Source: Pseudoxanthomonas helianthi
GTDB taxonomy: Bacteria > Pseudomonadota > Gammaproteobacteria > Xanthomonadales > Xanthomonadaceae
Length of the DNA stretch: 64,000 nucleotides
Direction of reading: 5' to 3'
Assembly: GCF_017939625.1 (NCBI RefSeq)
Contig: NZ_JAGKTC010000001.1
Coordinates: forward strand, 900,519-964,518
Each line of letters begins with the position of its first letter. Position 1 is the first letter of the stretch. Positions 1 to 64,000 of this stretch are shown piece by piece. Both the position numbers and the translations under genes were made by a program. The notes under the pieces were generated by a model. That model saw only the letters and a list, made by a program, of their open reading frames with translations. It did not search any database and was not told the DNA's origin.

Positions 1-775
1 ACGGCTCCTTCAGCAGCAACACGCCCAGCAGCAGCGCGACCAGCAGATTGAAATAGGTGATCACGGTGGCGCGCGCCGGGCCGGCTTCGGCGATCAGCGC
101 GAAGAACAGCAGGAAAGCCAGCGCGGTGCAGACCAGGCCCAAGGTCACCACCGCTGCGCTGGCCTGCAAGCCGAAGTGCGCCGGCCATGCCGCCGTGGCG
201 AACGGCACGTACAGCAACGCGGCCAGCCCCAGCGACGCGGCGATCACGCCGAGCGGCGGCACGCCGGACAGGCCGCGGTTGATGATGATCGGGCCGATCG
301 CGTAGCCCACCGCCGCCAGCAGCGCCGCGCCGACCGCCCAACCGTCGGACAGGTCGATATCCAGTCCGACCAGAGCGACGACACCGCTGAGTCCGACCGC
401 CAGGCCCAGCGCGCGACGCGAGTCGAGCCGTTCGCGCCCGGTCAGTGCGAGGATGCCTGCGGTCAACACCGGGACCGTCGCGATCAGCAGGCCGGCGGTG
501 GAACTGTTGATCCGAGTCTCCGCATGGCCGAGCAGCCACCACGGCCCGCTGATTTCGACCAGGGTGAACGCGAGCAGCGCCTTCCAGTGGCGCAGCACCG
601 GCTTCAACTGACCGCGCGACGCCGCTATCGGCAGCAGCAGCGCCGCGCCGATCAGGGTGCGCGCGAACGCGACGAACACCGGCGACATTTCCATCACCGC
701 GACGCGGATCAGCAGATAGGGAATGCCCCAGATCACGCCCAGCGCGAGGAACAGCCACCAGCCACGCCGGCTCAT
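1..775 (-). CDS. DMT-superfamily (EamA) transporter, 3' end cut by window edge
   Basis: Inner-membrane exporter of the drug/metabolite transporter superfamily; the substrate cannot be told from sequence. The reading frame starts at the ATG at 775 (MSRRGWWLFLALG) and runs off the left edge with about 258 codons visible. The translation is a near-continuous series of hydrophobic helices separated by short loops. It has the EamA-like start 'GVIWGIPYLLIRVAV', an internal 'VALVGLDIDL' at the junction of the two EamA halves, and 'ATVITYFNLLVALLLGV' in the second half. EamA proteins usually have about 290-300 residues, so only the last helix or so is missing. It is followed on the same strand, upstream, by an MFS exporter. 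Family assignment is firm, function is inferred. Confidence 0.85.
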   Translation of the reverse strand, partial: MSRRGWWLFLALGVIWGIPYLLIRVAVMEMSPVFVAFARTLIGAALLLPIAASRGQLKPVLRHWKALLAFTLVEISGPWWLLGHAETRINSSTAGLLIATVPVLTAGILALTGRERLDSRRALGLAVGLSGVVALVGLDIDLSDGWAVGAALLAAVGYAIGPIIINRGLSGVPPLGVIAASLGLAALLYVPFATAAWPAHFGLQASAAVVTLGLVCTALAFLLFFALIAEAGPARATVITYFNLLVALLLGVLLLKEP

Positions 776-941
776 GCGCGCACCTTCGCGCCCGCGATGC
801 GATTCCGTCCCACGATTCCGCTGGGTTGCATGGACCTTTCCTCGGGGTTTCGGCCGCGACGCGATGGCACCCGCCAATCGATCGCTTCAGGCCAGGATGG
901 AAAGATACAGGCTAACGGCCCGGGTTCTCACCCGTTGCGAT

Positions 942-2189
942 TCACGCGCATTCCGCGCACGCGTCTTCGCGCGCATCGACGCGCGCCGCCCACGCATAGA
1001 CCAGCAGACCCAATGCCGCCATGGCGGCGCCGACGAAACCGGTCGAGGTCCAGCCCAGGCCGGCGCCGATGGCCAAGCCACCCAGCCACGGGCCCAGCGC
1101 GTTGGCCGCATTGAACGCGGCATGGTGCGAAGCCGCCGCCAGCGTCTGCGCATCGCCCGACACGTCCATCAGGCGGATCTGCAGCACTGGCGCCATCGCG
1201 CCCATCACGCCGACCGCGACCGCGCCGGGCAACACCGTCCAGGACGAGCGCGCGGCCAGCGGGAACAGCAGCAGCACGACCACGGCCCAAGTCAGCGCCA
1301 ACGCGACGCCGCGGAAACCATAACGGTCGTACAACCAGCCACCGGTGATGTTGCCGATCACGCCGCCGAGACCGATGGCCGCCAGGCCGAACGGAATCCA
1401 GCTTTCCTCCACGCCGGTCACGTACACCAGCGTCGGCGCCAGATAACTGAAAACGCAGAACAGGCCGGAGAAACCGATCGCCCCGATCAACAGCGCCTGC
1501 CACACCGGCAAACGGTTGAACGCGCGCAGTTCCGCGCGCACGCCGGCCTTCACCGCCGGCACGGCACCGGCCGGCAGGAACCACGCGGTCAACAGCACCG
1601 TGGTCAGCGCCAGCAGCGACACGCTGGCGAACGCCCAGCGCCAGCTGATCGCCTGGCCCAGCCACGTCGCCAGCGGATTGCCGACCAGCATCGCGATGGT
1701 CAGGCCCATCATGATCAGGCTGACCGCCTTGCCGCGTTCCTCGGGCCGGCTGATCGCCGCGGCGGTCAACGCGGACACGCCGAAAAACGCGCCATGCGGC
1801 AGGCCGGCGATGAAACGGAACACCAGCAGGCTGTGGTAATCCGGCCCCAGCGCCGAAGCGAGGTTGCCCAGCGCATAGAAACCCATCAGCGCCAGCAGCA
1901 GGGTCTTGCGCGGCCAGCCGCCGGCCAGCAAGGCCAGCAGCGGCGCGCCGACCACCACGCCCAGGGCGTAGGCGCTGATCAGGTGGCCGACCTGCGGTTC
2001 GCTGACGCCCAGGTCGCGTACCAGGTTCGGCATCAGGCCCATGCTGGCGAATTCGCTGGTGCCGATGGCGAAGCCGCCCACGGTCAGGGCGAACAGGATC
2101 AGCGCGCGATGGCCGCGCGACAACGCGACCGTGGCCGCTCCGGCATTCGCGGGGAGGATCTCGGAGGACATGCCGGCATTGTTGTGCAT
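942..2189 (-). CDS. MFS transporter, DHA1/AraJ-like exporter
   Basis: Twelve-helix major facilitator of the DHA1 drug or sugar efflux group (AraJ/YdhP-like), predicted to act in the inner membrane. The 415-residue protein begins with a short polar tail and then 'GHRALILFALTVGGFAIGTSEFASMGLMPNL', typical of this group. The loop between helices 2 and 3 carries 'GGWPRKTLLLALMG' (MFS motif A region), and 'GGWLYDRYGFRGVAL' is the matching repeat in the second half. Length is normal. A second in-frame ATG at 2171 is a possible start; neither has a strong ribosome binding site. It is divergent from the DUF1615 gene with 132 bases between. Substrate unknown. Confidence 0.87.
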   Translation of the reverse strand: MHNNAGMSSEILPANAGAATVALSRGHRALILFALTVGGFAIGTSEFASMGLMPNLVRDLGVSEPQVGHLISAYALGVVVGAPLLALLAGGWPRKTLLLALMGFYALGNLASALGPDYHSLLVFRFIAGLPHGAFFGVSALTAAAISRPEERGKAVSLIMMGLTIAMLVGNPLATWLGQAISWRWAFASVSLLALTTVLLTAWFLPAGAVPAVKAGVRAELRAFNRLPVWQALLIGAIGFSGLFCVFSYLAPTLVYVTGVEESWIPFGLAAIGLGGVIGNITGGWLYDRYGFRGVALALTWAVVVLLLFPLAARSSWTVLPGAVAVGVMGAMAPVLQIRLMDVSGDAQTLAAASHHAAFNAANALGPWLGGLAIGAGLGWTSTGFVGAAMAALGLLVYAWAARVDAREDACAECA

Positions 2190-2321
2190 TGCAGCACCCA
2201 GGTGAACCCCTCGATGCGGAATTCAGCGGTGCATTCGTATGCCAGCGATGCTTGAACGCCGCACAACGCCATCGATCGGCCCCGCTTGTGGCCGATGGAG
2301 CGGGACAGGTATTGATATGGC

Positions 2322-3443
2322 ATGGCCGAACCACCCCCTGCCCCGCGCCTTCGCCGCGCGCATCTCCCCTGCCTTCCTGCCATCGCGGCCTTGATGCTTT
2401 CCGCGTGCGCGATGCAGCCGCAAACGCCCGAACGCAGCCCCGACGACATCCGCGCCGAGATCGCGCGCAAGCTGCCGGCCAGTCTGGCCGACCGCCGCGG
2501 TTGGGCCAACGATGTCTATGTCGCATTGGTGTCGCAGGACATTCCCGCCAACGCGGCGAACATCTGCGCGGTGCTGGCGGTGACCGAGCAGGAATCGACC
2601 TACCAGACCAACCCGCCGGTGCCGAACCTGGGCCGCATCGCGCGCGAGGAAATCTACCGGCGCGCGGGCGAACACCACGTTCCGCGTTTCGCCGTCGATG
2701 CGGCATTGAAGATGAAGTCGCCCGATGGCCGCAGCTATTCCGACCGCATCGACAGCGTGCGCACCGAGAAGGGCCTCAACGACATCTACGTCGACATGAT
2801 CGCCGAGGTGCCGCTGGGCAAGCGCCTGCTGGCCGGGCTGAACCCAGTGCACACGGCAGGACCGATGCAAGTCAGCATCGATTTTGCCAGGGAACACGCG
2901 GATGGTTATCCGTATCCGCTGGAGCCGGGCAAGACGATCCGCGACGAGGTGTTTACCCGGCGCGGCGGTCTCTACTTCGGCACGAAGCACTTGCTGGGCT
3001 ATCGCACGCATTACGACGTGATGCTGTACCGCTTCGCCGACTTCAACGCGGGCTGGTATGCGAGCCGCAACGCGGCGTTCCAGGCGGCGGTGGCGAAGGC
3101 CAGCGGCATCGACCTGCAACTCGACGGCGATTTGCTCGCACCCGGCGCGTCGATGGGCAAGCCCGGAGGCACCGAACGCGCGGTGCGTTCGCTGGGCGGA
3201 CGCCTTGGCATGGACGACCGCACGATCCGCCGGGCGTTGCAGCAGGCGGATTCGCTGGACTTCGATGAAACCGATCTCTACCGGCGGGTGTTCGAACTTG
3301 CCGACCGCAGCGCCGGCCGGCCACTGCCTCGTGCTGTGCTGCCGGGGATCAAACTGCAAAGCCCGAAGATCACCCGCAACCTGACCACTGCGTGGTTTGC
3401 CAATCGGGTGGACGCACGTTGGAAAAGTTGCATGAAGCGCTGA
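2322..3443 (+). CDS. DUF1615-family lipoprotein
   Basis: Predicted outer-membrane or periplasmic lipoprotein of unknown function. The N-terminus is short and basic, followed by a hydrophobic stretch ending in the lipobox 'LSAC' near residue 29. The mature part has blocks I associate with DUF1615: 'AVTEQESTYQTNPPVPNLG', 'AGPMQVSIDFAREHADGYPY', 'FTRRGGLYFGTKHLLGY' and 'RFADFNAGWYASRNAAFQ'. The conserved E near 'TEQES' and the phrase 'GPMQVS' recall lysozyme-like folds, but this is only an impression. At 373 residues it is family-sized. Its 3' end lies 18 bases from the convergent vsr-like gene, so it marks the left border of the low-GC island. Confidence 0.8.
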   Translation: MAEPPPAPRLRRAHLPCLPAIAALMLSACAMQPQTPERSPDDIRAEIARKLPASLADRRGWANDVYVALVSQDIPANAANICAVLAVTEQESTYQTNPPVPNLGRIAREEIYRRAGEHHVPRFAVDAALKMKSPDGRSYSDRIDSVRTEKGLNDIYVDMIAEVPLGKRLLAGLNPVHTAGPMQVSIDFAREHADGYPYPLEPGKTIRDEVFTRRGGLYFGTKHLLGYRTHYDVMLYRFADFNAGWYASRNAAFQAAVAKASGIDLQLDGDLLAPGASMGKPGGTERAVRSLGGRLGMDDRTIRRALQQADSLDFDETDLYRRVFELADRSAGRPLPRAVLPGIKLQSPKITRNLTTAWFANRVDARWKSCMKR

Positions 3444-3461
3444 ATCTTTCCCGTTTCTCCC

Positions 3462-3869
3462 CTATCTATCTTTAGTTGCGCAGCAAACTCGGTCGGCACA
3501 CGCCGTGACATCAAGTTTGATCTCGTGCTCCCAAATTCGGATTACAGTCCAACCGTTGGTTCTAAGCCAACGGAAATTTCGCCGATCACGGATACGATTA
3601 CCCTCGATTTTTTCCTGCCAGAAAGGAGTCAGCTTGGCTTTCCATCGATGAAATTGATAGCCATGCCAAAAGTCACCATCGACAAACACCACAACCATCG
3701 CACGTGGAAACACAATGTCAGGCCTGCCCGGGAGGGTCTTAACATGCTTGAAAAAGCGCAGCCCGCGACGGTGCAGTTCCGAACGCAACACGCGCTCGGG
3801 CTTGGTATCGACACCCCGGATACGCGCCATCAGGGCGCTTCGCTGCGCGGGCGTCATAACATCAGCCAT
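3462..3869 (-). CDS. vsr: Very-short-patch-repair (Vsr)-type DNA endonuclease
   Basis: Vsr endonucleases nick 5' of the T in T:G mismatches that arise when 5-methylcytosine deaminates, so they accompany C5-cytosine methyltransferases. The 135-residue protein starts MADVMTPAQRSALMARIRG and shows the family blocks 'RSALMARIRGVDTKPE', 'GRPDIVFP' (the Asp matching catalytic D51 of E. coli Vsr), 'FVDGDFWHG' (catalytic FWH) and 'RDRRNFRWLRTNGWTVIRIWEHEI'. The zinc-binding cysteines of E. coli Vsr are absent: Cys of GCFWH is Asp here, and the later ligands are replaced. I chose the ATG at 3869 because an AGGG ribosome site lies just upstream. It is divergent from the adjacent methyltransferase, which fits a repair partner. 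It lies in the low-GC island. Confidence 0.9.
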   Translation of the reverse strand: MADVMTPAQRSALMARIRGVDTKPERVLRSELHRRGLRFFKHVKTLPGRPDIVFPRAMVVVFVDGDFWHGYQFHRWKAKLTPFWQEKIEGNRIRDRRNFRWLRTNGWTVIRIWEHEIKLDVTACADRVCCATKDR

Positions 3870-3905
3870 GCTGACCCTGAAAAAAGCCGGGCAAAAGGTA
3901 TGTAT

Positions 3906-3919
3906 CGTCTCTTGAGACG
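3906..3919. promoter_or_regulatory. Perfect palindrome between vsr and dcm
   Basis: CGTCTC-TT-GAGACG, two 6-base arms around TT, in the 187-base divergent region between the vsr-like and methyltransferase starts. Its position suggests an operator for co-regulation, as C-proteins do in other restriction-modification systems. No controller gene is seen nearby, so the role is inferred from symmetry and location only. Confidence 0.35.
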
Positions 3920-4056
3920 GAGACACTTCACGATTCTACTTCGCCCATAGGAGCAGATGGCGATGTCGTTCATAAACTAGACGAGCGGCCTTGGACAGGT
4001 GCAGGCCAACCCCAAGCCTGGTAACCTGGCGGCGGCACGGTAGCGGAGCAGCGCGC

Positions 4057-5010
4057 ATGAGGGGGCTTGACATTTTTTGCGGCGGGGGCGGCAGCAGCGC
4101 CGGGGCGCGTGCTGCAGGCGTCGAAATGGTGGGGGCCGTAGACATGTGTCCGGTCGCAACCGATACCTATCGGGCCAATTTCAAAGACACTCATGTGGTG
4201 ACAGGCCGCCTGGAGCACATCGTGCTTCCAGCACTTAGGAAACAGGTAGGATCGATCGACATCCTGCTGGCCTCTCCAGAATGCACCAACCACACATGCG
4301 CAAAGGGCGCTGCTCCACGTAGCGAGGAAAGCCGAGCTACAGCGTTATATGCCGTCCAATATGCACGCGCGTTCCGACCCCGATGGATTGTTCTAGAAAA
4401 CGTAGTGCATATGCGCCCCTGGTCGCGCTATGGGGAGCTTAAGCACGAACTGCAGAATCTGGGGTACCACATCGCTGAACAGGTTCTGGATGCCTCCGAC
4501 TACGGCGTGGCGCAGAGCCGGAAACGGTTATTCTTGGTCGGCGATCTCAAGGGGCAGCCCGGGGTGGTGGACCGAAAACGGTCCGGGCCGCGTAAGGGCG
4601 CCAAGTCGATACTGGACAAGCTTGGTACTTGGGATACCACACCATTGTTCACCGATAAGCGAGCTAAAGGTACCCTGGCCCGCGCACATCGGGCCATGGC
4701 AGCCTTGGGTCCGGATAAGCCCTTTCTCATGGTCTATTACGGTAGTGACGGTAGTGGGGGCTGGCAACCATTGGAACGGCCCCTGCGAACAATCACGACA
4801 GTAGACCGCTTCGCGTTGGTCGAGCCGTCTTTGGACGGGCACCGGATGCGGATGTTGCAGGTACCCGAGCTTCAACGGGCTATGGGCTTTGACGACACCT
4901 ACCAGCTTGAAGTCGGCACCCGCCGGGATCGAGTCCGGATATTGGGCAACGGAGTTTGTCCACCCGTCATGACCGAAGTGGTAGCGGCTCTGACCCGGAA
5001 CATGGCCTAG
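4057..5010 (+). CDS. DNA (cytosine-5) methyltransferase, divergent SPEC-motif class
   Basis: Predicted to transfer a methyl group from S-adenosylmethionine to C5 of cytosine within a specific DNA site. The 317-residue protein shows the ordered C5-MTase motifs: I 'LDIFCGGGGSSAGARAAG' (AdoMet binding), IV 'LLASPECTNHT' (catalytic Cys in the variant S-P-E-C rather than P-C-Q), VI 'ENV', VIII 'QSRKRLFLVG', IX 'RPLRTITTVDRFAL' and X 'GNGVCPPVM'. The region between VIII and IX, about 75 residues, would hold the target recognition domain. I start at ATG 4057, directly before motif I, with GGAG upstream. It is divergent from vsr and precedes the ATPase and receiver genes on the same strand. The recognition site cannot be read from the sequence. 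Confidence 0.92.
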   Translation: MRGLDIFCGGGGSSAGARAAGVEMVGAVDMCPVATDTYRANFKDTHVVTGRLEHIVLPALRKQVGSIDILLASPECTNHTCAKGAAPRSEESRATALYAVQYARAFRPRWIVLENVVHMRPWSRYGELKHELQNLGYHIAEQVLDASDYGVAQSRKRLFLVGDLKGQPGVVDRKRSGPRKGAKSILDKLGTWDTTPLFTDKRAKGTLARAHRAMAALGPDKPFLMVYYGSDGSGGWQPLERPLRTITTVDRFALVEPSLDGHRMRMLQVPELQRAMGFDDTYQLEVGTRRDRVRILGNGVCPPVMTEVVAALTRNMA

Positions 5011-5121
5011 TAGGCGACTAGTCCCTGGCAGGCTTTTTGCATGGCAAGATGCTAGCAACGCCTTGGGGAGCACAGAATCTCCCGTGCGCCCTTTCATATG
5101 GCCTAGGGATTCAACGACTAC

Positions 5122-7296
5122 ATGAGCGACGACTCGGCTTTCCGATTCCGGCCCAAGGCGCGAATTCTGCGCCTTCTTGGCGATGAGCTGATCGGCAATC
5201 AACGGCTAGCCATCTTCGAGCTGGTCAAAAATGCCTACGATGCCGACGCCGAGGAGGTAGTGGTAACGCTAGCCCAGCTTGGCACGCCATCAGCCTCGAT
5301 CACCGTAAGAGATGATGGCGATGGAATGGACGAGGCGACAATACGCGACGTTTGGTTCGTACCTGGGGCCGATCATCGCGGTCGTCAGCGTAGAGAGGGC
5401 CGACGTACTCAACGTTTTAGCCGCCTGCCGCTAGGAGAGAAAGGTCTGGGTCGGTTCGCCGTCCATAAACTGGGCGAGCGGATCCGATTGGTCACGCGCG
5501 CGATTGGTGACCCTGTCGAACGTCAAGTAGAGATCGACTGGGACAAGATTCTTGGCGATGGCTATCTCGAAGACTTGCAGTTACAGGTTGGCAAGCGCGA
5601 GCCAGTCACATTTCCAGGCGACAGCCATGGAACTGAGGTGGTAATTGAAGGACTAAGGCAAGACGAGTGGACACGGGGCGATCTGCGCCGCCTTTATCGA
5701 CAAGTGACATCGATCTGCTCGCCCTTCGCCGCCGAGCGTGAATTCTCTGTCGAATTGAAGCTCCCAGGCCGGGAAATCGACCTCGAAGGCCTGCCCACGG
5801 TCGGCGATATCCTTGACAAGGCGCTGTGGCATTACACCTTCTCGCTCGACGAACAGGGACAATTCACCTGGACGTACGCGTTCATCAACCGCCTCGTCGG
5901 CGTGGATCTAGCAAACCGCACTGTGAACGGAATGCTGCAGCCGCTGCAACTAGACGATCAGGCCGATGAAGCTGCTGAGGAAGCAATGCCGCGCAAACAA
6001 CGCCGCGGCAAGGGTCGTAATAGGGTCGTGGTCGATACTGATTTTCTAAAGGGCATTGGCCCCTTAGAAGGCGAGTTCTTTGTATTCGATCGAGACAAGG
6101 AAGTGCTTACCAGGATGTCCGAACCGGATCTGATGACCCGCTATTTGAACGAGAACGGCGGGATACGCGTCTATCGCGATGCGATACGCGTTTACAACTA
6201 TGGCGAGCGAGGCGACGATTGGCTGGGGCTGGATCTACGCCGTGTGAACCAGCCTACGATTCGTGTAAGCCGGAATGTTGTACTGGCTGCAATCAATCTG
6301 AGTCTTGAACACAGCACGGATCTGGTAGAAAAGACTAATCGAGAAGGTTTCGTCGAGAACGACGCCTATCGTCGACTGAGGCGGATCGTACTGGCATCAC
6401 TTGCCGCGCTTGAAGCCGAACGGCAGGACGACAAGGACCGTTTGCGACAGTTATTGGGGAAAAAAGAGGGGATAGAGCGCTTCGATGCCAGCCCTCCAAT
6501 AGAAGCCTTGCGGAAGGAAGCCAAGCGAATCCAGGTTGACGAGGCCTTGGAACCATTCATCAACCGCATTGAGGCGGAATTCGACGCATTGAAAGATACC
6601 CTGGTTCACGCGGGATTCTCGGGCATGGGACTAGCGGTCGTCTTCCACGAGATCGACCGAGGCGTTCGCGAACTACTTGCAGCGTTCAAATCTGGCGGTG
6701 AGAGATCGGCACTAGAACGCAAGGCGATCGACTTGTCGCAGCTACTAGACGGGTTCAGCACACTGCTACGGCGTAGTGGCCGCAAGTCGATGCGGGCGTC
6801 CGAACTCATACGCCAAGCACGCGATATATCCGTGGCTCGTTTCCGTTATCACCAAGTTACTCTTCACTGCCCAATTCTCGAAAATGCCTCTCAGGACTTT
6901 GAGGCAGTTATGGCTCGCGAGCTCATGGTAGGCGCGTTGACCAATCTGATCGACAATGCGCTGTACTGGCTGCGAGTCCGCTGGCCCGACGTATCCGCTG
7001 GCGAGCCATCGGCTCGCAAGATTCATATTGGAACAAGTCTCGATCTGGAAGGTGGCCCTGCGATTATCGTCGCTGACAACGGGCCTGGCTTCCGTGATCT
7101 GCCCGAACTGTTGACCAAGCCGTTCTTCACTCGACGTCCGGACGGCATGGGCCTGGGGCTGTACTACGTGAAGCTCGCAATGGAGCTATCTGGGGGGACT
7201 TTGCAGTTTCCAAGTGCTGCGGATGTAGGCCTGTCGGATGAATACGACGGCGCAATCATCGCGCTGGTCTTCAACAATACCAAGGGAGGTGGTTGA
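5122..7296 (+). CDS. Double-GHKL protein: MutL/HSP90-like ATPase domain plus C-terminal histidine-kinase-like module
   Basis: A 724-residue soluble protein with two separate GHKL ATP-binding domains. The first (residues about 20-220) has 'FELVKNAYDADA' (motif N, E33/N37), 'RDDGDGM' (64-69) and 'GEKGLGRFA' (105-113), as in HSP90, MutL and MORC proteins. The middle is a long mixed region with a basic patch near 'PRKQRRGKGRN'. The C-terminal third resembles a histidine kinase: 'GMGLAVVFHEIDRGV' offers a phosphoacceptor H509 followed by E510, then 'NLIDNALYW' (N box), 'DNGPGF' (G1) and 'DGMGLGLYYVKLAMELSGG' (G2). No membrane segment is seen, so it should sense something in the cytoplasm, perhaps DNA state. 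Its stop overlaps the start of the receiver gene (TGATG), so the two are translationally coupled. Low GC like its neighbours. Function inferred. Confidence 0.85.
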   Translation: MSDDSAFRFRPKARILRLLGDELIGNQRLAIFELVKNAYDADAEEVVVTLAQLGTPSASITVRDDGDGMDEATIRDVWFVPGADHRGRQRREGRRTQRFSRLPLGEKGLGRFAVHKLGERIRLVTRAIGDPVERQVEIDWDKILGDGYLEDLQLQVGKREPVTFPGDSHGTEVVIEGLRQDEWTRGDLRRLYRQVTSICSPFAAEREFSVELKLPGREIDLEGLPTVGDILDKALWHYTFSLDEQGQFTWTYAFINRLVGVDLANRTVNGMLQPLQLDDQADEAAEEAMPRKQRRGKGRNRVVVDTDFLKGIGPLEGEFFVFDRDKEVLTRMSEPDLMTRYLNENGGIRVYRDAIRVYNYGERGDDWLGLDLRRVNQPTIRVSRNVVLAAINLSLEHSTDLVEKTNREGFVENDAYRRLRRIVLASLAALEAERQDDKDRLRQLLGKKEGIERFDASPPIEALRKEAKRIQVDEALEPFINRIEAEFDALKDTLVHAGFSGMGLAVVFHEIDRGVRELLAAFKSGGERSALERKAIDLSQLLDGFSTLLRRSGRKSMRASELIRQARDISVARFRYHQVTLHCPILENASQDFEAVMARELMVGALTNLIDNALYWLRVRWPDVSAGEPSARKIHIGTSLDLEGGPAIIVADNGPGFRDLPELLTKPFFTRRPDGMGLGLYYVKLAMELSGGTLQFPSAADVGLSDEYDGAIIALVFNNTKGGG

Positions 7297-8564
7297 TGTT
7301 CGGCTCTGGTCGTATTGTCGTCATTGATGATGAAGAGGCCTATCTGACGCAACTAGCCGGGACGCTTCATCGGATGGGAGTGCCCTGTATTCCCATTCAT
7401 TACACCGGAGGTATACCCGAAGACGCTGGATGGCTGAGCGGTTGTCGTATCGCATTTTGCGATCTGCATCTGATGCCAGCAGCAGCGAACATCAAATCAA
7501 ACTATGCGGCCATCGGGTCACTTCTGGACAGAATGGCTACGAAGGAATCTTCACTGCTACTAGTGCTCTGGACTAGGTACCCAGAGGATGCTGCCGGGCT
7601 GGAGGAGTATCTCGCCGAGCGACATCCGGACTCCGTTCCCGCGACGATTCTGCCATTGGATAAAAAGGATTTCGGGGGGGATCGCGGCGCTGATCTGCCG
7701 AATGCGGTACGTGACAAGCTGCAGGGCATTCCGCAGCTGCGTGCGCTCTACGAGTGGCAGGATGATGTGTCCACTGCTGCGGCCGCATGTGTTGGATCGT
7801 TAGTAGGCTTGGCTAGGGGTATGGACGGAGACATGAATGGAAGCCTGGACAAAGTCCTTAGCGCGCTTGCTCAGAAAGCTACTGGCGTGGAGATTGCTGC
7901 TGCCCATCCAGGCGCTGCATTGCAGGACATCCTTTCGGCGTTGCTAGCAGATCGACTCTCTCACCTGCCTGAGGACGCACAGCACGATGAACTTTGGAAG
8001 AAAGCCATGCCAAGTGCAATGGCTAGCACTAAGTGCGGGGCTGCCGTCGTTGGAGGTGTCGCAGCAATCAACACGGCACTGCATATCGCCCATCCGCATG
8101 GCGAACATATGAGTGGCCGAGACCGCGGCGCCGTGATTGCCGTGCCATGCCCCAGCCTGTTCCGGCATCGTTTTGCATCCAATGAGAAAGCAGTACGGGA
8201 AAAGTTCGCCATCAAGCACGATACGCCCGTGAGGTGGGTTGGCATACAGATAGAGGCCAGCTGCGATCATGCTCAACGTAAGTCGTTGAGCATTCCATAC
8301 ATATTGGGTGCAGAGGTCGCATCAGATACGAAACCTACCAATAGCAGTCCCGCCGTATGGAAGTCTCCGGTATTCCTCTCTGAGAAGAAGGAAGCGGTCA
8401 AGATATTCGCGAATGTTGGATTGACTACCTCCATATCATGGAAGCGAGCGGAAGGTAGGTCGGTCCTCTATCGGTTTCGCGATCCGTTGGTGAGCGCCCT
8501 GACTGTAATCAAGGCGCAACATGAGATGCGTCCCGGCATCATTTCGCTCGACGGACGCGATTGA
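7296..8564 (+). CDS. Response-regulator-like protein: receiver domain plus unrecognised C-terminal domain
   Basis: 422 residues from the ATG at 7296, which overlaps the kinase-like gene's stop by one base. Residues about 5-130 form a receiver domain: acidic pair D11/D12 in 'VVIDDEE', phosphoacceptor candidate D56 in 'IAFCDLHL', Thr in 'LLVLWTRYP', and Lys in 'LDKKD'. The remaining 290 residues match no output domain I recognise. No helix-turn-helix, GGDEF, HD-GYP or nuclease motif is visible; there are alanine-rich helices around 'LVGLARGMDGDMNG' and 'LSALLADRLSHLPEDAQHDELW', and a region with 'NTALHIAHPHGEH'. The natural reading is that the upstream double-GHKL protein phosphorylates it and the C-terminal part acts on the methyltransferase or nuclease. 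That is inference. Confidence 0.8.
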   Translation: MFGSGRIVVIDDEEAYLTQLAGTLHRMGVPCIPIHYTGGIPEDAGWLSGCRIAFCDLHLMPAAANIKSNYAAIGSLLDRMATKESSLLLVLWTRYPEDAAGLEEYLAERHPDSVPATILPLDKKDFGGDRGADLPNAVRDKLQGIPQLRALYEWQDDVSTAAAACVGSLVGLARGMDGDMNGSLDKVLSALAQKATGVEIAAAHPGAALQDILSALLADRLSHLPEDAQHDELWKKAMPSAMASTKCGAAVVGGVAAINTALHIAHPHGEHMSGRDRGAVIAVPCPSLFRHRFASNEKAVREKFAIKHDTPVRWVGIQIEASCDHAQRKSLSIPYILGAEVASDTKPTNSSPAVWKSPVFLSEKKEAVKIFANVGLTTSISWKRAEGRSVLYRFRDPLVSALTVIKAQHEMRPGIISLDGRD

Positions 8565-8604
8565 TCGCGTGGCGACTTCTTCGAGTATCTAGTCAGCTGT
8601 CTAA

Positions 8605-9099
8605 ATGAAAGACCTTCGTGAGCTTGGAGTTCAAGAGCTTCTCGATCTTCGGGCCGAGATAGAGAAGGAGCTCGCAAGCAGGGGGCTTTCTAGCGCCGTT
8701 GGCGACATCGGTGAGAGGCTTGCCATTGAGTATTTCGCTAAACGACCGGATCTGCCAGTTCTCGTTCCAGCGCCGCGCGGGACAAAGAACATTGATGCAT
8801 TGTCAAGACGCGGCGAACGCTATTCGATCAAAACGCTTCAGCGTGCCAGAAAGACCGGAACAATTTATCCGGACCCGGAAGAGAATTGTCATCCAATGTT
8901 CGAATACATGCTGATCGTGCTGTTGAGCAATCGATATGAGCTTCAAAAACTTTATCGGTTATCGTGGGACCAGTTTGTTCAGCTGCGAAGCTGGGACAGG
9001 CGAATGCATGCTTGGTATGTCGCCCGATCCGGACGAGTGCTTGATGCAGCGGAAGATCTCACTCCACTGCACTTATCGTGTAGCGACAGCATCGTATAG
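8605..9099 (+). CDS. Small PD-(D/E)XK-like protein, possible restriction nuclease of the island
   Basis: 164 residues. After a helical N-terminus ('LGVQELLDLRAEIEKELASRG') comes 'GDIGERLAIEYFAKRP' (E37), then 'TKNIDALSRRGERYSIKTL', with D64 and K76 spaced like the D-(E/x)-x-K core of PD-(D/E)XK nucleases, although the middle acidic residue is Ser here (S-I-K). The C-terminal half is rich in aromatic residues ('LYRLSWDQFVQLRSWD', 'HAWYVA'). I recall similar small proteins annotated only as DUFs next to methyltransferases, but cannot check. It is the last gene of the low-GC run, 40 bases after the receiver gene, and stops 21 bases before a strong terminator. If this is a restriction system, it is the best candidate for the cutting subunit. 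Confidence 0.6.
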   Translation: MKDLRELGVQELLDLRAEIEKELASRGLSSAVGDIGERLAIEYFAKRPDLPVLVPAPRGTKNIDALSRRGERYSIKTLQRARKTGTIYPDPEENCHPMFEYMLIVLLSNRYELQKLYRLSWDQFVQLRSWDRRMHAWYVARSGRVLDAAEDLTPLHLSCSDSIV

Positions 9100-9120
9100 G
9101 AGCAACGAAAGTCCCGAATG

Positions 9121-9146
9121 AAAAAGCGGCCTCCTGGCCGCTTTTT
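9121..9146. terminator. Bidirectional intrinsic terminator between the island and aceE
   Basis: Perfect 11-base stem AAAAAGCGGCC / GGCCGCTTTTT with a TCCT loop. A-runs and T-runs flank it so that it ends transcription on both strands: after the small nuclease-like gene (+) and after aceE (-). It forms the right border of the low-GC island. Confidence 0.85.
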
Positions 9147-9168
9147 CGTTTCATCTTATAGAGAAGAA

Positions 9169-11859
<2,691 letters not shown>

Positions 11860-12052
11860 AACCACTCCCATGCGCGCGCTACGTTCGTTTCAGGCTTTTT
11901 TCCAGACTTGGAAGTTTAACCCCGGCAGCAGTCGCGTCGAGCCCCTACTTTCGGGTATGGGCGTACCACGCGCTGCAGCATTTGCTACGGATGTCAGCTT
12001 CAGGGACGGCAGGGCGTGCCTATGATGCGGAAGGGGACCCACGGGGAGACGC

Positions 12053-14050
12053 ATGCCGCCAGAGACGGCGCCCGCCACGCGAAAACACGCTCGCCCATCC
12101 CCCGTTCGGGCGGTGGGCTGGCGCGACAGCCTGCGCACCCGCATCGCATTGTGGACCGGCATGGTGGTGCTGGCGCTGCTGGTGCTGGTCGTGGCGGCTT
12201 CGAGCCTGGTTGCGCGCCAACTGGTCCTGCGCGACGCCACCAACGACATCCGCAACGAGGCGCGGGAAGCCGCGCGCCGCGTCGACGACACCCTGCGCAT
12301 GGTCACGGTCAGCTGCGCCGGCATGGCCGGCACCGTGGTCCGCGCCGACCTGTCGCCGGAACAGATGGTCTCGATGCTGGGCTCGATGGTGAAGGCCACG
12401 CCCGGGGCGACCGGCGCGATGCTGGCGCTGCAGCCGACACGCACGGGCGCCGTGGGATTCGCCCGCCGCGTCACCGCCGACGGCAGCGAAAACGACTTCG
12501 TCGCCAGCGGCTACGACTACGCGTCCAAGCCCTGGTACCGGCGCACGCTGGCTTCGCCGCAAGGCTGGTGGTCGGAGCCGTATTTCAACGAGGCCGCCGG
12601 CGGTGTCTGGACCACCACGTACAACCTGCCGATCCGCGACGACGCAGGCGACGCGCGCGGCATGGTCAGCATGGACGTGCTGCTGGAAGGCATGCGCGAG
12701 CGGGTCGGCGCGCACCTGGACCAGCCCGGTTTCCAGATATCGGTCGTCGCGCCCGACGGCCTGATCGCGATCCATCCCGAAGCGGGCGTGGCCTTGCATT
12801 ACACCCTGGACGATTACATCGCGCAGCGCCATCGCAGCGACCTGGCCGAGGTCGCCATGGCGGTGCGGCAGCGTCGGTCGATCGCCTACCTGCACGCCGA
12901 TCCGCGCACCGGCATGCGCTGGTTCACCGCGGTCGAACCGATCGGCCTGTCGGGCCACAGCCTGGTGCTGTCGGAGTCGTATTCGCGGATCCTGGAGCGG
13001 CTCAACCAGGTGCTGCTGCTGGTGGTGGCGTTCGGCCTGCTGGCGGCGCTGCTGGGCTCGATGGCGGTGCGCCGGCTGGCCGGGCGGATCAGCCGGCCGG
13101 TCGAAGACCTGGCCGGTTCGGCCATCCACCTCGGCAACGGCGAATACGACTGGCCGGTGCCGTACCGCGAACGCACCGACGAAGTCGGCCACCTCGCGCG
13201 CACGCTGGACGGCGCGCGCACTTCGATCCAGCGCCAGCTGGTGGAGATCCGCGAGCTGGGCGCGGCCGAGCAGAAGCGCGAAAGCGAACTGTCGATGGCC
13301 CACGACATCCAGCAGTCGATGGTCCCGCCTCCGCAACGCTTCGCAAGCGTCGGCGGCCTGGCGCTGGACGCGCACGGCCTGCTCGAGCCGGCGCGGGCCG
13401 TGGGCGGCGACTTCTACAGCTATCACGAAAGCGATGGCGTGTTCTGGTTCATCATCGGCGACGTGTCCGACAAGGGCCTGCCGGCCGCGCTGTTCATGGC
13501 GCGCAGCGACGCCATCCTGACCACCGCCTCGCACAGCGCGACCACGCCCGGCGAAGTGCTGGCGATTTCCTCGCGCGACCTCGCCGAGGGCAACGACGCC
13601 TGCATGTTCGTGACCACGCTGGTCGGGCGCATCGATTTGCGCAGCGGCGACTGCCTGCTGGCCAGCGCGGGCCACGACGCACCGCTGCTGCTGCGGGCCG
13701 ACGGCAGCATCGAACGGCCCGACTGCGGCAGCGGCCCGCCGCTGGGCATCGAGGCCCATCGCGACTTTCCTTCGTGGCGCGGCCACCTGCGGCCGGGCGA
13801 CAGCCTGCTCGCGTGGACCGATGGCATCACCGAGGCTTTCGATGCCGGCGATCGGGCTTTCGGCGAGGATCGCCTGTCGGCCGCGGTGCGCGCCGACTAT
13901 ATTGCGCGCGAGAACTGCGAGCGGCTGGTGGCCGCCGTGCATGCCTTCGCCGATGGCGCACCGCAATCGGACGACATCACCGTGCTGGCGGTCCGCGTGG
14001 ACCGCGCCGCGGACAACGCCGAATTACCCAGGGAGGTGGCGCAATGCTGA
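12053..14050 (+). CDS. RsbU/SpoIIE-type PP2C phosphatase with periplasmic Cache sensor and HAMP domain
   Basis: Membrane sensor phosphatase that dephosphorylates a STAS anti-anti-sigma protein in a partner-switching cascade. The 665-residue protein has a first membrane helix at about 32-55, a periplasmic dCache-like region with 'YDYASKPWYRRTLASPQGWWSEPYF', a second helix at about 322-345, then a HAMP segment ('RISRPVEDLAGSAIHLGNGEYDW'). The C-terminal PP2C/SpoIIE domain has 'ARAVGGDFYSY', 'IGDVSDKGLPAALFMA', 'SAGHDAPLL', 'TDGITEAF' and 'SDDITVLAVR', so the metal-binding Asp residues are present. A strong GGGGAGA ribosome site precedes the ATG. It overlaps the kinase gene by 7 bases, which indicates one operon. 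The ligand is unknown. Confidence 0.9.
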   Translation: MPPETAPATRKHARPSPVRAVGWRDSLRTRIALWTGMVVLALLVLVVAASSLVARQLVLRDATNDIRNEAREAARRVDDTLRMVTVSCAGMAGTVVRADLSPEQMVSMLGSMVKATPGATGAMLALQPTRTGAVGFARRVTADGSENDFVASGYDYASKPWYRRTLASPQGWWSEPYFNEAAGGVWTTTYNLPIRDDAGDARGMVSMDVLLEGMRERVGAHLDQPGFQISVVAPDGLIAIHPEAGVALHYTLDDYIAQRHRSDLAEVAMAVRQRRSIAYLHADPRTGMRWFTAVEPIGLSGHSLVLSESYSRILERLNQVLLLVVAFGLLAALLGSMAVRRLAGRISRPVEDLAGSAIHLGNGEYDWPVPYRERTDEVGHLARTLDGARTSIQRQLVEIRELGAAEQKRESELSMAHDIQQSMVPPPQRFASVGGLALDAHGLLEPARAVGGDFYSYHESDGVFWFIIGDVSDKGLPAALFMARSDAILTTASHSATTPGEVLAISSRDLAEGNDACMFVTTLVGRIDLRSGDCLLASAGHDAPLLLRADGSIERPDCGSGPPLGIEAHRDFPSWRGHLRPGDSLLAWTDGITEAFDAGDRAFGEDRLSAAVRADYIARENCERLVAAVHAFADGAPQSDDITVLAVRVDRAADNAELPREVAQC

Positions 14051-14466
14051 TCCGTTTGATCGTGCCCGGCGAGGAAGAACGCGTCGAAGACCTCAACGCT
14101 TCGCTGGAGGCGGTGCTGACGCGCCACCGCATCGACCCCGGCCTGCGCGGCGACGTGCGGCTGATCGTCGAGGAACTGGCCAGCAACGCGATCACCCACG
14201 GCGGCGCCGACGCGCAGGCCGAGCTGTCGGTCAGGCTGACCATCGCCGACGGCCTGCTGAACCTGGAGTTCCGCGACGACGGCGCGCCGTTCGATCCGCT
14301 GGACGCGCCCGAGCCCGACCTCGACGCCGACATCATGGACCGCGACATCGGCGGGCTGGGCCTGCACCTGATCAGGCAGCTCGCCGAGGAGCTGCATTAC
14401 CAACGCATCGACGACAGCAACCTGCTGCGGATCAAATTGAAAATCCCGACGGAGCAAGCGACATGA
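14044..14466 (+). CDS. RsbW-type anti-sigma/serine kinase (GHKL ATPase)
   Basis: A 140-residue stand-alone GHKL ATPase of the RsbW/SpoIIAB type. It should phosphorylate the STAS protein encoded next and bind either that protein or a target regulator. Visible motifs are the N box 'IVEELASNAITHGG', G1 'FRDDGAPFDP' and G2 'DIGGLGLHLIRQLAEEL'. It starts inside the end of the phosphatase gene (7-base overlap) and its TGA overlaps the STAS gene's ATG (ATGA), so all three proteins are probably made in fixed ratio. No sigma factor gene is adjacent, so the final target lies elsewhere. Confidence 0.9.
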   Translation: MLIRLIVPGEEERVEDLNASLEAVLTRHRIDPGLRGDVRLIVEELASNAITHGGADAQAELSVRLTIADGLLNLEFRDDGAPFDPLDAPEPDLDADIMDRDIGGLGLHLIRQLAEELHYQRIDDSNLLRIKLKIPTEQAT

Positions 14467-14846
14467 GCCTGGACATCCGCATCCTGCCTTCGGCCGACCA
14501 GACCCGGCGCGTGGCGCTGGCCGGGCGCCTGGATACCCACACCTACCAGGCGCTGGACGAGAAGCTCGCGCCGCTGCTGGCCGGCGGCGTGAAGTCGCTG
14601 GTGCTGGACCTGGCCGAACTCGACTACATCAGCAGCGCCGGCATCCGCTCCATCTTCAAGGCGCGCAAGGCGCTGGCCGCGCGTGGCGGCAAGGTGCTGG
14701 TGGTCAACCCGCAGGCGCAGATCCAGAAGGTCTTCGACGTGGTCAAGGCGGTGCCGCTGAACGAGATCTTCGCCTCGGTGGCCGAAGCCGACGCCTACCT
14801 CGACGCCATGCAGCGCAAGGTGCTGCAGGGCGACGACGAGGATTGA
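14463..14846 (+). CDS. STAS-domain anti-sigma-factor antagonist (RsbV-like)
   Basis: 127-residue single STAS domain, the switch protein of the RsbU/RsbW module. The predicted phosphorylation site lies in 'LDLAELDYISSAGIRSIF', where the SSAG serine is the usual target of RsbW kinases. When the membrane phosphatase is active the unphosphorylated form should bind the RsbW-like kinase and free its other partner. It overlaps the kinase gene by four bases. The gene ends 15 bases from the convergent maeB, with no obvious terminator between them. Confidence 0.9.
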   Translation: MSLDIRILPSADQTRRVALAGRLDTHTYQALDEKLAPLLAGGVKSLVLDLAELDYISSAGIRSIFKARKALAARGGKVLVVNPQAQIQKVFDVVKAVPLNEIFASVAEADAYLDAMQRKVLQGDDED

Positions 14847-14861
14847 CCGAGACGCGCGGGC

Positions 14862-17168
<2,307 letters not shown>

Positions 17169-17337
17169 CGCGAGGGCTTCCGTGGCGAGGCCTGATTCTA
17201 GCGGGTTCGCCCCATGGCCGTCGCTGCAGTGCAAGGGAAAACCGCCGCGTTTTCGGCAGTTTGCACTGCGGTCGCGGCGGTTTTGCGCAATTCGTCGGGA
17301 ACACGCGCTCAGCGGACGACGGCAATGCCCGTCGCGT

Positions 17338-18720
17338 TCAATCGCTGGTCAGCCGGGTCGGATCGCCCGGTCCCGCCGAGGGATCCGGCGGCGAGGCGAC
17401 GGAATCCGACGGCCCATCCAGCGCATCGTCGAGCGCATCGCGATCCAGTGCGCCTTCCCAGCGGGCGACGACCACGGTCGCCACCGCGTTGCCGATGAAG
17501 TTGGTCAGCGAACGGCATTCGCTCATGAAACGGTCGACGCCGAGGATCAATGCCATGCCCGCGACCGGCACTTCCGGCACCACCGCCAGCGTCGCCGCCA
17601 GGGTGATGAAGCCGGCGCCGGTGACGCCGGCGGCGCCTTTCGAGCTGAGCATCGCCACCAGCAGCAGCGCGATCTGGTGGCCGAGCGTCAGCTGCGTGTC
17701 GGTGGCCTGGGCGATGAACAGCGCCGCCAGGGTCATGTAGATGTTGGTGCCGTCGAGGTTGAACGAATACCCGGTCGGCACCACCAGGCCGACCACCGGC
17801 TTGGCGCAGCCGGCCTTCTCCATTTTCTCCATCAGCGAGGGCAGCGCCGATTCCGACGAGGACGTGCCCAGCACCAGCAGCAGTTCGGCCTTCAGGTAGC
17901 GGATCAGCTTCAGCACCGAGAACCCGCACAGCCGCGCCACCGCGCCCAGCACCACCAGCACGAACAGCAACGAGGTCAGGTAGAACGAACCGACCAGCCA
18001 GGCCAGGTTGGACAGCACGCCCAGTCCGTACTTGCCGATGGTGAAGGCGATCGCGCCGAACGCGCCGATCGGCGCGGCCATCATCAGGATATGCACCAGC
18101 CGGAACACCGGTGCGACCAGCGCGTTGAGGAAATCGGCGACCGGACGGCCGCGTTCGCCGGTCAACGCCAGCGCGATGCCGAACAGCACCGCGACGAACA
18201 GCACCTGCAGGATGTTCGGCCCGACCAGCTTGCCGTTGACGATCTGGTCGCCGGTGAAGGCCCCGACCAGCGAATTTGGGATGATGTCCAGGGCGAAACC
18301 GACCAGGGTCAACTCGTGCGACTTGCTGACGTATTCGTTCACCGCGCCCTGGTCCAGGTCGGCGACGTTCACGTGCATGCCCGCGCCCGGCTGCACCAGG
18401 TGCGCGACCAGCAGGCCGACCACCAGCGCCAGCGTGGAGAAGAACAGGAAGTACGCCATCGCCTTGACGAACACCCGCCCGACCGCGCGCAGGTGGGTCA
18501 TGCCGGCGATGCCGGTGACGATGGTCAGGAAGATCACCGGGCCGATGATCATCTTCACCAGCTTGATGAAGGCGTCGCCGAGCGGCTTCAGCGATTCGCC
18601 GAGCGCCGGCTGGAAATGGCCGAGCAACGCGCCCAGCACGATCGCCACCAGCACCTGGAAATACAGGTGCCGGTACAGCGGCGGTTTCGTTGCGATCGGG
18701 GCGGGTTCTGCCGGGTGCAT
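17338..18720 (-). CDS. dctA: C4-dicarboxylate:cation symporter DctA
   Basis: Inner-membrane symporter of the DAACS family, predicted to import succinate, fumarate and malate with protons or sodium. The 460 residues show the family pattern of eight helices and two re-entrant loops. The serine-rich HP1 region is '[19 protein letters not shown]'; then come '[26 protein letters not shown]', '[20 protein letters not shown]' (HP2) and '[25 protein letters not shown]'. The C-terminal tail is proline- and aspartate-rich. It lies upstream of maeB on the same strand, which fits joint use of malate, though 169 bases separate them. Confidence 0.94.
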
Positions 18721-18771
18721 CGCGGGCTCCAGTGACGAAAACGCGCGCCCAATGTAAATGATGAGCGCCCC

Positions 18772-18845
18772 GTGGGAGTGGCCTTGGCCGCGAATGCCTT
18801 CGCTTTCCAGCGAAAGAAAGCATTCGCGGCCAAGGCCGCTCCCAC
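18772..18845. repeat. Inverted repeat, GTGGGAGTGGCC family
   Basis: Two 26-base arms (18772-18797 and 18820-18845) with one mismatch around a 22-base centre, between the 3' end of the QEGLA gene and the start of dctA. The arms begin GTGGGAG and end CTCCCAC, like the other intergenic repeats in this window. RNA from either strand could form a long hairpin. Confidence 0.85.
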
Positions 18846-18856
18846 AAGAACCGTCC

Positions 18857-20098
18857 CTACGGTGGCGGTTCGGCCAACTGGTCCATGCGGATGCGGTTGG
18901 CGAATAGCGAGAACGCCAGCACCCCGGCCAGCCCGTTGGCGCGCTCGACCCAATCCGGCAGCCAGCGCGGCGCGGCCAGCACCCCGGATTCGAACAACGG
19001 CGCGAACGCGCGCACGTCGCCCAGGGTCATCTTGCCGGCGAACAGCCAGCGGCACAGGCGCAGCCGGTCCTGCTGCAGCGACTGGCGGAAGAAGGTGTGC
19101 ACGTTGACCAGGCCGCGCAGGTACACCGTGTCCTTGGTGAACGCCGCGCCGCCGCCGGTCGGTACGCCGCGGAACACCCGCTGCGCCGAGGCGAAGCTTT
19201 CCGCTTCGTTCTGCCCGGCCTCGCGGAAGTAGCGGAATATCTCGATGAAATCGGCGCCGTCCAGCGCGCGCGCGATCGCCTCGATGCGCAGGCTGATCCG
19301 CTTCATCCGCTCGATGTCGATGCTGCCGGTGATCTGCTCGGCGAAGGTGGCCAGGCCTTCCTGGGTCTCGGTGATGCGCGGCGACGACAGCGACAGGCTG
19401 GGAAGGGCGACCTGCTCGCGGCCGTTGAGCGCGGTCAGCGAATGCACCAGCGCCTCGTGGAAGAACAGCTGGCGGCGGTCGTAGTCGCTGAAGGCGGCGG
19501 CACTGCGCAAGCGGATGCGATTGGCGCCGGCGGCGGCCTTGGCGATCAGTTCCGGATCCAGCTCGACCGCGATGACCCGGCCGCGGAAGAATTCGTCCAG
19601 GTCGCCCTGCAGCTGCAATCGCAGGGCGATCGCCGATATCGGCACCTGCTCTTCCGGGGCGAGCAGTTCGTGGTCCAGTTCGCCGGCGATCTGGATGAAA
19701 TGCCGTGCCGCTTCGCGGGTGCTGGGCCCGTGGCCGGGTAGCGGCGCATCGGGTTGGCCGAACAATTCCACCGACCGCGCCGTCACCGCCGGCGTGCCCA
19801 GCGCTTCCAGCAGTTGCGCGGCCAGGTTCCAGCTCTGCGCCGATTCGCGCAGGTATACACCGAGCGGATGGGCGGGATCGGCCTCGGCCGTTATCGCATC
19901 CAGCTCGCGGCGCGCATCGGCGAAATCGAGCTTCGGATATTCGATCTGCGGCAGCTGCGGCTGCCCGCGCGCAACGCTTTCCAGGAACGGCGCCTGTGCC
20001 GAAGCCGGCCAGCTGGCCAGGCTGAGCAGGCGGATGCCGCGAACGGCCTTGACCATGCGTGCATCCAGCGCGGTGTGGTGGGCGATGTCTGCGGGCAC
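18857..20098 (-). CDS. QEGLA-motif protein (flavohemoglobin expression-modulating family, DUF1704)
   Basis: 413-residue protein with the diagnostic motif '[13 protein letters not shown]' and an upstream '[19 protein letters not shown]' that looks like a metallopeptidase HExxH variant (FHEALVH). Proteins of this family are annotated as modulating flavohemoglobin expression; related eukaryotic members (KIAA0895/MATCAP) are tubulin carboxypeptidases, which suggests a peptidase fold. The second half contains '[22 protein letters not shown]' and '[13 protein letters not shown]', common to the family. It is divergent from gltS with 72 bases between. The substrate is unknown. Confidence 0.85.
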
Positions 20099-20170
20099 GG
20101 GCTCCTCCGGAACAACACTTTACGCCAGCGGCCGTTATGCTGGCCCGGACCGAATGCGTGGTGAGGCGGA

Positions 20171-21379
20171 ATGCTCGAACTCGATGCGGTGCAAACCCTG
20201 GCCCTGGCCGGCCTCGCCTTGTTCCTGGGCTATGCGCTGTGCCGCGCGATCCCGTGGCTGTCGCGTTACAACCTGCCGCCGCCGGTGATCGGCGGACTGC
20301 TGTTCGCGCTGGCCGCGTGGTGGGCCCACGACCAGGGCCGGCAGCTGTACCAGCTGGACACCTCGCTGCAATCGCCGCTGATGATCGCCTTCTTCACCAC
20401 GATCGGGGTCAACGCCAGCCTGGCGCTGCTCAAGGTCAGCGGCAAGCAGGTTGCGCTGTTCCTGCTGCTGGCCAGCGTGTTCGCGGTGGCGCAGAACCTG
20501 GTCGGCATCGCGGTGGCGACGCTGTTCGACCTGAACCCGCTATTCGGCGTGCTGGCCGGTTCGGCCACGTTGACTGGTGGGCCGGCCACCGGCCTGGCCT
20601 TCGCGCCAATGTTCGAAGCCGCGGGACTGAAAGGCGCCGAGTCGATCGCGGTCACCGCGGCCATGGCCGGCATCATCTGCGGTGGTGTGGTCGGTGGGCC
20701 CGCGATCACCGTGCTGATCCGGCGCTTCGGCATCGTCAACCGCAACAGCGGCCAACGGATCGACACGCCGGTGGCGGACGAGATCGATGGCGACGTGGTC
20801 CATGCGGAGACGGATTCCGCCCGCGAGTTCAACGCGCTCAAGTGCATCGTCGTGCTGCTGCTGGCGATGTGGGCCGGTTCTTGGATCGGACGCGGCTTCG
20901 AAGCGCTGGGCCTGACCTTGCCGGCCTACATCGGCGCGATGCTGGTCGGCGCGTTGTTGCGCAACATCGACGACTTCACCGGCTGGCTGCGCCTGCCGGT
21001 GCATACCCTCGAGCTGATCGGCAACGTCTGCCTAGCCTTGTTCCTGGCCGCGGCGCTGATGAACCTCAAGCTGTGGGAACTGGCCGGCATGGGCCTGCCG
21101 CTGCTGGTCAACCTGGTGTTGCAGGTCGGCCTGGTGGTCGCGTTCGTATTGCCGGTGTTCTGGCTGATGGGCCGCGACTACGACGCGGCGGTGATGGGCG
21201 GCGGCTTCATCGGCTTCATGCTAGGCACCACCGCCAATGCGATGGCGGTGATGCGCACGCTGGTCGAACGTTACGGCGTGGCGCCGCGCGCGTTCCTGGT
21301 GGCGCCACTGGTGGGGGCGTTCTTCATCGACTTCACCAATGCGCTGATCATCACGGGGTTCGTCAATTTCTGGCGTTAG
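20171..21379 (+). CDS. gltS: Sodium/glutamate symporter GltS
   Basis: Sodium-coupled glutamate importer in the inner membrane. The 402 residues match GltS length. Typical blocks are 'RYNLPPPVIGGLLFALAAW', 'MIAFFTTIGVNASLALLK', 'GVLAGSATLTGGPATGLAFAP', a hydrophilic middle loop, and 'GGGFIGFMLGTTANAMAVM' in the second half, with the glycine-rich inverted repeat expected for this family. A GAGGCGGA ribosome site lies directly upstream of the ATG. It is divergent from the QEGLA gene and followed by an inverted repeat. Confidence 0.95.
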   Translation: MLELDAVQTLALAGLALFLGYALCRAIPWLSRYNLPPPVIGGLLFALAAWWAHDQGRQLYQLDTSLQSPLMIAFFTTIGVNASLALLKVSGKQVALFLLLASVFAVAQNLVGIAVATLFDLNPLFGVLAGSATLTGGPATGLAFAPMFEAAGLKGAESIAVTAAMAGIICGGVVGGPAITVLIRRFGIVNRNSGQRIDTPVADEIDGDVVHAETDSAREFNALKCIVVLLLAMWAGSWIGRGFEALGLTLPAYIGAMLVGALLRNIDDFTGWLRLPVHTLELIGNVCLALFLAAALMNLKLWELAGMGLPLLVNLVLQVGLVVAFVLPVFWLMGRDYDAAVMGGGFIGFMLGTTANAMAVMRTLVERYGVAPRAFLVAPLVGAFFIDFTNALIITGFVNFWR

Positions 21380-21404
21380 CGGAAAACCGCAAGAGCCGTT
21401 TTTG

Positions 21405-21480
21405 ACGCGGATTACCCGGATGAATACGGATACAGCTAAAAGCAGTTGGCCTTATCCGTATTCATCCGCGTAATCCGTGT
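21405..21480. repeat. Inverted repeat with ACGCGGATTA...TAATCCGTGT arms
   Basis: Arms 21405-21432 and 21453-21480 pair over about 28 bases with a few mismatches and a 20-base centre. It lies between the convergent gltS and rsgA genes and could act as a bidirectional terminator. The sequence is richer in A+T than the GTAGGAG repeats and belongs to a separate repeat family. Confidence 0.8.
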
Positions 21481-21513
21481 CCAGCGCTTGCTCCTGTCCC
21501 GGCGCAGCGAGCC

Positions 21514-22626
21514 TCAATGCTTGCCGTATTTCTCGTCCAGCCGCTTGTGCAACGCCTTGCCCAGCACACGCGCGTTAGCCTTGTCCGCCAACCGCGTCGC
21601 CAGCTTGTCGGCGGCGCCGGCGACTTCGTCGCGCAGCTTCAGGTAATTCGCCAGCCGGCCGGCATCGAGCTCCCCCCGCTCGACGGCCGCGCGTACCGCA
21701 CAGCCCGGTTCGCGCTGGTGCGAGCAATCACGGAACTTGCATTGTTCGGCCAGGGCTTCGATGTCGGCGAAGCCGCCTTCGGCCAGGTCTTCCTCGCCGG
21801 TCGGTTTCAACTCGCGCATGCCGGGCGTATCGATCAGGCACGCGCCCGACGGCAGCGCGATCAACGCGCGATGCGTGGTGGTGTGACGGCCGCGCGAATC
21901 GTGTTCGCGCACCGCGCCGGTCTTCATCTTCTCCGCGCCGAGCAGGGTATTGGTCAGCGTCGACTTGCCGGCGCCGGAGGAACCGACCAGCACCACGCTG
22001 CTGCCCGCGCCCAGCCACGGATCGAGCACGGCGACGCTGGCGCGGTCCTTCGCGTTCACCGCGAACACCGGTGCGTCGAGCTTCGACAATCCGGCCAGCG
22101 CGGCTTCGACGTCGGTGCCGCCTTCGTCGAGCTTGTCCGCCTTGGTCAGCACCACGACCGGTTGGGCGCCACCGCCGCCAACCAGCAACAGGTAACGCTC
22201 GATCCGGCGCGGATTGAAGTCGTCGTCGAGGCCGACGACGACGAATACCGCATCGATGTTCGCGGCGATCACCTGCTGGTGGTAATGCTCGCCGGCAGCG
22301 CCGCGCTTGATCGCGGTGCGCCTGGGCAACAGAGCCACGATCTTCCTGCCGTCGAGCAGCACCCAGTCGCCGACCGCGGCGCGTTCATGGTTCGGGAAGC
22401 GCGGACGCATCCATTCCGGCGGGGATTCGGCCTTGATCGCGGCGTCCGGGGCGTCGGCGACCACGTAGCCGGAACGGTGCTGTTCCACCACCCGGGCCGG
22501 CCGCGCCCCGGGGTGCGTCTGCAGGGCCGCCTGCCAGTCCGGGTCGTCCACCGCCTCGGCGAACGGCCAGCCGATGCGGCGCAAAAGGGCGATTTCGGGG
22601 CTGGAATCCGGGGTTTCGGGGGGCAT
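21514..22626 (-). CDS. rsgA: Ribosome small subunit-dependent GTPase RsgA
   Basis: Circularly permuted GTPase that acts late in 30S subunit maturation. The 370-residue protein has an N-terminal OB-fold region ('AAVGDWVLLDGRKIVALLPRRT'), then the permuted G motifs: G4 'LTKADK', G1 'VGSSGAGKSTLTNTLLG', G2 region 'RGRHTTTHRAL' and G3 'LIDTPGMREL'. It ends in a zinc-binding knuckle 'CKFRDCSHQREPGCAV' and a basic tail. All catalytic and zinc residues are present. Confidence 0.97.
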   Translation of the reverse strand: MPPETPDSSPEIALLRRIGWPFAEAVDDPDWQAALQTHPGARPARVVEQHRSGYVVADAPDAAIKAESPPEWMRPRFPNHERAAVGDWVLLDGRKIVALLPRRTAIKRGAAGEHYHQQVIAANIDAVFVVVGLDDDFNPRRIERYLLLVGGGGAQPVVVLTKADKLDEGGTDVEAALAGLSKLDAPVFAVNAKDRASVAVLDPWLGAGSSVVLVGSSGAGKSTLTNTLLGAEKMKTGAVREHDSRGRHTTTHRALIALPSGACLIDTPGMRELKPTGEEDLAEGGFADIEALAEQCKFRDCSHQREPGCAVRAAVERGELDAGRLANYLKLRDEVAGAADKLATRLADKANARVLGKALHKRLDEKYGKH

Positions 22627-22650
22627 ACGGGGATTCTAGCCGTTGCCCTT

Positions 22651-22721
22651 GTAGGAGCGCCCTTCAGGGCGCGACAACGCCTTCGATTAGGTCCCGGTCG
22701 CGCCCAGAAGGGCGCTCCTAC
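22651..22721. repeat. Inverted repeat, GTAGGAGCGC family
   Basis: Arms 22651-22675 and 22697-22721 (25 bases, one mismatch) around a 21-base centre. It sits between the divergent starts of rsgA and the aminotransferase gene, so it is not simply a 3'-end element. Confidence 0.85.
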
Positions 22722-22807
22722 GGAAGCAACCGACCATTCCTCGGCCAAATCCCGCGCAAACCTCGGTTTTCCTTTAAGATTCAAGGCCCTTCCACGGTAG
22801 AGCCGTC

Positions 22808-24082
22808 ATGTCCGCGCCCCGCAAACCCCTCGCGACCCGCGAGCGCCTGTCCGAAGTCCGTTACGAGATTCGTGGCGAGCTGGCGCGGCGAGCTCGTGAG
22901 TTGGAGGCGCAGGGCCGCAAGCTGATCAAGCTGAACATCGGCAACCCGGGTGCGTTCGGTTTCCGCGCGCCGGAACACTTGCAGCGGGCGATCGCCGACG
23001 ACATGGGCCGCACCGACCCGTACACCCACCAGCAGGGCTTGCCAGTCGCGCGCGAAGCCATCGCCGCCTATTACGCGCGCCGCGGCATCGCCGATGCGCA
23101 TCCCGACCGCGTGTTCGTCGGCAACGGCGTCAGCGAACTGATCGACCTGTCGCTGCGCGCGCTGCTCAATCCCGGCGACGAAGTGCTGCTGCCCTCGCCC
23201 GACTACCCGCTGTGGTCGGCAGCGACGATCCTCAACGACGGCCGTCCGGTCTACTACAGCTGCGACGCGGACAACGACTTCCTGCCCGATCCGGTGCAGA
23301 TCGAGGCGCGCGTTTCCAGCCGCACCCGCGCCATCGTGTTGATCAACCCGAACAACCCGACCGGCGCCAACTATCCGCGCGAGCTGATCGAACGCATCGT
23401 CGCTATCGCGGCGAAGCACAAGCTGCTGCTGCTGGTCGACGAGATCTACGACCAGGTGCTGTACGACGGGGCCAAGTTCGAACCCGTCGCGCCGCTGGCC
23501 GGCGACGTGCCGTGCCTGACCTTCAGCGGCCTGAGCAAGGTGCACCGCGCCTGCGGCTGGCGCGTGGGCTGGGCGCTGCTGAGCGGCGCGAAGGAAATCG
23601 TTTCCGAGTTCCAGCACGCGATGGACCTGCTCGGCGCGCTGCGCCTGTGCGCCAACGTGCCGGGCCAGTACGCGATCGAGGCAGCGGTCAACGGCCCCGA
23701 CACCATCACCGCACTGTGCACGCCGGGCGGCCGCCTGTACGAAACCCGCCGCGCGGTGATCGAAGCCTGCGAGGCCAGCGAGCACCTGGAACTGGTCGCA
23801 CCGGCCGGCGCGCTGTACGCATTCCCGGCGGTGGTCGGCGCCGCGGCCAAGGGCTTCGACGACCACGATTTCGCCCTAGACCTGATGGAAAACGAAGGCG
23901 TGCTGGTCGTGCCCGGCTCCAGCTTCAACGTGCCCTACCGCCACCACTTCCGCGTGACCTTGCTGCCGGAAGCGGCGGCGATGCGCGATGTGTTCGCGCG
24001 CATCGACCGTGCGCTGGCGCGTCGCGCCGAAGCGGCCGGCAAGGTGGTGCCGTTGAAGGCGAAGGCGAAGTCGGCGGCATAG
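22808..24082 (+). CDS. alaA: PLP-dependent aminotransferase, AlaA-type alanine transaminase
   Basis: Fold-type I aminotransferase predicted to interconvert pyruvate and glutamate with alanine and 2-oxoglutarate. The 424 residues include 'LNIGNPGAFGF' near the N-terminus, 'NGVSELIDLSLRALLNPGDEVL', 'LINPNNPTGANY', the Asp contacting the PLP pyridine in 'LLVDEIYDQVLYDG', and the PLP lysine in 'SGLSKVHRACGWRVGW'. The match to AlaA (YfbQ) is by these blocks and length. The C-terminal tail 'KAKAKSAA' is low-complexity. Specificity among class I aminotransferases is inferred. Confidence 0.87.
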   Translation: MSAPRKPLATRERLSEVRYEIRGELARRARELEAQGRKLIKLNIGNPGAFGFRAPEHLQRAIADDMGRTDPYTHQQGLPVAREAIAAYYARRGIADAHPDRVFVGNGVSELIDLSLRALLNPGDEVLLPSPDYPLWSAATILNDGRPVYYSCDADNDFLPDPVQIEARVSSRTRAIVLINPNNPTGANYPRELIERIVAIAAKHKLLLLVDEIYDQVLYDGAKFEPVAPLAGDVPCLTFSGLSKVHRACGWRVGWALLSGAKEIVSEFQHAMDLLGALRLCANVPGQYAIEAAVNGPDTITALCTPGGRLYETRRAVIEACEASEHLELVAPAGALYAFPAVVGAAAKGFDDHDFALDLMENEGVLVVPGSSFNVPYRHHFRVTLLPEAAAMRDVFARIDRALARRAEAAGKVVPLKAKAKSAA

Positions 24083-24091
24083 TTTTTGCCG

Positions 24092-24191
24092 TCATCCCGG
24101 CGAAAGCCGGGACCCAGCCTTTGGTTCTGCGCTGCCCCCGGAATTTCGCAAATGAACGGCAAGAGCTGGGTCCCGGCTTTCGCCGGGATGA
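24092..24191. repeat. REP-like inverted repeat, TCATCCCGGCGAAAGCCGGGA family
   Basis: Two perfectly complementary 27-base arms, 24092-24118 and 24165-24191, each with its own small inner palindrome (CCCGGCGAAAGCCGGG). It lies between the aminotransferase and SGNH hydrolase genes, and its right arm ends 13 bases before the hydrolase start. A related copy lies in the second amidohydrolase gene near 28924-29029. Confidence 0.9.
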
Positions 24192-24204
24192 CGAGCAAAG
24201 GCAC

Positions 24205-24813
24205 ATGCCCCTGACCTATCTCGCCCTCGGCGACTCCTACACCATCGGCGAAGGCATCGTGGAAAACGGCCGCTGGCCGATGCAACTCGCGCATGCGTTG
24301 CGCGAGGAAGGCATCCCGCTGGCCGATCCGCAGATCATCGCCACCACCGGCTGGACCACCGACGAACTCGACGACGCCATCAGTGCAGCCGAACCGCTGG
24401 GCGAATTCGACCTGGTCAGCCTGCTGATCGGGGTCAACAACCAATATCGCGGCCGTAGCCTGGACGAATACCGGGTGCAGTTCGCCGCCTTGCTGTGGCG
24501 CGCGGTCGGCTTCACCGGCAACCGCCCGGATCGCGTGCTGGTGCTGTCTATCCCCGATTGGGGCGTTACGCCCTTCGCCGAGGAATCCGGTCGCGATGTC
24601 GCGCAGATCGCCCGCGAACTGGACGGATTCAACACCGCCGCGCGCGAAGCCTGCGAGCTGCGCGGCATCCGCTACGTCGACATCACCGAAGCCAGCCGCG
24701 AATGCGGTGCCGAACCGGCGATGCTGGCCGACGACGGCCTGCACCCGTCCGCCGCGATGTATGCCGAATGGACGCGGCTGGCGCTGCCGGCGGCGCGGGC
24801 GATGCTTTCGTAG
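24205..24813 (+). CDS. SGNH/GDSL-family hydrolase
   Basis: 202-residue esterase-like protein. Block I is 'LALGDSYTIGEG' with the nucleophilic Ser, block III is 'LIGVNNQYRG' (N of SGNH), and block V 'DDGLHPSAAMY' supplies Asp and His. No signal peptide is visible, so it is probably cytoplasmic. The start ATG lies just past the REP-like repeat. The stop codon TAG overlaps the left arm of the next repeat (GTAGGAGC), so the repeat provides the stop. Natural substrate unknown; lysophospholipase/arylesterase activity is typical of the family. Confidence 0.85.
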   Translation: MPLTYLALGDSYTIGEGIVENGRWPMQLAHALREEGIPLADPQIIATTGWTTDELDDAISAAEPLGEFDLVSLLIGVNNQYRGRSLDEYRVQFAALLWRAVGFTGNRPDRVLVLSIPDWGVTPFAEESGRDVAQIARELDGFNTAAREACELRGIRYVDITEASRECGAEPAMLADDGLHPSAAMYAEWTRLALPAARAMLS

Positions 24814-24876
24814 GAGCGCACCTGGGCGCGACCAGGCTTTCATGGGGAAAGCGGTCGCGCCCAGGTGCGCTCCTAC
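24810..24876. repeat. Inverted repeat, GTAGGAGCGC family
   Basis: Perfect 24-base arms 24810-24833 and 24853-24876. The left arm contains the stop codon of the SGNH hydrolase gene. The element lies upstream of the glutaredoxin fusion gene. Confidence 0.9.
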
Positions 24877-24962
24877 AAATACACAGCGTTGCCCGGCCGT
24901 TACGCCCAGCGGAACCGCACAGGCGTAAAATCATTCCCCCGAATCCCCCGCGAACCCCCGCC

Positions 24963-25892
24963 ATGTCCCTCGACCCCGCCCTGCGCGCGCGCATCGAATC
25001 CCTGCTGCAAGCCAACCGCGTCGTGCTGTTCATGAAAGGCCAGCCGTCGATGCCGCAATGCGGCTTCTCGGCCAAGGCCGCCGGTGCGCTCGACTCGCTC
25101 GGCGCCGAATACGCCCACGTCAACGTGCTGGCCGACTCCGAAATCCGCGAAGGCATCAAGGCCTACGGCGACTGGCCGACCATCCCGCAGTTGTACGTGG
25201 ACGGCGAACTGGTCGGCGGCAGCGACATCATCGAGCAGATGACCAACTCCGGCGAACTGGCCACGCTGTTGGGCCTGGAAGCGCCCGACCGCACGCCGCC
25301 GTCGATCACCATCACCCCGGCCGCAGCGGAGATGCTGCGCAATGCCGTCGAAGACGCGGGGGCCGGCGCTGCACTGGCACTCGCCATCAATGCGCAGTTC
25401 CAGCCCGCGTTCCAGATCGCCCGTTTCGACGCCAACGCGATCGCCGCCGAATCCAACGGCGTGCGCGTGCAGTTCGATCCGGCCAGCGCGCGTCGCGCCG
25501 AAGGCATCACCATCGACTGGGTCGACGACATCCGCGGCAAAGGCCTGGCCATCGACAACCCGAACGCGCCCAAGCCGGTGCAGCCGCTGTCGCCGAAGGA
25601 AGCCGATGCCAAGGTGCGCGCCGGCGAAGTGCTGCTGGTCGACGTGCGTCCCGCCGAGGAACGCGCCATCGCCGCCGCCAACGTGCCGTTCAAGACCTTC
25701 GACGGCAACGGCCGCGCCGAACTGGAAGCACTGCCGAAGGACACCGCCATCGCCTTCCTGTGCCGCAGCGGCGGCCGCAGCCAGCAGGCCGCGGAAGAAT
25801 TCCGCGCACGCGGCTTCACCAACGTCTACAACGTCGTCGGCGGGATCAATGCCTGGGCGGACGAAGTGGATGCGAGCCTGAGCAAGTACTGA
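24963..25892 (+). CDS. grxD: Grx4-type monothiol glutaredoxin fused to HesB-like and rhodanese domains
   Basis: Three-domain protein of 309 residues. Residues 1-105 are a monothiol glutaredoxin with active site 'PQCGFS' (C33) and 'YGDWPTIPQLYVDGELVGGSD', the type that carries Fe-S clusters with glutathione. Residues about 115-200 look like a HesB/IscA fold ('SITITPAAAEMLRNAVEDAG', 'GITIDWVDDIRGKGLAIDNPN') but without the cluster cysteines. Residues about 215-309 are a rhodanese domain with active Cys C267 in 'FLCRSGGRSQ'. The combination suggests a role in Fe-S or sulfur transfer. Similar Grx4 proteins of about 308 residues are, as I recall, usual in Xanthomonadaceae. It is convergent with the DUF924 gene. 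Confidence 0.9.
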   Translation: MSLDPALRARIESLLQANRVVLFMKGQPSMPQCGFSAKAAGALDSLGAEYAHVNVLADSEIREGIKAYGDWPTIPQLYVDGELVGGSDIIEQMTNSGELATLLGLEAPDRTPPSITITPAAAEMLRNAVEDAGAGAALALAINAQFQPAFQIARFDANAIAAESNGVRVQFDPASARRAEGITIDWVDDIRGKGLAIDNPNAPKPVQPLSPKEADAKVRAGEVLLVDVRPAEERAIAAANVPFKTFDGNGRAELEALPKDTAIAFLCRSGGRSQQAAEEFRARGFTNVYNVVGGINAWADEVDASLSKY

Positions 25893-25902
25893 TCGCTCTT
25901 TT

Positions 25903-25923
25903 CCTTCTCCCACCGGGAGAAGG
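25903..25923. terminator. Hairpin between convergent grxD and DUF924 genes
   Basis: CCTTCTCCC / GGGAGAAGG, a 9-base perfect stem with ACC loop, ten bases after the Grx stop and ten before the DUF924 stop. It resembles one half of the CTTCTCCC repeat seen after cca. It may terminate both genes although the T-run is short. Confidence 0.5.
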
Positions 25924-25932
25924 ATTGAAAGC

Positions 25933-26472
25933 TCAGCCGCTGAACCCGCCGTCGGCCAGGTAATCGGTCTCTTCCTGCGTCGACTCCCGCCCCAACGCTG
26001 CGTTGCGATGCGGGAAACGGCCGAAGCGGGCGATGAGGTCGGCATGCAGATGCGCGTACTTCAAATAGTTCGCATCGCCCAGCGCAGTGAAAAGCTCCAG
26101 CGCACGCAGCTGGTCTTCCTGCGCCTCCGAGTGCTCGAAAGGCATGTAGAAGAAGAACCGCATCGCCGGATCGACCCGGCCGTCGAAACCCGCGGCGATA
26201 GCGCGGTTCGCGTAATGCCTCGCCAATCCGTCGGTCGCATAGGAATGCGCGCTGCCGCGGAAGCAGTTGCGCGGGAACTGGTCGAGCAAAACCATCAGCG
26301 CCAGCGCGCCGTCCGCCGATTCCATCCAGCCTTCCAGCTCACGCCGCGCCGCCGCGTGGTGCGCGTCGAGGAAACGGGCGCGGAACTCGCCGTCAAAGGC
26401 ATCGTCGCGGGTGAACCATTTTTCGTAGCCGGCGCTGCGCCAGAATTCGATGACCTCGGAAACGGTATTCAT
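25933..26472 (-). CDS. DUF924 family protein
   Basis: 179-residue protein with the family's TPR-like alpha-helical pattern: 'VIEFWRSAGYEKWFTRDDAFD', 'LMVLLDQFPRNCFRGSAHSYATD' and 'FFYMPFEHSEAQEDQLRALELF'. The phrases 'LDQFPRN' and 'MPFEHSE' are strongly conserved in DUF924. The biochemical role is unknown. It lies between the Grx fusion (convergent) and a GTAGGAGCGC repeat. Confidence 0.9.
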   Translation of the reverse strand: MNTVSEVIEFWRSAGYEKWFTRDDAFDGEFRARFLDAHHAAARRELEGWMESADGALALMVLLDQFPRNCFRGSAHSYATDGLARHYANRAIAAGFDGRVDPAMRFFFYMPFEHSEAQEDQLRALELFTALGDANYLKYAHLHADLIARFGRFPHRNAALGRESTQEETDYLADGGFSG

Positions 26473-26486
26473 GGGCTGCCTGTTTT

Positions 26487-26585
26487 CGTAGGAGCGCCCA
26501 TCTGGGCGCGACCGGGAGAAAGATGCGGTGGTGAGCGCTTCGCAGGGCCGGAAACTCCGGTCGCGCCCAGATGGGCGCTCCTACG
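26487..26585. repeat. Inverted repeat, GTAGGAGCGC family
   Basis: Perfect 29-base arms 26487-26515 and 26557-26585 with a 41-base centre. It lies between the AMP nucleosidase 3' end and the DUF924 start, both on the minus strand. Confidence 0.9.
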
Positions 26586-26600
26586 AAGGCGATTTCTGGT

Positions 26601-27377
26601 TTACTCGTCGAAGCGCAAATGCCGCACCGACTTGCCGTTGCGGCGAATCAGCTTCAGCGACTCGATGCCGATCTTGATGTGGTCCTCGACGTACTGCGCG
26701 CTGACCTTGGCGTCGCTGGCCTCGGTCTTCACCCCTTCCGGGATCATCGGCTGGTCGCTGACCAGCAGCAGCGCGCCGCAGGGGATGCGGTTGGCGAAGC
26801 CGGCGGCGAAGATCGTCGCGGTTTCCATGTCGATGGCCATGCAGCGCATCTGCCGCAGGCGTTCCTTGAACGCATCGTCGTGTTCCCACACGCGGCGGTT
26901 GGTGGTGTAGACGGTGCCGGTCCAGTAATCGTGGCCGAGGTCGCGGATGGTGGTGGAAATCACCCGCTGCATGGCGAACGCCGGCAGCGCCGGCACCTGC
27001 GCCGGCAGGTAGTCGTTGCTGGTGCCCTCGCCGCGGATCGCCGCGATCGGCAGCACCAGGTCGCCGAGCTGGTTCTTCTTCTTCAGGCCGCCGCACTTGC
27101 CCAGGAACAGCACCGCCTTCGGCCCGATCGCCGACAGCAGGTCCATCATCGTCGCCGCGTTCGGGCTGCCCATGCCGAAGTTGATCATGGTGATGCCGTC
27201 GTAGGTGGCGCTGGGCATGGGCCGGTCCAGGCCGACGATCGGCGCACCGGTCTGCTGGGCGAACACGTTGAGATAGCCGCCGAAATTGGTCAGCAGGATA
27301 TGTTCGCCAAACTGGTCCAGCGGCACGCCGGTGTAACGCGGCAGCCAGTTTTCGACGATGTCGTTCTTTTCTTTCAT
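26601..27377 (-). CDS. amn: AMP nucleosidase (short, phosphorylase-fold form)
   Basis: Predicted to hydrolyse AMP to adenine and ribose 5-phosphate. The 258-residue protein is the catalytic nucleoside-phosphorylase-fold domain only, without the N-terminal regulatory domain of E. coli Amn. Visible blocks are 'GVPLDQFGEHILLTNFGGYL', 'INFGMGSPNAATMMDLLSA', 'FLGKCGGLKKKNQLGDLVLP' and 'MRCMAIDMETATIFAAGFAN' (the Met-Glu of the ribose site). The protein is strongly conserved among Xanthomonadaceae and Bacteroidetes. It is divergent from the amidohydrolase pair. Confidence 0.9.
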   Translation of the reverse strand: MKEKNDIVENWLPRYTGVPLDQFGEHILLTNFGGYLNVFAQQTGAPIVGLDRPMPSATYDGITMINFGMGSPNAATMMDLLSAIGPKAVLFLGKCGGLKKKNQLGDLVLPIAAIRGEGTSNDYLPAQVPALPAFAMQRVISTTIRDLGHDYWTGTVYTTNRRVWEHDDAFKERLRQMRCMAIDMETATIFAAGFANRIPCGALLLVSDQPMIPEGVKTEASDAKVSAQYVEDHIKIGIESLKLIRRNGKSVRHLRFDE

Positions 27378-27483
27378 TGCCTGTCCTTTGTTATCCGGAC
27401 CATTGTGTCATGCCGTGCCGGAAGTCACTTGGCAAGGCGGGCGCGGCCGGTTTAGCGTGCCGGGGAATCCCGTGGGGAATGCC

Positions 27484-28902
27484 ATGCATCCGAAAGCCCT
27501 CGTCCCGGCCGTCGCGTTCGGCCTTGTCCTGCTGTGCGGCAATGCGCTCGCCGCGTCGCGTTTCACCCAGGATCCGTACCCAAGCACCTACCAGCCGCTG
27601 GCGTCGGGTCCGGTGTTGATCCAGCACGCCACCGTGCTGACCGGCACCGGCGAGCGCATCGACGATGCCGACGTGCTGCTGCAGGACGGCAAGGTCGCGG
27701 CGGTGGGCAAGGCCCTGGCTGCGCCGGAAGGCGCGACCCGGGTCGACGGCACCGGCAAGTGGGTGACGCCCGGCATCATCGACGTGCATTCGCACCTGGG
27801 CGTGTACCCAAGCCCCGGCGTCAGCGCGCACAGCGACGGTAACGAGATGACCTCGCCGGTCACGCCGAACGTGTGGGCCGAACATTCGGTGTGGCCGCAG
27901 GATCCGGGCTTCGATACCGCGCTGGCCGGCGGCGTGACTTCGCTGCAGGTGTTGCCGGGTTCGGCCAACCTGATCGGCGGGCGCGGGGTGACGCTGAAGA
28001 ACGTGCGTTCCACCACCTACCAGGGCATGAAATTCCCCGGGGCGCCGTGGGGCCTGAAGATGGCCTGCGGCGAAAACCCGAAGCGGGTCTACGGACAGAA
28101 AGGCGGTCCGTCCACGCGCATGGCCAACGTGGCCGGTTACCGCGCCGCGTTCATCGACGCCGCCGAATACCTGAAGAAGAACGCGCCCAAGCCCAGCGAG
28201 CCGAAGAAGAAGCACTGGTGGTCGCGCGCTTCCGGCGGCGACAAGGCCGACAGCTCCGGCGACAGCGGCGGCAAGCGGGATCTGAAGCTGGACACGCTGG
28301 CCGGCGCGATCAACGGCGAGATCCGCGTGCACATCCATTGCTACCGCGCCGACGAAATGGCGACGATGCTCGACCTGTCCAAGGAGTTCGGCTTCAAGAT
28401 CGCCGCGTTCCACCATGGCGTCGAGGCTTACAAGATCGCCGACCGACTGGCCGCCGAAGGCGTGTGCGGCGCGCTGTGGGCCGACTGGTGGGGTTTCAAG
28501 ATGGAAGCCTTCGACGGCATCCAGGAAAACATCGCCCTGGTCGACCGTCCCGCCAACAGCTGCGCCATCGTGCACTCGGATTCGGAAGAAGGCATCCAGC
28601 GCCTCAACCAGGAGGCGGCGAAGGTCATCGCCCATGCGCGACTGGCCGGCATCGAGATACCGCCCGAACGCGCGATCCGCTGGCTGACCTACAACCCGGC
28701 CAAGGCGCTGGGCGTGGAGCAACGTACCGGCACGCTGGAGACCGGCAAGATGGGCGACGTGGTGCTGTGGAACCGCAATCCCTTCGGCGTGTACGCGCAC
28801 GCCGAACAGGTGTACATCGACGGCGCGCGGGTCTACGACCGCGAGGACAAGGCGCGGCAACCCAGGTCCGACTTCCTGCTGGGTCAGGGAGGTGCGCAAT
28901 GA
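27484..28902 (+). CDS. Exported amidohydrolase with intact metal site
   Basis: 472-residue amidohydrolase-superfamily enzyme with a signal peptide (MHPKALVPAVAFGLVLLCGNALA), so periplasmic. Metal-binding residues are visible: 'VTPGIIDVHSHLG' (HxH), 'EIRVHIHCY', 'KIAAFHHGVEAY' and 'AIVHSDSEEG' (Asp). The C-terminus has the imidazolonepropionase/dipeptidase-like 'ALGVEQRTGTLETGKMGDVVLWNRNPF'. A low-complexity insert 'KKKHWWSRASGGDKADSSGD' lies mid-protein. The stop overlaps the next gene's start (ATGA), so it is coupled to a second amidohydrolase. The substrate is unknown; peptide-like or cyclic amides are likely. Confidence 0.87.
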   Translation: MHPKALVPAVAFGLVLLCGNALAASRFTQDPYPSTYQPLASGPVLIQHATVLTGTGERIDDADVLLQDGKVAAVGKALAAPEGATRVDGTGKWVTPGIIDVHSHLGVYPSPGVSAHSDGNEMTSPVTPNVWAEHSVWPQDPGFDTALAGGVTSLQVLPGSANLIGGRGVTLKNVRSTTYQGMKFPGAPWGLKMACGENPKRVYGQKGGPSTRMANVAGYRAAFIDAAEYLKKNAPKPSEPKKKHWWSRASGGDKADSSGDSGGKRDLKLDTLAGAINGEIRVHIHCYRADEMATMLDLSKEFGFKIAAFHHGVEAYKIADRLAAEGVCGALWADWWGFKMEAFDGIQENIALVDRPANSCAIVHSDSEEGIQRLNQEAAKVIAHARLAGIEIPPERAIRWLTYNPAKALGVEQRTGTLETGKMGDVVLWNRNPFGVYAHAEQVYIDGARVYDREDKARQPRSDFLLGQGGAQ

Positions 28903-30281
28903 ATACCCCACGAACCATCCTTTCGCCGTCATTCCAGCGGAAGCTGGAATCCATTTTGCTTCTGCGCTTGAAAAAGACAAAAGCAAAGGCAACGTCAAAA
29001 TGGATCCCGGCGTTCGCCGGGATGACGGCAAAGGGCATGGCTATCGGGGCGCTACTGCTGCTCGCCGGCAACGCCTTCGCCGAGGATTTCTACATCCGCA
29101 ACGCCACCGTGCACACGGCGACCGCGCAAGGCACGCTGCGCAACGCCGACGTGCACGTGCGCGACGGCCGTATCGTCGCGGTCGGCGCCAATCTGGCGGC
29201 GGCGGGCGGCGCCAACGTGTTCGATGCCGGCGGCAAGTCGCTGACCCCGGCGCTGTTCGGCGGCATCACCGAGATCGGGCTGGAGGAAGTCTCGGGCGAG
29301 GCTTCCACCGTCGACAGTTCGGTGACGTTGAAGGATGCGCAGCCGGCGCGTCCCGAATTCGACGCGACCCTCGCCTACAACCCCGACTCGGTGCTGCTGC
29401 CGGTGGCGCGCATCGAAGGCATCGGCTTCACCCTGGTCGGCGCGAACAACGGCGGCGCCTTCGTCGCCGGACAGGGCGGCGTGGTGCGATTGGACGGCAG
29501 CGCCGATCCGATCGGTCCGCGCGCGCTGTTCGTCACCCTGGGCGACGACGCGGCCGAGCTGAGCGGCAAGTCGCGCGCGGCGCAGTGGATGTTGCTCGAG
29601 CAGATGGTCGACGAGGCGCGCGGACGCATCCCCGCGACCTCGCCGCATGCGCTGCTGACCCCGGCCGGGCGCGCGACGCTGGCGAAATACCTCGCCGGCA
29701 ACGGCCGCATCGTGTTCTCGGTCAACCGCGCCGCCGACATCCGCCAACTGCTGCGCTGGGCCAACAAGCAGAAGCTGCGCATCGCCATCGCCGGCGGCAC
29801 CGAGGCCTGGAAGCTCGGCGACGAGCTGGCCCGCGCGCAGGTGCCGGTGTTCGTCGATGCGCTGGCCGACCTGCCGGCCGATTTCGACCGCATCGGCGCA
29901 ACCCTGGAGAACGCCGCGCGCCTGCACGCCGCTGGCGTCGTGGTCGGCTTCACCCAGGCCGGCGACAACTCGCACAACGCACGCAAGATCCGCCAGCTGG
30001 CCGGCAACGCAGTGGCCAACGGCCTGCCATGGGAAGACGGCCTGGCCGGGCTGACCCGGGTGCCGGCGCAGGCGTTCGGCGTGGGCGACCGCGTCGGCGC
30101 CATCGCCCCGGGCAAGCTCGCCGACCTGGTGCTGTGGAGCGGCGATCCGCTCGACGTGTCCAGCGTCGCCGAGAAGGTCTGGCTGGGCGGCAAGGCCATC
30201 CCGATGCGCTCGCGCCAGACCGAGCTGCGCGACCGGTACCTGCAGGGCAGCCCGTCGTTCCCGCGCGCCTACTCGAAGTAA
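28899..30281 (+). CDS. Second amidohydrolase-like protein, lacks the metal-binding HxH; REP-like element in its 5' end
   Basis: From the coupled ATG at 28899 the protein has 460 residues. Its first 45 residues are mostly translated repeat ('SFQRKLESI', 'WIPAFAGMT'), after which 'GMAIGALLLLAGNAFA' looks like the real signal peptide core. The start could instead be the ATG at 29022 or 29037 (AAGGG just before the latter). The body is amidohydrolase-like ('DAGGKSLTPALFGGITEIGLEEV', 'GVGDRVGAIAPGKLADLVLWSGDPLD'), but the usual HxH after 'TPG' is replaced by 'GGITEIG' and the other metal histidines are not evident. It may be a non-catalytic partner of the preceding enzyme. Confidence 0.8.
   Translation: MNTPRTILSPSFQRKLESILLLRLKKTKAKATSKWIPAFAGMTAKGMAIGALLLLAGNAFAEDFYIRNATVHTATAQGTLRNADVHVRDGRIVAVGANLAAAGGANVFDAGGKSLTPALFGGITEIGLEEVSGEASTVDSSVTLKDAQPARPEFDATLAYNPDSVLLPVARIEGIGFTLVGANNGGAFVAGQGGVVRLDGSADPIGPRALFVTLGDDAAELSGKSRAAQWMLLEQMVDEARGRIPATSPHALLTPAGRATLAKYLAGNGRIVFSVNRAADIRQLLRWANKQKLRIAIAGGTEAWKLGDELARAQVPVFVDALADLPADFDRIGATLENAARLHAAGVVVGFTQAGDNSHNARKIRQLAGNAVANGLPWEDGLAGLTRVPAQAFGVGDRVGAIAPGKLADLVLWSGDPLDVSSVAEKVWLGGKAIPMRSRQTELRDRYLQGSPSFPRAYSK
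28924..29029. repeat. REP-like inverted repeat inside a coding sequence
   Basis: Imperfect arms 28924-28958 (containing GTCATTCCAGCGGAAGCTGG) and 28996-29029 (containing GATCCCGGCGTTCGCCGGGA). It is the same family as the element at 24092-24191 and sits in frame within the first 45 codons of the second amidohydrolase gene. Confidence 0.85.
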
Positions 30282-30401
30282 CGGCACGCCCGCCGGCGTG
30301 GCGCAATGCGCCGGCATTCACAGTTTCGGCACCCCGAACGCCCACCGGGGGCGGCATTGCGCTAGTTTCGTGGCGTATTGCACGTTTTCGGGGAGTGGGC
30401 C

Positions 30402-31346
30402 ATGCGCATCGGTATCGTCGTCGACTCGACCTGCGACCTGCCGCAGGAATTCCTGCGGGCCAACGACATCGTGCTGCTGCCGATCACCGTGCGCATCGGC
30501 GACGCGGTGCTGGCCGACAATCGCGACGAGGAAGCCACGCTCGAGTTCCTGCGCGCGCACATCGCCACGCGCGGCCACGAGGCGGAAACCCAGCCGTTCA
30601 CCACCCAGCAGATCCGCGACCTGTTCCTGCAACGGCTGGTGGTGGACTACGACCACGTGTTCTGCCTGACCGTGACCCGCACGCGCAGCCCGATCTACGA
30701 CAACGCGGTGCAGGCCAGCTTCGCCATCCTCAACGAGTACCGGCCGATCCGCCAGGCCGCCGGGCACACTTCGCCGTTCGCGCTGCGGGTGATCGACACG
30801 CAGACGCTGTTCGCCGCACAGGGCATCACCGCGGTGGAAGCGGTGCGCCTGCGCAAGCAGGAAGCGAGCGTGGCGCAGATGCGCACGCGGCTGGAGGAAC
30901 TGGCCGCGAACAGCTACGGCTACATGGTGCCGCGCGACCTGTACTACCTGCGCGCGCGGGCGCGGGCCAAGGGCGACCGCAGCGTGGGCCTGATCGGCGC
31001 GGCGCTGGGTTCGGCGCTGGACATCAAGCCGGTGCTGCGCGGCTGGCGCGGCGCCACCGAACCGGTGGCCAAGCTCAAGGGTTTCGAATCCACGGTGGAG
31101 AAGTTGTTCGACTTCACCATCGGGCGCATCCGCGCCGGGCTGATGACGCCGACCGTATGCCTGAGTTACGGCGGCGAACTGGACGAACTGCGTTTCCTGC
31201 CCGGCTACAACCGCCTGCACAACGAATGCAAGGAACACGGCATCGAGATATACGAATGCGTGATGGGCCTGACCGGCATGGTCAATGTCGGCAAGGGTGC
31301 GGTGGTGGTCGGCTTCGCCGCGGCGCCGCACGAATTCAAGGTGTGA
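30402..31346 (+). CDS. DegV-family fatty-acid-binding protein
   Basis: 314 residues from the ATG at 30402 (GGGGAG upstream). It begins 'RIGIVVDSTCDLPQEFL', the DegV signature, and continues with 'IVLLPITVRIGD', 'VFCLTVTRTRSPIYDNAVQASF', 'RVIDTQTLFAAQGI' and a C-terminal 'EIYECVMGLTGMVNVGKGAVVVGF'. DegV proteins bind long-chain fatty acids; some act as FakB subunits for fatty acid kinase in Firmicutes. No kinase gene is adjacent, so its partner here is unknown. Confidence 0.88.
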   Translation: MRIGIVVDSTCDLPQEFLRANDIVLLPITVRIGDAVLADNRDEEATLEFLRAHIATRGHEAETQPFTTQQIRDLFLQRLVVDYDHVFCLTVTRTRSPIYDNAVQASFAILNEYRPIRQAAGHTSPFALRVIDTQTLFAAQGITAVEAVRLRKQEASVAQMRTRLEELAANSYGYMVPRDLYYLRARARAKGDRSVGLIGAALGSALDIKPVLRGWRGATEPVAKLKGFESTVEKLFDFTIGRIRAGLMTPTVCLSYGGELDELRFLPGYNRLHNECKEHGIEIYECVMGLTGMVNVGKGAVVVGFAAAPHEFKV

Positions 31347-31403
31347 CCACGCGCGGCTAACGCGATTCGGCTACGCTGGCGGTGTTTTCATGGAGCCGCG
31401 ACG

Positions 31404-31748
31404 ATGCCGATCCGCTACTACATCAGCCTGAAGAACCCGCAGCAGGCGCGCGGCGGCGATGCCGCCTTCAGCTTCACCGCGCATGGCGCCGAGGAATTCG
31501 CTGCGCAGTTGCAGGACGCCTTGCGCAGCGACGCGCTGTTCCGCCGCTGGCGCGACGCGCAGCCCGATCCGGATGCGGTCGATCCGTCGCTGGGCGCGGT
31601 CGACGAAGCGGCGACGGTACGCGGCGAATCCGATGACCTGCACGTTGACCTGATCGTGGTCACTTCGATCCCGGGCAGCGTGTTCAAGCACCGGATGCGC
31701 CTGCTGGCGGGCAACCAGTGGGAATTGCGTGATGTGTCGGCCGCGTAA
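31404..31748 (+). CDS. Conserved-looking hypothetical protein
   Basis: 114 residues, no signal peptide or membrane segment. The start 'MPIRYYISLKNPQQARGGDA' and end 'SVFKHRMRLLAGNQWELRDVSAA' bracket an acidic middle ('PDPDAVDPSLGAVDEAATV'). Codon use matches the flanking core genes. It lies between the DegV gene and the PP-loop gene on the same strand with short gaps, so it may share their transcript. I do not recognise the family. Confidence 0.65.
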   Translation: MPIRYYISLKNPQQARGGDAAFSFTAHGAEEFAAQLQDALRSDALFRRWRDAQPDPDAVDPSLGAVDEAATVRGESDDLHVDLIVVTSIPGSVFKHRMRLLAGNQWELRDVSAA

Positions 31749-31781
31749 GGCACATCCCCGGCGCGACGTCCGGGCCGCGTG

Positions 31782-32489
31782 ATGGCGAAACGGAGCCCGG
31801 TCCTGCTGGCCTGGAGCGGCGGCAAGGATTCGGCGTGGACCTTGCACGTGCTGCGCCGGCGCGACGACGTGGAAGTCGTCGGCCTGCTGACCACGATCAC
31901 CCGCGAGGACGGCCGTTCCTCGCTGCAGGGCATCCGTCGCGATGTGCTGCTCGCCCAGGCGCGGGCCGCGCGGCTGCCGCTGCTGGAAGCGGCGATCCCG
32001 GCGAATTGCCGCAACGAAGACTATGAGTCGGCGATGTCGACCGCATTGGCCGATGCGGCGACGCGCTGGCCGGAGCTGCGCACGGTCGCATTCGGCGACC
32101 TGTTCCTCGAGGACATCCGCGCCTGGCGCGTGCGCAACCTGGCGCGGATCGGCTGGGAGGCGATCACGCCGCTGTTCGGACGCGATACCGCACGCCTGGC
32201 GCGTGAAATGATCGAGGGCGGCTTGCGCGCGACACTGTGCTGCGTCGACACGCAACAGCTGGATGCTCGGTTTGCCGGGCGCACGTTCGACGCCGCGTTG
32301 CTCGACGCGTTGCCCGCGAACGTCGACCCGTGCGGCGAAAACGGCGAGCTCCATACCTGCGTCGAGGCCGGCCCGATGTTCGACGCGCCCTTGGCATTGG
32401 CGCAGGGCGAAACCACGCTGCGCGACGGACGCTTCGCCTGCACCGACTTCACCCTGCGGATGCAGGAGCGCACCTGGGCGCGGCCGTAG
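31782..32489 (+). CDS. PP-loop ATPase, diphthine-ammonia-ligase-like (adenine nucleotide alpha hydrolase)
   Basis: 235-residue protein with the PP-loop 'LAWSGGKDSAWTLHVL' near the N-terminus and the family blocks 'VVGLLTTITREDGRSSLQGI', 'AFGDLFLEDIRAWRVRNLARIGWEAITPLFGRD' and 'DPCGENGELHTCVEAGPMF'. Those match the ATP-binding domain of Dph6/MJ0570-type proteins. Bacteria have no diphthamide, so the role is another ATP-dependent amidation or adenylation. I take the ATG at 31782 rather than the GTG three bases earlier. The last codons (about 'QERTWARP') are formed by a GTAGGAGCGC-type repeat arm. Confidence 0.82.
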   Translation: MAKRSPVLLAWSGGKDSAWTLHVLRRRDDVEVVGLLTTITREDGRSSLQGIRRDVLLAQARAARLPLLEAAIPANCRNEDYESAMSTALADAATRWPELRTVAFGDLFLEDIRAWRVRNLARIGWEAITPLFGRDTARLAREMIEGGLRATLCCVDTQQLDARFAGRTFDAALLDALPANVDPCGENGELHTCVEAGPMFDAPLALAQGETTLRDGRFACTDFTLRMQERTWARP

Positions 32490-32554
32490 TTTTTCCGCCG
32501 CGGCGAAGACGCCGCGTAGCGCAATTGTTCGCAGTCGCGCCGAGGTGCGCTCCT
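32464..32554. repeat. Inverted repeat, AGGAGCGCACCT family, overlapping a gene end
   Basis: Arms 32464-32484 and 32534-32554 pair over 21 bases with a few mismatches. The left arm encodes the C-terminal residues of the PP-loop protein. The right arm lies five bases from the fghA stop. Confidence 0.75.
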
Positions 32555-32558
32555 ACAA

Positions 32559-33389
32559 TTACTTCATTGCCGCGGCATGCCAGGCGATGTGCTCGCCGAT
32601 GAAGCTAGAGATGAAGTAATAGCTGTGGTCGTAGCCAGGCTGCATCCGCAAGGTCAGCGGATGGCCCGCGGCTTCGCACGCCGCTTCCAGCAGCCGCGGG
32701 CGAAGCTGGGTTTCGAGGAACTCGTCGGCATCGCCCTGGTCGACCAGCAGGGGCAGCTTCTCCTTCGCCGAACCGACCAGTTCGACGGCGTCGTACTGCT
32801 TCCACGCTTCGCGATCGTCGCCGAGATAGGCGGCAAAGGCCTTTTCGCCCCACGGCACCTGCGTCGGCGCGACGATCGGCGAGAACGCCGACACGCTGCG
32901 GTAGCGGCCGGGATTGCGCAACGCGATGGTCAGCGCGCCGTGCCCGCCCATCGAATGCCCGCTGATCGCCCGCGCGCCCGTCGCCGGGAAGTTCGCCTCG
33001 ATCCATGCCGGCAGCTCATCGACGATGTAGTCGTACATCCGATAGCGCTCCGCCCATGGCGCCTGCGTGGCGTTGACGTAGAAGCCCGCGCCCTTGCCGA
33101 GGTCGTAACCTTCCGCGTCGGCCACGTCGTCGCCGCGCGGACTGGTGTCGGGCGCGACCAGGATCAGGCCATGCTCGGCGGCGTAGCGTTGCGCGCCGGC
33201 CTTGGTGATGAAATTCTGCTCGGTGCAGGTCAGGCCGGACAGCCAGTACAGCGCCGGGCACGGACCGTGCGCGGCCTGCGGCGGCAGGTACACGCCGACG
33301 TTCATGTCGCAGCGCAGGGCTTCCGAACGGTGGCGGTAGACGTCCTGCCAGCCACCGAAGCAGGCGCGGTGTTCGATGCGTTCCATCAT
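32559..33389 (-). CDS. fghA: S-formylglutathione hydrolase
   Basis: Hydrolyses S-formylglutathione to formate and glutathione, the last step of glutathione-dependent formaldehyde removal. The 276-residue protein belongs to the esterase D family: 'PALYWLSGLTCTEQNFITKAGAQ', nucleophile elbow 'ISGHSMGGHGALTIAL', Asp in 'LLVDQGDADEFLE' and His in 'QPGYDHSYYFISSF'. It starts with two ATG codons (33389, 33386). It lies 8 bases after frmA on the same strand, so frmR-frmA-fghA form one operon. Confidence 0.95.
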   Translation of the reverse strand: MMERIEHRACFGGWQDVYRHRSEALRCDMNVGVYLPPQAAHGPCPALYWLSGLTCTEQNFITKAGAQRYAAEHGLILVAPDTSPRGDDVADAEGYDLGKGAGFYVNATQAPWAERYRMYDYIVDELPAWIEANFPATGARAISGHSMGGHGALTIALRNPGRYRSVSAFSPIVAPTQVPWGEKAFAAYLGDDREAWKQYDAVELVGSAKEKLPLLVDQGDADEFLETQLRPRLLEAACEAAGHPLTLRMQPGYDHSYYFISSFIGEHIAWHAAAMK

Positions 33390-33397
33390 GCTGCGCC

Positions 33398-34608
<1,211 letters not shown>

Positions 34609-34618
34609 AAGCCCGCTT

Positions 34619-34894
34619 CTACTTGAGATAGGAACGGACCAGCGCGACCGCGGCGTCGATGCCGTCGCCGCGCTTGCCGGCGGCCTTGCCGGCCTGGCCG
34701 AATTCCTCGCGCAGATGGCTTTCCAGCACTTCCGACATCAGGCCGTTGACCGCACCGCGCACGGCGGCGAGCTGCTGCAGCACCGGTGCGCAGTCGGCGC
34801 CCGTTTCCAGCGCGCGCTCGAGCGCATCCAGCTGGCCGCGGATGCGGCGCACGCGGGCCATGGCCTTCTTCTTGTCTTCCGGAGAATGCGGCAT
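34619..34894 (-). CDS. frmR: Formaldehyde-sensing repressor FrmR
   Basis: 91-residue all-helical DUF156/CsoR-RcnR-family repressor. Pro2, Cys35 and His60, which in E. coli FrmR give the formaldehyde-reactive site, are all present (MPH start, 'GADCAPVL', 'LESHLREEF'). The metal-binding pattern of RcnR/CsoR is not complete, which supports formaldehyde rather than nickel or copper sensing. Formaldehyde would crosslink Pro2 and Cys35 and release the operon. It heads the frmR-frmA-fghA run, with a matching operator just upstream. Confidence 0.93.
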   Translation of the reverse strand: MPHSPEDKKKAMARVRRIRGQLDALERALETGADCAPVLQQLAAVRGAVNGLMSEVLESHLREEFGQAGKAAGKRGDGIDAAVALVRSYLK

Positions 34895-34910
34895 CTGGGC
34901 GATCCGGTTG

Positions 34911-34927
34911 ATACTGGCGGGGAGTAT
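34911..34927. promoter_or_regulatory. FrmR/RcnR-type operator upstream of frmR
   Basis: ATACTGGCGGGGAGTAT: inverted ATACT/AGTAT flanking a seven-base G-rich core. It starts 17 bases upstream of the frmR start codon. This matches the TACT-G-tract-AGTA architecture known for RcnR/FrmR sites, so autorepression of the frm operon is likely. Confidence 0.75.
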
Positions 34928-35014
34928 ACGCCCGCAATCCGGCGAGTGCCTTGTCCGGTTGCCTCCCGCACGCCGCGTTATGGTTGGAATAGGCCCATCG
35001 CAGAGGCGATCCCG

Positions 35015-36703
35015 ATGACCCGTCGATCCTTGCTCCTGCCGCTACCCGCGATCCTGGCGGCCGTCCTGCTGGCGAATTGCGGCTCCGGGCCGACTCCGGC
35101 CGACAACACCTCATCCGCTCCCACTCCCACGGTTTCCGCCGTGCCCTTGTTCGACACTTTCGGCGATCTGCATCGCGACATCGGCAGCAAGGTGCCGGCC
35201 GCGCAGCGCTATTTCGACCAGGGCCTGCGCATGGCCTACGGCTTCAACCACGAAGCGGCGGGACGGGCCTTCGCCGAAGCGGCGCGGCTCGACCCGGATT
35301 GCGCCATCTGCCTGTGGGGGCAGGCGCTGGTGCTCGGGCCGAACATCAACCTGGCGATGCAGCCCGATGCCGTCGCACCCGCATCGGCGCTGGCGAAGCA
35401 GGCGCTGGCCCGCGCCGGAAACGCGCGGCCGGCCGACCGCGCATTGATCGAAGCCCTCGCACGGCGCTACGTCGATCCGGCGCCGGAAGACCGCAAGCCA
35501 CTCGATGTCGCCTATGCCGACGCGATGGCGAAGGTCGTGCGCGACTTCCCCGACGACGACGACGCGGCGACGCTTTACGCGGAAGCCTTGATGGATCTCA
35601 CGCCCTGGGCCTACTGGACGGCCGAGGGCCAGCAGACCGAACACACGCCTCAGATCCTTGGGTCGCTGGAGCGCGTGCTGGCGCGCAATCCACGCCACAT
35701 CGGCGCGATCCACTATTACATCCACGCCACCGAAGCCTCGCCGACCCCGCAACGCGCGGAGCGCTACGCCGATACGCTGGCGGCGCTCGCCCCGGGCTCG
35801 GGCCATCTGGTGCACATGCCCGCGCACACCTACATCCGCCTCGGCCGCTACCACGATGCGACCCTGATCAATTTCGCCGCAAGCACCGCCGACAAGGATT
35901 TCCTCGCGGTGTGCCGCGGCAGCAACGGCGTCTACCCGTTGGGCTACGTGCCGCACAACTGGCATTTCGCCACGCTGACGGCCGGCATGACCGGATCGCG
36001 CACGCTGGCCTTGCAGGCGGCGGAACAGACGGCCAAGCGCGCCGATCGCACCACGATGGGCGAACCGCCGCTGCAGTTCATGCAGCAGTTCGTGGTGACC
36101 CCCCTGCTCACCCAGGTCCGCTTCGGCGATTGGGACGCGATCCTGGCCGATTCCGCTGCCACGCCAGAACTGCCCTATCCCGCCGCGATCCGCCATTTCG
36201 CCCGCGGCATGGCCCACCTGCGCAAGGGCGCGCGAGCCGAAGCCGCCCGCGAAGCCGACGCACTGCACGCGATCGCGCGCGACCCGGCCATGGCGAAGGT
36301 GAGCTTCTCCGACATCAATCACGCGGATGCCGTGCTGAAGGTCGCCGACGCCCTGCTGCGCGGCGAACTGCTGCGAGCGCAAGGCAAATCCAGGCAGTCG
36401 CTGGCTGCGCTGCGCGAAGCCGTCGCTGCCGAAGACGCGTTGACCTACAACGAACCCGCCGACTGGCCGTTGCCGGTACGCCCCTATCTGGGCGCCGCCC
36501 TGCTGGAAACCGGCGACGCCAAGGGCGCGATGGCAGCCTTCCGGCAGGACATGAAAACCTATCCCGACAACGGCTGGTCGCTGTTCGGCCTGGCGCAGGC
36601 GCAGCAGAAGCTGGGACAGGTCGACGCCGCGCGCGAGACCTCGCGCCGGCAGGCGGCCGCGTGGCAATGGGCCGACGCGCCGCTGACCGCAGCGCGCTAT
36701 TAG
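35015..36703 (+). CDS. TPR-repeat lipoprotein
   Basis: 562-residue lipoprotein with signal peptide and lipobox 'LANC' near residue 23. TPR-like repeats include 'QRYFDQGLRMAYGFNHEAAGRAFAEAARLDP' at the start of the mature protein and 'RPYLGAALLETGDAKGAMAAFRQDM' with 'LFGLAQAQQKLGQVDAARETSR' at the end. A conserved block 'HIGAIHYYIHATEASPTPQRAE' followed by 'LVHMPAHTYIRLGRYHDA' is histidine-rich and recurs in related proteins, hinting at a metal or substrate site. Function unknown. It is divergent from frmR across the FrmR operator region. Confidence 0.83.
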   Translation: MTRRSLLLPLPAILAAVLLANCGSGPTPADNTSSAPTPTVSAVPLFDTFGDLHRDIGSKVPAAQRYFDQGLRMAYGFNHEAAGRAFAEAARLDPDCAICLWGQALVLGPNINLAMQPDAVAPASALAKQALARAGNARPADRALIEALARRYVDPAPEDRKPLDVAYADAMAKVVRDFPDDDDAATLYAEALMDLTPWAYWTAEGQQTEHTPQILGSLERVLARNPRHIGAIHYYIHATEASPTPQRAERYADTLAALAPGSGHLVHMPAHTYIRLGRYHDATLINFAASTADKDFLAVCRGSNGVYPLGYVPHNWHFATLTAGMTGSRTLALQAAEQTAKRADRTTMGEPPLQFMQQFVVTPLLTQVRFGDWDAILADSAATPELPYPAAIRHFARGMAHLRKGARAEAAREADALHAIARDPAMAKVSFSDINHADAVLKVADALLRGELLRAQGKSRQSLAALREAVAAEDALTYNEPADWPLPVRPYLGAALLETGDAKGAMAAFRQDMKTYPDNGWSLFGLAQAQQKLGQVDAARETSRRQAAAWQWADAPLTAARY

Positions 36704-36712
36704 GGGGAATCC

Positions 36713-36783
36713 GTGGGAGCGACCTTGGTCGCGAATGCTTCTGGCTTAGGATCAAGAGCAGTCGCGACCAAGGTCGCTCCCAC
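36713..36783. repeat. Inverted repeat, GTGGGAGCGACC family
   Basis: Perfect 22-base arms 36713-36734 and 36762-36783. It lies between the convergent TPR lipoprotein and gshA genes, where it may end both transcripts. Confidence 0.88.
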
Positions 36784-36795
36784 AAGAGCCAAGAC

Positions 36796-38175
36796 TCAGT
36801 AAGCGAACTCGCGGAACACGGGATCCACGCTGCCGTTCCACTCGCCCCGGAACAGCTTGAGCTTGCGTTCGGCCGACGTCTCGTTGGCTTCGGCGATTTC
36901 GACCAGGGTGTCGAGGAAACCGCTCTCGTCCACGCCCTTCGCATTGAGCCTGGCGCGGCGCTTCAAGCCGGCGACGGAAATCTTCAACGCCTCGATGGCC
37001 AGCTCGCGTACCGTCGCGCCACGGAACGGCAGCTTCAGCGCGTGCTTCGGCACGCCGTCGCGCAATGCGTGGCGCTCGGCCAGGGTGAAGTCCTTGACCA
37101 GGTCCCAGGCCGCGTCGAGCGCCGCATCGTCGTACAGCAGACCGACCCAGAATGCCGGCAACGCGCAGATGCGATTCCACGGACCCGAGTCGGCACCGCG
37201 CATCTCCAGGAACTTCTTCAACCGCACTTCCGGGAACGCCGTGGTCATGTGGTCCGACCAGTCGCGCAAGGTCGGCAACGCGCCGGGCAGCACGTCGAGC
37301 TCGCCCTTGAGGAACTTGCGGAACGACTTGCCGCTGGCGTCGTGGTACACGCCATCGCGGTAGGAGAAGTACATCGGCACGTCGAGCAGGTAGTCGACAT
37401 AGCGTTCGTAACCGAAGCCGTCCTCGAACACGAAGTCGAGCATGCCGGTGCGGTCGGCATCGGTGTCGGTCCAGATGTGCGAACGGTAGCTCTGGTAGCC
37501 GTTGGGCTGCCCTTCGGTGAACGGCGAATCGGCGAACAACGCCGTCGCCACCGGCTGCAGCGCCAGCGACACGCGGAACTTCTTCGCCATGTCCGCTTCG
37601 GTCGCGTAGTCCAGGTTGACCTGCACGGTGCAGGTGCGGGTCATCATGTCCAGGCCGAGCTGGCCGACCTTGGGCATGTAGCTGCGCATGATCTTGTAGC
37701 GGCCTTTCGGCATCCACGGCATCTGATCGCGCCGCCACTTCGGCTGGAAGCCCATGCCGAGGAAACCGAGCTGCAGTTCGTCGGCGACCTGCTTCACTTC
37801 CTTCAGGTGGGTGCCGACCTCGACGCAGGTCTCGTGGATGGTCTCCAGCGCGGCGCCGGACAGCTCCAGCTGGCCGGCCGGCTCCAGCGTGACCGACGCG
37901 CCGTCGCGGGACAGCGCGATGGTGCGTCCGTTCTCTTCGACGGGATCCCACCCGAAACGAACCAGGCCCTTCAGCAATGCCTCGATGCCGCGCTCGCCAT
38001 CGAACTCGGGCGGGCGCAGGTCGTCGAGGCGGAAGCCGAACTTCTCGTGCTCTGTGCCGATGCGCCAGTCCGCGACGGGCTTTTCGCCGGAAGCGATGTA
38101 ATCGACCAGTTGCTTGCGGTCGGTGATCGGCGTGTCGGCGACGTGGCTGGGACTGGACAAGGCTACGGCTCGCAC
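36796..38175 (-). CDS. gshA: Glutamate-cysteine ligase, plant-type (GCS2)
   Basis: First step of glutathione synthesis: ATP-dependent joining of glutamate and cysteine in the cytoplasm. The 459-residue protein matches the plant/alphaproteobacterial GCS2 class rather than E. coli GshA. Blocks seen are 'DWRIGTEHEKFGFRLDDL', 'SVTLEPAGQLELSGA', 'LGFLGMGFQPKW', 'MRTCTVQVNLDY-like' sequence at 'TRTCTVQVNLDYATE' and 'FEDGFGYERYVDYLLDVPMYF'. The start is uncertain: GTG at 38175 or TTG at 38157 (giving SSPSHVADTPI after the initiator); no ATG is suitable. It provides the glutathione used by the frm pathway and the Grx4 protein in this window. Confidence 0.93.
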   Translation of the reverse strand: MRAVALSSPSHVADTPITDRKQLVDYIASGEKPVADWRIGTEHEKFGFRLDDLRPPEFDGERGIEALLKGLVRFGWDPVEENGRTIALSRDGASVTLEPAGQLELSGAALETIHETCVEVGTHLKEVKQVADELQLGFLGMGFQPKWRRDQMPWMPKGRYKIMRSYMPKVGQLGLDMMTRTCTVQVNLDYATEADMAKKFRVSLALQPVATALFADSPFTEGQPNGYQSYRSHIWTDTDADRTGMLDFVFEDGFGYERYVDYLLDVPMYFSYRDGVYHDASGKSFRKFLKGELDVLPGALPTLRDWSDHMTTAFPEVRLKKFLEMRGADSGPWNRICALPAFWVGLLYDDAALDAAWDLVKDFTLAERHALRDGVPKHALKLPFRGATVRELAIEALKISVAGLKRRARLNAKGVDESGFLDTLVEIAEANETSAERKLKLFRGEWNGSVDPVFREFAY

Positions 38176-38355
38176 TGGATCGGAGCGATGCCGGAACGCG
38201 GCCTCGCGGGATGGGCACTATAGCCTGCCGACCGCAGCACAGCGTTGCCGCCGCGCGGCTTCAGCATTCCATCGGCGCGGCTTGCGAGGCCGCCTCGACC
38301 GGGCCTTGTACGGCCATTATGCTGAGCTTCCCGACTGCCGCCATCACGGACACGC

Positions 38356-39048
38356 ATGCCACGCCACCTCGAACGGCATAACTTCGAAAGCGCCGGTTGG
38401 CTGCGCGCGGCAGTGCTGGGAGCCAACGACGGCATCATCTCGACCGCCGGCCTGATCGTCGGCGTCGCCGCCAGCGGCGCGAACGGCACGACCCTGCTCG
38501 CGACCGGTCTCGCCGGCTTGGTCGCCGGGGCGATGTCGATGGCCGCCGGCGAATACGTGTCGGTGAAATCCCAGGCCGACATGGAAAAGGCCAGCCTCTC
38601 GCAGGAAACGCGCGAACTGGCCGACGATCCGCAATCGGAACTGGACGAACTGACCCGGATCTACCAGCAACGCGGCCTGCAGGCCGAGCTCGCCCGCGAA
38701 GTCGCGCGGCAGCTCACCGCCCACGACGCGCTGGCCGCGCATGCGCGCGAGGAGCTGGGCATCACCGAAACCTTGCGCGCCCGTCCACTGCAGGCAGCGA
38801 TGGCCTCGGCTGCGGCATTCACCGCGGGCGCCGTGGTGCCCATCCTTGCCGCCTGGCTGGCGCCCGAGCAGCGCGCCGGCATCACGACCACGGTCGTCAG
38901 CCTGCTCGGGCTGCTGGGTTCTGGCGCCTTGGCCGCGAAGACCGGCAACGCGCCCATCATGCGGGGCGCGTTGCGCGTGGGCTTCTGGGGTGCGCTGGCG
39001 ATGGCGGCGTCGCACCTGATCGGGATGCTGTTCAACGTGCGGGTTTGA
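38356..39048 (+). CDS. VIT1/CCC1-family Fe2+/Mn2+ transporter
   Basis: 230-residue membrane protein predicted to move Fe2+ or Mn2+ out of the cytoplasm. Family features: helix 1 'RAAVLGANDGIISTAGLIVGV', helix 2 'GLVAGAMSMAAGEYVSVKSQ' (the Met/Glu metal-binding helix), a cytoplasmic acidic helical segment of about 70 residues, and three further helices ending 'SHLIGMLFN'. Length is normal. It stands alone between gshA (divergent) and the GH13 gene. Confidence 0.92.
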   Translation: MPRHLERHNFESAGWLRAAVLGANDGIISTAGLIVGVAASGANGTTLLATGLAGLVAGAMSMAAGEYVSVKSQADMEKASLSQETRELADDPQSELDELTRIYQQRGLQAELAREVARQLTAHDALAAHAREELGITETLRARPLQAAMASAAAFTAGAVVPILAAWLAPEQRAGITTTVVSLLGLLGSGALAAKTGNAPIMRGALRVGFWGALAMAASHLIGMLFNVRV

Positions 39049-39179
39049 ATCGATAGCCGGTTCATTCCGGCATCCGATGCTGCACCGCCGCGCATACGAA
39101 TTCATCGAGCGGCGCGTTGTCGGCCTGCCGACGCGCTTGTAGCCTCGGCCGGATCGATTCCACGACACCGGGGACTGCC

Positions 39180-41024
39180 ATGCGCTTGGCGACGATGCTC
39201 TGCCTGTTCCTCCTGACGGCCGTGCCGCCGCTGCACGCGACCGTCATCGACCATCTCGAGCCCGCCAACTGGTGGATCGGCATGAAGCGCAACCGGGTCG
39301 AGCTGATGGTGCATGGCGAGGGCATCGCCGCGGCGACGCCGAAGCTGCAGCGCGCTGGCGTCGCCATCGTCGACGTGCAGAAGACCGAAAATCCCAACTA
39401 CCTGTTCGTCACCGTCGAGGTCGCGGCGGACGCGAAGCCCGGCGCGTTCGACATCGAGTTCGTCGAAGGCGGCAAGGTGGTGGCGAAGCATCCATGGCGG
39501 CTCGATGCGCGCGCGCCGGGTTCCGCGCAGCGGCGCGGTTTCGACAAGCGCGATGCGATCTACCTGATCACCCCCGACCGTTTCGCCAATGCCGACCCGC
39601 GCAACGACAGTGCCGCCGGGATGAAGGAAGCCGCCAACCGCTCGGATCCGAATGGCCGCCACGGTGGCGACATCGCCGGCATCCGCAAGCACCTGGACTA
39701 CATCGCCGGCCTCGGTTTCACCCAGATGTGGATCACCCCGGTGCTGGAAAACAACCAGCCGGGCTTCTCCTACCACGGCTATGCGATCACCGACCTGTAC
39801 GGCACCGACCCGCGTTTCGGCAGCAACGACGATTACCGCGCCCTGTCGAAGGAAGCGCGCGCCCGCGGCGTCGGCCTGATCATGGACGTGGTGCTGAACC
39901 ACATCGGTTCCGAACACTGGTGGATGAAGGACCTGCCCAGCGCCGACTGGATCAACAACGGCGGCAAGTTCACCCCGGACAACCATCGCCGCACCACCAT
40001 CCAGGATCCGCACGCCGCGCCGGGCGACCGCAAGGGTTTCCTCGAAGGCTGGTTCGCCGAGGCGATGCCCGACCTCAACCAGCGCAACCCGCATCTGGCG
40101 ACCTACCTGATCCAGAACAGCTTGTGGTGGATCGAGTATGCCGGCCTGTCGGGCATCCGCGAGGACACCTTCGGCTATTCCGACACCGACTTCCTCAGCG
40201 TCTGGGCGAAGGCGGTGATGGACGAGTACGCCGGCTTCGCCATGGTCGGCGAAGAATGGAGCGCGAACCCGGCCATCGTCGCCCATTGGCAGCACGGCAA
40301 GGCCAATCCCGACGGCCACGTGCCGTACATGACCAGCATGATGGATTTCCCGGTGCATATCGCCCTGCGCGATGCGCTGGTAAGGCCGGAAGGCTGGGAC
40401 GGCGGTTGGACCCCGTTGTACGAAGCGCTGGCCAACGATTTCCTGTATCCGGATCCGGACGACCTGGTGGTGTTCGCCGAAAACCACGACACCACGCGCG
40501 CGCTGGCCCAGGTCAACGGCGATGTCGGCCTTTGGAAACTGGCGATGGCCTATGTCGCCACGGTACGCGGCATCCCGCAGTTCTATTACGGTTCCGAAGT
40601 GCTGATCGAAGGCCCGCACGAACGCAAGGACGGCGAACTGCGCGCCGACATGCCCGGCGGCTGGGTGGGCGACCAGGCGAACGCTTTCACCGGGGCGGGG
40701 TTGAGCGCGGCGCAACGCGACGCGCAAGACTACGTGCGCAAGCTGTTCCAGTGGCGCAAGCGCACGCCGGTGCTGCATACCGGCAAGCTGCAGCACTTCG
40801 CGCCCGTCGATGGCGTGTACGTGTACTTCCGTTACGACGGCAAGAAAACGGTGATGGTCGCCTTGAACCGGAACCCGCAAGCGTCGACGCTGGCAATGGA
40901 TCGGTTCTCCGACTTCGCCAAACCCGGCGACCGCGCCAACGATGTGCTGGCCGGCAAGGCGGTGACGCTGGGCACGTCGCTGGCGCTTCCGGCGAAATCG
41001 GCGACCATCCTCGAACTGGACTGA
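39180..41024 (+). CDS. Exported GH13 alpha-amylase-family enzyme (cyclomaltodextrinase/neopullulanase-like)
   Basis: 614 residues with a signal peptide (MRLATMLCLFLLTAVPPLHA). An N-terminal Ig-like cyclomaltodextrinase domain ('LEPANWWIGMKRNRVELMVHG') precedes the GH13 barrel. The four GH13 regions are 'DVVLNH' (I), 'GIREDTFGY' (II, nucleophile Asp), 'MVGEEW' (III, acid Glu) and 'FAENHDT' (IV). A C-terminal beta domain follows ('VYVYFRYDGKKTVMVALNRNP'). It should cut alpha-1,4-glucans or cyclodextrins in the periplasm. There is no neighbouring maltose transport gene, which is unusual for this family. A GTAGGAGCGC repeat follows. Confidence 0.92.
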   Translation: MRLATMLCLFLLTAVPPLHATVIDHLEPANWWIGMKRNRVELMVHGEGIAAATPKLQRAGVAIVDVQKTENPNYLFVTVEVAADAKPGAFDIEFVEGGKVVAKHPWRLDARAPGSAQRRGFDKRDAIYLITPDRFANADPRNDSAAGMKEAANRSDPNGRHGGDIAGIRKHLDYIAGLGFTQMWITPVLENNQPGFSYHGYAITDLYGTDPRFGSNDDYRALSKEARARGVGLIMDVVLNHIGSEHWWMKDLPSADWINNGGKFTPDNHRRTTIQDPHAAPGDRKGFLEGWFAEAMPDLNQRNPHLATYLIQNSLWWIEYAGLSGIREDTFGYSDTDFLSVWAKAVMDEYAGFAMVGEEWSANPAIVAHWQHGKANPDGHVPYMTSMMDFPVHIALRDALVRPEGWDGGWTPLYEALANDFLYPDPDDLVVFAENHDTTRALAQVNGDVGLWKLAMAYVATVRGIPQFYYGSEVLIEGPHERKDGELRADMPGGWVGDQANAFTGAGLSAAQRDAQDYVRKLFQWRKRTPVLHTGKLQHFAPVDGVYVYFRYDGKKTVMVALNRNPQASTLAMDRFSDFAKPGDRANDVLAGKAVTLGTSLALPAKSATILELD

Positions 41025-41032
41025 CCCGCCCT

Positions 41033-41124
41033 GTAGGAGCGCCCCTGGGCGCGACCAAGGAATGACGTTGCGCGGAGAATTCCCGGCGGCGATGTTTCCC
41101 GGTCGCGCCCAGGGGCGCTCCTAC
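41033..41124. repeat. Inverted repeat, GTAGGAGCGC family
   Basis: Perfect 24-base arms 41033-41056 and 41101-41124 with a 44-base centre. It lies between the convergent GH13 and deacetylase genes. Confidence 0.9.
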
Positions 41125-41151
41125 AACGGCTAGGTTCTCGCCGCGCCGGCG

Positions 41152-42123
41152 TTATTCGGACTCGACGCCAGCCAGGTCCAGCACCCATTGCGGGACCAGC
41201 GGTTCGCCGGCATAGAACTCCTTCGGTTTCTTCTCCGCCATCGCCCAGCGATGCAACCAGCTGGGGCCCCAGCGGCCCGTGTAGCCATCGGGCCGTTGGT
41301 AGGCGGGATCCTTCATCGCCTCGTCCAGCGTGACGAAGCGATAGCCGCGTTGGCGCGCGCCGTCGACCAGGGCGACGAAGCTGTCGGCATTCAATTCGTT
41401 GGCGTGCATCAGCCAGACCTGCGGCAATGCGTAGCCGAGCAGCGCCTGCGACTGCTTTTCGTAGTAGTCGAGCTTTTCCAGCATGTAGGGCACGTAGCCT
41501 TCGCGCAGCCGGCGCAGCAGCGCTTCGCGTTCCGACGCGCGGGCAGGATCGTTCATCACGTTGGCATAGGCGAAGGCCCAGACCCATTCGCCGTTGTCGA
41601 CGGTGACCGGGGCCACCTTGTAACCGTGCCCGGCGAGGAAATCGACGACGGCCTGCTTCTCTTCGGCGGTACGGCCGGCACGCAGGTACGGATGGCGGAA
41701 CCACCGCGGGGTTTTGCCGTACCTTGCCATCAGCGGGCGCAACTGGCGCTCGCCATCGAGGATTTCCTGCTTGTACGCGTCTACGCCAACGGCATGCAGG
41801 TCGGCGTGCGAATAGGTGTGGTTGCCGAGTTCGAAACCGGCGTCGAGCCAGTCGCGCAGCATCGCCACGCGTTGCAGCTGCACCTTGCCGTCGACTTCCA
41901 GTTTCTTTTCGTTGACGAAGCCGACGATGGGCACGTCCGCACGCTTGAGCGAGGCGATCAGCTTCTCGTGGCGCGCCTGCAGGTCGGGCGTGGCGACATC
42001 GCCCAGCCGCGCCCATGGCAGGTCGTCGATGGTGACGGCGATGCGGCGGTCGGGTTCGGCGGCGTTGGTCGGCAGCGAGATGAGCAGCAACAAGAAAGCG
42101 AGCAAACGTTGCGTGGTACTCAT
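41152..42123 (-). CDS. Exported polysaccharide deacetylase (NodB-like)
   Basis: 323 residues from the ATG at 42123, with a signal peptide (MSTTQRLLAFLLLLISLPTNA). NodB-type motifs: 'IAVTIDDLPWARLG' (catalytic base and metal Asp), 'ELGNHTYSHADLH' (two metal His) and 'RWFRHPYLRAG'. A final 'QVWLMHANELNADSF' supplies the Leu-His motif. The enzyme should remove acetyl groups from a cell-wall or exopolysaccharide sugar. Its ATG overlaps the engB stop (ATGA), so it is translated from the engB message, an unexpected pairing with a ribosome-assembly GTPase. Confidence 0.9.
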   Translation of the reverse strand: MSTTQRLLAFLLLLISLPTNAAEPDRRIAVTIDDLPWARLGDVATPDLQARHEKLIASLKRADVPIVGFVNEKKLEVDGKVQLQRVAMLRDWLDAGFELGNHTYSHADLHAVGVDAYKQEILDGERQLRPLMARYGKTPRWFRHPYLRAGRTAEEKQAVVDFLAGHGYKVAPVTVDNGEWVWAFAYANVMNDPARASEREALLRRLREGYVPYMLEKLDYYEKQSQALLGYALPQVWLMHANELNADSFVALVDGARQRGYRFVTLDEAMKDPAYQRPDGYTGRWGPSWLHRWAMAEKKPKEFYAGEPLVPQWVLDLAGVESE

Positions 42124-42731
42124 AGTCCCAACCACCCCGCCACCACCGCGCGCGCTTCCTCAACGCCCTGCTTCGATTCCGCCGAGAACGCCTGCACCCC
42201 GACGGTGTCGCCATAAGCCGAGAACAACTCGTTCTTCACCTTGCGCAAGGTGTCGGACTGCTGGCCGCGGCCCAGTTTGTCGGCTTTGGTCAGCAGCGCG
42301 TGGGCGGGGATGCCGCGGCGCACGGCGTAGCCGAGCATCTGCCTGTCGTAGTCCTTCAGCGGATGGCGGATGTCCATCACCACCACCAGGCCCTTCAGCG
42401 CCTGGCGATGGGCGAAGTATTCGTCGATGAAGGCCTGCCAGTGCGCCATCAGCTCCTGCGGCACCTTGGCGTAGCCGTAGCCGGGCAGGTCGACCAGCAG
42501 CTTCTGCGGCTTGATCTCGAAATAGACCAGCTGCTGGGTACGTCCGGGGGTCTTCGACACCCGCGCCAGCGCGTTGTGCCCGGCCAGCGCATTGAGCGCG
42601 CTGGACTTGCCGGCATTGGAGCGGCCGGCGAAGGCGACTTCGACCCCATCGTCGGGCGGCAATTGGCGGGCGGTATGCGCGGAGAGCAGGTAACGCGCGG
42701 CGTTGAGCGGGTTCGGAGCGGGATTGGCCAT
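42120..42731 (-). CDS. engB: Ribosome biogenesis GTPase EngB (YihA/YsxC)
   Basis: 203-residue P-loop GTPase needed for 50S assembly. Motifs: G1 'FAGRSNAGKSSALNALAG', G2 region 'KTPGRTQQLVYF', G3 'LVDLPGYGYAKV', G4 'LLTKADKLGRG' and G5 'FSAESKQG'. Length and order are as expected. It is divergent from the cytochrome c4 gene, an arrangement I recall as common in Xanthomonadales. Confidence 0.97.
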   Translation of the reverse strand: MANPAPNPLNAARYLLSAHTARQLPPDDGVEVAFAGRSNAGKSSALNALAGHNALARVSKTPGRTQQLVYFEIKPQKLLVDLPGYGYAKVPQELMAHWQAFIDEYFAHRQALKGLVVVMDIRHPLKDYDRQMLGYAVRRGIPAHALLTKADKLGRGQQSDTLRKVKNELFSAYGDTVGVQAFSAESKQGVEEARAVVAGWLGL

Positions 42732-42803
42732 GCGGGTAGGATGGCATGAAGGGGCCGCCGAATTGACCGTTCCGCACTGCCGCGTCGATAATCCCCCGGT
42801 TCC

Positions 42804-42823
42804 GCGGCCGCTGGGGCGGCCGC
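42804..42823 (+). promoter_or_regulatory. GC-rich hairpin in the cytochrome c4 leader
   Basis: Perfect 8-base stem GCGGCCGC / GCGGCCGC with TGGG loop, followed by TTCTTTC, 28 bases upstream of the cytochrome c4 ATG. Shaped like a weak intrinsic terminator in the 5' leader. It could attenuate or protect the transcript, or end an upstream one. Confidence 0.45.
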
Positions 42824-42851
42824 TTCTTTCAATGGGTTACGGAGCTTTAGC

Positions 42852-43685
42852 ATGCGCCACGCTCGCGTTTGGGGACTGGCCGGATTGGCCATTGCGACGG
42901 TGGGGGCAGTGGCCTTCGCCCAGACCACGGTTGCGCCCTTGCCCAGCGAGAACCCGGTGCAGACCGCGCCGCTGGAGATCGACCTGAGCAAGACCCACTG
43001 GGGCGACGCGAAGGCCGGGCAGACCAAGGCTTCGGCCTGCGCGGCCTGCCACGGCGCCGACGGCAATTCCGCCGTGCCGACCTACCCGCGCATCGCCGGC
43101 CAGAGCGAGCGCTACATCGCCAAGCAGATGGCGCTGATCGCCAGCGGCCAGCGCACCGGCGCGGCGGTGGCGATGCTGCCGTTCGTGCAGAACCTCAACG
43201 CGCAGGACATGCGCGACATCGGCGCCTACTTCGCCACCCAGAAGGGCGGCGCCGGCCTGTCCGACGACACCGCGATCGCCGAGGGTCCGTACAAGGGCAT
43301 GAAGTTCTACGAAGTCGGCCAGCAGCTGTACCGTGCAGGCGACGCCAGCCGCGGCATTCCCGCGTGCATGGCCTGCCACGGCCCGACCGGCGCCGGCAAC
43401 CCCGGCCCGGCCTACCCGCACGTCGGCGGCCAGCACCAGGAGTACGTGGTCGCGCGCCTGCAGGCTTACCGCGCCGGCACCACGACCGAAAAGGACCCGG
43501 CCCATTTCAACATCATGGCGCAGGTCGCCCATGGCCTGACCGACCAGGACATCCAGTCGCTGGCCAGCTACCTGCAGGGCCTGCACAACCGCGCCGACGA
43601 CGAGGCCGCGGCCAAGCTGCCGGCCAAGCCGGCCGCTCCGGCTCCGGCCGCCACGGAAGCCGCGCCGGCGCCGCAGCAGTCGTAA
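42852..43685 (+). CDS. Dihaem cytochrome c4
   Basis: Periplasmic electron carrier between the bc1 complex and terminal oxidases. The 277-residue protein has a signal peptide ending near 'GAVAFA' and two c-type haem sites, 'ACAACHGADGN' and 'ACMACHGPTGAGN', each followed by its haem-ligand Met region ('AMLPFVQNL', 'FNIMAQVAHGL'). The C-terminal tail is Ala/Pro-rich ('AKPAAPAPAATEAAPAP'), longer than in classical c4 and possibly a flexible tether. An ACGGAG ribosome site precedes the ATG. DsbA-like genes follow, which fits the need for thiol chemistry in c-type cytochrome maturation. Confidence 0.93.
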   Translation: MRHARVWGLAGLAIATVGAVAFAQTTVAPLPSENPVQTAPLEIDLSKTHWGDAKAGQTKASACAACHGADGNSAVPTYPRIAGQSERYIAKQMALIASGQRTGAAVAMLPFVQNLNAQDMRDIGAYFATQKGGAGLSDDTAIAEGPYKGMKFYEVGQQLYRAGDASRGIPACMACHGPTGAGNPGPAYPHVGGQHQEYVVARLQAYRAGTTTEKDPAHFNIMAQVAHGLTDQDIQSLASYLQGLHNRADDEAAAKLPAKPAAPAPAATEAAPAPQQS

Positions 43686-43715
43686 GCCGGCCTGCGGGGC
43701 CAGCTTCGGTTCATC

Positions 43716-43749
43716 GCGCCGGCCCCACCATGGCCGGCGCTTTCGTTTT
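43716..43749 (+). terminator. Intrinsic terminator after cytochrome c4
   Basis: Perfect 9-base stem GCGCCGGCC / GGCCGGCGC with a 7-base loop and the tail TTTCGTTTT. It separates the cytochrome gene from the dsbA-like pair. Confidence 0.85.
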
Positions 43750-43774
43750 CAACGCACGCTTGGGAATCAAACGC

Positions 43775-44578
43775 ATGAAACTCCGTCTTGCCTTCGCCCT
43801 GCTGGCCACGCTGGCCGTCGCCGCGTGCGCACCGAAGCAGCCCGAAACCACGCCCACCCCTGCCGCAAGCGAGAGCGCCCCCGCGCCCGCAGCAGCGGCA
43901 GCCGGCGAAACCGCTGCCGCCCCAGCCCCCGTCGCCACGCCGGCGGCCGATGCGGCCCCGGAAGCGCCGCGCCCGGCGCCGACCCCGTACACCGGCCCGG
44001 CGCTGGTGCCCGGCGTCGACTATGTCGAAGTCCCCGGCGGCCAGCCGTTCGAGCCGCTCAACGGCAAGATCGAAGTGGTCGAGTTCTTCAACTACATCTG
44101 CCCGGCCTGCTACTCGTTCAAGCCGACCTTCGAGGCCTGGGAGAAGAAGCAGGCCGCCGACGTGCGCGTGACCCTGGTGCCGGCGACGTTCCGCCCCGAT
44201 TTCACCGCCTACGCCAAGGTCTACTACGCCGCCGAAGCGCTGGGCATCGCGGGCAAGAGCCATGACGCGGTGTACCAGGCCATCCACCTGCAGCACACGC
44301 TGCCGGGCGAAGGCGACCAGATCGACGAGGACAAGATCGCCGCGTTCTATGCGGCGTACGGCACCGACGCGGCGACCTTCAAGGCCACGATGAACAGCTT
44401 CGCCGTCGCCGGCAAGGTCAACCGCGCCAAGCAGTTCATGACCCGCAGCCAGATCGGCGGCACGCCGTCGCTGATCGTCAACGGCAAGTACCTGGTCAAG
44501 GGCAAGAACTGGGAAGACATGGTCCGCATCGCCGAGGGCCTGGTCGCCCAGGAGCGCGCCGCCGGAGGCGCCCGCTGA
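43775..44578 (+). CDS. DsbA-family thiol:disulfide oxidoreductase, lipoprotein form, CPAC active site
   Basis: 267-residue lipoprotein with lipobox 'LAVAAC' near residue 19. A 45-residue Ala/Pro linker follows, then a DsbA domain with active site 'FFNYICPACYSFKP' and cis-Pro loop 'IGGTPSLIVNGKY'. The lipid anchor and linker should hold the domain away from the membrane, where it can oxidise exported proteins. Active-site C-P-A-C differs from E. coli C-P-H-C and would shift its redox potential. The TGA overlaps the next gene's ATG by one base (TGATG), so the two paralogues are coupled. Confidence 0.9.
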   Translation: MKLRLAFALLATLAVAACAPKQPETTPTPAASESAPAPAAAAAGETAAAPAPVATPAADAAPEAPRPAPTPYTGPALVPGVDYVEVPGGQPFEPLNGKIEVVEFFNYICPACYSFKPTFEAWEKKQAADVRVTLVPATFRPDFTAYAKVYYAAEALGIAGKSHDAVYQAIHLQHTLPGEGDQIDEDKIAAFYAAYGTDAATFKATMNSFAVAGKVNRAKQFMTRSQIGGTPSLIVNGKYLVKGKNWEDMVRIAEGLVAQERAAGGAR

Positions 44579-45240
44579 TGCGCTTGCGCGCCTGGCTTGC
44601 CGTCGCCGTGTTCGCTTCGGCGTCGTTCGCGGCGCAGGCGGCGACGCCTGCCGCCGCGCCCGTGCTGGGCAGCGAATACATCGAAATTCCAGGCGGACAG
44701 CCGTTCGCGCCGGCGCCGGGCAAGATCGAAGTGGCCGAAGTATTCGGCTACGTCTGCCCGCACTGCGCGCATTTCGAACCGCAGCTGGCCGCATGGCAGG
44801 CCCGCCAGCCGGCCGACGTCAAGCTGACCCGCGTGCCTGCGCCGTTCGGCGGCTACTGGTTGCCGTATGCGCGCGCCTATTTCGCGGCCGAGCGCCTGGG
44901 CGTGGTCGGCAAGACCCACCAAGCGATGTTCGACGCGCTGCATGTCAACGGCACGCTGCCGATCCAGAACGTCTCGATCGACGAGCTGGCCACGTTCTAC
45001 GCCGGTTACGGGGTCAAGCCGGAAACCTTCTCCGCGACCATCCGCAGCGCGGAGATCGACGCGCAGATCAAGCACGCCGAGGATTTCCTGACCCGGTCCG
45101 ATACCGATTCCACGCCGGCGTTGATCGTAGCGGGCCGTTACAAAGTCATCGGCGCGAAGAGCTACGACGACCTGCTGCGCATCGCCGACGCGCTGGTGGC
45201 AATGGAACGGGCCAAGCGGCGCGGCGGCAAGGCCAAATAG
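44578..45240 (+). CDS. dsbA: DsbA-family thiol:disulfide oxidoreductase, CPHC active site
   Basis: 220-residue periplasmic protein with a cleavable signal peptide ('VFASASFAAQA'). The active site 'VFGYVCPHCAHFEP' is the classical DsbA C-P-H-C, and 'TDSTPALIVAGRY' is the cis-Pro loop. It is similar throughout to the preceding lipoprotein ('YIEIPGGQPFAPAPGKIEVAEVF' against 'YVEVPGGQPFEPLNGKIEVVEFF'), so the pair arose by duplication. It should be the soluble oxidant of the pair, re-oxidised by a DsbB encoded elsewhere. Confidence 0.92.
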   Translation: MRLRAWLAVAVFASASFAAQAATPAAAPVLGSEYIEIPGGQPFAPAPGKIEVAEVFGYVCPHCAHFEPQLAAWQARQPADVKLTRVPAPFGGYWLPYARAYFAAERLGVVGKTHQAMFDALHVNGTLPIQNVSIDELATFYAGYGVKPETFSATIRSAEIDAQIKHAEDFLTRSDTDSTPALIVAGRYKVIGAKSYDDLLRIADALVAMERAKRRGGKAK

Positions 45241-45252
45241 TTTTCCGCCGGA

Positions 45253-46017
45253 ATGACCGCTCCACGCCGCCTGCGACTGCTCAGCGCCAACATCCAGGCC
45301 GGCTCCAGCACGCGTCGCTACAGCGATTACGTGATGCGCAGCTGGTCGCATGCGCTGCCGATGGGGCGCAAGCGCAGCAGCCTGGATGCGATCGCGCAGC
45401 TGACCCGGCAGCACGACATCGTCGGCCTGCAGGAAGCCGACCCCGGCAGCTTGAGATCCGGCTTCACCAACCAGACCCATTACCTGGCCGAACAAGGCGG
45501 CTTCGATTTCTGGAGCCACCAGCCGAACCGCAACGTCGCCCGCGTCGCCGGCAGCGCCAACGGCCTGCTCAGCCGGCTCGAGCCGGTGGAAATCACCGAC
45601 CACACCCTGCCCGGCCGCATTCCGGGCCGCGGCGTGCTGGTCGCGCGTTACGGCGAGGGCGACGACGGCCTGGTCGTCGCGGTGGCGCATCTGTCGCTGG
45701 GCGCGACCTCGCGGCGCACGCAGCTAGACTTCATCACCGAACTGCTGGCCGATCATCCGCACGCGGTGTTGATGGGCGACTTCAACTGCGTGGCCGAACG
45801 CCCCGAGATGGAGCGCCTGTACGCGCGTACCCACCTGCGCCCGCCGCGCGAAACCGTACCGACCTTCCCGAGCTGGCGGCCGCAGAAGGCCATCGACCAC
45901 ATCCTGGCCAGCGATGCGCTGCAACCCGCGCAACTGCGTGCGCTGCCCGCGGCCAATTCCGACCATCTGGCGCTGGCGCTGGAAATCGAAGTGCCGGCGG
46001 CGGCATTGCGCGGTTGA
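45253..46017 (+). CDS. Endonuclease/exonuclease/phosphatase-family protein
   Basis: 254-residue EEP-fold metal-dependent phosphodiesterase. Motifs: 'RLLSANIQAGSS' (Asn), 'HDIVGLQEADPGS' (metal Glu), 'VAVAHLSLGATSRRTQ' (His), 'VLMGDFNCVAE' (Asp/Asn), 'KAIDHILASD' and 'NSDHLALALEIE' (catalytic His). No signal peptide. The substrate could be DNA, a nucleotide or a phospholipid. It starts 12 bases after the dsbA gene and may share its transcript. Confidence 0.88.
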   Translation: MTAPRRLRLLSANIQAGSSTRRYSDYVMRSWSHALPMGRKRSSLDAIAQLTRQHDIVGLQEADPGSLRSGFTNQTHYLAEQGGFDFWSHQPNRNVARVAGSANGLLSRLEPVEITDHTLPGRIPGRGVLVARYGEGDDGLVVAVAHLSLGATSRRTQLDFITELLADHPHAVLMGDFNCVAERPEMERLYARTHLRPPRETVPTFPSWRPQKAIDHILASDALQPAQLRALPAANSDHLALALEIEVPAAALRG

Positions 46018-46087
46018 GATCCCCTTTGACGCGGACATGGGCAACTTCCAGAATCCGCTTCTTCCCCGGGACTGAGGTCGACTCGCA

Positions 46088-47206
46088 ATGGCCGTGCACA
46101 AGGAGATGTTCGTGACCCCGACAAGAATGTCATCCCTGCTCCTGGCTGCCGTCCTCTTCTGCGTCAGCGCGTGCACCAGTCCGGGCATGCCGAAGCCCTC
46201 GACGCCGGTGCAGGACACAGGCATGCTGGATGCCGCGCCCTATCGCATCGACATCCCCGAAAACTGGAACGGCGACCTCGTCGCCCTGTTGCACGGATAC
46301 GAACCCAAAGGGTCGCCGCGCCAGCAGCCTTGGCCGCAGAACGAAGCGGCGCCGCTGTTCCTGGCGAAGGGCTACGCCGTCATCGAGAGCGGCTATTCGT
46401 CGCAGGGATGGGCCGTTGCCGATGCCATAGCCGATACCGAAAAGCTGCGCGCGTATTTCGTCGAAAAGTACCGCAAGCCGCGACGTGCCTACCTCGTCGG
46501 CTTTTCGATGGGTGGCCTGGCCGTGCTGAAAAGCGCGGAACTGTACGGCAAGTCCTACGACGGCGCATTGTCCCTGTGCGGCGCGAACATGCCGGCCGGC
46601 ACCGTGTTCCAGGACGCCGTGCTGACGCCCCTGGTGGCGTTCGACTATTTCTTTCCCGGCGCGATGGGCCTGACCGCCGGGGGCTTGGCCGATCCCGCTT
46701 CGCCGGCCATGCTGGACAGCGAAGCGATCGAACGCGAGTTGCAGAAGAACGAAGCGACCGCGACGCTGCTTTCGAAGCGGCTGGACATTCCCCGCCCCGG
46801 ACTCGCGGGTGCGCTCATGCTGTACAACCTGGTGCTGCGGGAAGCCGCTTCCCGCGCCGGCGGGTTTCCCGTCGACAACCGTTCGGTGGCGTATTCCGGC
46901 TTCGGCGACGACGAGGCGTTCAACCGCGGCGTCCGTCGCTATGCCGGCGACCCGCGCGCCATCGCATCGATCGACGGCAGCGCCGAATTGACCGGGACCA
47001 TCCAGGCGCCGGTGGTGCTGCAGCCCAGTGCACTGGACCCGACCGTGCCCGCCCGGTTCAACCACCTCTATCCCGAACTCGTCCGTTCGCGTGGAACGCC
47101 GCAACCCTTGCTGGAACTTCCCGCCGTCGGCGAAGGTCATTGCGGCTTCGCGAACGAACAGATCGTCGGTGCGTTCAATCGCCTTCTGCAACTGCATCGT
47201 CGCTGA
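46088..47206 (+). CDS. Alpha/beta-hydrolase lipoprotein
   Basis: 372 residues. Lipobox 'CVSAC' lies after a hydrophobic stretch. An internal ATG at 46106 gives a more typical signal peptide, so the start is uncertain. The alpha/beta-hydrolase core has oxyanion 'VALLHGYEPKGS', nucleophile elbow 'YLVGFSMGGLAVLKSAEL' and a C-terminal 'GEGHCGFANEQ' that supplies the catalytic His. A Cys-containing 'LSLCGANMPAG' follows the nucleophile. It is probably an outer-membrane or periplasmic esterase or peptidase of unknown substrate. Confidence 0.8.
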   Translation: MAVHKEMFVTPTRMSSLLLAAVLFCVSACTSPGMPKPSTPVQDTGMLDAAPYRIDIPENWNGDLVALLHGYEPKGSPRQQPWPQNEAAPLFLAKGYAVIESGYSSQGWAVADAIADTEKLRAYFVEKYRKPRRAYLVGFSMGGLAVLKSAELYGKSYDGALSLCGANMPAGTVFQDAVLTPLVAFDYFFPGAMGLTAGGLADPASPAMLDSEAIERELQKNEATATLLSKRLDIPRPGLAGALMLYNLVLREAASRAGGFPVDNRSVAYSGFGDDEAFNRGVRRYAGDPRAIASIDGSAELTGTIQAPVVLQPSALDPTVPARFNHLYPELVRSRGTPQPLLELPAVGEGHCGFANEQIVGAFNRLLQLHRR

Positions 47207-47225
47207 CTGGAACCAGAAAGCCGTC

Positions 47226-47717
47226 ATGAAGCATCAGTTCCGCTACAAGACCTGGGCCAATACCCAGATCCTCGACGCGCTCGCCCAGGTCGATTCCTCG
47301 CGGTATCCGTCGGAATGGAACCAGGCGATCCGCCTGGTGAACCACACTTACGTCGTGGATCGGATCTTCGCCGCCCACCTCAGCGGGGCGGCGCGTCCGT
47401 TCGATGCGACGAATACGCCTGAAACACCTACCTTGGACGGCCTTCGCGAAAGCATCGCCAAGTCCGACGCATGGTTCCAGGAGTACGTCGAACGAATCGG
47501 CGGCGACGCGCTGGACGAAACCATCGCCTTCACCTTCACCGACGGGCAACGCGGCTCGATGACCCGCGCGGAAATGCTGTTCCACGTCCTGGCGCACGGC
47601 ACCTACCATCGCGGCAATGTCGGCATGGTCCTCGTCGCCTGCGGCGTGGACCGGCCCAGCGATACGTTCACGCGCTTCCTGCACTTGGCCGAACCCGAAC
47701 GCCGCGAACGCGCCTGA
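47226..47717 (+). CDS. DinB-family protein
   Basis: 163-residue four-helix-bundle protein of the DinB/YfiT family. The metal-binding triad is visible as 'RLVNHTYVVDRIF' and 'HVLAHGTYHRGNVG'. These proteins are thiol-dependent transferases or damage-inducible proteins of unclear role. It follows the hydrolase gene by 19 bases and is followed by a DUF1993 gene of the same fold superfamily. Confidence 0.9.
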   Translation: MKHQFRYKTWANTQILDALAQVDSSRYPSEWNQAIRLVNHTYVVDRIFAAHLSGAARPFDATNTPETPTLDGLRESIAKSDAWFQEYVERIGGDALDETIAFTFTDGQRGSMTRAEMLFHVLAHGTYHRGNVGMVLVACGVDRPSDTFTRFLHLAEPERRERA

Positions 47718-47786
47718 TCCTTCTTCTTCCTGCCCGACCGCATCGCGGTCGGGTAGCCCACACGACATCATCCACCGGAGCTCCGC

Positions 47787-48305
47787 ATGTCCAACCCTGA
47801 AATCGCCGAAATCAAGCGCATCTTCCTGTCCCGCCTCGATGCCCTGAACCACATCCTCGACGTCGCCGAAAAGCACCTCGACCTGGAAGCCGCGCTGCAG
47901 GAACGCCTGGCCCCCGACATGTTCCCGCTGGGCACGCAGATCGCCTTCGCCTGCAACCAGCCGCGCGGTTTCGCCCAATGGAGCGCCGGCAATCCGGTGG
48001 AGAACCTGGGACGCGATGTCGATTCCGTGGCGATGGCGCGTTCGCACATCGCGCAGACGAGGGAACTGGTGTCGGCCATCTCCGCCGGCGACGCCAAGCT
48101 GGACGAAGACAAGCGCATCGGCCTGGGCCCGGGCCGCTATTGCGTGCTGCCCGCGCGCCAGTACGTCAGCGACTACCTGATGCCGAACCTGTATTTCCAC
48201 ATCACCACGACCTACGCGATCCTGCGCAAGCTCGGCGCGCCCCTGGGCAAGGCCGACTACATGAGCTTCCTCGCGCCGCACGTGCGTACCGAAGGCGACG
48301 CCTGA
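47787..48305 (+). CDS. DUF1993 family protein
   Basis: 172 residues, helical, with family blocks 'RFLSRLDALNHILDVAEKH-like' start at 'FLSRLDALNHILDVAEKH', 'PLGTQIAFACNQPRGFAQWSAG' and 'YLMPNLYFHITTTYAILRKLG'. DUF1993 proteins are thought to share the DinB/YfiT four-helix fold. The 'NLYFHITTTYAIL' helix carries the conserved His. The role is unknown. An AccGGAG ribosome site precedes the ATG. The gene ends at a strong hairpin shared with the convergent TSUP permease gene. Confidence 0.85.
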   Translation: MSNPEIAEIKRIFLSRLDALNHILDVAEKHLDLEAALQERLAPDMFPLGTQIAFACNQPRGFAQWSAGNPVENLGRDVDSVAMARSHIAQTRELVSAISAGDAKLDEDKRIGLGPGRYCVLPARQYVSDYLMPNLYFHITTTYAILRKLGAPLGKADYMSFLAPHVRTEGDA

Positions 48306-48311
48306 GGTTTC

Positions 48312-48341
48312 TCGCGAAAGCGGCCAAGGCCGCTTTCGCGA
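48312..48341. terminator. Hairpin between convergent DUF1993 and TSUP genes
   Basis: Perfect 14-base arms TCGCGAAAGCGGCC / GGCCGCTTTCGCGA (48312-48325 and 48328-48341) with only two bases between. It fills the whole 40-base gap between two converging genes. There is no clear T-run, so termination is inferred from position and stability. Confidence 0.65.
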
Positions 48342-48345
48342 ATCT

Positions 48346-49155
48346 TCAACCGCCCAGCCCGATCATCAGCGCCATCGCCAGCAGGAACGCGGCGAACACG
48401 CGCTTCAATGCCAGGCCGCTGAGCTTGTGCGCCAGCCGCGTGCCGTACGGCGCGGCCAGCACCGAGGCGATCGCCACACCGATCGCGGCCGGCAGGTACA
48501 CGTAACCCACCGCATGCTGCGGCAGGGCGCCGGCCGGCGCATGCAAGGCATAACCCAGCGCGCTGGACAGGCCGATGGCCACGCCGCAGGCGCTGGACGT
48601 GCCGACCGCGCGTACCGGGGCCACGCCGCGCCAGACCAGCAACGGCACGGTCATGCTGCCGCCGCCGATGCCGACCACCGCCGACACCGCGCCGATGCCG
48701 GCGGCGGCTGAGCTGATCGGCAAGCCGGTGGGCGCAGGCGCGTGTTCGCCACCGCTTCCGTGCCCGTTCTTGCCGAACAGCAATTGCAACGCGGCGATCA
48801 CGCAATAACCGGCGACGATCCAGCGCAACGCGCCGTCGTCCAGCTTCACCGCGAAGCCGCTACCCAGCCAGCCGCCGAGCAGCAGGCCCGGTACCATCCA
48901 TTTCACCGTCGGCCACAGCACGCTGCCGCGCCGGCTGTGCGCACGCGCCGAAGATGCGGCGGTCAGCACGATGCTGGCCAGCGAACTGGCCAGCGCCGCA
49001 TGCATCGCCGCTTCCTTCGGCACGCCCTGCAGCGGCAGCAGCCACGCCAGCGCGCCGACCAGCACCAGGCCGCCACCGATGCCGAGCAGGCCGGCGAGGA
49101 TGCCGGCGATGGCGCCGAGCAATGGGTAAAGCCACATGCCGCCGAGAAAGTCCAA
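48346..49155 (-). CDS. TSUP/TauE-SafE family permease
   Basis: 269-residue membrane protein of the sulfite exporter/TSUP family. The duplicated core motif is seen twice: 'AGILAGLLGIGGGLVLVGAL' and 'AVSAVVGIGGGSMTVPLLVW', with two halves of about four helices. TSUP members move sulfite, sulfoacetate or other sulfur and carbon acids; the substrate here cannot be told. It is divergent from slt. Confidence 0.9.
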   Translation of the reverse strand: MDFLGGMWLYPLLGAIAGILAGLLGIGGGLVLVGALAWLLPLQGVPKEAAMHAALASSLASIVLTAASSARAHSRRGSVLWPTVKWMVPGLLLGGWLGSGFAVKLDDGALRWIVAGYCVIAALQLLFGKNGHGSGGEHAPAPTGLPISSAAAGIGAVSAVVGIGGGSMTVPLLVWRGVAPVRAVGTSSACGVAIGLSSALGYALHAPAGALPQHAVGYVYLPAAIGVAIASVLAAPYGTRLAHKLSGLALKRVFAAFLLAMALMIGLGG

Positions 49156-49243
49156 GACCGTTCCTTTGTTCGTGAATCACGCCTTCATCCACGCGTCGCC
49201 AAGCGAACCGAACGATTCATCCGGCGTCCCGTATATTCCGCGC

Positions 49244-51196
49244 ATGTTTGCCCGACATTCTCTCATCGCCATGGCCCTCGCGTGCCTGGCCCTGCCCGCG
49301 GCGGCGCAAAAGCTCGATGCGCAGCGCCCGATGGTCCGTGCCGCGCTGGAGGCGGCCGAACGCGGCAGCTTCGATGCCACCCAGTTTCCCGGCGTCGCCT
49401 CGCATCCGCTGTACGGATGGGTCGAATACGCCAGCATGGCGCGCGACTGGGCCGGCGTTTCCGAAGGGCAGGCGCAAGCCTTCCTGAAACGCTATGCCGG
49501 CCAGCCGGTGGCCGAGACCTTCCGCAGCGGCTGGCTGGGCGAGCTGGCCAAGCGCGAGGACTGGCCAGGTTTCCTCGCCGCGTGGCAGCCGCGTGAAAGC
49601 GCCACCCTGCGTTGCGCCGAACTGAGCGCACGCGCGGCCACCGGCAAGCTCGACGCGGACTGGACCCGGGATGCGCAGGCGCTGTGGCGAGGCGCGGCCA
49701 AGTCGCTGCCGGACAGCTGCGATCCGGTATTCGCCGCGCTGGCCGCGCAAGGCCAGCTGGGCGCGGATTTGCGCTGGCAGCGCATCGATGCCGCCGCGGC
49801 CGAAGGCCAGCCGGGCGTGATGCGCGCCGCCGCGCGCGGGCTGCCCCCTGCCGATGCGGCGCAAGCCAACGACTACGCCGCTTTCCTCGATGCGCCCAGG
49901 CCTTCGGCGCTGAACTGGCCGAAGACCGAACGCAGCCGGAACATGGCGACCTACGGCCTGATGCGCCTGGCCCGGCGCGACGCCAGCGCGGCGGAGTTGC
50001 AGCTGCCGCAGTACGCCAATGCGCTCGGCCTCAGCGACGAGCAGCGCAACAAGGTGCTATACGAAATCGCGCTGTGGACCGTGGCCAGCTACGAACCGGA
50101 TTCCGCGCGTCGGCTCGCCGCAGTGCCCGACGCCGCCTACGACGAGAAACTGCACGAGTGGCGGGTGCGCGAGGCGATGGCCCGCGGCGACTGGCGCAGC
50201 GCCCTGGCCGCGTTGCGCAAGATGCCGCCGAAACAGCGCGAGGATTCGCGCTGGCGTTATTTCGAAGCGCGCCTGGCCGAGGAAACCGGCGACAAGGCGG
50301 AGGCGCAGCGGCTGTTCGCACAGGCGGCGAAATCGTCGACCTTCCACGGCTTCCTCGCCGCGGATCGGCTGAACCAGCCTTACGCGCTGTGCGCGTGGAT
50401 TCCCAACGACGGCGATGCGGCGAAGGCGGCCGTCGCGCGCGATCCGTCGATGGTCCGTGCGATGGAACTGTGGCAGCTGGACCGCCCCAACTGGGCCACG
50501 GCCGAATGGAACGACGCGTTGAAGCGCTTCGACGACACCCAGCGCCGCATCGCCGTCGAAGTGGCGCAGGACAACGGCTGGTTCGACCGCGCGGTGTTCG
50601 CGCTGGGCAAGAATCCGGACGAACAACGCCTGTACCAGTTGCGCTTCCCGCTGCACCATGGCGACACGATCCGCCGCGAAGCGGCGAAGAACGCGCTCGA
50701 TCCGGCCTGGATCGCGGCCGAGATCCGCGCCGAAAGCGTGTTCAATCCGCGCGCGCGTTCGCAGGCCAATGCGCTGGGCCTGATGCAGGTGGTGCCCGCC
50801 ACCGGCGCGACGACCGCGGCGAAGATCGGCCTGCCGTGGGGTGGTGCGGCCAGCCTGTACGACTCCGATACCAACATCGCGCTGGGCAGTGCCTACCTGC
50901 GCGAGCTGCTGAACAAGTACGGCCTGCCCTACGTCACCATCGCCGCGTACAACGCCGGCCCGACACCGACCGCGCGCTGGCAGGCGCAACGCCCCGGCTT
51001 CGACGCGGATTTCTGGATCGAGACGATCAGCTACAAAGAAACCCGCGAATACGTCGCCCGCGTGCTGGCCTTCAGCGTGCTGTACGACTGGCGCTTGAAC
51101 GGCAAGGCCCTGCCGCTGACCGACCGCATGCATGGCCGCATCGACGCGCAGCGCAAGCCTTTCACCTGTCCGACGGCGCAGATGCCGAAGAGCTGA
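49244..51196 (+). CDS. slt: Soluble lytic murein transglycosylase
   Basis: Periplasmic enzyme that cleaves peptidoglycan between MurNAc and GlcNAc, forming 1,6-anhydro ends. The 650 residues include a signal peptide (MFARHSLIAMALACLALPAAAQ), a long alpha-superhelical region of about 430 residues, and a C-terminal SLT domain. The latter has catalytic E497 in 'IAAEIRAESVFNPRARSQAN', then 'ALGLMQVVPATG', 'TNIALGSAYLRELL' and 'YVTIAAYNAGPTPTARW'. Size and order match Slt70. I start at 49244 because the frame upstream has no signal-peptide logic. Confidence 0.95.
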   Translation: MFARHSLIAMALACLALPAAAQKLDAQRPMVRAALEAAERGSFDATQFPGVASHPLYGWVEYASMARDWAGVSEGQAQAFLKRYAGQPVAETFRSGWLGELAKREDWPGFLAAWQPRESATLRCAELSARAATGKLDADWTRDAQALWRGAAKSLPDSCDPVFAALAAQGQLGADLRWQRIDAAAAEGQPGVMRAAARGLPPADAAQANDYAAFLDAPRPSALNWPKTERSRNMATYGLMRLARRDASAAELQLPQYANALGLSDEQRNKVLYEIALWTVASYEPDSARRLAAVPDAAYDEKLHEWRVREAMARGDWRSALAALRKMPPKQREDSRWRYFEARLAEETGDKAEAQRLFAQAAKSSTFHGFLAADRLNQPYALCAWIPNDGDAAKAAVARDPSMVRAMELWQLDRPNWATAEWNDALKRFDDTQRRIAVEVAQDNGWFDRAVFALGKNPDEQRLYQLRFPLHHGDTIRREAAKNALDPAWIAAEIRAESVFNPRARSQANALGLMQVVPATGATTAAKIGLPWGGAASLYDSDTNIALGSAYLRELLNKYGLPYVTIAAYNAGPTPTARWQAQRPGFDADFWIETISYKETREYVARVLAFSVLYDWRLNGKALPLTDRMHGRIDAQRKPFTCPTAQMPKS

Positions 51197-51205
51197 CTTC
51201 GCTTC

Positions 51206-51285
51206 TGTAGAGTCGAGCTTGCTCGACTGCTCGTCGTGTCCGGCGCCGAGAAACAAAAAAGCAGTCGAGCAAGCTCGACTCTACA
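51206..51285. repeat. Inverted repeat, TGTAGAGTCGAGCTTGCTCGACTGCT family
   Basis: Perfect 26-base arms 51206-51231 and 51260-51285. Each arm contains its own palindrome (GTCGAGCTTGCTCGAC). It lies between slt and cca, ending 30 bases before the cca start. A related copy is at 53772-53935. Confidence 0.9.
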
Positions 51286-51315
51286 ACGGCGCATCCGATC
51301 AGGCATCATTCCCCC

Positions 51316-52569
51316 ATGCAGACCTATCTCGTCGGCGGCGCGGTGCGCGACCGGTTGCTCGGCCTTCCGCCGGGCGACCGCGACTGGGTCGTGGTTGGCG
51401 CGACGCCCGACGAGATGCTCGCGCAAGGTTTCAAGCCGGTCGGCCGCGACTTCCCCGTGTTCCTGCATCCCCGCACCGGCGAGGAATACGCGCTCGCACG
51501 CACCGAACGCAAGTCGGGACGCGGCTATCGCGGCTTCGTCGTCGATGCCGATCCGTCGGTGACGCTGGAAGAGGACCTGCAGCGCCGCGACTTCACCCTC
51601 AACGCGATCGCGCAGGCCGAGGACGGCACCCTGGTCGATCCCTACGGCGGCGCGCGCGACATCGAGGCGCGCGTGCTGCGCCATGTCGGCCCCGCCTTCG
51701 TCGAAGATCCCTTGCGCGTGCTGCGCGCGGCGCGCTTCATGGCGCGCTTCGCCGCGCTCGGCTTCAGCGTCGCCCCGGAAACGCTGGCGCTGATGCGGCA
51801 GATCGCCGGTTCCGGCGAGCTCGACACGCTGGTGCCCGAGCGCGTCTGGCAGGAACTGCGCAAGGCGCTGCGATCGGAACGGCCGTCGGCCTTCCTCGAC
51901 ACGCTGCGCGAAGCGGATGTGCTGAAAGCGGTGCTGCCCGAAGTCGACGCGCTGTACGGCGTGCCGCAACGCGCGGACTTCCATCCCGAAATCGACACCG
52001 GCCTGCACCAGCAGATGGTCAGCGACATGGCCGCGCGCTTGGCGCCGGGCGACGACGTGGTCGGTTTCGCCGCCCTGTGCCACGACCTGGGCAAGGCGCT
52101 GACGCCGAAGGACCAGCTACCGAAACACATCGCCCACGAAGCCGCCGGCGTCGCGCCGTTGCGCGTGCTGTGCGCGCGCCTGAAAGTGCCCGCCGAACAC
52201 CGCGAGCTGGCCGAACTGGCCTGCCGCGAACACCTCAACGTGCATCGCCTGTTCGAGCTGCGCGACACCACCGTGTACGAACTGCTGGCCCGCAGCGACG
52301 CCTTCCGCAAGCCGGGGCGCATCGCGCAACTCGCGCTGGTCTGCGAAGCCGACAAGCGCGGCCGCGGCGGCAAGGAAGAGGCCGACTATCCGCAGGGCCG
52401 CGAGCTGCAGCGCCTGCATGCCGCCGCGCTGGCGGTGAATGCCCGCGATCTGGGCGAGGCTGTCAGCGGCCCGGCGCTGGGTGAAGCGCTGCGCAAGGCG
52501 CGCATCGCCGCGATCGCAAATGCACGCAACCCTGCTTCCCTTCTCCCTCCGGGAGAAGGTGGCGCGTAG
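51316..52569 (+). CDS. cca: Multifunctional CCA tRNA nucleotidyltransferase (with HD domain)
   Basis: Adds or repairs the 3'-CCA of tRNA; the HD domain gives phosphohydrolase activity in gammaproteobacterial Cca. The 417 residues show the nucleotidyltransferase start '[25 protein letters not shown]' (GxxRD and the DxD pair), '[13 protein letters not shown]', the basic '[10 protein letters not shown]', '[16 protein letters not shown]' and the HD motif '[16 protein letters not shown]'. The final residues 'LLPPGEGGA' and the stop are encoded by a repeat arm, so the native C-terminus has been replaced or extended. Confidence 0.96.
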
Positions 52570-52672
52570 CGCCGGATGAGGGCGGAAGCCTCCCGCGCCA
52601 TGGAAATTTCATTGCAACTTGAGGCTCCCGCCCTCATCCGCCCTACGGGCACCTTCTCCCGGAGGGAGAAGG
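52540..52672. repeat. Long inverted repeat CTTCTCCCTCCGGGAGAAGG, overlapping the end of cca
   Basis: Arms 52540-52584 and 52628-52672 pair over about 45 bases with mismatches, each with an inner palindrome CTTCTCCCTCCGGGAGAAG. The left arm encodes the last residues and the stop of cca. The right arm ends ten bases before the SDR stop, so the element fills the convergent gap. Confidence 0.88.
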
Positions 52673-52682
52673 AAAAGCAGCG

Positions 52683-53459
52683 TCAGAACCCGTAGCGCAG
52701 GAACCCGCCGTCCACCGCGATGCATTCGCCGGTGATGTAACTGGCCGCGGGCAGGCACAGGAACGCGACCGCGGCGGCGACTTCCTCCGGTTCGCCGACG
52801 CGGCGCATCGGCGTGCGCTCGATCACTTCCTCGTAATAGTCGGTATCCGACAGCTTGTCGGAGGTGCGTCGGGTGCGGATGTACCACGGCGCGACCGAAT
52901 TCACGCGCACGCCGTCCTCGGCCCATTCGGCGGCCAGATTGCGGGTCAGCTGGTGCATCGCGGCCTTGGTCATGCCGTAGGGCGCGCCGCTGCGCACCGC
53001 GGTGATGCCGGACACGCTGCCGACGTTGACGATGCTGGACACCGCATGCCGGGTCAGCAGCGGATAGGCGAGCCGCGACAGTTCGAACGCGGAGAACAGG
53101 TTGGTCTCGAAGATGCCGCGCCACTCGTCTTCGCTGTAGTCCACCGCCGGCTTGGTTATGTTGCCGCCAGCGTTGTTGACCAGCATGTGCAGGCCGTCGG
53201 CATGGTCCTCGACCCAGTCGAGGATCGCGCGGCGGTCGTCGTCGTCACTGACGTCGGCGGACAGGCCCAGCACGCGTTGTTCGGGAAACTCATCGGCGAG
53301 GTCGTCGCGCGCGGCTTCCAGCGCGCCGGCATCGCGGGCCACCAGCAATGCATCCGCGCCTAACCCCAGCAGCTCGCGGGCGATGGCCAGACCGATGCCC
53401 GCACTGGCGCCGGTGATCAGCGCGATTTGTCCATCCAGCCGCCAACGGTTCGAACTCAT
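52683..53459 (-). CDS. Short-chain dehydrogenase/reductase, tropinone-reductase-like
   Basis: 258-residue classical SDR. NAD(P) loop '[18 protein letters not shown]', 'VNNAGGN' after strand 4, catalytic '[11 protein letters not shown]' (Ser) and '[12 protein letters not shown]' (Tyr-x-x-x-Lys), and C-terminal '[32 protein letters not shown]'. The start ATG at 53459 has a perfect AGGAGG ribosome site. Substrate unknown; the plant tropinone-reductase similarity is in the general SDR core only. Divergent from the small lipoprotein gene. Confidence 0.92.
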
Positions 53460-53513
53460 GCACGCCTCCTGTTCCGGGCGTAGCATAGCGCCAGGCCCAT
53501 CCGGGGATCATCG

Positions 53514-53759
53514 ATGAACGCCACTCGCTGCCTTTGCCTGGTCGCACTGCTCTCGGGCGCTGTCGCCTGCAAACCGGAACCGCCGCCGGCCGACAAGCCG
53601 CCCGAACCGCAGGCCGCCGTCGCGACGCCCGCCGCCGAACAGCACACCGAACTGCGCGATGCGATCCAGGCGCCGCAGGACAAGGCACGCGCGGTGGAAG
53701 GCCAGGTCGAGCAAGCCGCCGACGCGCAACGCGACGCGATCGACGCGCAAGCGCAGTAA
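53514..53759 (+). CDS. Small Pro/Ala/Gln-rich lipoprotein
   Basis: 81-residue predicted lipoprotein: signal 'MNATRCLCLVALLSGAVAC' with lipobox 'GAVAC', then a Pro-rich segment ('KPEPPPADKPPEPQAA') and a short charged helix with 'DAIQAPQDKARAVEGQVEQAAD'. The helix resembles Lpp-type or DUF-type small envelope proteins. No homologue recognised. Its codon use fits the genome. It is divergent from the SDR gene and followed by a nested block of repeats. Confidence 0.7.
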   Translation: MNATRCLCLVALLSGAVACKPEPPPADKPPEPQAAVATPAAEQHTELRDAIQAPQDKARAVEGQVEQAADAQRDAIDAQAQ

Positions 53760-53771
53760 GCCGTCCCGCTT

Positions 53772-53935
53772 TGTAGAGCCGAGCATGCTCGGCTCCCCTG
53801 CCGTTGATGTCGCCGTTGTAGAAGCCGGGCTCGTCCCGGCTTGCTTTTCGCCTTTCGTGCCGAAGATCAAAAGCGTGCCGGGGCGAGCCCGGCACCTACA
53901 AAAAGCAAAAGCAGCCGAGCATGCTCGGATCTGCA
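53772..53935. repeat. Nested inverted repeats (two families, one inside the other)
   Basis: Outer arms 53772-53794 (TGTAGAGCCGAGCATGCTCG) and 53913-53935 pair imperfectly. Between them lies a second inverted repeat with arms 53817-53842 (TGTAGAAGCCGGGCTCGTCC) and 53874-53900. The inner unit looks inserted into the centre of the outer one. Confidence 0.8.
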
Positions 53936-53949
53936 AAGCGCAATCGTAG

Positions 53950-53974
53950 GGTGGGCACGCTTTCCGTGCCCACC
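53950..53974. terminator. Hairpin downstream of sppA
   Basis: 10-base perfect stem GGTGGGCACG / CGTGCCCACC with CTTTC loop, in the gap between the small lipoprotein and sppA 3' ends. It probably acts on sppA transcripts, though the T-run is weak. It also resembles a known intergenic GTGGGCACGC-type repeat. Confidence 0.5.
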
Positions 53975-53986
53975 GGGCTTTCCGCA

Positions 53987-55909
53987 TCAGAACCCGCAGA
54001 AGCAATACGCCAGCGCCTTCACCGGCTGGCCGCTCTTGTCCTTGACCGCGCTCTCGACGAAACGCAGCTGCGCCTCGGTTTCCGGCATCGACTTCAGCAA
54101 CAGTGCGCGGGCGAAGCTGGAATCCTTCAGCCATGCCGCACCGATGCGGCTCTGGGCGAATCCGCCGAACAACTGCTGCAGCGGCGAGATCATCTGTTCG
54201 ACGTAACGCACGCGGTACTTGTCGGCCTGGCCCAGCTTGGCGCGCGCGGCGGCATCGGCGATGGCGGAATCGAGACCGCCGAGTTCGTCGACCAGGCCGC
54301 GTTCCTTCGCCTGCGCGCCGCTCCACACGCGGCCGCGGCCGACTTCGTCGACCTGCTCCACGCTCTTCTTGCGCGCGGCGGCGACCTTGCCGGTGAAGTC
54401 GGCGTAACCCTTGTCGATCACCGACTGGATCAGCTGGCCCACGCCCGGGTCGAGCGGACGGCTGATGTCGAACGCGCCGGCGAAGCGCGTGGTGCCGACG
54501 CCGTCGGTATGCACGCCGACCTTGTCCAGGGTGCGGGTGATGTTGGGGATCAGGCCGAAGATGCCGATCGAGCCGCTGACCGTCGAGGCATCGGCGTAGA
54601 TGCGGTCGGCGTTCATGCTGATCCAGTAACCGCCGGACGCGGCCAGGTCGCCCATCGACACCACCACCGGCTTGCCGGCTTCCTTCAGCTTGACCACTTC
54701 GCGGCGGATCTGTTCGGAGGCGAACACTTCGCCGCCGGGCGAATCGACGCGCAGCACGACCGCCTTCACGTCGTCGTCGTCGCGCGCTTCGCGCAACAAC
54801 GCGGCGGTCGATTCGCCGCCGATCTTGCCCGGCGGCTCTTCGCCGCCGGTGATTTCGCCGGCCGCGACCACGATGGCCACCTGCGGGCGCTTGTCCAGCG
54901 GCAGGCGCGACGCGTCCAGGCGCGCCAGGTAGCCGTTGAAATCGACGCTGCGGAAGCCGGTTTCCGAGTCCTTGTCGGCGACGCCGCGCTCGGCCAGCAG
55001 GTCCTCGACTTCCTCGCGGGTCTTCAAGCCGTCGACCAGCTTCTGCTGCAGGGCGAACTTGGCCAGGTCGCCGCCGGCGGCGGCCACGCCCTCGGGCAGG
55101 GTGTCGATGCCGGCCGCAAGCTGTTGCGGCGTGGTCTTGCGCAGCCTGGCGATATCGCCGAGGTAGCGCTGCCAGATATCGCCCATCCAGAACAGGTCGG
55201 CTTCCTTCGCTTCCTTTGAAGCGGCGTCGAGGATGTACGGCTCGGCGGCGGACTTGTATTCGCCGACACGGAACAGGTGCACGTCCACGCCCAGCTTGTC
55301 CTGCAGCGCCTGGCGGTAGTACTGGCGGTAGCGGCCCATGCCTTCCAGCACCACGCTGCCCATCGGGTCCAGGTAGACCTCGTTGGCCTGCGCGGCCAGC
55401 AGGTACTGCCACTGGCTCAGGCCTTCGCTGAAGGCGACGATCTGCTTGCCCGAGGCGCGCAGGTCGGCCAGCGCACGGGCGACTTCGTTGAGGCTGGCAT
55501 AGCCGCTGGGCTGCAGCTTGTCGACGTCGAGCAGCACGCGCTCGACGTTGCCGTCTTCCTTCGCCGCCTTGATCGCACGCAGCAGGTCGCGCAGTTGTAC
55601 TTCCTCGGCGCCGTCGTCGCCGGTGGCCTTGGCCAGCGCGCGCATCGCGGCATCCTTGGTGAACTGCTCGACGATGCGGCCTTCCGGCGCGATGACCAGG
55701 GTGGTGCGCGACTGCAGCGGCTCGATGCCGCCCTTGCCCACGATGACCAGCAGGATCGCCAGGAACAGCAGCAGCAGGCCGAAGAACACGATGTTCATGA
55801 TCAGCCGGCGGGTGAAATTCATCACGTCCCACAAGCCGACGAAGAACGCGACGATGGGGTTGCGGCGGGACGGCAATGCCGGCGGGACGGCGGGGGCGGG
55901 CTGGTTCAT
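53987..55909 (-). CDS. sppA: Signal peptide peptidase SppA, 67K (duplicated) type
   Basis: Inner-membrane serine protease that degrades cleaved signal peptides. The 640-residue protein has one membrane helix (about 37-57) and two tandem protease-like halves, as in E. coli SppA. The catalytic dyad is K219 in 'FRVGEYKSAAEPY' of the first half and S425 in 'SMGDLAASGGYWI' of the second. The gene ends in 'KALAYCFCGF', an unusual Cys-containing tail. It lies between the repeats and the MATE pump gene on the same strand. Confidence 0.95.
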   Translation of the reverse strand: MNQPAPAVPPALPSRRNPIVAFFVGLWDVMNFTRRLIMNIVFFGLLLLFLAILLVIVGKGGIEPLQSRTTLVIAPEGRIVEQFTKDAAMRALAKATGDDGAEEVQLRDLLRAIKAAKEDGNVERVLLDVDKLQPSGYASLNEVARALADLRASGKQIVAFSEGLSQWQYLLAAQANEVYLDPMGSVVLEGMGRYRQYYRQALQDKLGVDVHLFRVGEYKSAAEPYILDAASKEAKEADLFWMGDIWQRYLGDIARLRKTTPQQLAAGIDTLPEGVAAAGGDLAKFALQQKLVDGLKTREEVEDLLAERGVADKDSETGFRSVDFNGYLARLDASRLPLDKRPQVAIVVAAGEITGGEEPPGKIGGESTAALLREARDDDDVKAVVLRVDSPGGEVFASEQIRREVVKLKEAGKPVVVSMGDLAASGGYWISMNADRIYADASTVSGSIGIFGLIPNITRTLDKVGVHTDGVGTTRFAGAFDISRPLDPGVGQLIQSVIDKGYADFTGKVAAARKKSVEQVDEVGRGRVWSGAQAKERGLVDELGGLDSAIADAAARAKLGQADKYRVRYVEQMISPLQQLFGGFAQSRIGAAWLKDSSFARALLLKSMPETEAQLRFVESAVKDKSGQPVKALAYCFCGF

Positions 55910-56039
55910 CGAAAACTCCGGAAAACTGGAACCAGCCTAACGGTTTCCAAGGCTGGATTCATGCGTCTTAAGTCATTGAAGTTGGAACTTTGCGGGCCAC
56001 GGCCGTGGTGAGCTTGTCGACCGCGCCGTGGAAGCGACT

Positions 56040-57437
56040 TCAGCCGCGATGCCGGTCGCTTCCGGCCGGCGCTATGGGACCCTGGACCAGCAATTTGCGG
56101 CTGCTGCGCTCGAAGCGCGTTCCCAGCGCCACCGCCGCGGCGGTCAGGCCCGCGATCAGGCCGACCCACATGCCCTGCGGTCCCCAGCCCAATCCGAGGC
56201 CCAGGCCGACGCCCAGCGGCATGCCCAGGCCCCAGTAGGCGCCCATCGCCAGCCACATCGGCACGCGCGTGTCCTTCAAGCCGCGCAGCGCACCCGCCGA
56301 CAGCACCTGGATGCCGTCTGGGAACTGGAACGCCGCGGCGAACAGCAGCAGGGTGCCGGCCAGCGACGCCACCGCCACATCGCGCGTGTACACGGACGCG
56401 ACTGCGTCGTGGCCGAACAGCAACACCATCGCCGACAGCGCCTGCGTCGCCAGCACGATGACATAACCGGCATGCGCAGCGCGGCGCAGGCCGCGCGGAT
56501 CGTTCGCGCCCAAGGCGAAGCCGACGCGCACCGTGGTCGCCTCGGCCACGCCCATCGGCACCATGAAGCACAACTGGGCCACGTTGATCGCGACCTGATG
56601 CGCCGCCGCCGGCACCGCGCCCAGGCGCGCGATCAGCAGCGCAGTGACGATGAACAGGCTGCCTTCCATCAGGATGGTCACCCCGATCGGCAGGCCGGTC
56701 TTCAGCAGCTGCACGATCGCCGCCACGCGCGGCGGTTCGAAGTGCGCGAACAGCTTCAGGTGGGCGAAGCGCTTCGATTTCCACAGGTACAGCGCGAACG
56801 CCAGCGCCTGCGCCCACATCGTCGTCGCCGACGCCGTGCCCAGCCCCGCGGCGCCCATCGCCGGCGCGCCGAAATGGCCGAAGGTCAGCGTCCAGCCCAG
56901 CGGCGCCAGCAAGGCCAGGCCACCGAAGCCCAGCAGCATGGTCGGCAGGGTCCAATGCATGCCCTCGCTCAGGTAGCGCATGCAGAAGAACAGCACCAGC
57001 GCCGGCACGCCCCAGCGGATCGCGTGCAGGAAGGCGGTCGCGCCGGGCACGATGTCCTCGGCGATGCCGAACGGCCGCAGCAGCAACGGCGCCAGGCTGA
57101 GGAAGGCGAACATCAGCACGCCGATGCCCAGCGACAGCCACAGCGCCTGGCGGAATAGCGGGCCGATCTCGTCGTGGCGGCGCGCGCCGTGCAGGTGCGA
57201 CACCGAGGCGGTCAGCGCGATCAGCGTGCCGATCGGCACCATCATCGGCAGCCACAGCAGCGCGGTGCCGACGGTGACCGAAGCCAGTGTCGCGGTGCCG
57301 TGGCGGCCGGCGATCAGGTTGTCGACGAAACCGATCAGGCCGGTGGACACATGGCCCAGCACCAGCGGCAGCGCGAGCATCGCCGTGGCGCGCACTTCGT
57401 CGCCGAAGCGGCGCGGGGGAAGGGTCGGGGAAGACAT
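56040..57437 (-). CDS. MATE-family multidrug efflux pump (NorM-like)
   Basis: 465 residues from the ATG at 57437, with twelve predicted helices. Family blocks: 'LALPLVLGHVSTGLIGFVDNLIAGRHG' (start, with the conserved Asp), 'PIGVTILMEGSLFIVTALLIARLG', 'AAHQVAINVAQLCFMVPMGVAEATTVRVGFALG' and 'ALRGLKDTRVPMWLAMGAYWGLGMPLG'. NorM-type pumps export cationic drugs in exchange for sodium or protons. Divergent from the DUF3667 gene. Confidence 0.93.
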   Translation of the reverse strand: MSSPTLPPRRFGDEVRATAMLALPLVLGHVSTGLIGFVDNLIAGRHGTATLASVTVGTALLWLPMMVPIGTLIALTASVSHLHGARRHDEIGPLFRQALWLSLGIGVLMFAFLSLAPLLLRPFGIAEDIVPGATAFLHAIRWGVPALVLFFCMRYLSEGMHWTLPTMLLGFGGLALLAPLGWTLTFGHFGAPAMGAAGLGTASATTMWAQALAFALYLWKSKRFAHLKLFAHFEPPRVAAIVQLLKTGLPIGVTILMEGSLFIVTALLIARLGAVPAAAHQVAINVAQLCFMVPMGVAEATTVRVGFALGANDPRGLRRAAHAGYVIVLATQALSAMVLLFGHDAVASVYTRDVAVASLAGTLLLFAAAFQFPDGIQVLSAGALRGLKDTRVPMWLAMGAYWGLGMPLGVGLGLGLGWGPQGMWVGLIAGLTAAAVALGTRFERSSRKLLVQGPIAPAGSDRHRG

Positions 57438-57592
57438 GGGGAAACGCGCGTCCGACTGCGGCGCGGACGAAGAAGGCGTCGCGCAGGATTCCGGGCCGGA
57501 TGCGTGCAGTCTAGCGGTTTCGTCGGCGTCCTGCCTTCCGCGCGCCATCCGTGCAAGGTATCTTCGCCCGGCTCAGACGAGGCTCTCTCCCC

Positions 57593-58744
57593 ATGACCGA
57601 CGCCGCATCGCACGCGCCCGCCAACTGCGAAAACTGCGCCACGCCGCTGCTGGGCAAGTACTGCCACGCCTGCGGCCAGTCCATCCACAACCCGCTGCGC
57701 AACTTCTGGCATGCGCTGGAAGAGCTGATCGAGTCGTTCTGGCACCTGGACGGACGCGTGTTCCGCACCCTGCGCGACCTGCTGGTGCCGCCGGGGCTGG
57801 TGGCCAATCGCTACCTGCGCGGCCATCGCGTCGACTATGTCGCCCCGTTGCGCCTGTTCGTGGTGATGAGCCTGCTGGCCGTCGTCGTCGGCCATTTCGC
57901 GATGGCGGCCAACGACCATTCCGACGCGGTGAAGTTCAACGGCGTGCCGGCGCGCAGCATGGACGACGTCGGCGCCGCCACCACCGTCGCCGAGGCGGAG
58001 CAGCGCCGCGACCGCGTGCTGCAGCACCTGCGCGAGGTGCGTGCCGGCATGACCGGGGCGGCCGCGAATGGCCGCGAAGGCGTCGACGCGGGCATCGAGG
58101 CGGTCAATGCCGCCGCCGACCGGCGCATCGCCGAGCTGCGCGAGGCCGCCGCCAGCGGCAAGCCGGTGCCGCCGCCGAGCAAGATCGACCTGAGCGAATC
58201 GATCGACTGGGACGCGAACAAGGATCCGATCCAGATCGGCTGGCTACCCGATTTCGCCAACCGCTGGCTGACTTCGGAACTGGCGCAAGGCAAGCGCAAC
58301 CTGTCGCGCATCCAGCAGGAGCCCGAGCTGTTCATGCGCGCCTTCTTCGGCGCGATGCCGAAGGCGCTGTTCGTGCTGGTGCCGCTGTTCGCGTTGCTGT
58401 TGAAACTGGCCTACATACGTTCCGGGCGCCCCTATCTGGAGCATCTGGTCGTCGCGCTGTACAGCCACTCCTGGCTGCTGCTGATCATCCTGCTGATGTG
58501 CCTGCTGTCGATCGCTGGCGATTGGCTGGCGCCGCGCGCCGCCTGGGCAGCAGCTACCGCCGAATGGTTCCGCGGATTGCTGTGGCTGTCGATGCCGGTA
58601 TACCTGCTGCTGATGCAGAAGCGCGTGTACGGACAGGGCTGGCTGAAGACCTTGCTGAAATACCTCGCACTGGGCAGCGTGTACTTCTTCCTGGTCGCCA
58701 TCGCCGTGGTGGCGCTGGCGGTCTACAGCGTGGTCCACGCCTGA
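57593..58744 (+). CDS. DUF3667 membrane protein with N-terminal zinc ribbon
   Basis: 383 residues from the ATG at 57593. The N-terminus has a zinc ribbon 'NCENCATPLLGKYCHACGQ' (two CxxC). Next come 'DLLVPPGLVANRYLRGHRVDYVAPLRLFVVMSL', typical of DUF3667, a soluble helical region rich in Ala/Arg, then four C-terminal membrane helices. The role is unknown. It runs into the DUF4286 gene with a 9-base gap. Confidence 0.87.
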   Translation: MTDAASHAPANCENCATPLLGKYCHACGQSIHNPLRNFWHALEELIESFWHLDGRVFRTLRDLLVPPGLVANRYLRGHRVDYVAPLRLFVVMSLLAVVVGHFAMAANDHSDAVKFNGVPARSMDDVGAATTVAEAEQRRDRVLQHLREVRAGMTGAAANGREGVDAGIEAVNAAADRRIAELREAAASGKPVPPPSKIDLSESIDWDANKDPIQIGWLPDFANRWLTSELAQGKRNLSRIQQEPELFMRAFFGAMPKALFVLVPLFALLLKLAYIRSGRPYLEHLVVALYSHSWLLLIILLMCLLSIAGDWLAPRAAWAAATAEWFRGLLWLSMPVYLLLMQKRVYGQGWLKTLLKYLALGSVYFFLVAIAVVALAVYSVVHA

Positions 58745-58753
58745 GCCCTGCCC

Positions 58754-59065
58754 ATGCCCGTCATCTATGAAGTGAACCTGCACGTCGACGCCGCCATCGC
58801 CGGCGAGTACCGCGACTGGCTGGCCCACCACATCCGCGAAATGCTGGCCCTGCCCGGTTTCACCGGGGCGCGCTGGTTCGAGGTGGCCGACCCGGCGACC
58901 GAAGGCGAGGCGGCGTTCTGCTGCCAGTACGAACTGGCCGACCAGGTCGCGCTGGACGCCTATTTCCGCCACCACGCCGCGCGCATGCGCGGCGACGGCG
59001 CCCGGCGTTTCGAGGGCCGCTTCCGTGCCAGCCGAAGGGTGCTGCGGCCCCTGCCTTCCGCCTGA
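58754..59065 (+). CDS. DUF4286 family protein
   Basis: 103-residue dimeric alpha/beta-barrel-like protein: 'VIYEVNLHVDAAIAGEYRDWLAHHIREMLALPGF' and 'YELADQVALDAYFRHHAARMRGDGARRF' are the family's two conserved blocks. Probably a ligand-binding or small enzymatic domain; role unknown. It is in tandem with DUF3667. Confidence 0.85.
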   Translation: MPVIYEVNLHVDAAIAGEYRDWLAHHIREMLALPGFTGARWFEVADPATEGEAAFCCQYELADQVALDAYFRHHAARMRGDGARRFEGRFRASRRVLRPLPSA

Positions 59066-59474
59066 TCGAACGGCCCGTTGTCATGCTGCCCTGCGGCAAC
59101 CGCGGGGCCGAGCCCAAGGCCGACAAGCACTTAGCGCATCGACGGTTGTGCACAGCCGTTACAAAACCTTCATATCCGCGCGGATTTTTGCCCACAGCCA
59201 TTTCTTACCGCTGTATTTCACACGTAAATACCTGATTCTGAAAGAAAAACAGGTGATGGCACTTTTTTCGCCAATTCGTAAGAAATGTGCTGATTCAGGC
59301 CTCCGGGACGCCCTGCGCCGCTGACATGCACAGTGTTATCCACAGATTTTGTGGATAAGGCGGAATCTCCAATCGCAACCGCTACTTGCGAGATGTTCAT
59401 CAGTCCCCGGACAGATGTTGCGCGCAACTCGAGCCGGTTACGGACGCCTTGCCTCGCTGGGTAAACTGGCGTCG
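59066..59474. other. 409-base non-coding region upstream of priA with an A+T-rich stretch
   Basis: No convincing gene. The part from about 59155 to 59290 is strikingly A+T-rich for this genome (one sampled 60-base line is 38% G+C), and ends near a DnaA-box pair at 59336-59358. Short frames exist on both strands, e.g. a 60-codon minus-strand one, but none has a ribosome site or recognisable product. It could hold the priA promoter or a DnaA-responsive control region. Confidence 0.5.
59336..59358. promoter_or_regulatory. Inverted pair of consensus DnaA boxes upstream of priA
   Basis: TTATCCACA (59336-59344) and its reverse complement TGTGGATAA (59350-59358), separated by GATTT. Both match the DnaA 9-mer perfectly. 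They lie about 117 bases before the priA start. The site could equally be read as a 9-base hairpin, but its identity to the DnaA consensus and its position before a replication-restart gene favour regulation by DnaA. Confidence 0.5.
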
Positions 59475-61772
59475 ATGCCCCCATCCGCCTCCACTCTGCA
59501 AGTCGCCCTGCCGGTGCCCCTGCCGCGGGTGTTCGATTACCGGCCGCCGGCCGACCTGGTGGCCGGTGAGGACGCCATCGGCAGACGGGTACGGGTGCCG
59601 TTCGGCCCGCGCGAACTGTGCGGCGTGGTCGCCGGGGTCGGCGCGCCGCACGTTGAGCCCAAGCCAGTCGACGCGCCCGAATTGCGCCACGCCTTGGCCC
59701 TGCTCGACGAGGCGCCGCTGTTCCACGGCGAGTTGCTCGAATCGTTGCGTTGGCTGGCCCGCTATACCCACGCGCCGCTGGGCGAGGTTTTCGCCACCGC
59801 CCTGCCGGCCGCGTTGCGCCACGGCGAGCCCCTGCCCGACACCCATGCCTGGGCCTGGACCCTGACGCCGGAAGGCAGCCGCGAAGTTGAGCGGCTGCGC
59901 AAGGGCACGCGTCCGCGCCGGTTGGCCGAACTGCTACAGGCCGGCCCCAGGGATGAGGACGCGTTGGACCTGCTGCTGGAGGACTGGCGCAGCGCCGCAC
60001 GCGCCCTGGCCAAGCGTGGCCTGGCCGAACGCGTCGCCGTTCCCGCCTCGCGGATCGCGCCGGAACCACAAGCCGGGCCGGAATTGAATGCCGAACAGCA
60101 GGCGGCGGTGGAAACCATCGTCGCGGCCGACGGCTTCGCGCCCGTTCTGCTGGAAGGCGTCACCGGCAGCGGCAAGACCGAGGTCTACCTGCGCGCCATC
60201 GCCGACTGCCTGGCGCGCGGCAAGCAGGCGCTGGTGCTGGTGCCGGAAATCGGCCTGACCCCGCAGACTCTCGCCCGTTTCCGTGCCCGGCTCGGCGTGC
60301 CAGTGCATGCGCTGCATTCGGGCCTGAACGACAACGCGCGCGCGCGGACCTGGGCGGCCGCGTGGCGTGGCGAAGCGCGGGTGATCGTCGGCACGCGTTC
60401 GGCGGTGTTCACCCCGCTGCCCGACGCCGGCCTGATCGTCGTCGATGAAGAGCACGATGCCAGCTACAAGCAGCAGGACGGCATCCGCTACCACGCGCGC
60501 GATTTCGCCCTGGTGCGCGGCAAGGCGCTCGGCGTCCCGGTGCTGCTGGGTAGCGCGACGCCTTCGCTGGAATCGCTGCACAACGCGCAATCCGGTCGCT
60601 ATACGCACTTGCGGCTGAGCAAGCGCGCGGGCGAAGCGAAACCGCCCGCGGTGCGCGTGGTCGACGTGCGCAAGCGGCCATTGCAGGCCGGCCTGTCGCC
60701 GGAAACCTTGCAGGCCATCGACCACGCACTGCACGTCGGCGGACAGGTACTGGTGTTCAAGAACCGGCGCGGCTACGCGCCGGCGCTGCTATGCCACGAC
60801 TGCGGCTGGAGCGCGCACTGCAAACGCTGCGACGCAACCATGACCGTGCACGCCGGCGGGCGCCGCCTGCAATGCCATCACTGCGGCCATCGCCAGCCCG
60901 CGCCGCTGGCCTGTCCCGATTGCGGCGGGCTGGCCTTGCAACCGCAGGGCATCGGCACGGAGCGGCTGGAGGAGATGCTGGCGGAGAAGTTCGCAGCCTT
61001 TCCCGTCGTGCGCGTCGATCGCGGCACGACGCAACGCAAGGACGCGATGGAAAGGCACCTGGATGCGCTCGGCGACGCACCGGGCATCCTCGTCGGCACC
61101 CAGATCCTCGCCAAGGGCCACGACCTGCCGCACCTGACCCTGGTCGTGGTGGTCGGCGTCGACGAAGGCCTGTTCTCCGCCGATTTCCGCGCAGGCGAAA
61201 AACTCGCCCAGCAGCTGATCCAGGTCGCCGGCCGCGCCGGCCGCGCCGAGAAAGCGGGCGAAGTGTGGTTGCAGACTCACCATCCGGAACACGCGTTGCT
61301 GCAGACGCTGATCCACGGCGGTTATCCCGCGTTCGCCGCGAACGAACTGGCGATGCGCGAGGCCGCCGGTTTCCCGCCGTTCGCGCATCTCGCGCTGCTG
61401 CGTGCGGAAGCGCAGCATGTCGAAGCCGCGCAGGCGTTCTTGCTGGCGGCCAAAGCGCAAATCCCCCTCGGTCCCCCTTTTGCAAAGGGGGAGGCCATTG
61501 CTGCATCTGCCGTACGAAATGCAACTGGGATCTCCCCTCCTTTGAAAAAGGGGGGCCCGGGGGGATTTGTCTCCGAAGTCGAACTGCACGGCCCGATGCC
61601 CGCACCGATGCCGCGCCGCGCCGGCTTCCAGCGCATGCAACTGCTGCTGTCCTCGCCGAACCGCCGAACCCTGCACGCCGCGCTCGACGCGTGGGTTCCG
61701 GCGCTTCACGAACTGCCGGAAGCGCGCAAGGTGCGCTGGTCGCTGGACGTCGATCCGGTCGATCTGTACTGA
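59475..61772 (+). CDS. priA: Primosomal replication-restart helicase PriA, with an in-frame repeat insertion
   Basis: 3'-5' DNA helicase that restarts stalled forks and assembles the primosome. The 765-residue protein has the N-terminal DNA-binding start 'LQVALPVPLPRVFDYRPP', Walker A 'LLEGVTGSGKTEVYLRAI', DEEH box 'VVDEEHDASYKQQ', and the zinc-binding cysteines 'CHDCGWSAHCKRCD' and 'CHHCGH...CPDCGG'. Helicase motif V/VI regions are 'GTQILAKGHD' and 'QVAGRAGRAEKAGEV'. Residues about 662-698, near the C-terminal domain, are encoded by an inverted repeat (61460-61568) not seen in ordinary PriA (about 730 residues). The rest is intact, so the gene is probably functional. Confidence 0.95.
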   Translation: MPPSASTLQVALPVPLPRVFDYRPPADLVAGEDAIGRRVRVPFGPRELCGVVAGVGAPHVEPKPVDAPELRHALALLDEAPLFHGELLESLRWLARYTHAPLGEVFATALPAALRHGEPLPDTHAWAWTLTPEGSREVERLRKGTRPRRLAELLQAGPRDEDALDLLLEDWRSAARALAKRGLAERVAVPASRIAPEPQAGPELNAEQQAAVETIVAADGFAPVLLEGVTGSGKTEVYLRAIADCLARGKQALVLVPEIGLTPQTLARFRARLGVPVHALHSGLNDNARARTWAAAWRGEARVIVGTRSAVFTPLPDAGLIVVDEEHDASYKQQDGIRYHARDFALVRGKALGVPVLLGSATPSLESLHNAQSGRYTHLRLSKRAGEAKPPAVRVVDVRKRPLQAGLSPETLQAIDHALHVGGQVLVFKNRRGYAPALLCHDCGWSAHCKRCDATMTVHAGGRRLQCHHCGHRQPAPLACPDCGGLALQPQGIGTERLEEMLAEKFAAFPVVRVDRGTTQRKDAMERHLDALGDAPGILVGTQILAKGHDLPHLTLVVVVGVDEGLFSADFRAGEKLAQQLIQVAGRAGRAEKAGEVWLQTHHPEHALLQTLIHGGYPAFAANELAMREAAGFPPFAHLALLRAEAQHVEAAQAFLLAAKAQIPLGPPFAKGEAIAASAVRNATGISPPLKKGGPGGFVSEVELHGPMPAPMPRRAGFQRMQLLLSSPNRRTLHAALDAWVPALHELPEARKVRWSLDVDPVDLY
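61460..61568. repeat. Inverted repeat AAATCCCCCTCGGTCCCCC inside priA
   Basis: Arms 61460-61494 (with CCCCCTTTTGCAAAGGGGG) and 61532-61568 (ending CCCGGGGGGATTT) pair imperfectly over about 35 bases. Length is about 108-109 bases, keeping the priA frame open. Such CCCCCTTTT/AAAAGGGGG units are, as I recall, a common intergenic repeat in Xanthomonadaceae; here one is inside an essential-class gene. Confidence 0.88.
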
Positions 61773-61774
61773 CG

Positions 61775-62311
61775 TCAACCGGCGTCGCGCAGCAGTTTCT
61801 GGATCTTGCCGCCCAGCTTCATCAGCTTCATCAGCGTCTTCGGTTCCAGCCGCAGCATCTCCTCGCCCCACGACGACAACGCGCCCATCAGCGCCAGGGT
61901 TTCCCTGATCCGCGCACGCGCATCGGGCGGCTCCTCGCTCAATGCCGGGTCGGCGGCCATTTCCCGCAGCATCGCGACGGTGGGGTCGAACTCGCGCGCC
62001 TTTCGTTCGCGCACCACGGTGCGGAACAGCTCCCACACGTCTTTCGATGTCTCGAAATGATCGCGTCGGTCGCCGAGCAGGTGCACCACCCTGACCAGAT
62101 TGAGGTTGACCAGCTCGCGCAGACTGTTGCTGACGTTGGAACGCGCCACCACCAGCACGTCCGCGATTTCCTCGGCGTGCATCGGCCGCCCGGACAGGAA
62201 CAGCAACGCATGGATCTGCGCCACCGTGCGGTTGACCCCCCAGCGCGAGCCCATCTCGCCCCAGTGCAGGACGAAACGGCGGCTCAGCGGGGACAGCGGA
62301 TCGGCAGGCAT
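61775..62311 (-). CDS. GbsR/MarR-family transcriptional regulator
   Basis: 178-residue winged-helix regulator. The DNA-binding part is 'QIHALLFLSGRPMHAEEIADVLVVARSNVSNSLRELVNLNLVRVV', where the recognition helix 'ARSNVSNSLREL' matches GbsR-type proteins. A dimerisation helix of charged residues follows ('WELFRTVVRERKAREFD'). It is divergent from the NAD-binding and ndh genes, with a perfect palindrome between them, so it most likely represses its own gene and the ndh pair. Confidence 0.9.
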   Translation of the reverse strand: MPADPLSPLSRRFVLHWGEMGSRWGVNRTVAQIHALLFLSGRPMHAEEIADVLVVARSNVSNSLRELVNLNLVRVVHLLGDRRDHFETSKDVWELFRTVVRERKAREFDPTVAMLREMAADPALSEEPPDARARIRETLALMGALSSWGEEMLRLEPKTLMKLMKLGGKIQKLLRDAG

Positions 62312-62357
62312 GGCGGCAGGGGTGGCTGGAGTTGCGCAGAGGCTAGTTCTGCCATAT

Positions 62358-62377
62358 ATTTCTGTCAAGACAGAAAT
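62358..62377. promoter_or_regulatory. Perfect palindromic operator between the GbsR-type gene and the ndh pair
   Basis: ATTTCTGTC-AA-GACAGAAAT, 9-base arms around AA, in the 87-base divergent region. A CATATATT stretch lies just to its left and could be part of a -10 element. Size and symmetry fit a dimeric winged-helix regulator, and the adjacent gene encodes one. Confidence 0.75.
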
Positions 62378-62398
62378 TTCCGAACGGAGACCATCGCG

Positions 62399-63346
62399 AT
62401 GGGCGCGCTGGACGAGGCAAAGGGACGACGGATACTGGTCCTGGGCGGCGCCGGCTTCATCGGTCGCCACGTGGTCGAAGCGCTCGCGGCGCGCGATTGC
62501 CGCGTACTGGTCGGCAGCCGCCATCCGCGGCGGCGGCGCAGATCGACGGTCGCCCCCGTCTTCGGATTCCGCGAAACGCGGCTCGAATCGCTGCTGCAAG
62601 CCGCCGATTGGAACGAAGCGCTCCGCGACTGCGACGCGGTGGTCAACTGCGTCGGCATCCTGCGCGAGCGCGGCCGCGAAACTTATCGCCGCGTGCACCA
62701 CCTCGCCCCCGCCGCGCTGGCCGAAGCGTGCCGGCAACGCGGGCTGCGACTGGTCCATGTCTCCGCCCTGGGACTCGACGCCGACGCCCGCAGCGGTTTC
62801 CTGCGTTCCAAGCGCGACGGCGAAACCGCGCTGCGCGCCAGCGGCGCGGACTGGCACATCGTGCGCCCCTCGCTGCTCGACGGTGAAGGCGGGTTCGGCG
62901 CGCGCTGGATCCGGCGCGTCGCACGCTGGCCACTGCATCCCCTGCCGCGCGGGGCCACCGGGCGCATCGCGGTGCTGGACGTGCGCGACCTGGGCGAAGC
63001 CATCGCCGCGCTTGTCCTCGCCAATGCACCGTCGCGGCGCGAACACGACCTCGGCGGCCTGCAGGCGCGCACGCTGGCCGAACACCTGGCCGCGATGCGC
63101 GCGCTGCACCGTCCGACACCCGCGCGGCCCATCGCGATTCCCGACGCGCTCGCCCGTTTCGCCGCCCATGCCTGCGATCTGCTGCACGCCACGCCGTTTT
63201 CCTACGGACATTGGGAACTCCTGCAGCGCGACAATCGTCCGGCCATCAACCGCCTGCCCGAGCTGCTGGGCCGCATGCCCCGGCAGGTCGGCGCGCCGGC
63301 GGTCGTGCCGGCGCATCCACTTCCCCTCGCGGAGCCCGTGCAATGA
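62399..63346 (+). CDS. NAD(P)-binding protein, NDUFA9/epimerase-like atypical SDR
   Basis: 315 residues. It starts with a Rossmann motif 'RILVLGGAGFIGRHVVEALAARD' and has 'DAVVNCVGILRERGRETYRRVHH' and 'GLRLVHVSALGLDADARSGFLRSKRDGE' (the Tyr-to-Phe/Leu change suggests a non-catalytic role), then 'WHIVRPSLLDGEGGFGARWI'. This pattern matches NDUFA9-like SDRs that accompany quinone-linked NADH dehydrogenases. It overlaps the ndh start by four bases (ATGA), so it is probably a partner or assembly factor of that enzyme. Controlled from the adjacent palindrome. Confidence 0.86.
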   Translation: MGALDEAKGRRILVLGGAGFIGRHVVEALAARDCRVLVGSRHPRRRRRSTVAPVFGFRETRLESLLQAADWNEALRDCDAVVNCVGILRERGRETYRRVHHLAPAALAEACRQRGLRLVHVSALGLDADARSGFLRSKRDGETALRASGADWHIVRPSLLDGEGGFGARWIRRVARWPLHPLPRGATGRIAVLDVRDLGEAIAALVLANAPSRREHDLGGLQARTLAEHLAAMRALHRPTPARPIAIPDALARFAAHACDLLHATPFSYGHWELLQRDNRPAINRLPELLGRMPRQVGAPAVVPAHPLPLAEPVQ

Positions 63347-64000
63347 AACATCTCGTCATCATCGGCGGCGGTTTCGCCGGCCTGTGGGCGACCCGCGCGC
63401 TGGCCGGCGAGGCGTTGCGCATCACGTTGATCGATCGCCACAACCACCACCTGTTCCAGCCCCTGCTGTACCAGGTCGCCACCGCCGGATTGTCGGCGCC
63501 GGACATCGCCGCGCCGTTGCGCCACATCCTGCGCCGGCAGGAAAACGTCGAAGTGCGGCTGGGCGAAGTGCGCGACATCGCGCCCGACGCGAAGACCGTG
63601 ACGCTGGACGATGGCGACGTGCTGCGTTTCGACTGGCTGCTGCTCGCCGCCGGCGCCACGCACGCCTACTTCGGCCACGACGACTGGGCGCCGCATGCGC
63701 CGGGATTGAAGACGCTGGACGATGCGCTGGACCTGCGCCGCAAGTTGCTGCTGGCGTTCGAACGCGCCGAGGCCGAAACCGATCCCGCCGCGCGCGCTGC
63801 GTGGCTGAACTTCGCCATCGTCGGCGGCGGCCCGACCGGCGTGGAGCTGGCCGGCACGCTGGCCGAGATCGCCCGGCACACCCTGAAGAACGAATTCCGC
63901 CACATCGATCCGTCCGAGGCGCGCGTGCGCCTGATCGAGGCCGGCCCGCGCGTGCTGTCTTCATTCCCCGAGGACCTGTCGGAAAAGGCGCGCCGGCAAC
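63343..64000 (+). CDS. ndh: Type II NADH dehydrogenase (NDH-2), 3' end beyond window
   Basis: Single-subunit NADH:quinone oxidoreductase at the inner face of the membrane; it oxidises NADH without pumping protons. About 219 codons are visible. FAD-binding start 'KHLVIIGGGFAGLWATRALAG', then 'NHHLFQPLLYQVATAGLSAPDIAAPLRHIL' (diagnostic for NDH-2) and the NADH-binding 'FAIVGGGPTGVELAGTLAEIA'. Its start overlaps the preceding SDR gene. Full NDH-2 has about 430 residues, so roughly half is missing. Confidence 0.93.
   Translation, partial: MKHLVIIGGGFAGLWATRALAGEALRITLIDRHNHHLFQPLLYQVATAGLSAPDIAAPLRHILRRQENVEVRLGEVRDIAPDAKTVTLDDGDVLRFDWLLLAAGATHAYFGHDDWAPHAPGLKTLDDALDLRRKLLLAFERAEAETDPAARAAWLNFAIVGGGPTGVELAGTLAEIARHTLKNEFRHIDPSEARVRLIEAGPRVLSSFPEDLSEKARRQ

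What the first reader, a model, noticed from the sequence alone, without database searches (positions are those of the whole stretch)
3462..9099. Low-GC island joining a C5-methyltransferase/Vsr pair to a double-GHKL kinase-like protein, a receiver protein and a small nuclease-like protein
Five adjacent genes share lower G+C than the flanks and end at a bidirectional terminator. Methyltransferase plus Vsr is a known pair, but here the next genes encode a HisKA/GHKL-like protein and a CheY-like receiver overlapping by one base, then a PD-(D/E)XK-like candidate. A phosphorelay inside a restriction-modification cassette would let cells switch cutting on by signal rather than by methylation state alone. 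I know of MutL-like ATPases and Z1 proteins linked to methyltransferases, but not of a characterised system with this gene set.
Basis: partly seen in the sequence, partly recalled or inferred. Interest (0 to 1): 0.87.

Follow-up and report, generated by a model that had tools for sequence, protein, structure and literature searches.

The report
Two-component signalling pair in restriction cassette
Five adjacent bacterial genes combine a DNA-marking enzyme, its repair helper and a probable DNA-cutting enzyme with a signalling kinase and its receiver; the same partnership recurs in distant bacteria, which suggests that defence by DNA cutting may be controlled by a signal.

Summary
In detail: a low-GC five-gene island (vsr, C5 methyltransferase, double-GHKL kinase, receiver protein, small nuclease-like gene) sits between a lipoprotein-like gene and aceE. 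The grouping is not chance. In 86 related loci from many phyla a receiver match lies directly downstream of the kinase in 85, a C5 methyltransferase is found in 78 (64 within 2 kb), vsr in 56, and all five families in 6 (four phyla). Phosphorelay residues are invariant (His509 85/85, Asp56 80/80). The theme is not unknown: Bellieny-Rabelo et al. 2021 described double-GHKL kinases linked to receiver proteins, C5 methyltransferases and Vsr. But neither of their Pfam domains recognises this clade at cut-off, so I file it as a new variant. Two results go further. (1) The receiver protein ends in a conserved beta-barrel whose nearest solved fold is MazF, at modest score and without sequence support. 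(2) Nuclease type follows the methyltransferase more than the kinase; kinase and receiver are one co-inherited module used with different restriction-modification pairs. Best reading: a phosphorelay that controls a type II-like restriction system after translation. Phosphotransfer, cleavage and phage defence are untested, and eight literature searches found no experimental study.

The parts
3462..3926 (-). vsr, very-short-patch mismatch endonuclease (likely start ATG at 3869)
   Evidence: PF03852 3e-25 and TIGR00632 above cut-off; relative in L015 starts at the 3869 methionine
4057..5010 (+). C5-cytosine DNA methyltransferase
   Evidence: PF00145 9.1e-36; best PADLOC model DrmMII PDLC02654 7.4e-85; the only PF00145 match in the own genome (G000)
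5122..7296 (+). double-GHKL histidine-kinase-like protein (724 aa), soluble-looking
   Evidence: HATPase_c_3 + HATPase_c; N-terminal half resembles BbrUII/HgiDII restriction enzymes, 1.8e-20, far below that model's cut-off; highest 19-residue hydropathy 1.22
5209..5577 (+). N-terminal MutL/MORC-type GHKL domain, residues 30-152
   Evidence: PF13589 6.5e-16
6646..6648 (+). His509 codon (H-box)
   Evidence: His in 85 of 85 kinases; next residue Glu in 78 of 85
6934..7224 (+). C-terminal kinase-type ATPase (CA) domain, residues 605-701
   Evidence: PF02518, whole-protein E-value 4.5e-17; N608, D611, N612, D652, G654, G656, G677, G679 in 85 of 85
7296..8564 (+). receiver protein (422 aa), overlapping the kinase stop by one base
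   Evidence: receiver match directly downstream of the kinase in 85 of 86 loci
7296..7721 (+). CheY-like receiver domain, residues 1-142
   Evidence: AlphaFold2 mean pLDDT 91.6 for the whole protein; Foldseek best hits FixJ 3.5e-4 and RssB 1.1e-3
7461..7463 (+). Asp56 codon (phospho-acceptor)
   Evidence: Asp in 80 of 80 receivers; D11 80/80, D12 75/80, T or S at 93 in 72/80, K123 79/80 (whose table numbers from the TTG, one higher)
8079..8561 (+). C-terminal beta-barrel output domain, residues 262-422, invariant G278, C323-D324, R412
   Evidence: AlphaFold2 mean pLDDT 92.3; nearest solved fold MazF 7bxy (E 0.018, TM 0.61 by target), MoxT third; invariance 72 of 72
8605..9099 (+). small nuclease candidate (164 aa), PADLOC 'methyl-directed' type II family
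   Evidence: PDLC03213 5.7e-54; E37, D64, S74-x-K76 invariant in 6 relatives
9117..9150 (.). inverted repeat between the convergent cassette and aceE, possible bidirectional terminator
   Evidence: 15-nt arms, 93% complementary, 4-nt loop; not listed by the terminator scan

Best explanation
This is a type II-like restriction-modification cassette (C5 MTase, Vsr to repair deaminated 5mC, small nuclease) that carries a two-component pair as a control module. Inferred mechanism: the N-terminal MutL/MORC-type GHKL clamp of the kinase replaces the usual sensor and responds to a DNA or nucleotide state linked to invasion; the C-terminal CA domain phosphorylates His509; the phosphate passes to Asp56 of the receiver protein; this frees or rotates the C-terminal barrel domain, which acts on a cassette protein or nucleic acid rather than as a classical DNA-binding transcription factor, and so licenses or restrains restriction. 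Shown: gene set, recurrence, co-inheritance, invariant phosphorelay residues, receiver fold (predicted), conserved output barrel (predicted). Inferred: signal, phosphotransfer, target and direction of control.
For: 86 loci (window, L017, L007-L010, L024-L103): receiver match directly downstream of the kinase in 85, the exception L102 ending 444 bp after the kinase. C5 MTase in 78 (within 5 bp or overlapping in 15, within 2 kb in 64, within 5 kb in 76), Vsr in 56, all with a MTase; ORF5 family in 6. Background: 56 of 119 genomes of the window's family have a C5 MTase match and the own genome has one in 3.59 Mb, so by simple arithmetic about 1% of 22-kb stretches would hold one; other phyla were not measured. 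H509 85/85, D56 80/80, K123 79/80. Distance correlations: kinase-receiver 0.886 (85 loci), kinase-MTase 0.29 (78), kinase-Vsr 0.48 (56), none reached in 2000 permutations. Nuclease class needs 1 change on the MTase tree and 3 on the kinase tree, 26 labelled loci. Receiver fold. C-terminal domain aligned to that of eight cousin receivers, three of them PF19192 proteins (hhalign probability 91.7%, E 1e-7). All five families together in window, L024, L077, L086, L092, L093 in several orders. dN/dS against L015: MTase 0.049, kinase 0.044, with dS already 1.5-1.6.
Against: No experiment: phosphotransfer, cleavage and phage resistance are untested. The receiver protein has no recognised target. ORF5 relatives lie within 6 kb of an annotated Vsr in 5 of 5 inspected plasmid loci and of an annotated C5 MTase in 4 of 5, with no kinase-receiver pair annotated there (5 of the 8 records inspected), so the nuclease does not need the pair. 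8 of 86 loci lack a detectable C5 MTase; two of these are contigs of 3 and 6 kb. Of the 86 loci, 80 are the best of 448 confirmed hits of a capped scan, chosen by likeness to this kinase; they are related and include near-copies, which inflates the permutation tests. The nuclease is not random on the kinase tree either: 11 changes, as low in 2 of 200 shuffles.
Confidence: 0.55

Rival explanations
1. The kinase-receiver pair is its own effector, a back-up killing module: when modification or restriction fails, phosphorylated receiver protein unleashes a MazF-like barrel that stops the cell.
For: Top fold hit of the isolated output domain is MazF 7bxy and the third is MoxT; several PemK-like viral models among the weak hits of the whole protein; the pair stays together while R-M partners change.
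Against: No fold hit reaches E 0.001. No PemK_toxin among the Pfam families of 72 members at E <= 0.5. Profile comparison with 25 PemK sequences gives probability 0.04%, no better than unrelated pairs. A K or R ten residues before the CD motif, where the MazF arginine might lie (placement recalled), is seen in only 37 of 72.
Confidence: 0.17
2. The double-GHKL protein is a restriction subunit like the MORC/paraMORC ATPases: an ATP-driven DNA clamp or remodeller that works with the nuclease, with the receiver protein as a stable partner and no real signalling.
Against: H-box/CA and receiver catalytic residues are kept across phyla, more than a structural role needs. In L009, L057, L079 and L080 MORC-like genes and the pair occur in the same locus, so the pair is not simply a stand-in for them.
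Confidence: 0.18
3. The pair regulates expression of the cassette or of other genes as an atypical transcriptional two-component system.
For: Co-inheritance with R-M genes; R-M systems are often transcriptionally controlled (general knowledge).
Against: No DNA-binding domain recognised in the 72 receivers scanned beyond scattered weak hits; the output is a barrel domain.
Confidence: 0.06
4. Chance hitch-hiking of an unrelated signalling pair in a defence island.
For: The aceE flank is a defence hotspot with changing content.
Against: C5 MTase in 78 of 86 loci, within 2 kb in 64; MTase and kinase genes abut or overlap in 15 loci.
Confidence: 0.04

Closest known systems
HEF_HK / Response_reg_2 two-component-like pairs (Pfam PF19191/PF19192; Bellieny-Rabelo et al. 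2021, PMC8011034)
   Same: HATPase_c_3 + DHp-like + HATPase_c kinase next to a receiver protein, with C5 MTase, Vsr and variable type II nucleases; C-terminal output domain that aligns with this one.
   Different: Neither Pfam model reaches its cut-off in the own genome or in 7 other records, 4 of which hold this clade; the only trace is a sub-threshold PF19191 match (E 0.024) inside the Burkholderia glumae kinase. Here the kinase has 724 and the receiver 422 residues; three PF19192-bearing loci have 991-1003 and 555-617.
MORC / paraMORC GHKL ATPases in R-M operons (Iyer et al. 2008, PMC2292703)
   Same: MutL-like N-terminal GHKL in cassettes with DNA methylases, Vsr and RE-fold nucleases.
   Different: In the parts of that paper I read, paraMORC extensions are RE-fold, TIR or unknown domains; here a histidine-kinase half is fused and a receiver protein follows.
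Classical type II R-M with Vsr (Dcm/Vsr, EcoRII, MvaI type)
   Same: C5 MTase, Vsr and a nuclease whose type goes with the MTase clade.
   Different: Extra signalling pair; this cassette's nuclease belongs to a small 'methyl-directed' PADLOC family rather than EcoRII/MvaI.
VcSduA (paraMORC3 / Shedu type I-D, PMC12137116)
   Same: A GHKL ATPase domain coupled to nuclease-based phage defence; both activities needed there.
   Different: One protein with a fused nuclease; no methyltransferase or phosphorelay in the passages read.

Membership tests
HEF_HK / Response_reg_2 family | PF19192 match over cut-off in the receiver protein | tested here: not met
   No PF19192 match at E <= 1 in the window protein, not among the 21 families matched by 72 members at E <= 0.5, none in 8 genomes or records at E <= 10
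HEF_HK / Response_reg_2 family | PF19191 match over cut-off in the kinase | tested here: not met
   Absent at E <= 1; 0 of 8 genomes or records over the cut-off, one sub-threshold match inside the B. glumae kinase at E 0.024
HEF_HK / Response_reg_2 family | HATPase_c_3, conserved His, HATPase_c in one soluble-looking protein, adjacent to a receiver protein and C5 MTase/Vsr | tested here: met
   19-residue hydropathy peak 1.22 in the window kinase, under 1.6 in 81 of 85; no dedicated transmembrane predictor was run
Two-component system | H-box His, CA domain boxes, receiver DD-D-T/S-K | tested here: met
   and predicted receiver fold
Two-component system | Phosphotransfer from kinase to receiver | not testable with these tools
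   Needs biochemistry
Type II restriction-modification | DNA methyltransferase | tested here: met
   PF00145 9.1e-36
Type II restriction-modification | Nuclease that cuts the MTase's sequence when unmodified | not testable with these tools
   ORF5 is a candidate only
Vsr | PF03852 / TIGR00632 above cut-off | tested here: met
MORC / paraMORC | MutL-like GHKL at the N-terminus | tested here: met
   PF13589 above cut-off
MORC / paraMORC | S5 domain after the GHKL domain | not tested
   The kinase was not modelled
MazF / PemK toxins | Fold of the output domain | tested here: inconclusive
   7bxy first (E 0.018, probability 1.00, TM 0.61 by target, 0.47 by query), MoxT third (probability 0.97); the other 48 listed rows appear to be antibody chains at probability 0.28 or less; 0 hits at E <= 0.001
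MazF / PemK toxins | Sequence family match | tested here: not met
   PF02452 not among the families matched; hhalign 0.04% against a rough alignment of 25 PemK sequences
DISARM | drmA, drmB or drmC genes beside the DrmMII-like MTase | tested here: not met
   The other four proteins of the cassette match no drm model; genes further out were not scanned

The most novel reading that the evidence does not exclude
Signal-gated cutting of the cell's own mark: in this MTase clade the recognised nuclease partners (ORF5 family and AspBHI-like proteins) belong to families whose scanned members match models named methyl-directed, yet they sit beside a C5 methyltransferase. If they do cut methylated DNA, the cassette would mark DNA first and cut it only when the phosphorelay and its barrel-domain output permit: a phosphorylation-licensed self-destruct rather than classical restriction.
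Probability: 0.07. Interest if true: 0.92.

Novelty: new variant of a known kind. Interest (0 to 1): 0.6.

Why it matters
Restriction is normally treated as governed by methylation state and gene expression. A conserved phosphorelay carried with R-M genes from Lysobacterales to Chloroflexota would be a post-translational control layer, with a DNA-clamp-type ATPase in the place of a sensor. The two invariant phospho-sites and the separable barrel domain make the idea testable with point mutants. No experimental characterisation was found in eight full-text searches of an open-access library; subscription papers are mostly not held there.

Tried and rejected
Pfam, NCBIfam and PADLOC gave nothing for the receiver protein, so its fold was modelled. 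PF19191 and PF19192 were tried as family names and failed at cut-off. A sequence-profile link of the output domain to PemK was sought and not found. In that call one of six column-shuffled controls of the cousin alignment scored 99.6% against PemK, an unexplained artefact, so single hhalign values there carry little weight, including the 91.7% that I use. DISARM was considered because of the DrmMII-like MTase and dropped. ORF5 had one irrelevant PDB hit (L29, E 0.24). dS was saturated or undefined for Vsr, receiver and ORF5, so no ratio is claimed for them. Searching viral contigs with the diverse receiver alignment failed. Neighbouring ORFs were called by a crude greedy method and unlabelled ORFs in high-GC loci are often spurious, so absence of a nuclease in a locus is not claimed. 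Nuclease families were recognised in at least 31 of 86 loci: AspBHI-like 9, EcoRII-C 8, MvaI/BcnI 6, ORF5 6 (one Pfam-scanned representative each for the first three), HNH in L098 and a PADLOC REase_II in L097. Searches scanned 11 hand-picked neighbours in all; the rest were a transposase, an integrase, a methylmalonyl-CoA mutase, a macro-domain/DarG protein, DzbA and DzbB, a type I restriction subunit, and two without a hit. Dropped rows: kinases under 600 aa (1 of 86) and receivers under 400 aa (5 of 85); 72 of the 85 receivers went into A3; 3 of 29 nuclease-labelled loci. Trees are quick trees without bootstrap, and the MTase tree carries a long-branch warning.
Full report
Observation. The five ORFs, the GC drop, the one-base overlap and the inverted repeat before aceE are all present. 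Vsr and MTase are clear family members, and the GHKL protein has HATPase_c_3 at the N-terminus and HATPase_c at the C-terminus. The receiver protein has no family hit by sequence.

What it is. A profile of eight kinases brought in 80 loci from a species-level genome collection (the best 80 of 448 confirmed hits of a capped scan), and plasmid searches gave named relatives on Burkholderia glumae, Rhizobium and Agrobacterium plasmids. In the working set of 86 loci a receiver match lies directly downstream of the kinase in 85; a few of these are broken or cut. C5 MTase is found in 78, Vsr in 56, the ORF5 family in 6; the MTase is within 2 kb of the kinase in 64 and within 5 kb in 76. All five families occur together in the window, L024 (Lysobacterales; apparently the same contig as L015, equal length), L077 (Anaerolineales), L086 (Gallionella), L092 (Acidobacteria) and L093 (Gemmatimonadetes), in several orders. 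The set is biased to close relatives of this kinase and includes near-duplicates such as L062/L063 and L046/L047.

Phosphorelay residues. His509 is invariant in 85 of 85 long kinases. In 80 long receivers D11 and D56 are invariant, D12 is kept in 75, K123 in 79, and position 93 is T or S in 72. AlphaFold2 on 72 sequences gave mean pLDDT 91.6, with a receiver fold at residues 1-142, a helical middle and a beta-barrel at the end. Foldseek matches the first part to FixJ, RssB and many receivers. The window kinase has no strongly hydrophobic stretch (peak 1.22); 4 of 85 kinases exceed 1.6.

Output domain. Residues 262-422 fold confidently alone (pLDDT 92.3). The best solved match is MazF 7bxy (E 0.018, probability 1.00, TM 0.61 normalised by the target) and the third is MoxT; the other listed rows appear to be antibody chains at low probability, and no hit reaches 0.001. 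Sequence gives no PemK support, and the invariant residues G278, C323-D324 and R412 are not the MazF catalytic set as I recall it. A like domain with a CD motif ends eight cousin receivers, three of them PF19192 proteins. I therefore call it a conserved barrel of MazF-like topology, function open.

Modularity. Pairwise distances correlate strongly between kinase and receiver (0.886), weakly between kinase and MTase (0.29). On trees of 77 loci, the split between ORF5/AspBHI-like and EcoRII/MvaI nucleases needs one change on the MTase tree and three on the kinase tree; with four labels 7 against 11, shuffled mean 14.9 (26 labelled loci). Even 11 is reached by only 2 of 200 shuffles, so the nuclease is not random on the kinase tree either. 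I read this as MTase and nuclease forming the specificity pair, with the kinase-receiver pair an exchangeable accessory. ORF5 relatives also live near Vsr (5 of 5 inspected loci) and C5 MTases (4 of 5) on rhizobial and Exiguobacterium plasmids, without the pair annotated nearby. On the kinase tree Pseudomonadota need 12 changes (shuffled mean 19.3), so phyla are partly mixed and partly clustered; this does not prove transfer.

Literature. Bellieny-Rabelo et al. 2021 (PMC8011034; [quoted passage not shown] Iyer et al. 2008 (PMC2292703; abstract and two parts read) describe MORC and paraMORC ATPases in R-M operons. HEF_HK is named in two held papers (the second seen in the listing only). VcSduA (PMC12137116) and the BREX survey (PMC12839542) were read as passages only.

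Mechanism. Shown: composition, recurrence, co-inheritance and catalytic residues; predicted with confidence: receiver fold and output barrel. Inferred: the GHKL clamp senses a DNA or nucleotide state, His509 to Asp56 transfer follows, and the barrel acts on restriction after translation. The main rivals are a toxin-like output and a MORC-like restriction subunit. The name 'methyl-directed' on the PADLOC models matched by ORF5 and by the scanned AspBHI-like nuclease, beside a C5 MTase, is unexplained; it may be only a label.

Site. The same lipoprotein-aceE gap holds a different Vsr/C5 MTase pair in G666, the closest other genome by AceE among those listed (95%). Two other relatives of the seven inspected there carry R-M or related genes near aceE (G675, G174), and G061 and G015 carry relatives of this cassette beside aceE.

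Noticed in passing
window 3443-9169; L185, L187, L191, L015, L017: The flank of aceE looks like a defence-gene hotspot: another Vsr/C5 MTase pair in L185, Vsr/MTase/GHKL in L187, an MvaI-like nuclease and an OLD-like ATPase (by eye) in L191, relatives of this cassette in L015 and L017; four other inspected loci (L186, L188-L190) showed none of the searched families.
   Followed up: partly
L011, L012, L120: Cousin modules: double-GHKL kinase and a short receiver-like protein of 220-228 aa; on the two annotated plasmids preceded by a type I-M or N-6 DNA methylase and followed by an MBL-fold hydrolase, with similar-sized ORFs in L120; no comparable CD motif seen by eye.
   Followed up: no
L031, L033, L045, L055, L066, L080, L083, L088, L095: AspBHI-like nucleases (Mrr catalytic domain and AspBHI N-terminal domain found in the one scanned, L080) occur in kinase-receiver loci, eight of nine with a C5 MTase, a puzzle if they are 5mC-dependent.
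   Followed up: partly
IMG/VR loci L192-L258; MT838277.1: 67 viral-collection loci encode relatives of the kinase, the closest at 51-52% identity, so the module may ride on prophages or satellites.
   Followed up: no
L123 4035-12850: A distant double-GHKL kinase with a 301-aa receiver-like neighbour and a 1833-aa upstream ORF, without the CD motif; possibly another system type.
   Followed up: no
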